64,000 nt of DNA. Source: Ulva prolifera (Eukaryota > Chlorophyta > Ulvophyceae > Ulvales > Ulvaceae). Location: NCBI GenBank assembly GCA_023078555.1, contig CM041198.1, positions 646,856 to 710,855 on the forward strand, written 5' to 3'. The stretch's first letter is position 1. The number at the start of each line of letters is the position of its first letter. A program made the position numbers and the translations under genes. The notes below the pieces were generated by a model. The model saw only the letters and a list, made by a program, of their open reading frames with translations, did no database searches and was not told the origin of the DNA. Positions 1-64,000 of the stretch are shown piece by piece.

Positions 1-3000
1 AGCTGCCACGCGGGGGGCCCTGCGGCAGGGCGTCGGCGGCGGCCGCAGCCGGGTCGGCGGCCGCTGGGGGGTCCCATGCGCCCTCCATCTGTACGCCGAG
101 GGCGCCGCCGGCCGGGTCCGTGATGGACTCGCGCATGAGCGACACGAAGAAGTCGGCCTTGTCCAGGCCGTCGTCGTCGCCGGCGAGCAGCTGCTCTCGG
201 TAGCCCGACAGGATCTGGAGCACCGCCATCGCTCTGCAGCACAGGGCCTCTGGCGTCGGCCACACACGCACATGGGCGGGTGTCTCTCATGCCTGCTCCC
301 GCAGTGCATCGCCCCGCCACGTGGCGCAGCCATCTGCTTGTGAACAGGCTGGGCACTGCGCTTCCCATGCTGTTCATGCGCTGATCATATCGCATGAAGA
401 TGGATCTGGTACGACAGCGGGAGGGAGCGCGGCTCGAGTGAAGCGCCGAAACGCCCGGTTGTCGCGAGGAGGTGACTAGCATGCGCAGGACACAAGGCTG
501 CTTAGATTCATAGTTACAGAACGGCAGCCGCATGAGTGGATAGCTGTGACGGCCGACTGGCCTAAGGGCTGGACTAGCCTGAGGGTGTGCCTTCACTGCC
601 TTGTGCCAGCAGCTCCGCCCCCCGCTCCCGCTGGCTGCTATGACAAATCAGTGCTGCATCACTAGGCCCACCCACATACAGGAGCCTGCACTTGACAGGA
701 TACTTCCAACCGAGAAGCCGTCAGACCAACGGTGCGTGTGCAGGTTCTGGCGGGTAGGGTCGCACCGCTCGGGCCCGTATCGCGCCGCCTCCGACCACAC
801 GCACACGAGCAGGTTGCGCAGGCCCTGCAGCGCCTGGCGCTGCCGCGACGTCGGCTTCTTGTGCAGGTTGGCGGCTGTGTAATCAAGCTCCGGGGCAAGG
901 GCGCCGGCCTTGGTCTCGTCGGCCATCAGGCGCTTGAGCCGGTCGGCCGCAAGCTCCTCCTCTTCCTGCTTCTGAAACTCATCGAGAAGCTGCACACGGG
1001 GCACCGTGAACACGCGTATCTACAATGTAGCAGAGGGACACAAACACATGAAAACTCCGCACGACGCGCACCGCCCACCACGATTCTAGCTGCGGCACTC
1101 CAAGGGCACTCCGCGAGTCATACGTACGTAGCACAAGCACAGGCCATTGCCTGCGGTGTGGTGAGCATGCATTGCAGCGCCAGGCAACATGTGCTGCGTC
1201 TTTGATGGTGGGTCGATGGCAGAGTTCAGGGGCATGGCAGTGGGTGTACAGGGATGCGCACCCGCTGCACGACCTCCGGGGCGACCCAGACGTCATCGAG
1301 GCCTTGGAAGAGGAATGCAGGTAGTGTGGGCGCCATGGGGTCGGCCGCGAGCTGGGCCTGCAGCTGCTGCCAGCCGGCCTCGCCGATGCCGCGGGTCGGC
1401 CTGTTGAAGATGCGGTTGAGTGCGGGGCTGCTGAGAGGGTTGGCTGCAAGCACCATGTACGCCAGGAGATCCTTCCCCACCACGCTGCACACATGTGGCC
1501 TCGTTCAGCAAGGAGGCTGCAGCTGTGCCAGTCTCGAGGCAGCACTGAAGGCGCGGGCCGGACGCAGAAGTCAACAAAGCGGTGGAGGTCTGAGGGAGGC
1601 TCTCATTGGCATGACGTTTGTTGACTTCCAGATGGTATGCAATACACAGTCCCAGTGTGCAGCTTAAAAAAGTCAGGTCATTCTTAGCAACAGACCAGAT
1701 AGGCTGCAGAAACAGACATGCCCTGGCCAGAGATTCTCTATGCCACGGCCGTCCTTGTCCTCCATGGAATTACTTCTGGATGAGCTGCAGTTGCCATGTG
1801 CTGCTAGCACACACCTACGACGTCACGCAGTGGTGCAGGAAGCGTGCTTGCGTCTGAGGTTGTATGTGGCAACAGCAGTGATGGCGCAGCCACGAGAGTG
1901 TGTTTGATCGAGTAGCAGGCTTCTGCGGAGCTGCCAGAGTCTCTGTGACGCAGTGGGCAGGGCCAGAGGGCTGCAGCAGAGGCGGCACCTGTCGAGGATT
2001 TCCGTGTTTCCGTATCGCCGGTACGGCACTCGATGCTTCAGGAGCTTCATCTCCACGAGGTCACCGTACATGTGCTTCGGGTAGAGCACCGCAATCTCTG
2101 AGCCTGGCATGCCACTGCGGAGGAAGTCGAGGATCCCTTCAACAATGCTCTCAGCCTCTGCCTGTAACAGCAGAGCCCTGCTCTCGGAGACGCCCACTAG
2201 AGGGCGTGCCCATGCAGCACGCAGCCTGTGGAGTCGAGTTGCAGATATGCATCGAAGAACAACAGGTGCAAGCGTGCTGTCAGCAGTTGGGGCACCACTC
2301 GATAGTTGCATGGTTCGTAGTTTGGGGGGTGATGGACGACCTACGGAACATGCAGGAATACCGTAAAATGGGTGTATTCATGCAAGGTCTGCAGCTTGGG
2401 GTGCACCTGCGTGTGCTGCAATCGTGTGGCACGGTGGCAGCTTTTATAAGGGGTCATGCTCTCGAAATGCAACTCTGTATCCGATTCACATCAGCTGGAA
2501 CCAGACACACTGCTGGTAAGCATGGCCACGCGAGCAGCGCTTGAGCAGGCCAGGGTGGACACTACTCACGCCAGCAAACACACCAGGGATGACACAGCAT
2601 GGCTCAAGACTGCCTGCCTGATGTTCAGCGGTTTACTTTTCACCATGAAAAATGAACGCGGCTCTACCTCGAGATACGGCTCTATCTCGAGATATGGGGC
2701 GGGCAAACAAGATGACACAACAGCAAGACTGCTTGCACCGCCGGCCACACTTCAGCATGGTTCAAGCCAGTAACTCAGCAGTAATATTGGAATTCTCACA
2801 AGGCAGGCTTCGTCAGACCTGCATGATCATTTGGGAAGGGTGCCGACATATGGTGGGCTGTCGGCGCTGTGGCACACAGCCCTGCACCAGCTCCAGCAGC
2901 GCACATTCTCGTTTGCAGCGGATGTAAACACAACAGGCAAGTCTCCATTTCTCATCACTGCGGGTTTCTGGCGGAGAGCGCCGCCAGAGGTGGTCATGGC

Positions 3001-5931
3001 ACAGGCCACGCTCTCTGCGATCCCCACGATGCTCGCCAGGGAGCGGTAGTTCTCATGCATGCCATAGTCCTTGATGTTGGGGAAAGTCTTCTTGCACTCG
3101 TGTTGAAAGAGCTTTGCCTGCATGCAGGCAAACTGTGGATATGCATGTCGCTGCTGGTGGCGCCCCTGGGGACACCTGAGTGCTCTAGTTGATGCCTGGA
3201 GGGTGGACAAGCAGCAGTGGCCTCCCTGTGCAGTGGGAGCGGGATGGAGTCCAGCGGGACGGAGCCCATCGAAACCACTCACATGTTTCAGGGCCGCTGC
3301 AAGTTTTGCAGACACACATCAGGCCTGATGTGCTGAAGCCAAGATCAGAACGACACAAGGGTGATCCATGTGTCGTTCAAAATTCCCACTGTTGGCATAA
3401 CACATGCTTGCAGTTGCTACATGTGGTTCTGGGGAAAACAGATCGCGCAGTGCAAACACAAGTTGTACCACAGAGCCATAGAGATACAGCAGTACCAGGA
3501 ACACCGCATAGCTGGCAGGAGGGACCCACATCGGCGCCTCGAAATTGGTAGATAGCTTGGTCCATATCTCCCACCAAAAACAAATTCTCGTGGCGCTTTG
3601 AGATGGTGCTCACGAATTGATACTGCCCTCGCTCGTTGTCCTGGACTTCGTCCACCAGAATATGCTGGTATGCATCCATCAGCGACAGGAGCTCTGGCTG
3701 TGAGGCCAAGAGCGCGTTCACTAAGGGGATGTACATTCCGATCCAGACTGTGTTGGAAGCCTGCAAGTGGACGCTCACAAGCTCATGCAACTGGAGGCAC
3801 AGTATCCCCATTGACTGCAGGGCTTAGGCAGACCAGCTGACCACAACGTTTGGTAAATACTGGGCGCAAGAAGCAAGCTAGCGATCCATCTTGAACTTTT
3901 TTTTTCAGAGATAGCATACAGAAACTGTGCGCGACGCTGGCCGCTTGTGCTGTCATCTGTCCGGCTCGATGGGATCTGTGGCACTCTGTAACAAATTGTG
4001 ATTGATTGCTCACTCAACACACAGACCACCTCAGCCAGCCAGAGTGGACAACAAGTGGAAGTCAAACCTGTTACCAGGCCACAGCATCACTGTGATGAAC
4101 ATGCACATACTCTTCGATCAACTTGGCCTGTTTTAGGCTTGTGCTGTGGTGGTTTCATGCAAGCATGCGGCAATGCCACACAACGTGGTGATCCCCCGAG
4201 CTGCGAACAGATGGGGCGGACCTCCAGCTCCTCGACCAGTTCTGCCATGACTTCCGGCCACACGTTCAGGTAGAGACTTTTGTTGTCAAAGTGAATCTGT
4301 GAATTGGCGTATGTGCGTTGCGCCAGGCTTTGAAAGAATGCTCGCCTGTTGTTTTTGCCAGGCCAGATGTCCTCCCCATCAGTGAGCACGCGCTTCAGCA
4401 CCTGCACAAGCAGGCTGTGGCACGGGGAAAAGAGGATCACGCAGCCGCCGTCTTCAATTTCAACTGCATACGGTGCTCTGCGCTGTGGACGTATCGTGTG
4501 TGAGGCCAGGACAACGCACTGCACCGCTTCCGCACAGACCAGTGATCGTCGGGACAGATGCTGAAGTAGAAGGTGCATTGTGCAGGCAGACACTCATAGC
4601 ACAGGGTGGACGCACTTGAGAGACGCGCTTTGCAATGATTGGGGAGACTTTAGCAGAGCGGCCTCTCTTGGTCTTGGCGGTTTTCTCCTGCTGTTCCAGT
4701 GCCCTGCGATATTCGGTGTACAAATGCTGGTCAACCTGGTCATCGGGCTTGAGCTTCTTGAAGTCCGGTGCCTGATACAGCTTGTACGTCAAGATCTTGG
4801 TGAGTATCGCATCGACATCCTGGTCTGTGGCAGTTGTGAATGCCCCGGTGTACTCTCGTGAACCTGGGAGCTTTCGTATCCACCTGTAACAGTGGCACGA
4901 TCTGAGCAAAGATGATGGCATCAACCAGCGAATGACACGCTCCAGATCAGTGGGAGATAGTTGGTCGCTGGCCCAGCAGTGCATCACAGCACCAGCACTT
5001 GCTGCAGACACGTCTAGATCCCCTGCTGGACTGTGGTGAAATTCTGGTCATCCAGGACATCTCTATCATATACTCAGTGTCATGCTTTCCAGGCAGCGCT
5101 AATTGCAGAGCTACAGAGGGTGCATTCGATGATCGGACAGCACGTGCCTGGAAATTGGACTGACATGTACAAGCACAGAGCTGACCGATACCACCTCCAG
5201 CGACTTTCATAGCTGCTGCAGATGTGCTTGAGCGGGCATGGGCAAATAAGCCAACACAGCATACCAACGCCATGCTCTGGGCCCGGAAAGCTTTTAACCA
5301 CGACAAGGGATCAGAGGTCACCTGCGGAGGATGCTGCCGCATATGCTGTGGTATGTTCCGATTGTGAGCGCCTTACACACAGTCGGCCCCAGAAGCTGCT
5401 GAAGCCGCTCTTTCATCTCTGCAGCTGCCTTTCTAGTGAAGGTAATTGCCATGATCTGTGACGGACTCACACCAGAGCCTACTAAATTCGCTATCCGAGT
5501 GACAAGCACCTGCAGGTAGAGCACTTCGAACTCTGCAATTCACGGATGGACAATTGCCAAAGCACGGCCACAGAGATTCAGATTTTGAGCAGCTGTACCC
5601 GGGTCTTGCCGCTTCCTGGCCCCGCGATCACTCGGCAAGGGCCATCAAGGTGCATGGCAGCTGCTGCTTGACTAGGATTTAAGTTGGCCAGATCGACACT
5701 CGGCTTGACTGAGGTTGTACCAGATGCTTTAGCTGCGGCAATAGCTGTATGCCTCGATTGCTGGCGACTTCGGCCTGTTTCATGACGGCTGCAGTCCTTG
5801 CCCCAGAAATGGCACCTGCGCACTCTGCAGTTGGTCCGGAACCTGGCGACATCAGCGTGCGGGCTCCACAGCATGGAACACCCGATCGGTCTACTCCAAA
5901 CACTTAACACTGCTTTCGCGATTAAGCTCAT
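1..5931 (-). CDS. SRS2: UvrD/PcrA-type superfamily 1 DNA helicase, SRS2-like (partial, runs off left edge)
   Basis: SF1A 3'-5' DNA helicase; relatives (Srs2, UvrD) unwind DNA and strip recombinase filaments during repair. Exons on the minus strand in coding order: 5931-5599, 5509-5322, 4883-4616, 4401-4222, 3760-3530, 3117-2905, 2161-1989, 1484-1262, 989-766 and 233-1 (open). All nine junction phases agree. Visible motifs are a Q-motif-like NPSQ, Walker A GPGSGKTR (residues 104-111), motif Ia ITFTRKAAAEM, Walker B ILVDEVQDNERGQYQF, motif III GDMDQAIYQFRGAD, motif IV ENYRS, the 2B-type RRYGNTEIL and NRPTRGIG. Motifs V and VI would lie beyond base 1. The ATG at 5931 gives an Arg/Cys-rich leader that may be an organelle-targeting sequence, or an upstream exon may exist. 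Walker B reads DEVQD rather than the commoner DEFQD. The family is secure; the assignment to SRS2 within UvrD-like helicases is inference from plant genomes. Confidence 0.9.
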
Positions 5932-8197
5932 GTATTTGTTTGCGCAGAATTACCGTCGCGGACGCTCCCATGCCTACAGAGCGATCAGTAGGTCTGCCCA
6001 GCTGCAGCCATCGCGGTCACTGAGTTGCGCTATCACAGCTGGCCACCCAACACGTCATGGATCTTATCAGGAATACTGCTTCCTTGTCTTCCGGATCACC
6101 GCCGTGCACCTTTTGGAATCTTGCGAGTCGTAATGCATGCCTGGCAGCGATGCACGAGTTGTCGACGAGAGGGACGTGCACGCCCAGCACCTATGTACAA
6201 CCGGATACGGCAGGGCAGTCATTGAGTAGCCACCGAAGTGTAAGATATTGTACATAGGATTCGCGCCATGCAGAACCTTCGCGCCACCGCCCAGCAAGGT
6301 TCCACTGCTGGTGTGGTTTCTGATGCATGGTCTTGCAGCCGGAACATGTTTTGTGGCCTCATCCACATGCCGTCGATCGCTTCGTCAAGTAGTAGACTGT
6401 GAAATGAAATGGCACTGCGACGTGCTGCATCGTGATACGCAAGCATGTAGACTCACGCTGTGGATGTGGTGCGATAGCACACCACGCAGCAAAACAAAGC
6501 CCGCCAGGAATTGCTCCGATTTCCCGGATTCTACGGTGATATCAACCTGTCCGAGCACCAGCAGATGATCAAGCCAAACGCGCTATATTTTGTCATGCTG
6601 AGCCCTGCATGCGTCTGCTTCAATTCACACAGCACTTGACCCCAGGACTGCCGACAAGAGTGGCATCGCCTGGCCATCTGGCCGATCCAAAAAAGTGCAT
6701 CTGGTACCGGCTACCCACAGTCGTATCTATCCTTACAGCAGATGGCCTCCACCGCATGGTGAAGCTCATTGCGGACGAAACGGAATCCTCCGCGGCTGCA
6801 CAATATGGCCAGTGCCCCTGCAGTAGGCCGACACCAGTTACGTTGAATGCACCAACCGCCGACCACAGGGCTGATTGCTTCTCACCCAGGCAATGGGCCA
6901 GGTAGCGTCAGATCGGGAACTACGAGCGAAGGGCAAAGCTCACGCACAGCAAGTCCAGGCAGCCGAGTGCTGGGAAAGTGTCCTGGACAGGCTGGGTGCC
7001 CTCGACCATTGGGCGAGCGTCAGTTGGGAATGACCATGCCAGGCCGAATGGCCCGCCCGGGCAACTGCGTCTGGAGGTGTGGCAGCGTGCACCTCCGCTG
7101 CACAGCTTGCATTGACAGGTTGGTGTGTGGAAGTCCAGAGGTGCCTGGGTCTTCTGCTTTGTGACCGTGCCGGTAGCCCTGTCTGCATCCTGGTCAAGGA
7201 TCGCAAAGGCCGCAGGGCTAGCTCTGCCACAGAAACTCATCTGATGTGACAGTTGCGCCCTGTGTCGCCCGATAGCTCAGGAGCCAGTTATACGCTTACC
7301 CATGTCTCTGCGAGTTCCAGTGATTGGAGTCATGGTCCCTGCCTCCGGCGATGCTACAGTGGACGGTGTTGATGGAGCAAGTTTGGGGCCTCTCTTCGGA
7401 CCAGTGAAGTCTGTGTCCCCTGGACACATGCAGATGCTTTGCAATGGGGGGACAGCGGGTGCAGCGCTGGCTGAAAGTGACAGTGCGGTATGTCCTCAGG
7501 CGAACGGCGCTAGTCTTGGTGTGGCCTACGCACTGCTTGGGTGCAGCCGGTCGCTCTTTGGCTTGATGTATTTGTTTGCTTTGCCATATAATGGCCCGAT
7601 ATGTGTAACTTGATAACGCACTGCTTGGGTGCATGGTGCAGCACATCTCGAAAAGGTCTCACAGAACATGCTCTTCCGGGCATATCCTGATGGCCGTAAC
7701 GCAGTTGACTCAAACAGGCACCTGTTGTGACGACGCAGGATACGCAGGGCGACAGCAGCTGAGAGATTCAGGCCTTTCGCACGTGAGGTGAATATCACAG
7801 AACAAACGAAGCATAGCAGCCTCGGATGTGTGTGTGTGTGTGTGCTACAGTCAGAGGTCCCTCCACTGAACCAACATCGGACGGGCGCAAGTGCTTGAAA
7901 ATTGAGGAAGTGGGGAGGCTCAGGCGCCCTGCTGGGTGAGCCTAGTGGAAGTGCAATGGCAAATCACAGGACAGTCGCCCACACCTGTGGTGGTTGACAT
8001 GAGCCTGCACGTCTGACACTAGAGGAATGATGGACTATGATTGTCACAGTGGTGTGTCCTGACGCAAAGGATTCAACAGTGTACACACAATCGCATCTCA
8101 CTGGATTATCGGCGCGTTGACCTACCATACAGCGGGATACCAGTGATCTGCCATGCACGCCTCTCGAGGCTGTGCTGCCTCTCCATTCAAGAAAAAT
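5932..8197. other. Region with no gene called (SRS2-like 5' side to SNARE 3' end)
   Basis: All frames hold only short ORFs without a recognisable domain. Further 5' exons of the helicase or the 3' UTR of the SNARE gene could lie here. A (TG)9 microsatellite sits at 7827-7844. A minus-strand ORF around 6920-7240 contains a CxCxxC run, but nothing else supports it as a gene. Confidence 0.4.
7827..7844. repeat. (TG)9 microsatellite
   Basis: Nine perfect TG dinucleotides in the intergenic stretch before the SNARE gene. Confidence 0.9.
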
Positions 8198-8693
8198 CTA
8201 TAGGATCCACATCACAAAGGATTTGATCCGCGATAAGAATGCTACTGAGAGGATGAGGACGACGGCATATATGGGCAGAATAATCATGTGGCCGAAGGAG
8301 CTGGTCATATCCCGATGAAGCTTTTTCATCTTTTTCATGCCACCTTCCATTGCAACTTGTGCCATCTCCAGCTGTTTGGCGACCAGATCCTGGATCTTCC
8401 CGGTCTCTTGCACCTCCTGATCAATATGCTTCACCCTCACCTTCAGCTTATCCATAGCATCAGAAAGGAGGCCAAGCTCTTCGTCGACCTCGTCTTCATG
8501 TTTTCCAAGTGTAGCCCGCTGCAGCGGGCCAACAAATGATCAATGGGTGGAGCTTGAAACAGGGCATATCACTAATTTGAATGAATCATTGCGTCAAAGA
8601 GGTCGTAAGAGCACGTACATACGAACTAGATTCATATTCATCGCTCTGTTGTCCCTTTCCAAACCTTCCCCTTGTGCTCCCACTCCATGCCAT
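8198..8693 (-). CDS. Bet1/Sft1-like Qc-SNARE
   Basis: Small tail-anchored SNARE of 131 residues, predicted to act in ER-Golgi or intra-Golgi vesicle fusion. Two exons: 8693-8619 (25 codons from ATG, donor GTACGT) and 8518-8198 (acceptor CTGCAG, ending TAG), joined in phase 0. The N-terminus is short and Ser/Arg/Gly-rich, ending DEYESSSY, much like the leader of plant Bet1 proteins. It is followed by a heptad-repeat SNARE motif (from EDEVDEELGLLSDAMDKLK to about KKMKKL), a single hydrophobic span (about residues 107-124, IILPIYAVVLILSVAFL) and a few lumenal residues. In the presumed zero-layer region I see EVQETGKIQ, so the exact zero-layer Gln is ambiguous. Length and architecture fit Bet1/Sft1 better than syntaxin-6/8 or SYP5/7, which are longer. 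It is divergently arranged with XPB. Confidence 0.72.
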
Positions 8694-9207
8694 CAGGAAC
8701 AGGTGAACACGACCTAGCCGCCGACAAGATCACAGTTTATGCAGGAGTGTTACATCGTGTTCCCTGTCTGTGAAGGCGTTCGGCTGCAGTGGCACCAGAT
8801 CAGCGTGTTGCTGTGTCTCAGGACCTTTGTTGTAGCTTGCTGGTCCAGGCATACGCGAAAACGTGCAACAGCCTAAACATTCGTCAGGTTGAATGTCGAG
8901 GGACGATGCAATGTCTGTTTGTCGCCAGCGCTCCAAGCAAATGCGGAGGAAGCTGCGGCATGCTTCGCAGCAAGTGAGAGCCAATGCCCCTTCGCCACCG
9001 ACAGGTTCCCAGGCTCTGCAGCTCTGTCCATCACCGTGCACCGATATATTTCCTCCGCTGTGCGTGCACAACATGGACATACATGCAGGAGAGCCAACAT
9101 GTGGTTCTGTTTGAGCTGTTGTTCCGCGCGTGTCGCAGCACACGGCACGGGGCACGAAGGCAGCGATCTATCCGGCTGTTGGACCTGAGCGCAGCCAGGC
9201 AGTTGGC
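8694..9207. promoter_or_regulatory. Shared intergenic region between divergent SNARE and XPB genes
   Basis: These 514 bases separate the start codons of two oppositely oriented genes, so both promoters and 5' UTRs should lie here. I see no clear TATA box at a fixed distance from either start. The regulatory role rests on position only. Confidence 0.45.
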
Positions 9208-12200
9208 ATGTCTGGAAAGTACAAGAAAATCAAGCTTTCTAATACAGGCACAGTGAATGCATCTCGTGTGGCTGCGCCAAGCGGCACTGTAGAAAGTGAT
9301 GACGATTCAGACAACTTCCAAATTGCAGCCACACAACCGGGTCAGAAAGCTCGGAGAGCAAATTTGCTGGACGACGACAGTGATGAGAATCCTGAAGGAC
9401 CGTCTGCACCTGTTTCCAACCAGGGCGCATCTTCGTCCAAGCAACGTCGTGCCAGCTCACGGAGAAAGGAAAGGAAGGACACTGATGAGGTGATCATCAG
9501 CCTTTCATAATCGCCATGCATATTCCATTCGCACAGGTCATTGCATTACCCGTGCCTTGCGGCTCCCTATCTCCATGGTGGAGTGGGAACGACAGGCGGT
9601 GACGTCAAAGCAACACGATGTCTCACACACGATCCCTGCCTGTCGCTGAACGAGATCAACACTTGACAGCGAGCATGCTCGTTGTCGCGACGTGTTGTGA
9701 ATAAGCACTTGCGTCGGTGGGACACGCCGTGATCACCTGGCTTTGAGTACAAATAAACACCATGCTACATTGAATCGGCTCAGACGTGCAGTACGTCCTG
9801 AGCGGTGATGATGAAGCAGCTATTAGTGACGGTGGGGAGTCAGCTGACGTCTCCGAGGTCCCCTCAGAGCCAGAGCCTAGTGGCTCAGAAATGTCTGTGG
9901 GTGAGGACGAAGACGGGGAGTTTGGGCCGCAGCGGGCGCTTCCCAGCAGCAGCAGACAGGCTGCACGCGCAGCCTCGCGAGCTGCAACTGATGCAGCCAA
10001 AGTGAAGCGGGCTGCAAAGGCACTGGCGCGGCAGTCAAAGGCCAAAGCAGCTCTGGACAAGCCAGCTCAGGCCAAGCCGGCACGGAAGCCTGCTGCAGCC
10101 CGACCCCGAGCTGTGCCACAGCTGGTGAAGCAGCACAAGGCTTCTGTCTGGTCTGATTCGGACGACGAGTCACTAGATGGTGCTGCGCCAGGCGTGTCAA
10201 CCAGACACGTCGACTTCCGGCACATGCAACTGAAAGAGGACCACAACTCGAGGTGCGCTGCCACCTCCCACCTCGGGCGCCTAGCCTGCGCTTCCGTGAA
10301 AGACCTTTCCCGACTTGCGGAAGCCGCAGCAAGCAACTCGGTTCATGTACACATGTGCGAGTGAGGGCTCCCGGCCGCAGCATGTGCGGCCATCAGCATC
10401 GGCTCTGCTGTTCCATCTGGCCTGCGATCTTTCATTCAGACCCTTGTTTACATGCATCTCCACATGCTGAGGAACTCAGCACCGCCACATGCTATGCTGC
10501 AATCATGGCACCGCCTCTGCACTGTGCACGAACCCAGCCTGCCTAGAGCACAGGCATCATTTCGTTCCATGAGGGAGATAACAGTGAGGTGGGCTCTCAG
10601 TGGTGCGCCCCTGGAACGCAGGCCGCTGTGGGTGACCCCGGACTACCGCATCTTCCTCGAGACGTTCTCGCCGGTGTACAAGCCGGCGTACGACTTCCTG
10701 ATCGCGATCGCGGAGCCCGTCAGCCGCCCCGAGACGATCCACGAGTACCACCTCACGATGCACTCGCTGTACGCCGCCGTGTCGGTCGGGCTGCCCACGG
10801 CCACGATCATCGAGGTCCTCGAGCGCCTCTCGAAGAACACCCTCGACACGAGCCTCAAGGACTTCATCACCAACTCTACGCAGAACTACGGCAAGGTGCG
10901 GGCCGCATGCACCTCGGTGCCACAGTGTTCTACAGAGGGAGCATGCGCGCGCGGTCGCAGCGGCACGTGTGCATGCGGTGCAGGGCCACAGCCGGGGTGC
11001 GCCGTGGGGATTTGTGTGCTGTGCGTGTTTTGCGCGGCAGGTCTCTGTGATGCGGTGGCGCAACACGGGCACAGGCAGGATCAGGGCCTCCTGAAAACAT
11101 GAACACACCGAGTGGCTCATCAGGGCCAGATTTTGAACCGCAGCAGCAACGGTGTCACATATAAGTTGATAAGGGGTTAGACGGTCAAGTACACGGATCG
11201 GCGATCAGGGGGTCGAGTCTGAATTCCCACCTCGAGCCCTGGATTGCCGCCCTTCGGTTCTGCTGTTTCCGGTGACAGGTACCCAGCATGCTCATGGTCT
11301 GTGATGCCTGTGAAGCGAGAGCCTCGGTTGCGGCTATTGTTTGAAGTTTGTTTGCATTGTTGCATGTCTGAAACATACTGTGCATCATCGTAAACGTCCA
11401 GCCAGCCAGCCAGCCAGCCAGCCAGCTGTACACTTCTGTCAAGCCTGCTTGTGGATTGGACCCAAGCAGCAGCATCGTGGTGCACCCGAATTCAATTGGG
11501 AACAAACGAACAATCACCTTGGAGCCAGGCAGCAGCCTGGTCCCTGGAGTGCATGCAAGATCATTCATTCTGTTGTACACCATCTGTGCTGTTTTCTTGT
11601 GCACTTCCTGTGGTGCCTCTGCCTCTCTGGCTCGGTAATTGGTTGGTAATTGGTTACTGTAACACTGCGTGTGCATAGACAATTTTTGCATTACTACACG
11701 CACTTAGCCAATTATTCAACCTGGACCCAGGTTTACAAATCATTGCCGCAGTAGTACCATTGGACCATTGTATCTGCTTCAGAAGCAGTGGTTTTCAAGC
11801 CGTGGCCTACTGTGGGACTGATCGACTGTGTGAACTGAGTCAACCTGCTTCCATCTAGGGCCTGTGTTGAATGCCTTATGAAGCATTTTGGTGTCAGACA
11901 CACACAATGATAAAGAGGCTACTTGACTTGTGGGCGCATGCCCTGTTGTGTAGTGGTATGCCGGGGCTGTGGTGATAAACAGTCTGAAGCAGGGCACACC
12001 ATAGCAGTGCGTAGTGTCCCAAGCACACCAACGCGGCGTGTGGGGTTTGTCCCACACAACTGAAGTTGGCCTGATTGTTGTAGAGTTGGTGGTAGACTTG
12101 ATCGTGCAGACCTTGGATGTGAGGCATTGTATGATGCATGGCATGACTCATCTACTCACAGCCGCTTGCTGTTGCTTCTCTGCACGAGAATGAGATTCTC

Positions 12201-15200
12201 CAGCCTCGGTAGAGTGCCTCGACCAGTCGTTCATCTGGGGCCATCGCAAGTTGGGTCCTGGCAAGTGCACCTGGACCATGCAAGCTTGCCAGCGGCGTGG
12301 AGGGTGCCAGTGTCACCTGCATGTGATCCGCACGCATCTCTGCCGGACCAGAGACACGCGCGTGGTCTTGTCGCCAACAGGCCTCTGGTGTACACGCTGA
12401 CTTTCACAGTAGGCATCCATCCGGCGCTAGCATATCGATCGCGACATGCATATACAGCCAGGCCTTGCAATTGCCAGCACCCTCGAGTAGTACAAAAAAG
12501 TGAACGGGAGACCCAATTGCCAGTTCCCTCTTTTGTAAAAAAATTGCCAGTACCCTCGATGGATCCAGACACACCGTTGTGCTCCCGCACGAAATGCAGG
12601 GCGACTCAGCGCGAGTCAAGAACGCACCAGGAAGTGCATCGCAAAGCGCACGATCATGCTGGATCTTGGCACGGTGGCGACGCAGCTGCGTCGCGACGCG
12701 TGTGTGTAATTAACTTCGGATGCCCCTGTGGCCACGCTTAATGACCACATGTGTTCCCCGCACACGTACGCACCCTTGGCGATGTCAGAGCCTCCGCGGG
12801 CGCCCGCATACGGCCGCGCACCATACTTCCAGGGCGTTGCAGTACCGAACGGTGCACCGTGGGCCGGGGCGCCAAGGCACAGCTTCTGATCAGTGCGTGG
12901 CACGGTGCATACTGTGACGTCATCATTGCGCCGACCGCATGTGCGCATGCACATCGCTCATATGTTCTCACTCCAGATTTCCCGGCCGTGATTGTTGAAC
13001 AGGCTGGGCGTTGGAGCTCATAAGGATAATCTCATGTAAGCGGGTCGATGTACGAGTCGCATGAGTGCGCAGCGCGGACACGTTACGGCATCCACAACCC
13101 GGGCAGTTCTGCACGACGCACACCGGGCGTAGCAAACGCGCATCCCGCGCGTCATCATCACTGTCCGCGGCGCGTGCTGCGCACGCTCGACACGCGTGGA
13201 ACCCTGTTGGGAAGCCGCGGTCACACCTAGCCCCGACCAACCGGCAACGCTTTCCTACTGACAGCGAGCGGGGTCGCTTGCAACTTCTAGCTGCGGCCGA
13301 TGGGGCTCTGCGCTACATCTGGGGATATCGCGCAAGTAGAGCGATGTCTCGAAGTGGCTAGTGTCAGAGCAGCAGCCGGCTGGTCCGGACTCCGGAGTCC
13401 GGAGCACACGTCGCACCTGCGTGCCAGCTGCAGACAGGTCTCCGCGATCGCGTTTGCCGGTGCATCGCGGTGGCGACTCGCATGTGCGATGGCGTGCTGA
13501 CAAAGCGCGTGCACGCAGCTGCGCCCCCCGCAGCTGTGCCCAACGGCACGTGTTCCGGCGTGATGTAGAGTCATCCGCAGCGCGTGTGCATCTGCGAACG
13601 CGCAGGGGGCTCGCGGTCGCACAAGGCTGACAGCAATGTTATGGATGAGGCACAGCTGGACTGCTGCGCCGCCGTATGATCGATGTTGTTTCACGAGAGT
13701 GGCTGAGTCTGATGCGAATGAGCGAAGGATTGGTACCCACGGAGCATGTCCCGGGCATTGCCTGCACCGGCACCTGTCTGTTCAGTCGCACAAGGCGGCA
13801 GGTGGTCAGCGCACGTAACCGCTCTGCACACTCATGCATGCCGCAGCTGAACCGAATCGCGTCCGTAGCTGACAACAATATGATCTACGTTCATGAGATG
13901 CCTGCATGACGGCCTGATTTGCAAGCCTGGTCTTGCACCCGATCTTCACACTCACCTGCTCGCAATCCTGAGCTCAATCAGGTCATCTTGCATGAGCAGG
14001 GGTTGCGGTATGATGTGGGCCTGGAGGACCCAATCCCTCCGGACTGAGGCGTGTGCGCGTGTGCTGCTGTACTGTAGCTGTGTGTGTGGCTTTTGATTCG
14101 GAAGAGATTGATTTGCTGTGTGTGCCTATGCCTCACACAGGGGCACAGGGCCACTCTCACAGGGTCTGTCACATTCACTGTGAGCAGGGGTGGACTGCAT
14201 TACGCACTGCAAGCACCAAACAACGCTGCTGGCCGTGCAGGTGAAGCTAGTCCTGCAACGCAACCAGCTCTTTGTGGAGAGCCCGGACAAGCAGGTGCTG
14301 CAGAAGCTGCTGAAGGACTCGGACATCAAGGCAGCGCACGAGGCGAGTGGCGGCAGGGGCATCCTGCAGGGCCGCGGCCGCCGCGATACCGCCGCGCAGG
14401 CCATGGCCAGCCACCTCCAGAACATCGATCTCACCGAGGCGGTGCCAGACGATGACCTCGCCTACGCCGGGGGCGACGGAGACGCGGAGGCCGCCGAGGC
14501 TGAGCGCGAGATGCACGCTGCCTCCGCCAAAGCACAGCCCGCGGGCGGCCCTGCGGCCGCGGGGCCGGCGGCAGCAGGGGGGTCTGCCGTGACAGCGGCT
14601 GATGCGGCGGCGGTGGGGGCGGCGAAGGCAGCCACGGCGGCCAAGTGTGAGAACCGGCCGGTGCCGTTTGCGGAGGCGTCGGCGATCGGCGCGGTGTCGG
14701 AGCATGACGTTGACATCTTTTCGTTCGAGATCTCGGCTCTGCACGTGCGCCTCCTGTGCGCTGCCTGCGTGCGTGCTCCGCTGCTGCCGGCCTGCGGTGG
14801 CAGCCGCACAGCTGCGCCGGGAGTGGGATCACACCGTGTATGCAGCAGTCATTCATTCAGCCCTGCACGTCTTGCCGGGAACATGCTGCATATCCGAGTG
14901 TGTGATTGGAAGCGTTCACATGCAGCCGCCCTGCACGCCGCGGCCAGTCACGCATCCCTGCACACCCTGGGGCCCGCCACACGCCAACCACCCGAACACA
15001 ATCACATTCACAGAGCGGCGGCAAGGGCGACAGTCCTGGGTCGGTGCCTCAACGCAGCGCTGCGCTGCAGTCAGAGAAGGTGAAGAAGCGGTGCCTGCCG
15101 GAGAACCTGAACTACCCGATGCTCGAGGAGTACGACTTCCGCAACGACAGCGTCAATGCAAGCATTCCGTACGAGCTCAAGAGCATCGTGAAGCACCGGC

Positions 15201-18200
15201 CGTACCAGGAGAAGGGCCTCGCGAAGATGTTTGGCAACGGCCGCGCGCGCTCCGGCATCATCGTGCTGCCGTGCGGCGCCGGCAAGAGCCTCACCGGCAT
15301 CTCCGCCGCCGTGCGCACGCGCAAGTCCGTGCTGGTGCGACCGCTGCCTCTCTTTCGATGCTGCGGCTGCATGGGGTGTGTCAGCGCAGTACGCCGCGTT
15401 GGCATTCCTGTCATCAGAACCTCAACGGCAGGCATGCCTGTTATCAGAACCTCATCGACAACCCCAGAGATCTGCTGTCGCGCAGCACATCGACCAATGT
15501 CACAGTGTGTCGTCGTGGGACTCAGACACCGGTCACAGGCTCGGCAGGCCAAGCTATAACCCACCACAATTTCCATGTTCATTCCACGGGATGTATGGCA
15601 TGTTCTGAATTTGTAGCAATCATAGATGCCCCCTGCAGCACAGGCCGGCCCGAGGGGTGCGCGCGACGCAGCCGCTGGTACGATCGTGACTCCACATCAC
15701 ATCAGCCGGCGACTGCGGCTACAGGTGCTGGTGACGAACGCAGTGTCCGTGGACCAATGGACGTACCAGTTCAAGCTGTGGACAACGATCCAGGACGAGA
15801 ACCTCGGCCGCTTCACGTCGAGCTGCAAGCAGTGGTTCCAGGCGGATGCAGGCGTGATGGTATGCACGTACAGCATGATCGCCGGCTCGTTCAAGCGCTC
15901 CGTGGAGAGCCAGCGCATCTTCGACGCGATCGTCGGCCGCGAGTGGGGCCTCATCCTGCTTGACGAGGTGCATGTCGTGCCGGCCGAGATGTTCCGGTGC
16001 GTGCCTCGGCTGCCGCTCCGGCCCTGCGTCTGGAGCGGTCCACCCTATCTCGAGCGACGCTGCCGTGTGTGCCGCCGTCAGATCAGATTCCGGAGTTTGC
16101 TGGCGGAGTCCTAGGGAAGTGCTGCCGCGACCAATGCTGTCAGGATGCGTGCGTCCAGTCCAGCGTCTTCCATGCCGGGGACAAAGCCCTACGATCCTCT
16201 CACCAGTAGCCTGCTGACGGAAATTCTGCGATTGAGTCTGCCGCTGGTCACGGGCCCATTGAGATTGTAGCGCCAACCGCCCATTGCCGGGGTCCTGTTG
16301 CATCCCTGCCACCCCCATTCCCGACTGAGCCAATGCGGCGTGCAGGAAGGTGGTCGGCATCATCAAGGCGCACTGCAAGCTTGGGCTGACGGCGACGCTC
16401 GTGCGCGAGGACGACCGCATCAACGACCTCAACTTCCTCATCGGCCCAAAGCTCTACGAGGCCAACTGGCTCGACCTCACGCGCGCCGGCCACATCGCAA
16501 ACGTCAGCTGCTGCGAGGTCTGGTGCGAGATGGACAAGGACTTCTACCGCGAGTACCTCCGGGAGGTGCGCCCCCCGCCCCCTCCGCCCAACCCTTCCGA
16601 TCACCAGGACCACACATCCGATCCTCACCAGGCCTCGTGACCCAGATGCACAGCATTCTATCAGGGACGCTCACAGATAGCACGAGTGCAAAAGAGAATG
16701 CCTTTCGATGCCCTGCGTGTGCCGGGCAGGGTGTCTCTCGGTCCTCTGAGCGTGGCTGGTGCGTGTGCGTCACCAGCGGCGCTGCAGCAGCTTGCGCCCA
16801 GGCGTGTGTGAGGTGGGAGCGACGTGCAGGACCTGCCAAACCGCCGCATCTCGCTCGCGGTGATGAACCCCGAGAAGTTCCGCGCCTGCGAGTTCCTGCT
16901 GCGCTACCATGAGGAGACGCGCCGCGACAAAGTCATCGTCTTCAGCGACAACATCTTCGCGCTGCAAGAGTACGCCAAGCGCCTCGGCAAGCCCTTCATC
17001 TATGGCGGCACGAGCCACCAGGAGCGTACCAAGGTCCTCTCCATCTTCAAGCACTCCTCCGCCATCAACACCGTCTTCCTGAGCAAGGTCGGGGACAACT
17101 CCCTCGACATCCCAGAGGCCAACGTGCTCATCCAGATCTCCTCGCACGCCGGCTCGCGGCGGCAGGAGGCGCAGCGCCTCGGCCGCATCCTACGTGCGAA
17201 GCGCGGCGGGGAGCTCACCGGCGCGTCAGAGTTCAACGCGTTTTTCTACACGCTCGTGAGCAAGGACACGCAGGAGATGTTCTTCTCGGCGAAGCGGCAG
17301 CGCTTTCTGATTGACCAGGTGAGCTCTGCGCCTGTGCTGGTGGCTGGGCGCACGCACAGTGGGCGGGGGCGGGCGGCCGTGGCGTCGGTGTCGCAATTTA
17401 GTATAATCCCGCTGAACTTTGGTCATGTGAGGGCAGCAAAGAGCGCACTCCAGTGCATGAAAACAAGCATACTGCGAGGTGGAGCGGCAAGTGTCGCCAG
17501 TGTGGCTGTGTGCTTTGTGGAACTGCGCTGTCAAGGCAAGGAGCAGCAGGAGCAGCACGCACGATCTGGTCTGGGTGTGGCTGTCATGCATATATTCCAG
17601 GATTCATCGTGCACGCGATCGTTTCACCAGAACATGTCAACACAGTGTGAGGAATGCTCTACAGAGGTGTGCGGCTGAGCTGAACTGCAGTGTTGTACCT
17701 GCTATGCCTTGGCCCAGCTGATCCTCCAGTATTGTGGCAGGCTTTGTGGTGTCAACATCAGTCATGGCTGCAAACACAAAAGCATTGACCCAGTGCTGCA
17801 GCATGCATTGTACCATGATACATTGATGCAGAAGGTGGGGCATGAAGTGATCACGGTGTGCGACAAGCCTAGAGAGGGGCTGAGCTGCCCATCGTTTGCC
17901 TGCTCAGTGGATGGACAATGCAATAGCAGCTTCTGCTGTGGCTGTTGTGACACTTGGAGATGCAAAGATTGGTCACCATGTCCTGCATCAATCGTGTCTT
18001 GCTTGTCATTCCCAGTTGCTGTACTACCTGTTTAGTCAGTACGTATGGCAGTTGCCTGGACTGAGTCAGTGGATATTTCACACTGAACATAGCAGGCCTG
18101 CCTCACACCTCATCACCCAGCTCTCACAAGAGCTCAAGAGTGCAAGACTGCAGTTGATCCTGTGATTGGAGCTTGTTCTTGCCTGAGCGGATGCAACAGC

Positions 18201-18890
18201 AGTTGCATACCCACCACGAGCATGCCTGTGTTTTTGGGGGCTGCCCTGTGGCAGGGGTTGTTGAGGACGATGTCCTGTTTGCATACAGTTATCCTGCCAC
18301 TGCCTGTTCCTTCACACCAGCACTTTGCCAGCTGCCTGGCACCTGCCACTCGCCTCTCACATCCTCTCGTGCCTCCGCCTGGGTAGAATGCACCGGCCCT
18401 TGTTGCTCAGCGTTGCATCCATGCCATGCAGTTGTGTTGATGCATGAAGCTAGTCTGAACTCATGCAGAGATCTCATGCTGAGACATGCTGGAGCTGGCT
18501 CAGATCTGAGCGAATTGGTGTGGCAATTTGGGCGTGATGCTTTCCCGCCAACTACATGCCACATGGAGCCATGTTATGCAGGGCTACTCGTTCAAGGTGC
18601 TGACCAATCTGCTTGGTGATGACCGTGGGGAAGGCAGCGCACTGCAACTCCAGGACCGAGACTCTCGGCTGGCTCTTCTGGCAAAGCTGAAGAGCTCAGA
18701 GGCAGCAGCTGGCATCGAGAAGGATGCTAACGACGATGGCTTGCCTGGGAAGGCGTCAGTCAGGCGCCGGAAACGTGCAATTGCAGACATCACAGGTGCA
18801 GATGCGACGTACAGAGAAGGCGAAGCCAAGAAGCGCAAAGCCTCAGGGGCCAACCTCAGAAAGATAGTCAATCGGAGACGTGTTGCCTGA
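9208..18890 (+). CDS. XPB: TFIIH DNA helicase/translocase subunit XPB (ERCC3/RAD25)
   Basis: SF2 translocase of TFIIH; it opens promoter DNA for RNA polymerase II and acts in nucleotide excision repair. Nine exons: 9208-9489, 9792-10252, 10622-10895, 14241-14744, 15071-15334, 15725-15996, 16346-16565, 16830-17318 and 18582-18890. Phases agree at every junction, giving 1024 residues. Order: acidic, Ser/Ala/Lys-rich extension (1-240); XPB N-terminal domain beginning RPLWVTPD; Ala/Asp-rich linker in exon 4; FRNDSVN; Walker [11 protein letters not shown] (about 575); DEVH box (about 678); RED motif within TLVREDDRI; helicase motif [20 protein letters not shown]; basic C-terminus. Human XPB is near 780 residues, so the excess lies in the N-terminal extension and exon 4 linker. 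All catalytic motifs are intact. Intron 3 is 3.3 kb and intron 8 is 1.26 kb. Confidence 0.96.
11398..11425. repeat. (CCAG)7 tetranucleotide microsatellite
   Basis: Seven perfect CCAG units inside XPB intron 3. Confidence 0.92.
12468..12560. repeat. Three diverged copies of an ATTGCCAGNNCCCTC motif
   Basis: Copies start near 12468, 12514 and 12541. Each reads AATTGCCAG, two variable bases, then CCCTC; the outer two continue with GA. They lie in XPB intron 3 with A-rich spacers. The function is unknown. Confidence 0.6.
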
Positions 18891-19884
18891 TACGTGGGAG
18901 TGGTTTACGTTTCTGATGTGACTGGTGGTGTATATGGCTTTGGCCACCACAGGTAGAGGGGGACCGTGAGATGTTGAGTCTGCCGTTCTGCGAAATGATG
19001 GCCGTGCACTGGTGTTCGCGTGAAACTTCCAATCATGCCTACTTGCGCCCTGTAGCGCATTTCACAGCATAGAAGCACGCAGGCCTGGATCCGGCGATGC
19101 GATGGAACCCACGAATGTGCTTTCACCGCATGTGCCAGTACGCCTGTGATCACACAAGTCACACATATAGATGACGACAGCGATCGTGAACTTTCGCACA
19201 CGTGAATGTAAGACAGTAAACGAAGTTATTTTTACTTTGTGAATTGTTTTTGTCGCATAGAGCGCCTGAAGATGTATCGGCGCGGTTGCATTTGCTGTCC
19301 TGTCAGTTCGGCTGCAAGCCAAACGCCGCTCATCGTGGCCATCGACAGACCTGTCAGGACTCATGATGGGAAAATCGAACACTAGCCCTCCTGTATGGCA
19401 ACTGATCGGAGGCTCATTGGCGAGTGCCTGCTGAACAAGAGCGATCAGGGCACTAGCAGGTGGAGCAGCTGCGCGTTTTGTGCTGAAGATGCTGAACGAA
19501 GCATATTATTTTTCAGGACCATGCAGCTAAATCAAGTGTACCACAGTTGTATTGGCCCTTTCTGTCCAGCATGGTGAACAAACGCTCGCGGCACCGTGCC
19601 ACTGCACACGTTCCGCAGCATGACTGAACGTAACTGAACATAACGCGGGAATCACCAATCTGGTGGAGCGACCACCTGCCTTCCTCATGGCCCAGCAGTG
19701 TGCCCATATACGTCGATGGCATATGTAGCAAGTGCTGTGACGCGTATTGCCAGCACATGTGCCGCTGGCTCGGGCAATGGCGACTTGTCAAGTGTCATGC
19801 ACCTCTCCAAACTGTTCAGATGATTGATGCCGGCGTCAACCCGCATTCAAGCCCATTTGCTCACGTTTCGTAGCATTTTCAGCT
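18891..19884. other. Intergenic region between XPB and GGCT paralogue 1
   Basis: No supportable gene. It probably holds the XPB 3' UTR and the promoter of the next gene. A TGTAA pentamer, the usual green-algal polyadenylation signal, occurs near 19206, about 320 bases past the XPB stop. Confidence 0.5.
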
Positions 19885-20964
19885 TTGCGTGCGAGGTGCT
19901 GGAAGTCAGCAGCGCGGCGAGCTCTTTGCAATCTCTGTGGATCCAAGTGTGATGGGAGCCAAACGAAATCCCTGCTCGTTGCCAGATGCTTTCAGACAGC
20001 CATATCTCTTGCCAATTTGATGAGCTACTTCAAGCAAGGTGGCGCTGATATCCTCACAGAACCAGGCCCTGGTCGTGTGTTCGCCTTCGTGTATGGCGCG
20101 CACCTGTCCCCAGCCCTGCGCGAGCGAGGAGGAATACAATCGCGCCAAACGGTTCCCGGAAAAGTGACTAACTTCAAGCTTGTTTTTCAGCACGTTGGAG
20201 GTGCGTAGTTCGAGTTTGTTCACAGGCACAAACGGCATGTCCCTGCCTGTTCCAAGACGTATGCATGCCGCACGGCTCAGCTGTGCCGCAGCTGGCTCCG
20301 TTTGCGGCCCAAAATGACGGCCGTAAGTCTGATATGTGTCGAATCTGCATCACGGTCAAATCTTCCGAGGAGGTGTAGATGCGGTTACTGTAAGATTTTG
20401 GTCACGGTGATGGTCGTCAGAGTTGCAGCACAACTTAGTCACCTTCAAAGTTCAGCACCACGGCGCGTCAAGATCAGCTTGACGCTTTGCTGTGCCGCTT
20501 GCATGACCTCGTTTCATGCATTATCAAAGCCCGTAAATTTCATCCTAAAGAGCTCTGATAGTACAACCGTTCCGGATCAGCACCTTTCACCTGCTTCCTC
20601 GTGCCGATCGCATCTGTCCGATCTTGCAAGATTGTGCAGAAGTACATCATTAGCCGGCATTAGGATGCATTGCTGCTTTACAGGCTTCGGTACCATCGAG
20701 TACAGGCCTGCGGACACCACCCCCGACGTACACGGTGTTGTCCTCGACATCACTGTGGAGGAACTGGCGGCCATACTTAGCACGCAGAGCGGCTACGCTC
20801 TTCAGGACGTGGCGGTGCTGGCAGAGACCGGCGACGTTTACATCTCTAAGACACTCATGTCTCTGCCCGGGTATCGCTTACCACAAGAAGCACAACCTAT
20901 GGCGGAGTACATGGCTAAAATCAGGCAAGGAGCCCAGTTCCATAATCTGCCTGCACCTTACCAG
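19885..20964 (+). CDS. Gamma-glutamylcyclotransferase-like protein, paralogue 1 (catalytic Glu replaced by Gln; 3' end not found)
   Basis: GGCT-fold protein; active members convert gamma-glutamyl dipeptides to 5-oxoproline in glutathione turnover. Exon A runs 19885-20200 (or from the ATG at 20020) and exon B 20684-20964, joined as HVG|GFGTIEY. Exon B is 281 bases, exactly the length and phase of the matching exon in the 27.4 kb paralogue. Conserved features are PGRVFAFVYGAHLSP (substrate loop, with an inserted residue relative to FAFGANMS), DVHGVV and the terminal LPAPYQ. The ungapped alignment of exon B with its paralogue puts Gln (LSTQSGY) where the paralogue has Glu (SAMELGY), the catalytic acid of this family. 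A donor GTAAGC follows, but I could not find an exon equivalent to the paralogue's anchor exon. It may be inactive, repurposed or a decaying copy. Confidence 0.75.
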
Positions 20965-23900
20965 GTAAGCTTGCACACTATTATGATGTTTGTGCACTAT
21001 AATGATGTACCCTAGTTTTCAAATGTCTGTGATGTCTTTGGTTGCTAGCCATTGTGATTTTGCTGTACCTGGCACTTTTGGCCAAGCTCTCAGGGTGTTG
21101 TCTCTGGCCTTTTAAAACCCAGTTGCGTAGGGTCACCATTCATCTGTGGCCCTGCCGGGACAGCGCATGCTGCAGCAATCTCACAGACAAGTCAAAACAC
21201 TGACTTTGTTCTACATTTGGGGGCAGTGTAGATGGGCCTGTGCTGCGCTGTGTGGTGTGGCTGTGCATTGCCCAGGGTCCCACCTGCCTCCTCCAAATGC
21301 TGTTGTCAGTATCTCAGTGGATGGCTGTGATCACGCACACTAGCATGCACACACAGACACGTTGAGACGTTCATCAAAGATGAAATTTCATTTCATCTGG
21401 CCATCCAGCATCCTCAGACTGGTGTATGTCTGCAGCACATGCATGTGCAACTTTCATTGAGTGACAGAGTGGATTATGCACAGTGCTTGTTGAATGGACT
21501 GCAGTGGTTGTGGCTGTGCACTGCGGGTGTACAGATTGACTTGATCTGCTTGTGGACAGTAATGCTGATCTGTGCATGGGAGCATGCCTCCACAATGTAG
21601 ACTGCAAGCCTGAGCATGCTGGCATGGTGTTGCAACATGTTGCAGATGCCATGGCGGATGTTTCACTGTGTCAGTCCTCTCTGTGTTACAACTGTGTCGT
21701 CGTAACACAGAGAGGCAGGTAGTACTGCAGTCAAGCACACAACCCAAACCGATCCCACCACTACAGTTGCATACGGTTGTCAGAGGGGGGTTTCCAGGGG
21801 ACTTTCCCCTACGGCATGTGATCCGTTCATTCGGAGTTACAGCCAGGTATATCCAGATTAGTTGACTTTACCCCACTTTACTACACCGGCATGCACTGAT
21901 TCACACCAATACCAGAACCCCCAAACACCCTGCAAGCTCTGTGTGTGAATCATTGTCATGCTCATCCATGTGCAGTGGTGTGAACCAGTCAAGAGGTAAT
22001 CGAATCTTCTGTTGCCAACGCCACCATCAAAAGACGGCCCATGCCCGAATCTGGTGCCCTGTCCACCACACGCACCTTACGCCAGTGCTACCCATCTCGG
22101 TGCCTGCCAACCCGCCTGCCAACTGCAGCAATAAACGGAGCGCTGGGCAAACTCGAGGTTGCACATGTGTGTCTTTCAAGCAAGGTTGTGCTGTGAATAC
22201 GACCCCCTCTGGGATACAGTTTGCCGCTTACTGGCCCTCTCACTCTGCCTCTTACGCCCGCGTGTACTTCAGGCCTGGCTCACTACCATACCCCTTCAAC
22301 AGTACCAAGCAGCGGCGGGCGGGCGAGTGTGAACGGCGCGGACGCGTCACTGGGGGCAAACATGTGGGATGGCAGGGGGGAGAGGGCGGGCGGGCTGAGG
22401 GGTCCGAGGGCGGCACGTGATGCCGCGGCGCGCCACTGTGAGGCTGCACTGACGTGCGCTGACGCACCGCCCAGCACGCCAGTGTCACTGTGCTGCTGGC
22501 GGCGTGGCCGCACTGAGCAGCTGGGTTGCCGCGCAGCCTGCCCCACGCGGGCGCCCCTGACTCGGCGACCGCGCATTCACCCACAGGGAGTGCCCAGGGC
22601 GCCACAAGCCACTGAGACGCTGGCTGCAGCGGATGACACCTGCGACCACACGAGCTCGTGTGGCCCTTGACAGCAGGCCTGCCCTGCTTTGACTGCAGAG
22701 CCATCTGGCATTCCGGGTCGAAGATCCGAGAGGCTGGGTTGCTGAATTGAGGATTATGGCTCGGAGGCTCTGCCCACGGAGTGTGCGGGCACTTGACTGG
22801 GCTGGTGCAGCGGCCGGGCCACTCCCGGCCGGGAGACGGGCACGGAGATATGCACAACCCCAGTCTGATGACAGGCAGGTCAACGAGCATGGCTGGTGTC
22901 TGTGAGAGGAGAGCCCGGGCCGCGCTGTGAGGCGCGTGCTCTGCGTGGCAGCGCTCTGCTACACCAATGCCGCTGCGCTGCGCTTCCCTGATGCCCAGTA
23001 CAGCTGCCGGCGCTCCGTTTTTCCATATGTTGTTTTTGCGTTTTGCCAATGTTCGGATCAAGAATGCCATGCATGTGATAGAATGTAGGAGAGTCGAAGT
23101 CGATTGATGTGTTGAGGCACCCTGCACTGCCGCATGGCGCCCGTGAAGTCGCTGCAGGCGGGAGTGCTTGCTGGGCTGGAAGTACATCGCCGTGTGCAAC
23201 ATGAGCCAGCGGGGGCGAGAAATCGAGCCTCTCAGGGCACCGAAAGCAGAGTTGCATCGCTCCAGCGCTGTAAATTCTGTTGTGTATGCTTGCCAATGAC
23301 ACCTGAAATTTGGAGTGATCCTATGCTGTCTGGAGTTCATTATATCAGAGCCCAGCTGGGCTCTGGGCCCAGCTGGGCCTGTACCAATCTTGGGAGCCTG
23401 GCATGATTCGTCCAAGAATTTGAAGCACGTCTTTTGTCAGTGAGACTTGCCTTCATGAAGCTTCATCCTTCAGATTGGACATATGCATGGAGGCCGTCAT
23501 CACCACAGCTGCTAGGGCAATATCAAAACTGCGACTGGAGAGGCAGGCACTGTTGGATTCTGATATGATGGCCAGATGCCCTCACACACTCTCTGACCAG
23601 TAGCTGCACCAGATGCGTGATTTGTGTGACATGTGCTTGTTCCATGCAGCTTTTGCACAGCCAGTGGCACATCAAATCCAAACCATGCCAGTCACCAGTC
23701 CCACCCCTGCAGTTGGTTGACCAACCAACAAGTCGACCATCAAAAAATCATGATGTGCAGGAGGCAGCCTGCTAATCGGTTGTCAGGGGGTACCCTACAG
23801 AGCCTGGTCATGGAACGGAATGGCAGATGTGTCTGACCAACAACTGATCCAAAGGCCATGAACATCTTCCCCACAAACACCCACATCTTCGCCTTCGGCG

Positions 23901-26900
23901 GGGCTGCATACAACGCTACTAGAATCAGGTGGACTGCCGTACTTCTGACTGTTTCTGATGAGGCTCAAGTGCAGTGGGCAAGTGCTGTGGGCCATTGCAA
24001 AGTTTCTGGTTTCAGTTGCACCAATGTCCAAGCTTGAAAGCTGCAATCAGTGTGCTTCCATAGAACGATGACACATGTGGTCTATGCAACACGGACCAAA
24101 GCTTGCAGAGGACATCTCGAGCCAGAGCTCTGGCTCGGCCAGATCTATTGCTGTAATCGTGTGTATTTTGGCTAGTGAATCAGTGCATCGCATCTGGCAG
24201 AGCATACAGAACTGTCGTGAGTTCCTTGGTGGACACCTGATTTTATACTGATTTTTTACGCCTGCTGTCATGCAAGACGGCCGTGCGCGGCTGCGTGGCT
24301 GCCGCCACCAAAGGAAGCTCTTTGCCGCGAGACCACGAGCTGTCAGGCTGTCCAATTCTGTCGTGATCGTGTCCGATTGGGCAATGGTGAAAACATCGAC
24401 GAAAACAATTGTTGAAGGTGAATACACTGGCACGTGAGTTGTGTTTTGTCTTCCACCGCGTCGGAAACTGGCTTCAGGTGGTGGCGTATGCGGGCTGTGC
24501 GCACACGTGTGTGACGATACGTCACAAGGCATGGACATACATGAGCTGGAGTATTCCGGAAGCCTCCGGATTGTCCCGTCAGCACACAAGCTTGTGGCTG
24601 GCAGCACGGGACGCTGTCAACAGTGGTCGCCAGACCGTCTTGCGTCAGCAGGGCGGGCCATCTAGAAGCACGAGTCTAGACATATCTAGAAGGAGTGCTT
24701 ATTTCAGCCAAGCATGGCTTACGCGATGGAAGACTCTGGTGTGTACGGGGAACAGTGGGCTGAGCTCAGCACACTGTGGCAGGTGTCGTACACAGGCTGT
24801 CTTATAGTATATAAGCAGCTGGACCTTAACGATAGACGACAGATCTCTCATTCCCTGACTTTTGACTTAACAGTCGTACTTAACAGTCGTTACACTGTGC
24901 GCCTCCAGACCCAGTTGACACGACGGTTGTCACCTGGAAGCTGGATAGCTGGATCAGGATGCACGTTGTAACGCGCTATCGCATGGTCCAGCCGGCTGGT
25001 ATATATACGTCTGACATGAGAACAGAACATCTTTCGAGATCCTTGTGCTGCCTTGGTGTGGCCCTTTAACTGTTCTGCAACACATATCTCGGGATACGTA
25101 TGTCATGCATATCTCTGCGTGCGGATGGCGGAGGCCCGTGGTGTGACGGCAACATGCAAGCCAGAGGCCACCTCGCCACCCGCAACGTATATATTCTCAC
25201 GCGGCATGTTTGACGGGCGATCAAGTAGCAATATATGCACGAGCAACCGGTACTTTGATTTGGTGTTGCAGAATCTCGGCTTCGCAGCCGAATCGTGTTG
25301 CAATTTAGTGCCGTTGCAGCATTAGACAACTGCTCATCGGCTGTGTTGCTCCAAAACCCGTCATACTTTAGTGCAGCACTTTCAAACAACCATTTTGAGC
25401 ATTCTTGCTCGCATCGGGTGCTCGTTCAATTCAGCCGGTCTCCTTGCGTGTCATGACCCCAAATCCACTCTGGTCTGAAGTTCTTCCCGAGACTTCGATA
25501 TAAACGACATAACAGCGCCAAGCAGTCACGTTTACGAAACATCAGCATTTTTTCTCGCATGGTTCAGGTGATGCTGCCGGGCCACAGGGAAGCTAGGTGC
25601 ATCAAATCACAGGGCCTCCTCCGGTTCCTCCGATATAATAACCACTGTCCCGTGGTGGCTGCCGTCACATCTCGTGCTGTGTAAACCTGTCATGACATGT
25701 CGCTAGCCCCTCCGCCATGCTTCGCCGGTGCACCGCGGTGGCGCTGGCGCTCGTGGCGGTATGCTGTCAAAAGCCTAGAGCGTTTACACATGGCATATGA
25801 TTCTCGGTGTTTTTTGCATTGATCAGCGTTGTGTGACCTAATCGCTCCTGCGCAGCGGCACGCCGCTGTTACCGAGAACATAAGGCACCCAACAAACAAT
25901 CCACTTGCGAATGAGATGCCGTCCTAAAGTTGATACGATTGTCTATTGACGTTGAGCCTGTGTAGCTATTGCTTCAGCCGAGGCACTACTCTGCTCCTGT
26001 GATATTGCAGTGGCAAGTGCCGGCTCGTCCGCGACTCTGCGTGTCTGTCGCAAAACTTACCTACTGCAGGAGCCTGTCGATGAATTCACATTGATGGTGT
26101 TGGCTCCCTGGTCAATGAGATGTTGGGTGCATGTGGCAATAGCTGCGCAGCTGCTACTAGCTATGCTGACCTTTCCAATGGCCCGCAGCAGCATCGCCCA
26201 ACGCACAAAGCGGATGTCAGGTATTCGTGCTGTACTTGTCGCTTCGCGTGTGCCTGTGCCGTACAGTAACAGCTGCAGTTTGCATCGCACGGCCAACATG
26301 AGATATGTTCCGTGCAGCCATATACGACAACGATACTCGTCCTTTACACACAGCATTCTTGAAGCGTGCTATAACGCTGTATTGCTGCCGTTTATATTAC
26401 GTTTTGTGCTCGCTGATTGCCATGCGCTGAGGCACTTGAGACAAAACAACATGGCATTGCAACTATTCACTAAAAATCACGACGAGACTACGGCGCGTAC
26501 AAGGAAAGACGTTGGTATAACACGAACGCTTTACTGTGGCGCTTGAATGCCGCCCAGGAGTGACCTGGCCATCACAGCTCGCGGAGTCGAGTCTGGCGCA
26601 AGCAGCGTTGCCTTGCCAGCCCTCGCTGGGCAGCATCGCAAGCATGTCGCACAACGCACACCGTCACCACTTTCACAATGTCTTGGTATCCACACACGAC
26701 CAGTCTCGACCAGGCTCCTCCGCGGCATCTCAACCTCACGTGGGTGGATTTTAGCGGGGATCGTGAGCACTGCATAACCTGCACTGCAGTGCTCTCATGA
26801 AGGGCTATGAGTGGCGCCCCACCTCACAATGTCGTTGGGACAGTGACTTGGGAGCCAGACCTGGAAACTGGAGTGCCTTCTGCGAGTTTGGAAGCATTGA

Positions 26901-27414
26901 GATGTGCATCTGATATGTGGCGGTCAGACTGGCATGACATGCGGATTCTGCGGTGCCGACTGCCTTGCTGCGTTTGTCTCACACTGAGTCGGGCACGCCG
27001 AGACCACAAACGATTGCCATCCCGACCTCTGCAAGTTGCAGTGGCCTGCCGGCCCCGGCCTTCCGCTCCAGAACTTACAGGTGTCGCATATGGAGCTATC
27101 ACTTGGATAGCGAGGCTGTCTGGTGAGCCCTGCGCCTGTGTTTGAGTGGGGAGATGTCGTCATGTGCATGGCGGGGACCAATGCACGGCTGTTGCATGAT
27201 TGATCGGCAACAGTTGTCATCGTCACTGGGGGAGATGCTTCATTCGGACCTTGGCGCAATTGTGGTAGATCTTAATGCTTGTTGATGTCTTACATGCTCC
27301 GTTCACTACAACACTGCGCTGCACGCTGAGCGCCGCTGACAACGCTTACCTACCAATCAGCGTACTGAAGTTTTGGCGTTTTACTTCAATCTATCACGCA
27401 ATACTCCTAATAAC
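20965..27414. other. 6.4 kb region between the GGCT paralogues, no gene called
   Basis: Should include any remaining 3' exon of paralogue 1 and the promoter of paralogue 2. ORFs on both strands (for example 22252-23415 minus, 24047-24607 minus, 26010-26546 plus) show no domain, no consistent splice structure and no composition like the real genes. Several AT-rich TATATA stretches occur near 24.8-25.2 kb. Confidence 0.4.
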
Positions 27415-28943
27415 ATGTCGTTGACGTCTTTTCGTGGAGCGCCATGCATTTTCACTGCGGCACCTGCGCGTCAGATTGCAGCCCGTGCAGTGGCACCACC
27501 AGCAACAAGCACCTCCACGCCAACAGCAGCCACGCCACCCTCCGTCAAGGTGGCTGAGCCAGGAAGAGTTTTCTATTTTGCCTTTGGAGCCAACATGTCG
27601 CAGCAAGTGACTTCGCGTCGAAACTTGAAGCCTCGCAGGTGCGCAGTACCGTAGGACTCACGAGGCCACGATTGCCCTCTTTCGCTGGCACGCACGTTGC
27701 ATGCGCAGCTCCAATGAACATGTTGTCAATGAATACTGCAATTTAGTGCTCATTGAAATGTAAGACCAATGAAGTTGGTCCTGATGCAATGTGATTCCGG
27801 TGCAGTGCAGTGGCAGGAACAGTGCGCAATCACAAGCTTTTCTTTCAACACATTGGCGGTGCGTGCTTGACAAGGTCACAATCTACCTCACATGTAGCCA
27901 GACATTTTCAACGAGGATGGTGCGAAACCTGCAGTGTTTAGCTTGCTGCTGCTTTGCATGTCGAAGTCCGATCGCCTTATGGTACAAAGACAAAGCTGGA
28001 GAGGCAGGTAGCCCCGCATGATCCGCGCGCATGACACGAACAGGAACACCGTGCAAGCAAGCAACCACAGGCACTCCTCACAGAACATCGCTGCGCACCA
28101 ACACTGTCCACGCACGCCAGCACCCCCACACATGTGCTTGTGTACATGCATGCTGTGATGTACCCAGGCACATGAAGGTGATGTTGCTACGCAGGATACG
28201 CCACCATTGAATACCGTCCAGATGAACTGCGTCCAGATGTGCAAGGGGTTGTCATGGATTTATCCGAAGCAGAGATGAAACGCCTGTCTGCAATGGAGCT
28301 CGGATACGATGTGCGGGATGTGATTGTCACCGCTGCAGATGGAACAGGTTACCGCAGCAAAGCCTTCATCACAGAATGGTCGGTCAGGCTCTTTGAGGAG
28401 AGTGCTCCCACACATGATTATATTGGTAAACTGCGTGCGGGAGCTGAGCAGTTCAATCTGCCCTCCAAGTATCAGGTGAGCAACACTGTGGCATCTTTTC
28501 TGCCTAAAATGCTCCAAAGACATCTAGTGTTTGATGGTCTCATCCAAAGCACAAGAGTGTGATCGCATTATGAAATCACCCATTGCCACGACCTCAGGGT
28601 TCCATTCGTGCAAGCTCGATGCTTGTAGTGGGTGCGCAACACTGCAGGCGTGTGCAGATGGTCGATGCGGATGTGTCCCACATGCAACCATTGCATCCGC
28701 TGAGTGTACTGTATGCATCAGAGCACCATTAGCAATTTTGCATTACATGCCCGGCCTCCTGCATGTGATTGTGGCCAGACCATGAACTAGTGTCCCATGC
28801 AGGATTGGCTGAATGGGATTGAGAGTAGGGAATATGCGCAAACAACTCAAAAGCAGATCTCCAGCCCATCTACGTTTATCGCAGTAGGCATTTCGGCTGC
28901 TATTTTCTCCGGTGCCATGGCACTGCTAGTTCGGCCTAGGTGA
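27415..28943 (+). CDS. Gamma-glutamylcyclotransferase with C-terminal membrane anchor, paralogue 2
   Basis: Predicted gamma-glutamylcyclotransferase (5-oxoproline from gamma-glutamyl amino acids). Four exons: 27415-27638, 27806-27858, 28195-28475 and 28803-28943; phases agree and give 232 residues. The N-terminus (1-45) is rich in Ala/Ser/Thr/Pro and Arg with few acids, resembling a chloroplast transit peptide. The substrate loop FYFAFGANMS lies at 53-62. Glu127 in SAMELGY matches the family's catalytic Glu. The later SAPTHDY and LPSKYQDWL-x-x-IE match the end of the GGCT domain. The last exon adds a hydrophobic span at about 209-229 (STFIAVGISAAIFSGAMALLV) and a short RPR tail, so the enzyme should be tail-anchored. 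Compared with paralogue 1 it has one extra intron after LKPR. Family assignment is firm; location is inference. Confidence 0.85.
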
Positions 28944-28977
28944 TCCCCGACTTGTATCACTTGTATCCCTACAGCTG

Positions 28978-28982
28978 TGTAA
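28978..28982 (+). terminator. Candidate TGTAA polyadenylation signal of GGCT paralogue 2
   Basis: TGTAA, the usual green-algal poly(A) signal, occurs 35 bases after the stop codon. A pentamer is expected often by chance, so this is weak. Confidence 0.35.
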
Positions 28983-29230
28983 GTCGTATCCGTGAGTACG
29001 GCGGTGTGGAAAAAGTGTACAAGCTTTGTTCCCATCTACAACCATACTCTTAAAAGACCAGTGCGACCCAAATATGTTCAGCAGGTGGACATGCAAGCTG
29101 CCTCCATGCTCCAGCTACTCAGCTATGTAAACTTCAATATGTTCTACCTCATGCCAGCTACTCAATACTTCCTGAAACAATGACAAGCTTCGGCAAGTCA
29201 TAGAGTTTGGGCCCACTCTTGCCCTAGCAT

Positions 29231-32200
29231 TCATTCACACTGTGCCAGTGCTCTCTGCTCTTGTAATGATTGTTTTTGGCATGGTCTAGCTGACCCTTCC
29301 ATAAATGTGCCGTCGCCTTTCACTGACATGGAGTCTATCTGCCCTGCAAACATCTAGGTGCTTTCTCCACGCAAGCACGGTGCAAATTAGGTACATCCAA
29401 CATGGCATGCAGGAATATCACCTGCATGTGCTTTCACCCAGCCGTGTGACACAGCCACGGCCATTGCTTCTCGGCATGCCACAGCCACTGACTCAAGATT
29501 CTGGAAGCATTCAGAAAGTGACTTGTCAGGAGAGCCAAACATTTCTGCTTGCAGCATGCTGGCCCAACGATTGTTCAGGACCGCAGATTGAACTCGAGCC
29601 TCTGCCGCCTGGTCTATGGTCTCGTCCACATTGATTGTCGCCTGAACCAACGTACGCCTGGCCATGTCTATCACATGTGGACGCCTATGTGAAGCATTGA
29701 TAGCAAGAACAGTTCACAGCCTCTGATTATGACGCAGGCTTCCATGGTGTGTATCATTGGGAAGTTATGGTTCTTCACATACCTCGTGGAGGCTTGCACT
29801 CAGCTCCGCCAGCGCCTTGCGGTAGTCGGGAACAGTGACAGAACACGGAGCACAGTCTGATGAGGCCTTCGCTGGTATCGAGGATGATGCAGATGCTCGA
29901 GCGACCTGTGTGCATGTGGCTACATCTGCACCTTCTGAGGTAGATGCACTACCTGGGGGCATGTCACCCGCACGTGATTGGTCCTGATGTAGGCTGTCAC
30001 AGACAGACTCTGGTCGTGCAGCAGTGATTTGCACATGCTCGTCTGGAGACGAAGCAGTCAGGATTTTCCCAGCTTGTGGAATAACTGAAGACACCGGCTC
30101 ACTAGGGTTGTCTGTACATGCTTCAGAATCAGCGGGCAGATCAATTCGCCGTTCCTTTGCTCGAGCTTCGTGCAACCTGTCCCCAGCCAATTTGCGCTTC
30201 CCCACCATGCACTCGACCGTCTCCGGGTGCTGGCCATCTGACAATAGCAAGTGCTGATCCTGGTTGAAGTTCTCTCCGTTGCTAGTGTTATGATGCACCT
30301 TAGATTGGTCCAACAAGTTGTTGATTGGCTTCAGCACACTGGAGTGTGTGCCGATGTGGCTGGTATCATTTGCACTGGGACAGTCCGGAATACTACTTTT
30401 TTTCGTGGCCACACTGGTCTCAGCCCTCTCGGAGGTCTTCTGGTCACTTCCAGCACCTCCTGTGTGCAAGGCGTGTCGAATTACTACAGGCCGGCCAACT
30501 GTGCATGTGTCAGAATCTATGTTGGGACGCATTAAAGTAGCATCCTGGACAGTTGGGATACCCGGTGAAGGATGCTGACTCTTTGCCATCAACGTGTTTT
30601 CCTGCAGGTGCATGCTTGAGCTAAGCACTGGTGCATCTTCAAGCTGCTCCTCGACAGCGTGAGGTGGCCTGGTCAGGACAGAAGGTGGTGGATGTGGTGG
30701 CCGGACGTGAGAAGAAGAGAGTGAAGGTTGGTTGCCAGAATTGGGCTCACTCTGACTCACGCACACAAGTGGCTCTGGAATACGATCGGGCCTGATCAAT
30801 CTGCTGCCAGGGATTGATACAGAAGGTACACTTGCCTCCGCTGTGGGATGGGGCTGCGGGCGGGCCAGGAAGTCTGGAGTTTCAGTGCGAGGCTCTGTCC
30901 CCGGCGCAAGCAGGGCCTGTGGATCAGGCCTTTGCACACCAGCCCGTCCACAAAATTCAACGTCAGCCATCTGCACCTCCGTGGCTGGCACGGGCATGGG
31001 TGCAGTAGGCGACTCCGCCAGGGTCTGCTGGTGCTCGCCGGCTTCAACTGGAACGGAACAGGCATCCCTCATGCCATCTGTGTGTGTTGTGATCGGTGGC
31101 GTGCAGTCAGCATCCGGATTCTGTTCCTCGTTCTGATCCAGCATCAAGGTAGCAGGAGCTTCAGCATTGGCAGCGTCTGATGTGGCACTCGGGGCTCCGG
31201 GGTGCAGGCCTGTAATGCAACCCCTGACTGTCAGCGTGGCTGTAGCGCATTTCAACAGGAATCCACCGGTTTCTTCAATGACTGCGAGTCTATGCAGCAA
31301 ACAATAAGTACATTGAAGTACATTGTGTTGTGGGCGGCCCGTTGCTGCAGAATTGTGGCAAGCAATGTGTATGAAGACAACGCGTGTGCGGCATGGGATT
31401 GTCGTCAAGAATCTGCGGAGACTTGCTTGCTCTGTGAGCAAGGCATTGTACATTCGAGGGGAGCCATGCCAAATTGTATGCGGTCATCCACGTGTAGTCA
31501 TGTGAATACAGCAAGCAGATCGCATCACCTGGACTAGCAGCAAGTGTTGGCGACAAGCTCGCCATCCGGAGCTGCAGCGACGGGCGTGTTTCATGTTGAT
31601 GACCGTGTTCCACCTCAGGAGTTGACGACACCGTTGGCGATTTTCCAAGACTGCCCGGTGTTTCTGATTCTGCGTGCTTGATATTATCGCAGCAAATGCT
31701 CATGTTGTACGTTGGGGCCATGGGCGGCGATTGTCGCCCAGGATGCACAGTGACAGAATGATGAGGAGCATCCCAGCTTGGACCGCTGGCACACTGGCTA
31801 GCATGCGCTGGCGCAAGAACGTCACTTCCGTCATCAGCTTCGGGGGCATGATCGGTGGACATGGTGTCCCAAAAAGATGACAGCAAGGCAGCCCTGGAGT
31901 CGACGCTGGTTGCCGTGGACACAGGAACATCGCGGATGCCTTCTGCTTGCAGCCGTACTGGATGTTGCATAGGTTCACCTATAATTACCACGAGGCCATC
32001 AGCGTTGTGAATCCAGCACAAACAACAGCACGACTCGATTGCGACCAACGCCCACCACAGGGAATGATAGGACAGCCTCCTCTGTAGCATACACAAGCCT
32101 CAGCTATGATCTCTGCAGCAAAGCACAGCTGTGGCATGGAAGCGACACCATCGTGCATTTCTTGATCATGGCCTTGCTCATGCTGATCCACAATGTCGAC

Positions 32201-34702
32201 TGTGCTGTCATCTACCCCGTCACCGCCCTCCCGCTCGGTGGGGGTGTGTACTACCTCAGCTTGACTTCCACATTCGTCACTGTGCGCAGCAGCAATTTCA
32301 TGATCTCCGGCATTATCTGTGCTTGACGCGTTGATCGGACACAAAGGTTGTGAGCGTGGAGCTTCGGTCAGCTGAGCAGCTTCGAAGCCAGCCTGTCCGG
32401 CAACACCCTCTGCATTGGCGTGCTGGCAAGGTGTCTCTCTTTGTGGCGATTGCAGAGCCCAAGAGTCTTGCATGTCGACATCGTTCGCCAAAGGAACCTC
32501 GGATGAATTCGAGGGCACCGGTGGTGGCAGTTTACAAATCCGGGGTGATGGTTCCATATCAACATCATGACCCGCATCTTGCCCCAGAGGGTGACCCTCT
32601 GTGGTGATGGGATGCGGCTGCATGGTGCCATCTAAAGCAGGAGTCTGGCGCCCAGCTGGTGCCACATGACACACTGCAGGGGCTCGTGGCTGTGATTCGC
32701 TGACGGTACCAGTTGGGGTGTCTCGTTCCAGCACTGGAGCCATGGCAGGTTGGATGGCTGCAGAATTGCCTTGAGGCGCTTGACTTGGCGATGATGTTTG
32801 TGGTGAGGCTATGCGGCCTGCAGGTTCCCCGAGAATGGCCTGTGGGGGTAGCTGCTTCTGGACAGTCGCCACATCATCCAGATTCGCAGCATCAACTGGC
32901 ACTGGCTGAGACGTATTCACTGATGCAGGAAGGTATTCCAAGGCTGAATCTGCATTGCTTGAGGTAGGAACAGGCCATGTGTGCATCTTCGGGAGAGATG
33001 CAGGGAGTACCTGGAGTGCTCCACTACCTGGATCAGCCTCGAACAGAGGCTTTGCTGCAGCAGGAGGCTCTGCAGAATTAGATTCGCAGATAATTGCATT
33101 GGGCTGAACTTCTGGTGTTTGGTCTGGCGGGCCATTCGGGAGTGCACTATCGCATGGCTCAGCATGGAGCCGGGCATACACTTCATCTGCAGCAGCCTGA
33201 GTGGAATTTTCGCCTGCATGAAGGCGCACTGGTGAGCAGTAAGAATCAGCTCTATACACACATTCTGCTCTGGTGCTTGCAAGGGAAGGTGATTGCATAC
33301 CATGTTTTACTGGCGACCGCTGTGTTGCTTCGTCTGCAGTACCTGGCTGCTCATCTGATTGCAGGACGTCACTGAAAGCTGGCTGTACACTCGCTGCCAT
33401 TCCGGTAGCCAAAGACTCGGAAAGCTCATGCCCATGTGACAGATTAGCATGCGATCCTTCCCCATATTTATCATTCAGCATCTCATCTAGGTCCTCAAGA
33501 CCATCCATCACGGTGAACTCAGCGAAGGGATCTTCCTCCACATCTGATTCAGGATCGTCTGCCACCGATCGCATGATGGCAGCTGGAGCTTTGCCAGCCG
33601 GACTACATGATATGATTAGCTGTTACCAACTCATGAGTGCCATTCAGGGCACACGTCATTGAGCATCACCAGGTTCTTACCTGACTATAGCCGGTGCAGA
33701 CCTCGGGCTGCCTGGCTTTCCACCTGGAACTCGACAACCCGATCCAGACGAAGACCCTCCTGCAACATGATCGATGCCATCACATCAAAGCTGCCATCTA
33801 TGTATTCTCAGCTTGCATTGGCTGTCTTGTTTACGCCATTGCAGGTTGCAATGAAGACGTTGGATCGCGGGGTGAATGGTGGGTCAGATCAATGCTATGG
33901 CATCCATGACGATAAGTGATGGAGCAATTCCAGGACGCTAGCGCGCATCGAGTCGTGTTTACGGCGATTCAGTCATTATGTATCTGATCACACGCAATAA
34001 TGGACGCTTGAAACGCTGACGGTCACATGTCCAGACTATCTGAATTGACTCGAAGGCAGACAGCTACGTTCTCCAGAGCGCCAGAGAAAGCCTGAAGCAT
34101 GTGGATCATCATACCTTTGAGCAGTGCGTTCAGATTCATCCTTTGTAGAAGCCACCTGAATGGGTGAAAGTTGTCACCCCCCAGGAGACACACAACGAAC
34201 TGCCATGAAATCGGCGGGGCTGTCCAGATGATGCTGGCAAAGTAAAAAGTGTATTGTTCTAAGGTGCTACCTTGTGGACAGCCTGGCTGGACGGGAGTTC
34301 TATTGTCCAATGACTTTGGAGCGTTCACGCAGTCCGGAAGTTCGGAGCCAGTCTACCTTCCAGAAAAACAGCCGCCATCACCTCCACACTGAAATTATGC
34401 ATGTTACAGGTTGAGAAACGATCAGACATGTCCTTCCGGTGCAGAGCTACACACAGGTGTTGCATGACCCTATCGCACGTGGTCGGCATACGTCGGTAGT
34501 ACGTGGCGTGGGTGACGGCACGGCTGTAGGTGGACTGACGGGCCATTCTCAGGGCTCGGCCCCAACGTGGCCACATCGCGTCTTCGTCGGGGCCAGACGC
34601 AACCGTGTACATGAGGTGTAATTGAAACACATCTGTCATGTACCCCCTGGACAGCGATGCAAACGCCGAGGACGCCGTTGCACCCATTGAATCAGACCAC
34701 AT
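29231..34702 (-). CDS. Unrecognised large low-complexity protein (about 1380 residues, seven exons)
   Basis: I do not recognise this protein. Exons in coding order: 34702-34357, 33759-33681, 33602-32095, 31978-31529, 31209-29783, 29641-29422 and 29343-29231. Every junction is in phase, and the sum is an exact multiple of three ending in TGA; the first exon is the least certain. Exon 1 encodes a compact Arg/Met/Tyr-rich segment (for example RWGRALRMARQSTYSRAV). Exon 3 starts with an acidic patch, DDPESDVEEDPFAEF and LEDLDEMLNDKYGEG, then turns into long Ser/Pro/Gln/Ala-rich sequence through exon 5, with His/Asp/Glu-rich pieces. Exon 6 looks helical (INVDETIDQAAEARVQSAVLNNRW). No enzyme motif, signal peptide or membrane span was seen. 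A nuclear regulatory or scaffold protein is a guess from composition. Confidence 0.6.
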
Positions 34703-35128
34703 TGGTGACCAATGACCCCGAATTCGTATAAAATTTTGTCAGCATGTACCGATCGCATCTTTGTGCAAAGCTGTGTAGCTACGTCAGTGCTCCATCGTGT
34801 TTCTACAAAAGGCGATCACTTGTAGCCATGATCAGTACAAGTAAAGTACAGTAAATCTATATTTACTGAGCCGTATCCTCTTGGGACGAATCCAGATGAC
34901 CGGGACCACATATGCCGAAGGAGTAAAACACCTGGAAACCCCCTGCCGACAGCCGTACAAGTAAGCGCTCATTGTTGATTGAATGAGGCGGACTGATTCA
35001 GTGAGGCGGACTACAATTCCTAGTTATTGACAAGATTACAAAAGCTCATACACAGGCGAATCCGCCTTGCTGCAAACCTCTATGCAGTGTATTCACCACT
35101 ACATTCTGGGGCAGGTAACTTTGGTGTC

Positions 35129-35536
35129 CTAGCGCCGAATGTCTGGGTGTGTGCGTGTGTGGTTTTGCCGTTGACGGTGTGCTAACGCTGGAGCTGCCGG
35201 AAGGGAGTGCAGCCAGTCCTTGGCGCTGTGCGCAGTCCTGCACAGGATGCTGTTGCGCAGCCGGCTCCAGAGCTGACACGCAGGGCTGAGTGCGTCCAGA
35301 GCATTGTAGATTGTGTTTGTGTTGTCCGCCCACCGAGGTGCTGATGCCGATTCCCTTGTGAGTATGGCGTGATGCCCAGTCGGGGGTCTCTCCTCTCCTG
35401 GCGGTCCTGAAGGGTTTAATCGCTCAATGGCGTGTGCTGACTGGGACCAGATGCCAAGATGCCACAGGCCGTCTATGGGGGGCTTCTGTATGGGAAGGTG
35501 TTTCGGGCACAGTCTTCTGAGTTCAGTACGCATCAC
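35129..35536 (-). CDS. Hypothetical ORF, 135 codons, unassigned
   Basis: An open frame between two better-supported minus-strand genes. It encodes a neutral-to-basic sequence with Trp-rich stretches (LWHLGIWSQSAHAIERLN). No domain, no neighbouring splice partner and no homologue are evident. It could be an exon of either neighbour or a chance ORF. Confidence 0.2.
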   Translation of the reverse strand: MMRTELRRLCPKHLPIQKPPIDGLWHLGIWSQSAHAIERLNPSGPPGEERPPTGHHAILTRESASAPRWADNTNTIYNALDALSPACQLWSRLRNSILCRTAHSAKDWLHSLPAAPALAHRQRQNHTRTHPDIRR

Positions 35537-35722
35537 GTGCCGGAAAACCGGTTGCTGTACTCCGCTTCAGGGAGCACATATCAATGTACATTGATCTCAC
35601 GAAGATAGAGGCTCCACACACGATTCAGCATGCTGTAGTGGTGAATGTCGGATCATGAAACAAGCACCCAGAGTGAATAAGATGAACTATTACATGTGCA
35701 ATAACACCTAGCTACCGCCAAC

Positions 35723-36724
35723 CTAGCAATATAATTTCGCCAGCTGAGCCGCAAGAGGTGCCACTGGAGCCTCATTCATATCAGGCGAGTCCGGATGCTG
35801 CACGACCTGAGTCTCCTCTACAGTGTCCTCGGCTCGCTCACTGTCAGGTGGATCATGGCCAGGCGCTCTGACAGCTAAGCATTCTACCTTTAGCTGAGCA
35901 CTTGATTCCGTGCACAGATCACCTGTAATCACATCGGTGAGAACCCGTATGGCTTGGGGTGCATTTGAAGAGACGGGCCCTTGGGCAGAGGCCACCCTGG
36001 CCGAGACATCACTGCCGCTATTACCCACCATGTTACTAGGCCCCGAAGCATGATAAGCAACCGCCCCTACACAGTCTGCTGCTGATAAGGCCCCAGAAGC
36101 AGTCTCATCCCTAGACTTGACACCCGTGGCATGTGAATTAAACAGCTGTGACAACATCGAAAGGCCCTGATTTGGATGCTCACAACTGCCTGTGCCACTG
36201 GATACGAGGTGCATGCTTCCATCATTGGCACCATGCCCAGATGGGATTGGTTCAGACAGACCTTGCGTGGCTGTGTAGGTGGGTGTGTCTGAACATATCC
36301 TGGCAGCAAACTCTAGACTTTGGTGATCACGCGAGGACATGTCAGACGATGTCCCTGCCCTCGGCTGTGATCCCAAAACAGGCTTTCTATCATCAGGCAT
36401 CCTGGTTGAAGAGTGATCCAACGGCTGCTGAAATATTTGTGCGCCGAATTGAAGATCCGGTGCTGGGACTAGGCATGCACTGCCTGGATCAGCATGCATG
36501 CCATCTGTGGACACTCCAGGCTGACTGTGCGCCCTAGCAGCATTGGACGATTCGGCGTGGCGAGCTGGAGAGCCATACGGGAATGGCTCTGGAATTGGCT
36601 CTGGGATGGGGTCTGACAGGGTATCAGACGCAGACGAGGCAGCGCGACTGACCTGCGGACTATACTGGCCCAGCGCGGTCCTCCCAGCCATCATTCTCTT
36701 GTCTGCACACATGCGACGCAACAT
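35723..36724 (-). CDS. Hypothetical Ser/Pro-rich disordered protein, 333 residues
   Basis: An intronless open frame from ATG 36724 to the stop at 35723. The protein is rich in Ser, Pro, Ala, Gln and Asp, with a PIPEPIPEPFPYG motif near residue 40 and an acidic end containing DSERAEDTVEETQ. No folded domain, signal peptide or membrane span is visible. A candidate acceptor, TGTGCAG, precedes codon 8, so 36724 may be an internal exon rather than a true start. Composition resembles the long exons of the gene at 29-35 kb, but no aligned similarity was seen. Confidence 0.45.
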   Translation of the reverse strand: MLRRMCADKRMMAGRTALGQYSPQVSRAASSASDTLSDPIPEPIPEPFPYGSPARHAESSNAARAHSQPGVSTDGMHADPGSACLVPAPDLQFGAQIFQQPLDHSSTRMPDDRKPVLGSQPRAGTSSDMSSRDHQSLEFAARICSDTPTYTATQGLSEPIPSGHGANDGSMHLVSSGTGSCEHPNQGLSMLSQLFNSHATGVKSRDETASGALSAADCVGAVAYHASGPSNMVGNSGSDVSARVASAQGPVSSNAPQAIRVLTDVITGDLCTESSAQLKVECLAVRAPGHDPPDSERAEDTVEETQVVQHPDSPDMNEAPVAPLAAQLAKLYC

Positions 36725-37444
36725 CAGATATCATCCTAAATGAGGCAGCAAACTAGCATGCATCATGCAGCCTGGAGCGGCCGTGCAGGGGGCACTGCAC
36801 AGTGCCACCCACGGACACGTCTACGCACGGCACGGGGTGCACACCTGTGCATCCCATGCCGCATACGACGAACCAAACGTGGACATGCCACGGCAAAAGA
36901 GGGGGACCATGGATCCGACTTCAATGTTTGTGCCGCGATCACACACCACGATACTACTGCTGCGCAAACGTGCAAAAGTGCAACGACGGGGGGTGTGTGT
37001 GGTGGGGGGGGGGGGGGGGGGGGGGGGGCTCGGGGGCTGGGGCTGCTACGGGCGTCGCTGTGCACGCTCACTCAGTTCGGCCGGCCTTCCGAGGCGCCGG
37101 CACTCTCCGCTGCGTGGCCGGCCCGCCGCGGGAGCGGCTGCGCTTTTTCCCTTTGTGCCGTTGTGCCGCAGGCTGGCGCGCCGTAGCTTCCGCAGTGCCA
37201 TCTGTGAGCACACCGCTTCCTTCAGCGTTGCGCGCGCCCGCCGATGTGCGAGTGCAGCGGCCACCCCGCTGCCTTCAGCTGGCAGAGGCAGAGCTCTGTG
37301 GCCAACCACAGCAGCACACCCCAGCTACCGGACCCCGAAGTGCGTCACATGCGGACGAAAGCAGGCGTCACTTGCAGTGTCCACAGGGTGTTCAAGAATG
37401 TCAATGGCGGCTGTCTAAGAGTGCATTTCGCAGCTTTCAAGCAT
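36725..37444. other. Intergenic region with 25-base G homopolymer
   Basis: It lies between the start of the disordered ORF and the 3' end of the CUE-SMR gene, both on the minus strand. No gene is supported. Plus-strand ORFs here translate the homopolymer as poly-Gly in all three frames and are artefacts. Confidence 0.6.
37004..37028. repeat. Poly-G tract, 25 bases
   Basis: Twenty-five uninterrupted G on the plus strand, preceded by GTGTGTGTGGT. It can form G-quadruplex structures. Confidence 0.9.
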
Positions 37445-40400
37445 TTATGCTGCGCCTACACTCCACGCAGGCAGGCGAAGGGACAAAGGGACATGGCAGG
37501 CATGCGGTGATGGAGGAGCGTCTTGAAACGCACTGCGCGTCGGATCAGGAACATCTCCCCTGCTCTTTAGGAGTGGGTGCACGCTCGGCCAATTGGAGAG
37601 CTCAAGGAACTCGGAGTGCGACAGAGGGGACGGCGTCTTGTCCTTTGGGAAGAGCTCCACTACGCAGTGGCCCGGTCCCATCACTGTCATGAGGTTAAAG
37701 CGCTTCTGGTTCTCGGGGTGGTTCAGGAATTTGCCGACGGCATCACGCACTTTGGAGTAATTCTTAACAGCGGAGTGCTTGCCGCGGCCCGTGATGACCA
37801 CGAGCAGCGTGCGGCCAGGCGAGGGGTTGCCGGCCGCGTAGATGAGCTTCTCAGACAGCGTCTGTAGTGCCGGTTCTACGTGCAGGCCGTGCAGGTCCAG
37901 TGTGAAGACCTCCCGGTTGTGGCGGTTACGTGCACGGTACATGCGAGTCGCGACCTCCGCTTGCATCTTCTCCCTCTGCGCCTCCATAGTTTGGATCTGC
38001 ATTGCACCACTCTGGAGCAAGCAACATACTTCATGGTGTTGGCCACGGGGGGGGGGGGGGGGGGGGGGGGTGCAGGATCAGCACACCTGAAGGCAAACAA
38101 AGGTGCCAAGGCGCCTGACTTGGATACATCAGGATTTATACGTCAGTGATCTCCACTTAACACCAAAAAAGTGCAGAAAGACGCGGGAAAAGAGATTATA
38201 CACACGATGGTAAGCTGAGTAGCTTTGGAAGGCAGGGCGCACCTCAAAGGTCAGCTGGCCACACACATGTTCATCCCTCATTGCCCGCGCTTCATCGCGT
38301 TGACACCTCCTAGCTTTGATTTGTTCTATGAGGTCCTTTATAGGCTGATTCAGCCTGTTGTATATGGCCTGCGTGGCTCGAGCCTGTGCCTCACCTGTCA
38401 GCAGGCCGACGTTGTCATCGTCATCACTCTCAGGCAGCGCAGCAGCGTCAGGTGGCATCTCTGACGCCAGCTTCAGCGCATAACTGCGGTCTTGCTCCTC
38501 CTGCACCTCGCGAGCTACGCGCAAACTGTTCTGTTCCGCCGGGTCCAGAAACTCCCATGTTTCTATCTGTGGCATCACCTGCCTAGTTGCAACAGTCGAC
38601 GTGGCAGTGTCCATCCTGCTATGAGCACCTGCTTGGTCATGACCCGTTGGCCCGCTCTCCACCCTGGAAGGACTGCCGTCAGGGTCTATAATGATCGGCG
38701 ACGACGATGCTGGGCTAGAGTTGTGCGATGTTGCATGATTTGCCGCAGCGGCGGGCGCATTAGTGAAACCTCGACGCAGCGGATTCAATGCTATTGGGTA
38801 GGGTTGCGGGCTGCAGTGACGTGTCGGCAGCGGTGGGGGTGGCAGCGCGTCTGCCGCATACCGCGGCCGCAAGTCCGCTCGGCTTGCATCTATCAGACGC
38901 CCATCAGGCAGCCGCAATGTGTACTCCACTGCCAGCTGCCTAGCATTGCGACACTCTACAGAAGCTTCCACCCAGGTGCCGCGTGCAGAATTCCACCACC
39001 ACACATACTCTTTGGGAGCCAGCTCACGCGTGTCATCATGGCAGCCTGCCACTGTAGCCTGCCCAGGAGTTGATTGCCCCGCCGCTGCAGGACTACAGCC
39101 AACGGCAGCAGCGTTGCGACCACGTACGCCTCTAGTGGGCGAGCCAGGCAGTGGTGAGCCCGGTGCTGGAGATCCAGGAGCAGACAGCCCCCTCCTGGCC
39201 TGCCGGCTTGCTTTGCGCGCTGGGGGCGTGCCCGTGTGGCCGCTGTCCTGCTGAGCATGATGCGGCACGTTATTGACGTGTAAACGCGCTGTTGGCATGG
39301 CATCTGGCTTGACCTTGATCCCAGCTTCCCGCAAGATTGTGATGGCATCCTCGATGCTGCCGTCCACACTGTCCAGGATGCCCGCAAGAGTGTCCGGGTC
39401 CGTGTGCTGGTCCAACAGCCGCTGCAGCTCTCGAACTCCCGGCTCCACCGCTGCTTTGGCTACCTGGTGATCATATGGTGGGAGCTCCTCTGCAACAACA
39501 CTGCGCTTGGTTGAGATCACGCATGGCACCAGCAATGTGGCAAGGCAGCCGTGGGGTCCATGCTGTAGGTCTGCATGCCAGACATGCGTGCCGATTACAA
39601 TACACGTCATTCATGACCACGCCGCCTGTGAGCTGGATCATGTTGTGTTGTGTACCATGAAAAATGACTGTTTCATACAGCAAGGAACACGCTGACAGAG
39701 CAGGTGTGAGCGCGTGCGGCGCGCGCATCTACCTATTCCCTATCTGACAATAGCAAGCCGTAGACCAGCTGACGATGTGTTCCTATCAGCCTGGCATGTT
39801 CAAAACAATCAGTGACAAGCATTTGGGGATGCGGAGCACTGGATTCAGCCGGTGCAACTGTGATAGCACTCTGAACGTCATGTTGCAACAGACCCTTTGG
39901 GCAGCACACCGTCTCCACCAGCCAGCAGCAAAGACTTGGCTGTCTCGAAATTGCAATTGCAATAATGCAGGGCTGCAGCGATTCGCTCCGCAGGGACGAC
40001 ACGTCCGATGGCAGCACCCTGGCGCCCAGCATCACTCATCAGGAACATTCTTAGACTGGATAGCTTCCGCTTGAATTCGTCCTCTGGCAGCGTCTTGATG
40101 AAGGCTTCATCTCGCTGGTGCTGTTCAAACCATTGTGCTGTGACTGCATTATGAATGCGGGAAGGGCCAGATGCTGTCATCAAGCGTGCGATGGACGCAT
40201 CAATGTCATGGTCGTGCTCAGCTAGTATGTTGTCAATTGTAGCTGCAGGAACGCTTGGGAAGCGCTGAATAAGGTAATCTCGAGGTGATACATCGCTAGG
40301 CTTGTGCATGTCAGCTTGGTGCACATCTTGTAGACTGTTGCTCTGCACACATTCCACCTTTATCGCACATAGCGAGGTCATTATTCAGGTGTTCATTCCG

Positions 40401-41242
40401 AACCAATGACAGCCATGCGGACAGCGATGCCCTTGTGTGCCACACATACAGTGACACATCTCAGTAGCTTGACCGCTGAGGAATTTTTGCGAAGGGGAAG
40501 TCTAGGCGCACCTGTTGTGCTGCATCGGTGTCATCTCCCCCAGCAATTTCTTTGAGAATGCTGTAAGCTGCAGCTGCATTGCCACTTGCATTCTCATAAA
40601 CAGTTTGCACTACGACTGGATCCAGCCCACTGAATTCGCCTAGAAGGTAGTCGACTTCACGGCCGGCGCTTTGGGGTTGGATGCTGGCTGCTACATGTCT
40701 TGTGTTGTCGTTGGATGGAGGCACTGCACAACCATTGCAGGGTTGACTCCCATCATCGCGAACATTGTCAACAAGCCGCTCATACAGCAGCTGCACAACA
40801 TATAGGAATTAGTGCCCCCGGAATCACTAACTTTTGGAATATCTCGTCGGTTCATGTGGTGCCTCCTCTATGGATCTTCATGGAAGGACACTGCTCAGAA
40901 GACTTGTCCAGGCGCATCCGGCAGATATCAGGAACACGAGAGATTCAGAACCATATTGAATGGGAATGGGCAATTTGGCTTTTGAAAATTCGTCGCACCT
41001 GGTGCCGACCTGTCCGAGTGACCATACGGGGTAGTTTGCATTGGATCCATCACACAGATGGAATCTGGCAGCTCATGAGGGGAAGGCTTATGAGTTTGAT
41101 ATGCTGGTGGCAACATCAGTTCCAAAGCACGACTGGCTTGGCCGATGTCGATCTGTCCCGACGCTGCCGCGAACTGCTCAATCACAGCATTCACGATAGC
41201 CGCGTCAAGCATCGGAAACTTTGCAAAAAGTTGATCTGTCAT
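37445..41242 (-). CDS. Multi-CUE domain protein with C-terminal SMR domain (about 900 residues)
   Basis: Exons in coding order: 41242 to about 41054 (end uncertain), 40790-40512, 40342-39910, 39489-38243 and 37996-37445. Phases of the last four agree. CUE/UBA-type ubiquitin-binding helices recur: LFAKFPMLDAAIVNAVIEQF, YLLGEFSGLDPVVVQTVYEN, LIQRFPSVPAATIDNILAEH, VVPAERIAAALHYCNCNFETA and LLDQHTDPDTLAGILDS. Exon 4 continues with a GSP-repeat linker, a segment with WWWNSARGTWVEA and LPDGRLIDASRADLRPRYA that resembles a Tudor/Agenet motif, and a charged coiled region. The last exon holds an SMR domain, with LDLHGLHVEPALQTL and VVITGRGKHS. The arrangement recalls N4BP2-like and plant CUE-SMR proteins, in which SMR is a nucleic-acid-binding or nicking module. 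The canonical HGxG is TGRGKHS here, so nuclease activity is doubtful. Confidence 0.8.
38047..38070. repeat. Poly-G tract, 24 bases, in the last intron of the CUE-SMR gene
   Basis: Twenty-four G on the plus strand. On the coding strand it is poly-C, starting about 50 bases upstream of the acceptor of the SMR exon. It could work as an extreme polypyrimidine tract. Confidence 0.9.
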
Positions 41243-44200
41243 CGTGTATAGTCCCTCGCCTTATTGATGGATAAGCTCGCACGAGCTGTCGAGCCTTCGT
41301 GCCTATGCGCCTGTGCTCATTCCATCACAGAAGTGTATGCGGGTGAGCCTGATGTGATGGCCATTCAGTTGTTGCAGGCTCACGGGGTCACGGGCCGCGG
41401 GATGAGTGTGCAGATGGCCGCCTGTTGCAACTATCTCCAGCGCGTGGGAGATAGCCAGCGCGTGGAAGAGAAGAGGCAGGTAACACTCCCAGCGCGCATC
41501 GCGTCGTCGAAGGATGCGGTGCTCTAAGCATAATACTCCCAGGCATACAAAGTGCAGCTCCGAAGTCTGTACACCTCCCACTTTCTCATCCAATTGCCCG
41601 AATCGTCCGGATGTCAGTACATGCAGGGCCACGGATAGACATGAGCATGATGGATAGTCAGACATGGTGCTGCAGGATGGTCGCTATCTGGTGGGCACTC
41701 GATGCTGCCTCGGCATACCTGTCAAGGTCAGCAGCTACAATCTCCTTTTTTGCAGCACGTGACGACAAGGACGGGTAGTGTGGCAGGCGGCAACGCCCAA
41801 CTCACATGCCCGACCGCGGCCTCATGCACCCGCGGCAGCAAGATGAGAACAGCGGCACTGCATCTTGGAGGCTGCCTCGAGAAGAACACACAGCCCGCCT
41901 CTCACGCATGCCCCCTGGAACAGATAACGACGGGCATCCCCCGTATTCTCTCACGCGCACTACACCTGTGTGCTACTCCCACATGCGCAGCACCTCGTCA
42001 AGCTGGCTAACATCGTGTTGCTGTGTGATGTATGCGCCACGCTGTCCTTGCGACGAATCCCTTGCGCCACCCGGGTCCGCAAGCTGTAAGAAGTAGCGGG
42101 AAGACCAACTCTGACTAGCGCAGCTGGTTGGGCTGCGTGTGTCGGTCGCACCCAGCCCATGAGCCATGCATGGTTTCGGATGATCGTTGGAGCCGGGTTG
42201 CACACTGCTTTGCCTCAGCCTCTTTGCCTCTCTCCGGTGCATCCACTCCCGCCACTTGCACACCCACAGCTGGCGGCCCCCGCACCGCGTCCACTGGACA
42301 CGTCCGCTTCCTCAGACCGCCAGCAGCAGCTCACAAGCAGGGCCGCCGGCTGCGTACAACTTGGACGGTCAGCTTATTAACACATCAGTGCGAGGCAGCG
42401 CCAGCGAAACATCAGCAAAAAGTACACAACACCAAATTTCGCATCGCACGATGCTCTGATCACGGCGACATGTCATGGCCGGTGATGCTTTGACCGGCAT
42501 CGGGGGAGAAGTTCGGGGGTCGCACAGAGGCGCCTGCTGCGCAGCATCGGCAGCAGTGTGCCTGCAACTTGGAGCTGCGACGTCCCCCCTCAAGCCCTGG
42601 GACCCCTTGCCCAGCACACCATGGCTGCACTTCACAATACATACATGGCAAAACCTCCGGCGATCCTGGAGGCCTGCGCGCAGCTGCTCTCGAGCCAGCA
42701 CGACGTTGTACGGTGCGCTGCCAGAGCGGTGCAGGGCATGCATGCTGACGGCGTGCAGTCCCGGCCCCGAGCTCTTGCTGTCATGCATTCACGTGTGCGC
42801 TGGTTTTTGTGCATGGCCACATGGCGCAGAAGGAACCTGGCACATGTGAACTCTTCTGCAGTACGTTGTTACAGTGGGCCATGCGCGGATGCCCGTTGAG
42901 GTCGGCAAATGGAGGGGTATCGACCAATTTGGATTTGGGGTGGTTCAGTCCAAATGCACATGCCGCAGCGGCAGCAGGTTGAATGTGGGCCCGGACAACG
43001 CGGCGGGTCACTCAAGTGCGCAAATGCATCCGCGTGCATTGAACCCCTCCTCAGGAGCTCTGTATGCCCGAAGCGATGTGGCACGTGGGACACGACGCGC
43101 TCTGAGGCCTCAACCCTAGGGTTCGTGTAGGTGCGCTCATGATGGCAAAGTCAGACATGTGCAGGCAAGGCAACGCAAGCACTCTTACATAGCACGAATT
43201 ACAATCCACACATAATTACAATTTTTAAGGTATGGGTGCCCGTGTATGTGTGCACCGCGGCCTTGGAGCAACACAAAAACACCGGCAAGCACAGCCTGGA
43301 ATCTCACCTGCGGAAACTGATCATGTACGTGTGTGTCATGCGGTGCAGGGTCGGTGCTTAGATACGAGAGATGCCGGAGATACGAGCCTGAGGTCCAGAT
43401 CTGCGGACGCATGCATTTCAGAAGCACCTTCATCAGAATTCTCTCACCTCCTCCCACGCGTCACATCTGTTCTGTGCGCTGTTCACCTGCTCAGCTTCAA
43501 AAGTGTACACAGCTCAGCCTGCCTCGTACAAAACATCTGTGCACACGCGCATTGAACGCTTGGGCATGGACGTGGCAGGCAGCTCGAATCAGTTGAGGCC
43601 CATTACCCACGTGGACTGACAAGGTCGATAACGATTGAGTTCGTAGTGGTACGGCATTGCACATCCAACACCTGACCCTCACGATAGACCACTGCTTCAG
43701 CGTCAGCCGCGCACAGTTCAGGTGTTGAGATTGTCGTGAACACAAAGGTCATGACAACATCGGAAATTGTTGTGAACACAAAGGTGACTGGACAGGATTG
43801 AGCGCGCAAGTCGGTGGCCTCGCATCGGAAGCTCGCATCTGCGCACGTCGGGTGGTCGACTTCACGTCGGGTCGCACGCCTGGACGTGCCTGTGCACGGA
43901 TGACACATCTCGGGCTATCAACTGTGAGCAATCCAGAAGGCCATTTGCTCGCATTTTGAGCGTGACAATCCATAACATCTGCAGCTGTGTAGAAAGCTGT
44001 CTGTCTCTGTGATTTCATTCAGCCGTCGTGGAGCGTGAGCTTCCGCTGTGCTTTTGCGGTGCGCGTCACTTCACATCAGCTCCCAACTGGACCAACCCAT
44101 CCCGTCTTTGACATCGGCAAGTTTGCTGGCCTTCGTCATTGTTGCCGCAGTAGATTGCCACCACCAGGTGTCGTCTGAGCTATTCTGTTTTACTTTTGAT

Positions 44201-44260
44201 CGAGACTCGCACGCAAGCGAGCGCTCCCGACTCGACTAGACATCATTGCGCACACATACG
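41243..44260. other. 3 kb intergenic region, no gene called
   Basis: It should hold promoters for the divergent CUE-SMR and DOMON-b561 genes. A plus-strand frame near 42.6-42.75 kb has HEAT-like composition, and a minus-strand frame at 43603-43908 looks like a Cys-containing extracellular segment. Neither has a supported start, splice partner or domain. A 23-base direct repeat is present at 43727 and 43761. Confidence 0.4.
43727..43784. repeat. Short imperfect direct repeat, two copies
   Basis: GAGATTGTCGTGAACACAAAGG is followed after a short gap by GAAATTGTTGTGAACACAAAGG. On the minus strand both encode FVFTTIS in the same frame. It may be a chance duplication. Confidence 0.7.
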
Positions 44261-46828
44261 ATGACACAACATACGCCAATGATGTCACAAAGCTGTGGCG
44301 TCATGCCTTTCTGCCTGGGGTTGATGCTCGCGATTTCTGATTCCGCTGCCGTCGCTCACAGCACCAGGCGACTACCAGACCCAGGTGAGCTGACTCGTCT
44401 CGCGAGGCTTCCGGTGCATGCCTTCTGAATGGATTTGCGTCAAAAGTGCGCGCAGCGGCTGGATATCGCACCATCTTTCAGAGCGTGGCGGACCTCGCAA
44501 CGACGAAAGGATAGTGACTTCCTTTGTAGACCAGGGCATACAGTGCATCTTCAACGATAGCTGCAACATCTTTAGCTTTAGTTCCGCTCATGGATGGCTA
44601 ATTCTATGTCCAGGGGCTGTCAGTGAGAATGAAGGACTTCTGCACACAACCGGCACGGCTAACAGCGGCCCCAGCGACCACTCGCGGACCAGGCGCCTAC
44701 TGTTTAACACGCGACGCCTCGCAGACGTTGATGAAGACCAGGAAAACCAGCATCAGCACCCTGGCTCAGCCGAACCGCACTCTCACGAAAACGGCACAAC
44801 ACCCCACCAGCACGACCACTCCCACCAGAACACCCCGACCCACTCTCACGATGACAATGAAGATGGCCATGCTCATCCAGACCATTCGCATGACGGCCTG
44901 ACACCACATGCACACGCCGATAGCGAAAGCGGGCATGAGCATGACTGCCACACCCATGATGGTCTGCCACCCCATCGTCATGGGGACGATGAAGATGGAC
45001 ATGAGCACTCAGACACAGATCAATTCGAGCCATGCGACACTGGCTGCACAACTTCGACCCTGCCAGGATTTGACTGCATGGAACCTCTGCTAGGCGACGA
45101 TGTCATCTTCCACTACCAAGCCTTCCAGACAGGAGGTGCGAGTCCAGCTAATTCCATCGGCCCTTGCAGGGCCCCCAGCCCTTTCTGAACCTTGTCCTCT
45201 GCGGCTTGTGTTCAATGCCACGTCACAGTCTAGTTCGGCTAATGATAGAGGAGCAGTGAGCTGAAGCAGTGCTGTGAGTGGCGCCATGAGCTTCTGCCTC
45301 CGTCTGCCCACCCACCCCATCAAACGTGTGCGATGTGTCCTCACGTGTCTATGTGCACATCCACTTACTCCACATCGCCCGCCCTGCAGACACGGTCGCA
45401 AAGATGGCGCTGGAATCCCCTCACCAAGACGGCTGGGCCGCTCTTGGGTTTGGCGATACCATGGTCGGCAGCACAGCCATCATCGCCACAACCAAGGCCG
45501 CGAACGGCATCGGGGTGTTTCTGCTTGGCGGATTTTCCCCGGATCAAATCACTGAATACCCTGATGGTGTCTCCGGCTCCGGCGGCAGCCGCCGCCGCCT
45601 CTCTGACGCATCCCCGGAATTCACCATCTCTGATGTGCGTGACCCCTCCGCCTCCGCCTTGCCGCATTATCTCCCTCGGCCGCAGACGTGATTCATGACG
45701 GTCCGACGGCCGCACGCTGTGGTGGTTCTGTCCATGCACAGGATCCATGGTGCACCTCACTCGCCTGACGCGCGTCCATGCATGCAGGCCTCCATTGAGC
45801 GCACTGATGGTCGGCTCGTTGCGCGCTTCTCTCGGGCGTACGACGACTCATTCCGCGGGGACGCAACGATCGCGGCCATCGCAGCGTACCACAGCTCAGA
45901 CGCGGCCCTCGCCCAGACGCACGAGCAGCGCACCAAGGGCCTCGGCCTCTCCCTGACAGGCGGTGCGATCACCGTCGCAGAAGACAACATACCCAAGCTG
46001 CGCCAGTGGCACGCCGGGCTGATGCTGCTCAGCTGGGGTGTGCTGCTGCCGCTGGGGGCGATCATGGCCGCGACACTCAAGACGTTTGGCCCCAAGTCCA
46101 TGTGGTGCGCCCCAGTCGCCACCTGCCCGCAGCTGCCATCTGCGTCCTGCTGGCAGCGCATGCGCCATGCATGCTCGCCGCCAGTCGTCTGCAGGTGGCA
46201 GCACATGCGCGCTGCCCACAGCACGCAGCATGCTGCTGTGCGGCCACCCTGTACGCCCTGTACTCGCAAGCGCCTGAGCGCCGCCGTGCCGCCGTGCAGG
46301 TTCCAGCTGCACCGCGCGACCCAGACGCTCGGGCTCCTCCTCGCGACCGTTGGCTTTTTCCTCGCGGTCGCCAAGTTCGATTCGCTACCATCCGGGGACT
46401 CGCACAAGCGCTTTGGCATCGTGGTGATGGTGCTCGGCTGGCTACAGCCGATCAACGCGCTCGTCCGCCCGCACCCGCCAGAGTCCGGCGAGAAGCCGAC
46501 TTTCCTGCGCCGGGTGTGGGAGTTCGTGCACCACGTTGTCGGCTGGGTCTGCGTGGGGCTCGCGGTGTCCACCATCGTGCAGGGCCTCAGCCACGCCAAG
46601 ACGTACGAGGGGCTGAGCGACAACTACCTGAAGCTGCGAAACGGGTACATCGTGGTCGGGGTGTTGCTTGCGGTGCTGTTGGCTGTGATGCTGACGTTGC
46701 ACATTGTGCGGACGCGCAAGCAGTGCAGGGACAACAGGGACACCAGCGGGGACTACGTGAAGTCGACGGCTCCGGGTGCGGAGGGGGTTGGGGACGTCGA
46801 CAGTGTGCAGCCGCCTGACTCGCCCTGA
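44261..46828 (+). CDS. Histidine-rich DOMON and cytochrome b561 domain membrane protein (transmembrane oxidoreductase)
   Basis: Predicted trans-membrane electron carrier (ascorbate-dependent ferric/cupric reductase type). Five exons: 44261-44384, 44614-45135, 45390-45634, 45788-46104 and 46300-46828; all phases agree, 578 residues. Exon 1 encodes a signal peptide (core MPFCLGLMLAISDSAAVA). Residues 88-173 carry 24 His arranged as twelve HxH pairs with many Asp/Glu, in a 22-residue unit (GHxH-xxHxHDGLxPHxH). A DOMON domain follows (182-335, with DGWAALGFGDTMVG). The b561 core starts near 366, and the four expected haem-ligand His are present: His372 (RQWHAGL), His407 (FQLHRATQ), His438 (DSHKRFG) and His480/481 (VHHVVGW). 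A fifth membrane span (YIVVGVLLAVLLAVMLTL) precedes a charged cytosolic tail. Starts at 44279 or 44282 are also possible. The His-rich insert is not usual for this family; metal binding is inferred. Confidence 0.92.
44850..45010 (+). repeat. Internal 66-base repeat encoding the GHxH/HxHDGLxPHxH unit
   Basis: Two full and one partial diverged copies of a 22-codon unit lie inside the His-rich exon of the DOMON-b561 gene. Protein similarity is clearer than DNA similarity, indicating selection for spaced His pairs after duplication. Confidence 0.75.
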
Positions 46829-48879
46829 TGCACGCACCTGCCATACTGATTGCAACGGCGGCAAGCCGAGCACTTGTGCCTCGCGGACACGCAGCCGGCG
46901 AGGGGGGTAGCATGAAGCAAAGCAGGCGCCGGATAGTTTCTACCCCCACACACGGCAGCCTTGGCATGGGTGTAGATGTAGCTGTGCTGGCAGCGCAGTG
47001 GCATGGGCCCCTCAGTGATGGTAGAATGAATGGCAGAGTGAGACGGCTGCGGAGGTGGTATGGTTGTGGCGTTGGTGTGTAGCTGGGAATGATGTGCTGC
47101 GGGGTGGGAGGGAGCACAGCTCAACACAGTGGGCAGCTGCCGCAATTGCACATGCAATGAGCACCGGCGCGTTGGCCGTGCTTGTGTTGTAGGGAGGCCT
47201 CTCCACAGGGACTAATGGTGGCAGTGGACGGGGGGCGGGGTTCAACCCTCGGCCTGCTTTTCAATATTGATGTACAGCAGATAGCTTGCTTTGGTCTAGA
47301 TCCGACAGGTTGCTGCCTCCGATGGCTTGCGTGTTTGTGATGTTTGTTGGCGATGTGAAGGAAAGGAGATGTTGTCGCCTGTTCTCACAGATCATGAGCA
47401 TGTTGCAGCCTGAACCTGACCGGGCGTCTCGATTGCGGGAGAGTATGTTTGCTATGGACAGATGAGGCTGATAGCTGAACGTGCTGGCCGACGTGCGCTG
47501 TGTCATGAGGACACGGGAAGGTATACCCCCAGCACTGCAGGCGCTTGTAGCATCTGCTGATCACGAACATTTTAATGAGGGAGCTCGTTGCTTGTCAAGG
47601 CCGCCAGCGCTGACTCCGTCGACAGATTTTCAAAGGCCCTGGTGATGATGCTGCTGTGCTCGAGTAGACTGGATGTTCGATGGCATGTATCCGAGATATG
47701 GTGTGCTCAGCAAACAAGATCTGCGTGACCAGTACATTCGCACCGAAGGTCTGCAGAGCTCACTCCGCTAGCAGAGTTGCGCTTAAAGAGGCCACAAGGC
47801 TGAAATGTCCGTTGCATGCATTCGAAGCACGCCGCGTCGCAGTGAATGCTGTAAGGCATCTGCAGACCTATGTCTACAGTGGCCGTGCTGCGCAACACCG
47901 TGCTGTACCAACTTTCCATTTGATAGATGATTTCATGCACAGCTGTTGCGGCGGTGCTGCGGACGTGAAGCGAATCCCTGTGTGCACAGCTGCACTTGCT
48001 GCAGCCCACTGCGACTCCCCCGTAACAGCGAGCGTGCTGTTCTCGCCGGGGTCAGAGGCCGCAAGCGGGGACGATCTTTGCTGTCGCATGGCGGCAGCTA
48101 CCAATTCTGAAACGGATATGTTGCCTGATCTCGATGGCAGCGTATTCGCATGACAGTTGAATCACTCCGCGACCACTTGCACACAGCTTGAAAGCAGCCG
48201 GCAGGCCTCGGAGTGCCGTAAGGACGCTAAGCATACTCGCTACATTCGCTACGCTGATTTCGTGTTCTCGTCTGCTCCGTCTTCACCTTCAAGTGCAGCG
48301 TGTTGAAAGCTTGCAGTTTCCCAAGCACAGCGCAGGTGTGGTCTCGTCTCTCCCTTTGTGGTCCCCGCCAACGCATATAGCATAATACGAAAGCAGTCAT
48401 GCTTTGATCAATGCTGCATTGCACTGATGAGCTGCTCAGCCCAAGCGCGACGCAACTGCGCTCTCATTACTCCCGATGTCCGCGGCGCTGCCTTCCCACA
48501 TACTGCAGCTAGAACATTATGCGCATCATGAGTGGTCTATATCCATCATAGCTTCATTTTGGTTCGGACGGTAGGACTGGCACGTCGCATGTACCTGGGA
48601 TGTGCGTATCGCCACATGGTGATGTGTCGCGCACACGGACAAAGCTCTCTGAACGCTCTCGTGCATGTAGTAACACACATGACAGCACAAGTGTCGAGTT
48701 CCTGCGATCGCATGGCATCCTCTCTCCGTGCCGCACAAAGGTGGATGCAGCTGTGGACGCGCACTGCAAAACCAGATTTACAAGTGCGACGATTGCGTAC
48801 AGGTTCCGTATCGTAGACCTCGCACCAATTCCCGGGCATTGCATTTCTCCTGACGCTCGTTCTGCAAATAACTGGCGAG
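46829..48879. other. Intergenic region between the b561 and mucin-like genes
   Basis: About 2 kb. An ORF at 47680-48153 (plus, 157 codons) has ordinary amino-acid composition but no domain, and I do not call it. The rest should be the b561 3' UTR and the promoter of the next gene. Confidence 0.4.
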
Positions 48880-49995
48880 ATGCGGGTGGGGCGAAGGGCG
48901 GTGTCCGTTTCCAGCATCTGGCCCGCGGTGCTTGTCGCGTGCTTTGCACTCAACACCGGGCATGCTCGCCACTTCCGCGGCGCCAACGTCGCAGATTTCC
49001 AACAGCACCGCCTAGGGCGCTTCCTGCTGGACACAGCCGACACGACTGAAGCACCTGTCACACCTGTCACCCAAGACGAGCCCGCAGATGCCGTCCCCGA
49101 TGCTGTACCAACAGCTGACCCCACAGAAACCCCCGTCGACTCGGCTGAGCCTGCCCCAGAAGTCGAGCCTGACCCTGTCACCCCGACGGAGACCCCTGTG
49201 ACGCCTATCGACGAAGCAGAAACGACCCCAGCGACGCCTGCCGCTGAAGATGAAACTACCCCAGCAACGCCTGCCGCTGAAGATGAAACTACCCCAGCAA
49301 CGCCTGCTGTTGAAGATGAAACGATCCCAGCGACGCCTGCCGTGGATGATGAAACGACCCCAGCAGAGCCTGTTGTGGACGATGACACGACCCCGGCGAC
49401 TCCTGCCGTGGACGATGACGTCACTGCTGTGACTCCAACAGACGCCGTGACCCCTGAAGCCACCCCACCTACCACTGACGCCCCGGACACTGCCCCTGCC
49501 GCCGCCACACCGTCCCCCACCCCAACAGCCACCCCCGCTGCGGCCCCTGCGGCAACCCCTGAGCCCGTCGAAGCCCCTGAACCGGCCGAGCCCCCCCAGC
49601 CCCCCCCGCCGTTTTACGTCACTGCACCCACCACGGGCGGCCGGGACCCCTCTGACGTCGCGCCAGGTGACAGCTTTGCAGGGACGTTCGCTCCTCAACC
49701 CGCACTAGACGACGACGACGATGACGTGGAGCCCACGGACACGCAGGACCCTGATGAGCAGACGGAGCGGAGCGGCCAGCTGGTGCCGCAGGATGAGGGG
49801 GAGGACGACGGGAACGGTGACGAGGACAACACAGGCCGCAACATCGGCATTGCGGCCGCAGCAGTCGTTGGCGTCCTGGCGCTTGCGTACATCGCGTGGA
49901 AGATCTTTGGCAGGCGGAAAGCTCGACCACCGGCCGAGACAGAAGTGGACGTGCGCCCCCCCCCCTTACAGCAGATGCACACTTCATGCTCGTAA
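48880..49995 (+). CDS. Mucin-like Thr/Pro/Ala/Glu-rich type I membrane protein
   Basis: A single-exon ORF of 371 residues. The N-terminal signal peptide ends near residue 29 (hydrophobic core SIWPAVLVACFAL). The ectodomain is almost entirely Thr, Pro, Ala, Asp and Glu. Residues 114-179 are six 11-residue repeats of the type ETTPATPAAED. A Pro-rich PPQPPPPF and a poly-Asp stretch follow. One membrane span lies at about 322-342 (IGIAAAAVVGVLALAYIAWKI), followed by a basic stop-transfer GRRKAR and a short tail. This is the layout of a heavily O-glycosylated, acidic cell-surface or cell-wall-linked protein. No ligand-binding or enzyme domain is visible. It is the next plus-strand gene after the His-rich b561 protein, which also enters the secretory pathway. 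Low-complexity sequence makes homology searches unreliable. Confidence 0.82.
   Translation: MRVGRRAVSVSSIWPAVLVACFALNTGHARHFRGANVADFQQHRLGRFLLDTADTTEAPVTPVTQDEPADAVPDAVPTADPTETPVDSAEPAPEVEPDPVTPTETPVTPIDEAETTPATPAAEDETTPATPAAEDETTPATPAVEDETIPATPAVDDETTPAEPVVDDDTTPATPAVDDDVTAVTPTDAVTPEATPPTTDAPDTAPAAATPSPTPTATPAAAPAATPEPVEAPEPAEPPQPPPPFYVTAPTTGGRDPSDVAPGDSFAGTFAPQPALDDDDDDVEPTDTQDPDEQTERSGQLVPQDEGEDDGNGDEDNTGRNIGIAAAAVVGVLALAYIAWKIFGRRKARPPAETEVDVRPPPLQQMHTSCS
49219..49416 (+). repeat. Six tandem 33-base repeats within the mucin-like gene
   Basis: Six in-frame 33-base units encode ETTPATPAAED-type repeats. The first copies are closest in sequence and the later ones are diverged. The copy number is likely to vary between strains. 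Confidence 0.9.
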
Positions 49996-50971
49996 ACGGA
50001 TCGAGGCAGGTGCTTCTGGTGTGCGTAGCATTCGATTGCAAGCGGATGTAGCTGCTGTCCACTGGGCGAGAGCTAGATTCTCCAGTTGCCACTGTGCACT
50101 GGCGGACTTGTCTTGAACAGCGCATTGGAGACAGGGGTAGGGTGCGTCGTTGCATACCACTGCGGTGCCCGGCGCATGCTGCTCCGGTGGGGTATCCACA
50201 GAATGTGACGCGTGGACGAATGCATGCAGGCACAATTCAATGCGCTAGCTCAGTCAACTGGCACGATTGGCGGCCAGGCGCCGCCAAGCCACAGGTCATT
50301 CCGCTCGAGCGCTCGCTTCACACCGCCAGCGGCGCCCATCGCTGAGAGCGTCTGGACGCAAATGTGAGGCAGATTAATGCAGCGGTCCAAAGGGGCGCGG
50401 CATATCCCATGCTTCGAACCAGTCCCAATGCCCAAATGTAGCCTACGTGGTGAGGCCTGTCGCTGGAGTGTCACCCGTATCGGCATGATCGCCAATGCAC
50501 ACCGCAGCTAGTGAATAGCGGTAATCCCTCACGTGAGATTACTAGTGCATAGTTGTCCACTTTATTGACGTACTTTCCTGATTCAGGACATTTACAAGTT
50601 CACAGACCGTTCTCTTGCAGTGAGTTCGATGCTGTAACGTAACGCATGTGGCCAGATTGTTGCTGTAACATACGTGTCGCTGGGCGGTACAGTTCAATTG
50701 CTTTTGTCACTTTGACACATCACGCAGACCGTTCATGCGGTTATGGTTTACTCAGCAACATGTAAGCCTCACAATCAGAACATTAATATTACAAAAGAAC
50801 AAAAGTGTTGATATTCAGTCACTGAGAGCATGTACATAACCTACTCAACATGAATCATGCCAGTCACAGCCGGGCCCATATTCATTCACAGCATGGCGGT
50901 TCCAACAGAGACCACTCGGACAGAACAAAAGGCTTGGCAGCCCAAGGGAACAAAAATGTATGCGCCGGTCG
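49996..50971. other. Intergenic region between convergent mucin-like and DDM1 genes
   Basis: It should hold both 3' UTRs. No ORF with support. The right half is AT-richer than its surroundings. Confidence 0.55.
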
Positions 50972-55047
<4,076 letters not shown>

Positions 55048-55147
55048 TTAATCTTTGCAGCATGTATGACCAGCGACGACGTGCTGCTTCGGCGCATGAC
55101 CAAGTTGATTTAATGAACACTCCATGCTAATCAACACAATCGGATAT

Positions 55148-55225
55148 ATGGCCCGCAAGGGAACGCCCAAAGTGGACCGAAACGCTTCCACGGAAGACTG
55201 TGTGCGATTCCGAGTCAGAGCCCCA
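55148..55225 (+). CDS. Possible first exon of an unassigned gene divergent from DDM1
   Basis: ATG at 55148 opens a basic 26-codon sequence beginning MARKGTPKVDRNAS and ending at a strong donor, CCCCA|GTAAGTGAG, in phase 0. Downstream open frames up to 55671 (one containing RPSVPLGDGVAIIVTGLVLG) could be its continuation, but I could not find a junction that keeps one frame. It starts about 100 bases from the proposed DDM1 start, as expected for a bidirectional promoter. Confidence 0.25.
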
Positions 55226-57851
55226 GTAAGTGAGCATGCGGACTCAAATCTACGCATTCTTTGGCGCGGTGGTTCTTGGCGATCCAGTAGAGCAAGTGGT
55301 CCCGCGCATATAAATGGTCCACCATTTGAACTCCACAAAGTATGCTGCTCACACTGGAACCAAGAACAAGCGGAGACAGCGTTGCGCATCACAGTCAGAT
55401 GTCGTATCGTCAGAATTTGGGGTTGCTGGCACAGCATGGGAGAACTGCACCTCGCTTTGGGAACGCCGCTGCGTCAACACGTCGGGTAGATCACGGTCTC
55501 GAGCGTCCGTCTGTGCCCCTGGGAGATGGAGTCGCGATAATTGTCACAGGACTTGTATTAGGTGACAATTCGACTCCTGATAACACCAAGGAATTATTTG
55601 AACCTGTCTCCGCGATGCGTTCCGTACTTGGCCAGAACACAGCGCACGACACAACGAAATCGGTACAATGAAATGAAGGCACTTTCGTATGGCAAAGAAA
55701 TTACATTGCCACTTACGGCCGGCTGCACTGACGGCTGAAAGCAGCGCCTCTCGGACCACAAGGCCATGCATCGGCTGATTTTGCGCGCCCTCGCCGCGTG
55801 GACACGTTCAAAGCCCGCGTCTGCTTCGCTCGCGTGGACCCAACCTCCGCAATATCACAGGCATCCTGTGTCGAGTTATGCATCTGTGGAGACGGTGCTA
55901 TACGCCGCAGCGGTCAAGTGACCTGATCTGGGCGAAATATGTGATATTCGGTGATGAAACGCGAATACCAAACTCATCTGTGATCCGGTATGGCTTCCGA
56001 ATCAGGCTTCCCCTGCACGCTTCGCGTGTCTCCGGGTAATGTTTGTGGTGGAGATGACTGAATGCATGCAATGTACATCACACCATTGTAGGCATACATG
56101 TCTTATCATATACACTTGCATGACAGCCCAGAGCTGCTCCTGAGAGATGTCATTGCAGCATTGTTATGGCCATGCAGCCATGAGTGTCGGTATTCTCGTC
56201 GTGGGTGTGGTGGGTTATTGCAACAAATGTACTTTCTACCGAAAGCCTGAGCCACTTGTGCTGCCCTAAGATGAGCAAAGGCGTTAAATTCTTGACGTGT
56301 AACTGACTACAACACAGCATGACGGCCTTAGGCATGCATTGTAACGTATAGTTGCGCCAGTACTAGTGGGATGCAATGTGTTGAATGGCACAGTGCGCTG
56401 CCGAGTGCTAGCTTCCAACACGACCATCGCACAATGTATGCGTATCATCAAGTAGAAAACGGGGAGGACTCACAAAGTACGAGGATGCGTGTAAGACATG
56501 TGTTCCCTCCAGCACTGAAAACATTGAGCAATGCATTTTGTAGGCTGGCCGATCATTGCCGATTAATGGTGGGTTGTGAGAGCGCACAACCACAAATTTG
56601 TGCAACGACCCGCAGCCAGACATACGGTTGAGTCCAGTTCACTGGGTCGTTGGCAAAGTGGACTCAAAAGGCCAATCAATTCTGTGCAACCTTGTGTGAG
56701 GAAGTTTCTGCAAGTGCATGAGCTGGGGACGCACTTGCCATTTTCGTCCTTCAATACGTTCCCAGCTTTGCATCAGAACCGCCAGTGGACATTGCGCCAT
56801 GGACCCAACATCTGACATGATTTGGTGGCACGTCGTCTATTCTGCTATTAATTATCCAGCTGGCCACGGTCACGGTGTTGCTTGAGCATGCATATCCACC
56901 ATGCCTGCCCCAACGTGAAGTTCCCCCGCATCTACTATTACTGAGCATTGTTCCAGCATGAATCAAAACGGGCATGAGCAGCATGAGCACGCGTCCTGCT
57001 GCAAGGTGTGCGATAGGATGCAGCGCATCATGCTGGGTGTGCGTGGGTTGGCTGGGTGGCTGCTTGCAGTGTTGTGCTGAGCTACGCCGGGACGCGCCCT
57101 AAGAGCCCGCCTGTAGGCGCACGGGGAGGCTGGCGCATTTTGTGGGGGTGACTGGTGCTACACGGGCCAGATGCAGACAGGTGGACAGGGTCGGTCCCGC
57201 CACCTGATGCCAACGAACCCTGCTGCATAATGCGTGGCCCGGCATGGAATGCAGCGCAAATGACAGGGGTACCCCGGACGTCTGGGTTCCTGCATGCTGC
57301 ATCGCAGGGGTGGACCGGGGCGCGCCACAGGAGGGTGTAATAGGACTCGCACGGCCACTGATGCCAGTGGAACGGGGGTGGCTGCTGCTCCAGGCAAGCG
57401 GGCGGCACCGCTGACATTGCCGCAGGCCGAGCTGCAACGCGCCTGCAGCCACTTCCAGGAACATGAGCAGCCCAGAACAATGCCATTTTTGCATGGATGA
57501 GAGGACAGGTGTTGTCGGGCCGGCAGAGCTGCCGCGTCCTGCATGTTGTGTGTTGCGAGCTGCACTGCCCCGCCCCCAAGTCGCCGTGAGTCGCGCGCGC
57601 CTTACCCCAGCAGCAGCCGCGACCGGACTGTGCCGTGCAGGGGCACTGTCAGCAAGGAACAACGGATGCAGGAGCTATGGTGGTGGGGGCAGCTGACGGG
57701 GACCCTGCTGGCCCCGTGCCCGGCCACAGTAAGCCGCTCTTGAGAGCGGCTGCGCCTTCGCACGTACTGCAGGCGGTGTGAGTGATGCGCCGCTGGTGTT
57801 TCCTCCGCAGCTCTACGGTCAGGGCTTGGGGTAGCCCGTGAGGAGCTCGGT

Positions 57852-58184
57852 GTGGAGGACTGCGCCTGCGAGCTTATGCCTGAGGAGGGATGCGGTGGTG
57901 GCTGTGGTGATCGGATCGCAGGCGCGCGATCCGCCTCCATTGCGTCTCACTGGTTAGCGAAACGTGATGCACTCCAGGAGGTGGCCAATTCGTTTGGCAC
58001 CGAGTCAGAAGACATCACACGGAGAATAGGCAGATGTCAGCATTACCTTGTCCGAGGGGGGCAATCAGGAAGACTGTTCGATAGAGAAGCAATCGACTCA
58101 CACATGATCAGATGCCTCGAAGCAGCCGGCACGGGGACGGCCCGGACCTTCTTCGGGCAGAGCTACGGGAGGAGTCACGGATGA
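57852..58184 (+). CDS. Hypothetical ORF, unassigned
   Basis: Open frame of 110 codons starting with a non-ATG codon, so at best an exon. The middle part (about residues 33-85, HWLAKRDALQEVANSF to HMIRCLEAAG) has a helical, protein-like composition. I do not recognise it and could not find splice partners. Confidence 0.2.
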   Translation: MEDCACELMPEEGCGGGCGDRIAGARSASIASHWLAKRDALQEVANSFGTESEDITRRIGRCQHYLVRGGQSGRLFDREAIDSHMIRCLEAAGTGTARTFFGQSYGRSHG

Positions 58185-58744
58185 GATACGGGAGGAGTTG
58201 CTGCCCAGCGTGTGTGTGGCCACCAGCAGTATGTGCTGCCGGCATGCCGGGCGGCGGGCAACGAATGCGGCGGCGGAGCCGGCTGCGGCTGCGCCTGGGG
58301 CGCTGCGTGGCATGCCGATGGAACCCACAAAACATGCATGAGGGTGGGCAAATATGGTGCTGGTGTCCGCGTATTTCTGGCTGAGAGCGGGGTCGGCGTG
58401 CAGGCGTTCCTCATCGCGGCGATCGACTTCGCTGCTCTGCTCGCCTCAAGCATTGCACCCCCGCAGACCGTTGCAACTTAGCCGCTACTACACTACAATT
58501 TGCTGCAAGGCGAAAGGCAAGGTTCTGCTGTGACAATGCCAGTGGACGGATTTACACTTCCATGGCGCTACAATGAGAATGTTGGAGCCATGTGCAGAAC
58601 AGGTATGCTCTGCGGCGGCTGAGCTCTTCAACCGCGTCTGTGTGAGCATGGAAGCAGATGCTTCCGCCGTCCATTGACCTGCGAGTCCATGGCTCCTTCA
58701 GGCAAACATGTGCATGGTGCAGAGAAGGAATTTGCACTGTGGTC

Positions 58745-58757
58745 AAAAAAAAAAAAA
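58745..58757. repeat. A13 homopolymer
   Basis: Thirteen A on the plus strand in the region without a called gene. No target-site duplication or coding sequence upstream suggests a retrocopy. Confidence 0.85.
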
Positions 58758-59467
58758 TCAGCTGGCTCGGGCTCGGCATGCAGTGGCGCGGACGCATTGT
58801 ATGTGTAAGAGTGGTCCAGGATGCCAACATTAGAACGTCAACAAGGTCGAGCTGTATCAAACACAACTCCAGACTCGAATGCTGCTCAGGACCAGTCATC
58901 CTACAGAAGCAGTCGGGCATGGCTGTGCCACCATGACTGTCTTGTGCACCTGGCATGCTAGGCATTCAGTACTGACAAACTACACTTCAGAAAGGCTCTG
59001 AATCGGCCATTGGGAATTTTAGGTCAGGAATGTACATCATCGCCATGCCAAACTGAACCACAGCCTTACACATCGGCCTGCTTTGGTCCACGCCAACCGC
59101 CCATGGACTCGAATGGATCGGCTGGTCACTTCACTCACAAATGGTGGTTTATGCCAACCACGCAACACACGAAACATACATCGCGCGTTGCTGCGTACCG
59201 CATCGAACTGTTGCCGCTTTCACATCTCACCTGCAATAGGCAGAGCCGCATGATCACAAAGCGATCAATATCTGGGCTGCACACTCGAGTGCGGCAGCCT
59301 GTGCGCTGCCTCTCTACACCCCTACCTCATGAATGCCTCCGGGCAAGATTCACCTGCCTTCTTTCACCTGCTGCAGCCCCAAGTACGGCAGAATGTCGGT
59401 CACGGCGCGCACAGTCCTGCAACACTGATCTAAACCACCCGCACGTAATACTGGCATCGCCCGGAGG

Positions 59468-61102
59468 TCAGTGCTCGCCATTTGCAAGCAGCAGCAAGGT
59501 GTACGCAAGATCTTCCATCTCCAGGTCCTCCGCAGTTGACGGACTTTCTACATTTGCATCAGAGCCACCGTGCCCCCCGCGTCCGTTTGCAGTACCCCGA
59601 CTGGGGAATTCCTTGACGTCCTCGTCCATCTCGTCTCCACCTTCTGTGTCTTCGTCTTCTGTTTCCGTCTTGCTTTCCATGCCACGTCTGCCATGTCGGC
59701 AGGGGATTGGCACATGGCCGGAGGAATCCGCACTGCCGACAAAGCCGCCAGCAAATGGGCCAGCAGCACGGCTATTGGGCAAGCTTTGGCTGACAGGGAT
59801 GCCACCGGCGTCTCCCATCGAGATGTCATCATCCGAAGGCAATGCAAAATTGCAAACCGCCTTCTTCCCGCGAATCTGACGTGCAGCACGGTCGTATGCA
59901 TGTGCTGCCTCCTCTGCTGTGTCAAACGTGCCCAGCCACAGTCGCGCGGCCCGGTGTGGGTCCCGAATTTCTGCTGCAAATTTTCCCCATGGACGCTGCC
60001 TCACGCCCCGGTACTTTGTAGGGTTGACCTTTGAAAAGCCACCTGCAGGAACATGTGTCGCTGATGTGCGCTTGATGCCCCATGAAGAATATGAAACGAT
60101 GCGATGGACAGGTTCCTTCAGGTAAGGTACACATCATAAGACTTGTCTGCGGAGCTGTCGGAAAGGACGATGAGGGACCATGAGGGATTACAACATGGAA
60201 CGGAGGCACACTGTTTGGGCTCTTGAGAAGCCGCGTGACTGCAGACACAGACGAAGTGGAGCGGCGACTGCGGCGTTCAGGGAGGCTTGCATTCTCCACA
60301 ATCGGGGCAGCTGGGTCTGGGGCGCTCCGGCCTCGCACAAAGTCATCTGCCGCAGGTGCACGTTTTAAGCGAGCTGGCCGTGACGGCACAGCCACAGGTG
60401 ATGACCCAAATTGTGTCTCCGCTGTATCCGCTGAGGTGTTAGGGAGCCGGGTACTGCTGTCGGCAAATCGGGGCAGGGAATTGGACCCCGGAGCAGAGCC
60501 AAACATAGCTTTTGGGCCTTCGACAGTCGAAAGCGGAGACGGCTGAAACAATGGGGACATCTGCATACAATATGTGATCAAAGTCGAGTTGCAAGCCGTG
60601 CAACATGCATGCACCTCCGGGTCACAACATGGCCCAAAACTCATGTGAGCCCAAGCACCACACCCTAATTCCTGTGATTGATTTTGGGGCAGATCCAGCA
60701 GCAACTGGTGCATGTGAACCGGCACCCCAAGCCCCTGCTGCTCCGGGCAATGGCGGTAATGCGCCACTGCTGGGTGCCGAGTTGCTGAACACAGGTACCT
60801 GCAAAAGCCAGGTGCCCTCAGAGCATGTAAACTACGTACAGTCACATCATTAACATAAAGTGAATTAGAGATTCACTCGCTACATACTATACCCGTGCAC
60901 TGTAGGCAGGCTCATGAGCCTGAGATGTGCCACACACCTGCAGAGGTTGCACACTGAGTGTGCCTGTTCCCATTTGAGCCCCTACAGACTGTGACACTGG
61001 GAGGGGCAAGACTGCCTGCTGCATGGAGCCCGGTATATTGGACGGAACCCCCGTGACAATGCTGGAATCTTGAGGCCAAGTTGCCTGCTGAGATTTGCTC
61101 AT
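59468..61102 (-). CDS. AP2/ERF-domain transcription factor (single AP2 domain, ERF type)
   Basis: Predicted nuclear DNA-binding regulator. Four exons: 61102-60938, 60798-60664, 60560-60212 and 60042-59468. Phases agree and give 407 residues. The first three exons encode a disordered Ser/Pro/Gly/Gln-rich region with a basic patch ([13 protein letters not shown]) that may serve as a nuclear localisation signal. The last exon opens with GFSKVNPT and a full AP2 domain at about 226-284: [39 protein letters not shown] and GKKAVCNF. Ala and Asp at the positions equivalent to 14 and 19 of the domain fit the ERF rather than the DREB class. The C-terminus is acidic ([17 protein letters not shown]), a candidate activation region. 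The intron 3 junction was chosen for phase and donor GTGTGC and is the least certain part; the stop is clear. Confidence 0.9.
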
Positions 61103-64000
61103 GTCCTTGAAAACAATAAATCTGCAATACATGAATTGGCTGTGAGACCGTCCTGCTGCGTACAGCAAGGATGTGTCCGGGGGCATATTCCTGCACTGCA
61201 TGTGGGTGGGGCTGCGCCTGAGCGAGTGAGAAGCGCGTGCCCAGGTCAGCCAAACGCGCGTTCCTACAACGGCGTGGGAACCTGACGCATGTTGCGCCGA
61301 ACACGCAGATTTCTTTCGCGCACTCGCTGCCCGTTCTGGGCTGCGTTCTCCAGGCATTCCGGCGGTTCTATATGCACTGTGTTGCAAGGTTTCGTGCAGC
61401 ATACAGTTCGTCAGGAAAAATGTCGCGGATCTTGTGCTTGTGTTACGTGATTCGCTATGGAACATGACAGCACGCGCGAAAGTGTTGCTTCTGAAGCACA
61501 ACACGTGCACGCTGGTGCTGATACCGCGTCGGGGAAGCTGGAGCAACAGCGGCCGACGAGGACGTGCTACCGGGGCTCACCTCGTGGATGAAGCCCCAAA
61601 CGTCCCCAAACTGATCGCCCACCCGAGCTCTCAATGCATTCAATCTCATCGAGCAAATTGCTCTATCACCTGAGGGTCGCAATCAGCACCCATGCGCAAA
61701 TCCCTCACGTGGCCATGAAGTGGATAGCAAGCTAGCTGGAATCAGGAGGACTTGATGTACAAGCATCGCCAGACATGAACACCAACAGACATTGAATGAT
61801 AGTTTCCGAGGAGATACAGCTCATCTTTTTGTGCTTTAGCAGGCAAGGTTCATGAGCAGTGCAGTCAAGAACAAAGCGTTGGCATGCCAAAACAATTCGC
61901 TGACGACGGCCGGATTCTTAACAGCGACAGATAAGGAGGGTTCAAGGTCAATGTTGCGTCTCACTCTCTGCGCAGGCTGTACTGGCCACGCCAACGATAA
62001 CACAGGGAGCTGAACGCGCACCAAAGGCTTCGAGGGCAGACAACAAGGGGCAGACAACGATGCACCACCACTTGAAACGAACTGCTTAATACTAACAATA
62101 ATCAATCATGTACGCACGCTGTGAAAGAACTGAGGACTGGGTAGGTACCATTGCACTACGCACACGCATAGCTTCTTCCTGCCTCCTTTGGATCACAAAT
62201 GCCAGTGAGCATAATCCTCGCCCTTCAACGACGTGCTGCCTGCAACAAGCACAAGTGCAATCGCAAGCCAGCGCACACACGTGCGATGAGCGACGTGCTG
62301 GGGTCACGCCCATCAGTTGCCCCGATATCTCAACAGCTGTTTAAACGCGTCAGCATATGCCACACTGAATCAGACAGCACACTGCACCTACGACACGGCC
62401 GGAAGAGCACTTCGAGATGATGCTCTGCATTGCTCAGCATCATGGATGGATGTGAATAGCCGTTTGCGCGGGTTATTGTGCTGTTTCGCGAGGACGGCAT
62501 TGCCCAGGCTGTGCACGCCTAGGTCAATTGATGGCACATTTCGATATCGCGGTCCAGATGTACAGCATGTACACGCCAAAAGCAAGTCCCAGCTGCTGCA
62601 CGGTCATTTTAAGCGTCTAACGTACCCTGGGCGGGCCAATAAGATGGGTAGCTCTCGAGGCGAAGAACTTGTATGTCAGTATGACGGGTCCTTGGGGCGA
62701 GGACGCGCCATACAAGTGTAGAACACGCGCTAGTAGCTGTGAGGCATCTCTCAATGCATTGACCTGACACATGCGTAAGGCGCATTGCATAATCCACGGC
62801 ATCGCTGGATCCAATCTGAGGGACCCGACGGTCTGTCACAAGATTGGTCTGCGCCTGTCGGAGTATGGGACAACGCGGGTCTCCATCGCGCGCCTTTGCT
62901 GCAAAGGTATGATGCAGCTGTGCAAGGTTGCGAGGATCTCCATTACACGCCGTCGCTGCAAAGGAATGATGGATCTGGCTTAGCTGAGCTCAGCCCATCC
63001 CAAAACAATAGCTGTCATGCTATGCTTGTGCCAGTCAGCGGTGTGCAACTCCGTCGTTACCAGACATGTCATACGTCGTCGCCATCTGTCATGATGCGAG
63101 TCGCTGCCAATCGATGCGGGCCTGGCGCGACAATTGCTGCGCTGGCATCGCTCATCGGTTCTACCTGCCTCTCTGACTTCCTGTTTGTGAAACTTGTTGC
63201 GCACTAGCTTGCTCGTGCGCTGTCGTTTTTTTTAGACAGCGCGTTTTACTTCGCGCATACGATGCTGCGAATTCTTATTGTACGGGGTGAATTGCATGAT
63301 CATTGTCGCATCATGCTGCCCTTAATGTCTATCTATTTTGTATTCGTGTTGCCCGTTTGAATGGCAAAGTCGGTGTACCGCGTTTGAATCGACTGCAGTG
63401 ATTCTGTAGATATTATACACTGCTAGAGAGCACTGCTGGGCGAAGCTTCACAATGAGCGAACTCTGACAAGGCTTCTGCGGGGGAAGAGTTCGACGTGCC
63501 GGATGCGCCTCCTCATGATCGTTCGTTCGTCCATTGGCACAGCACCGATGCCGCTTGGTCGCTTAATCGTGCTTTCGTTTCACCAGTCTGATGGCCTCAA
63601 CATGGTGTCACAGTGTGACACGAATAGGAATGACTGTGGCTCGCATGTTGCATGCTTCCCAAATCCCAAACCCGAGCAGTCCACGTAAGCGACATGTTGC
63701 CATGAAATAAAAGATCATTTGTACGATGAAGCACTGGGTCGGTTCTACGTTCAGGACGTGCAGATTTGAGTGTGACGGAAGGCTGTATCTCTGAGATAGC
63801 TCATCACTGCTGGCATTGAAGCTACTGCAGGTGCATGCTGTGTCCGTGTGTCAATGGCATGCAGACCGCATTCATCATGCACCCCTACACAACCTCGATC
63901 AATGACCTGACCACGTGAGATAACCGTGTAATTTCAAGGATACCCACATGAGTCATGACAGCCTACAAGCTGGGCAGTGGTGGATGGTTGTGATCTGCCC
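61103..64000. other. Right-hand 2.9 kb without a supported gene
   Basis: It contains the AP2/ERF upstream region. A minus-strand frame at 61455-61682 (with QFGDVWGFIHEVSPGSTSS) is open but has no partner. The rest has short ORFs only. A 57-base-spaced duplication lies at 62881-62972. Confidence 0.45.
62881..62972. repeat. Two-copy imperfect tandem duplication (57-base period)
   Basis: CTCCATCGCGCGCC-x-TTGCTGCAAAGGTATGATG recurs 57 bases later as CTCCATTACACGCC-x-TCGCTGCAAAGGAATGATG. Both lie in an ORF of 70 codons, but no gene is supported here. Confidence 0.65.

Follow-up and report, generated by a model that had tools for sequence, protein, structure and literature searches.

A predicted DOMON-cytochrome b561 protein of Ulva prolifera with an arm of four histidine-rich repeats

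The window, a stretch of 64,000 nucleotides of contig CM041198.1 of the green alga Ulva prolifera (GCA_023078555.1), carries on its plus strand at positions 44261-46828 a gene predicted to encode a DOMON-cytochrome b561 protein with a His-rich segment ahead of the DOMON domain. The gene model and the exon joins were predicted from the DNA, without RNA; five exons, separated by GT-AG introns of 229, 254, 153 and 195 nt, give a spliced protein of 578 amino acids. The features of the gene are as follows.

44261..44384, plus strand: exon 1, with the start codon, a hydrophobic N-terminus, a putative AVA-type cleavage site and a GTGAGC donor
44385..44613, plus strand: intron 1 (phase 1, 229 nt), of uncertain acceptor; in-frame variants of the intron would end at 44481 or 44529
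44614..45135, plus strand: exon 2, a single open frame with a linker bearing RRL motifs, the His repeats and the first part of the DOMON domain
45033..45135, plus strand: DOMON start, from Cys182 onward, continuous in frame with the His repeats and placed by a three-paralog alignment
45390..45634, plus strand: exon 3, DOMON core with the predicted haem ligand Met240
45788..46104, plus strand: exon 4, DOMON end with the predicted haem ligand His342, and transmembrane helix TM1 with His372
46300..46828, plus strand: exon 5, TM2-TM5 with His407, His438 and His480, a tail predicted to be cytosolic and the stop codon at 46828

The acceptor of intron 1 is the weakest point of the model; both alternatives lengthen the linker and leave the His segment unaffected. 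Exon 1, itself predicted, was assigned from its splice signal and its hydrophobic beginning only, and a hydropathy peak within residues 7-33 was read, by eye and from hydropathy, as a signal peptide. The antisense frames across the His segment are also open in the open reading frame list. RRL motifs recur both inside the DOMON domain, where RRLS is invariant in four sequences, and in the linker that precedes the His repeats, and are possible processing sites in these predicted secreted proteins.

A six-frame Pfam scan of positions 39000-44000 returned only a sub-threshold CUE match. Four GTAC sites occur in the 1 kb upstream of the gene and the nearest TGTAA signal lies 1 kb past the stop, both counted without a control. 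The next downstream gene seen (48880-49995, same strand) is predicted to encode a secreted, acidic Thr/Pro-rich protein with DETTPATPA-type repeats, an RFLL motif near the start and, by eye, one C-terminal transmembrane helix; it matched no Pfam family at E up to 1. Open frames on the minus strand at 51355-52241 resemble, judging by eye, the C-terminal part of a SNF2-type helicase.

Residues 88-173 (44751-45008) contain 24 His in 86 residues, none of which (0/24) lies outside an HxH; the pairs number 12 when counted as disjoint and 13 when overlaps are allowed, 12 Asp and 7 Glu are present, and the net charge is -18. An earlier note, made from the DNA letters alone, had described 24 His, all in twelve HxH pairs, amid dense Asp/Glu, and the counts agree with it on both points. 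It had also claimed a duplicated 22-residue unit, which is correct for the last two units and is an understatement for the segment, since this consists of four ungapped, contiguous 22-residue units (residues 88-175) with three HxH each.

44751..44816, plus strand: His repeat unit 1, residues 88-109, degenerate
44817..44882, plus strand: His repeat unit 2, residues 110-131
44883..44948, plus strand: His repeat unit 3, residues 132-153
44949..45014, plus strand: His repeat unit 4, residues 154-175

Units 3 and 4 are identical at 14 of the 22 positions, units 2 and 4 at 12 and units 2 and 3 at 10; unit 1 shares only 3-4 of 22 positions with the other units and has its inner HxH pairs one residue later. 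Chance composition as the source of the HxH pattern was ruled out by shuffling the 86 residues, at least 13 HxH being obtained in 60 of 100,000 shuffles (mean 6.3, maximum 15). The periodicity was examined with shuffles that kept the HxH blocks intact: the 28 positions identical at a lag of 22 were matched in 0 of 20,000 shuffles at that lag, and in 0 of 20,000 at any lag between 10 and 44, and the 14 His-on-His coincidences at lag 22 were equalled in one of 20,000. At the DNA level a 44-nt direct repeat (73%) links units 2 and 4, and Tandem Repeats Finder reported no tandem array over the His segment (positions 44300-46900; three rows, all elsewhere). A CA microsatellite read as HTHT was likewise rejected, there being no tandem array, equal numbers of CAT and CAC and many partner residues. 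Elsewhere in the genome, CA microsatellites do give rise to long HTHT runs in open frames (loci L045-L048 and L052).

All six His are kept in each pairing of units 2-4, and three, four and three of the six codons differ silently; the His of these units therefore look selected. Identical positions of 22 at the first, second and third codon positions number 13/14/6, 14/17/11 and 15/16/8 in the three pairings, the third being the least conserved. For a sample of three short units, this pattern is suggestive of selection acting on the protein. The codon use of the segment differs from that of the remaining gene, with His codons CAT:CAC at 12:12 inside and 1:15 outside (Fisher p 0.005) and a GC3 of 0.55 compared with 0.82 in exons 3-5, which may reflect a different history. 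Both differences favour the reading, held here to be improbable, that the repeats arose recently as a low-complexity expansion, with little function, in a CYBDOM protein of the usual kind; that the third positions differ most in units 2-4 and yet the six His stay, and that 24 of 24 His fall in an HxH, argue against it.

The electron-transfer core was identified by profile searches. PF03188 (Cytochrom_B561) matched residues 371-503 with 27.2 bits (cut-off 23, E 5.1e-6, profile positions 1-134 of 137), and the four haem-ligand His lie at 372, 407, 438 and 480, with spacings of 35, 31 and 42, so that the b561 core with all four ligands named in the earlier note was recovered above the Pfam cut-off. 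All four are aligned in the sole b561 paralog, on contig C4. Five Kyte-Doolittle hydrophobic regions follow residue 371, and a further weak hydropathy peak at 245-264, inside the DOMON domain, was read as a strand. The DOMON assignment is drawn from a sub-threshold PF03351 match (18.1-19.3 bits, cut-off 32.7; E 0.0033-0.0013) and from matches of the family to all four aligned sequences, namely this protein and three paralogs, at E up to 1 (best 6.7e-4). Met240, the predicted DOMON haem ligand, is invariant in the four sequences; His342, 102 residues further on, was paired by eye with a His that stands one column earlier in the three paralogs in the automatic alignment. Genome-wide, the DOMON family had only two matches, both sub-cut-off at E 0.41, near C4:5275242 and C4:5292052, and none at the present gene. 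Sequence searches against solved structures, with the protein, a four-relative profile or the b561 part as queries, gave no match at E up to 1 or 10; b561 structures do exist in the PDB, as named in the literature on HYP1.

That the His-repeat arm is fused to DOMON-b561 in one predicted chain, as had been claimed, is well supported by the predicted reading frame and by the paralogs. The His segment and the DOMON start share one open frame, which supports the fusion even without RNA. The last 30 or so residues of exon 2 align with the DOMON start of three paralogs, with C, ST, GF, C, L, I and HY invariant. In the homology search, exon 3-type paralog blocks start at query positions 26-31 and, at four of the five loci, end at 111-118, and exon 4-type blocks start at 112-115; the window's own blocks span 29-114 and 111-220, exon 3 beginning at 32. 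Since the paralog blocks break at matching places and the DOMON starts align, exons 2 and 3 belong together by homology. Two separate genes, with exon 2 as a His-rich secreted protein of its own and the DOMON-b561 exons as another, could be proposed on the grounds that the exon joins are predicted only, that the acceptor joining exon 1 to exon 2 is uncertain, and that in the paralogs the stretches corresponding to the exon 2 end had to be picked out by eye in neighbouring open frames, being absent from the search matches. This arrangement is very improbable, as the exon 2 frame ends within the DOMON domain, in the residues that align with the paralogs, and the next paralog blocks start where exon 3 begins.

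A search of the 88.9-Mb assembly (44 contigs) with the window protein revealed five further DOMON-like loci. All lie on contig C4, at about 5292052, 5283392, 1850199, 1812905 and 5275242. Only one of them has a b561 match; a genome-wide b561 search gave three places, namely the window gene, C4:5292169 and one gene on contig C5. Judged by eye, the loci at 5283392, 1850199 and 5275242 have a terminal hydrophobic tail resembling a GPI signal, as in plant AIR12. For 1812905 no gene end was found; the TGA in its match, at the upstream margin, is probably intronic. Multi-module DOMON-like genes occur on contig C4 (L007, L008, L009 and L027), three of them within 17 kb and several without b561.

The fetched stretches around these five paralogs contain no His-repeat segment (0/5). 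The highest HxH count per 86 residues near them is 6, in a CA-microsatellite open frame (L027), and their region before the DOMON domain holds another module or Ala-rich stretches. A protein search of the genome with the His segment returned the segment itself and one match at E 0.79 (L029, contig C7, 1696517-1696744, minus strand), a short-period repeat of the THKHT/QAHDMHH type in an open frame, which was rejected as a related segment because it is a different His repeat and looks like a DNA repeat. The 97 pattern matches to the segment in the bacterial and archaeal collection yielded none that was confirmed; exon 2 matched no Pfam family at E up to 1, and the His segment gave a best E of 2.4 in NCBIfam and no PDB match at E up to 10. 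The literature searches, which covered open-licence papers, met no His-rich DOMON-b561 protein among the titles and opening lines of abstracts listed. Thus, the further statement of the earlier note that known DOMON-b561 proteins do not normally carry such a segment is supported within this genome and the open literature only. The absence around all five paralogs, the single unrelated match in the genome and the lack of a confirmed prokaryotic counterpart are also what a low-complexity expansion of little function would predict, and since the arm was not seen around the five paralogs of the one species compared, an expansion confined to this lineage and under weak constraint could also account for it.

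Better characterised relatives are available in plants and animals. HYP1 and CRR of Arabidopsis both reduce Fe(III); HYP1 acts on Cu(II) too, and uses ascorbate for either substrate. They are described in PMC10784544 and PMC10784552 as having a signal peptide, a DOMON domain with Met/His and a five-helix b561 with four His, the layout that is predicted for the window protein, with the DOMON domain outside and, for CRR, the C-terminus in the cytosol. The b561 His of HYP1 (211/245/278/314; spacings 34, 33, 36) and CRR (220/256/289/325; spacings 36, 33, 36) are comparable with the 35, 31 and 42 found here, and the DOMON Met-to-His spacing of 102 is to be set against 84 in HYP1, 91 in CRR and 93 in fly CG8399 (PMC10784544, PMC10784552, PMC10691727). 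The predicted ligands of the window protein thus match those of HYP1, CRR and CG8399 in order and roughly in spacing, as far as the excerpts of these papers give them. No His-rich segment is described before the DOMON domain of HYP1 or CRR in the same excerpts, in contrast to the 86-88 residues with four His repeats found here. In vitro ferric reductase activity is reported for insect CG8399 and mammalian SDR2 in the available part of PMC10691727; there SDR2/FRRS1 and CG8399 resemble the window protein in adding an N-terminal extracellular module to the DOMON-b561 core, which is a reeler domain in their case and a His repeat here. Green-algal DOMON-b561 proteins are known here by description from the accessible part of PMC4855317: Chlamydomonas TEF22 and Cre14.g609900, both thought to be ferrireductases, and Ostreococcus ostta04g02840. 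The His-rich motifs in that text belong to Ot-Irt1, a ZIP protein. The loops of the ZIP proteins AtIRT1 and Ot-Irt1 are, like the present segment, rich in HxH and proposed to bind iron, and the His-rich cytoplasmic loop of IRT1 is reported, second-hand, to bind Fe3+ tightly; they are, however, short Gly-His runs within a carrier, whereas the window protein has 22-residue acidic repeats on a reductase (PMC4855317, in part).

By this kinship and by composition, a metal-handling reductase, which the earlier note had suggested to act at the cell surface or in a vacuole, is a reasonable reading of the protein. ZIP domains are represented by 15 rows in the genome, of which L045-L048 look like CA-repeat artefacts, weak matches probably caused by microsatellites; Ctr gave four rows at two places and FAD_binding_8 four matches. 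FTR1 and Fea1 had no match in the genome, an absence that is weak, the search having been made exon by exon. Light-harvesting genes are present, with 34 exon-level matches; at E up to 1e-100, one LHC exon matched 58 PDB sequences, most of them named chlorophyll a-b binding proteins and the best being the 620-residue chain LHCI-2, as suits a photosynthetic eukaryote with chlorophyll a/b antennae. Uptake by the ZIP or Ctr route requires reduced metal, as is established for IRT1 and Ctr, and this need fits a surface reductase. The FAD_binding_8 matches may be FRE-type reductases, which may supply the reduced metal instead, so the window protein need not be the metal reductase.

The gene encodes, in the reading towards which we lean, a CYBDOM-type trans-membrane electron-transfer protein of the plant HYP1/CRR type with a putative metal-binding ectodomain that would feed metal reduction. 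Alongside the observed anatomy, repeats, conserved ligands and silent-site pattern, a mechanism can be proposed. The predicted layout comprises a signal peptide, an extracytoplasmic arm of four 22-residue His/Asp repeats, an extracytoplasmic DOMON domain and a five-helix cytochrome b561. As in the relatives, electrons would pass from cytosolic ascorbate to the inner b561 haem (His407/His480), then to the outer haem (His372/His438) and the DOMON haem (Met240/His342), and from there to a metal ion outside. Judging by composition alone, the HxH repeats could bind several metal ions close to the DOMON haem and increase their concentration there; the metal may be Cu(II), Fe(III) or Zn(II)-like, the choice being a guess, as is a hand-over of the released Fe(II) or Cu(I) to carriers of the ZIP or Ctr type. 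The fullest form of this proposal, a single-chain capture-and-reduce machine in which the four-unit arm, with six His per unit, would take up several metal ions on the surface of the cell and offer them to the DOMON haem of its own reductase, is put forward tentatively and is doubtful as it stands.

In many unrelated proteins, acidic segments rich in HxH bind Zn(II), Cu(II) and Ni(II), a property that also suits an arm acting as a metal buffer or sink, or as a zinc/copper sensor regulating the reductase, without feeding it substrate. The number of HxH sites, 12 compared with one or two electron exits, points to storage, and the arm ends at the start of the DOMON domain with its predicted haem. 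Such a role, which accounts for the fusion in a less direct way than a capture of substrate, is considered unlikely, if less so than an expansion of little function.

The DOMON-b561 (CYBDOM) kind of protein is already known; the fusion of the arm to such a core did not turn up in the open papers that were searched. On how the DOMON-b561 reductases choose and reach their metal substrate, the insect paper (PMC10691727) suggests that Asp residues close to the DOMON haem hold iron, and no metal site is named in the available parts of the two plant papers (PMC10784544, PMC10784552). A natural, built-in His-repeat arm would allow substrate capture to be tested as a limit on these reductases. If the proposed capture and reduction is true, the protein would be an added component of metal uptake in a genome in which the exon-wise search detected neither FTR1 nor Fea1.
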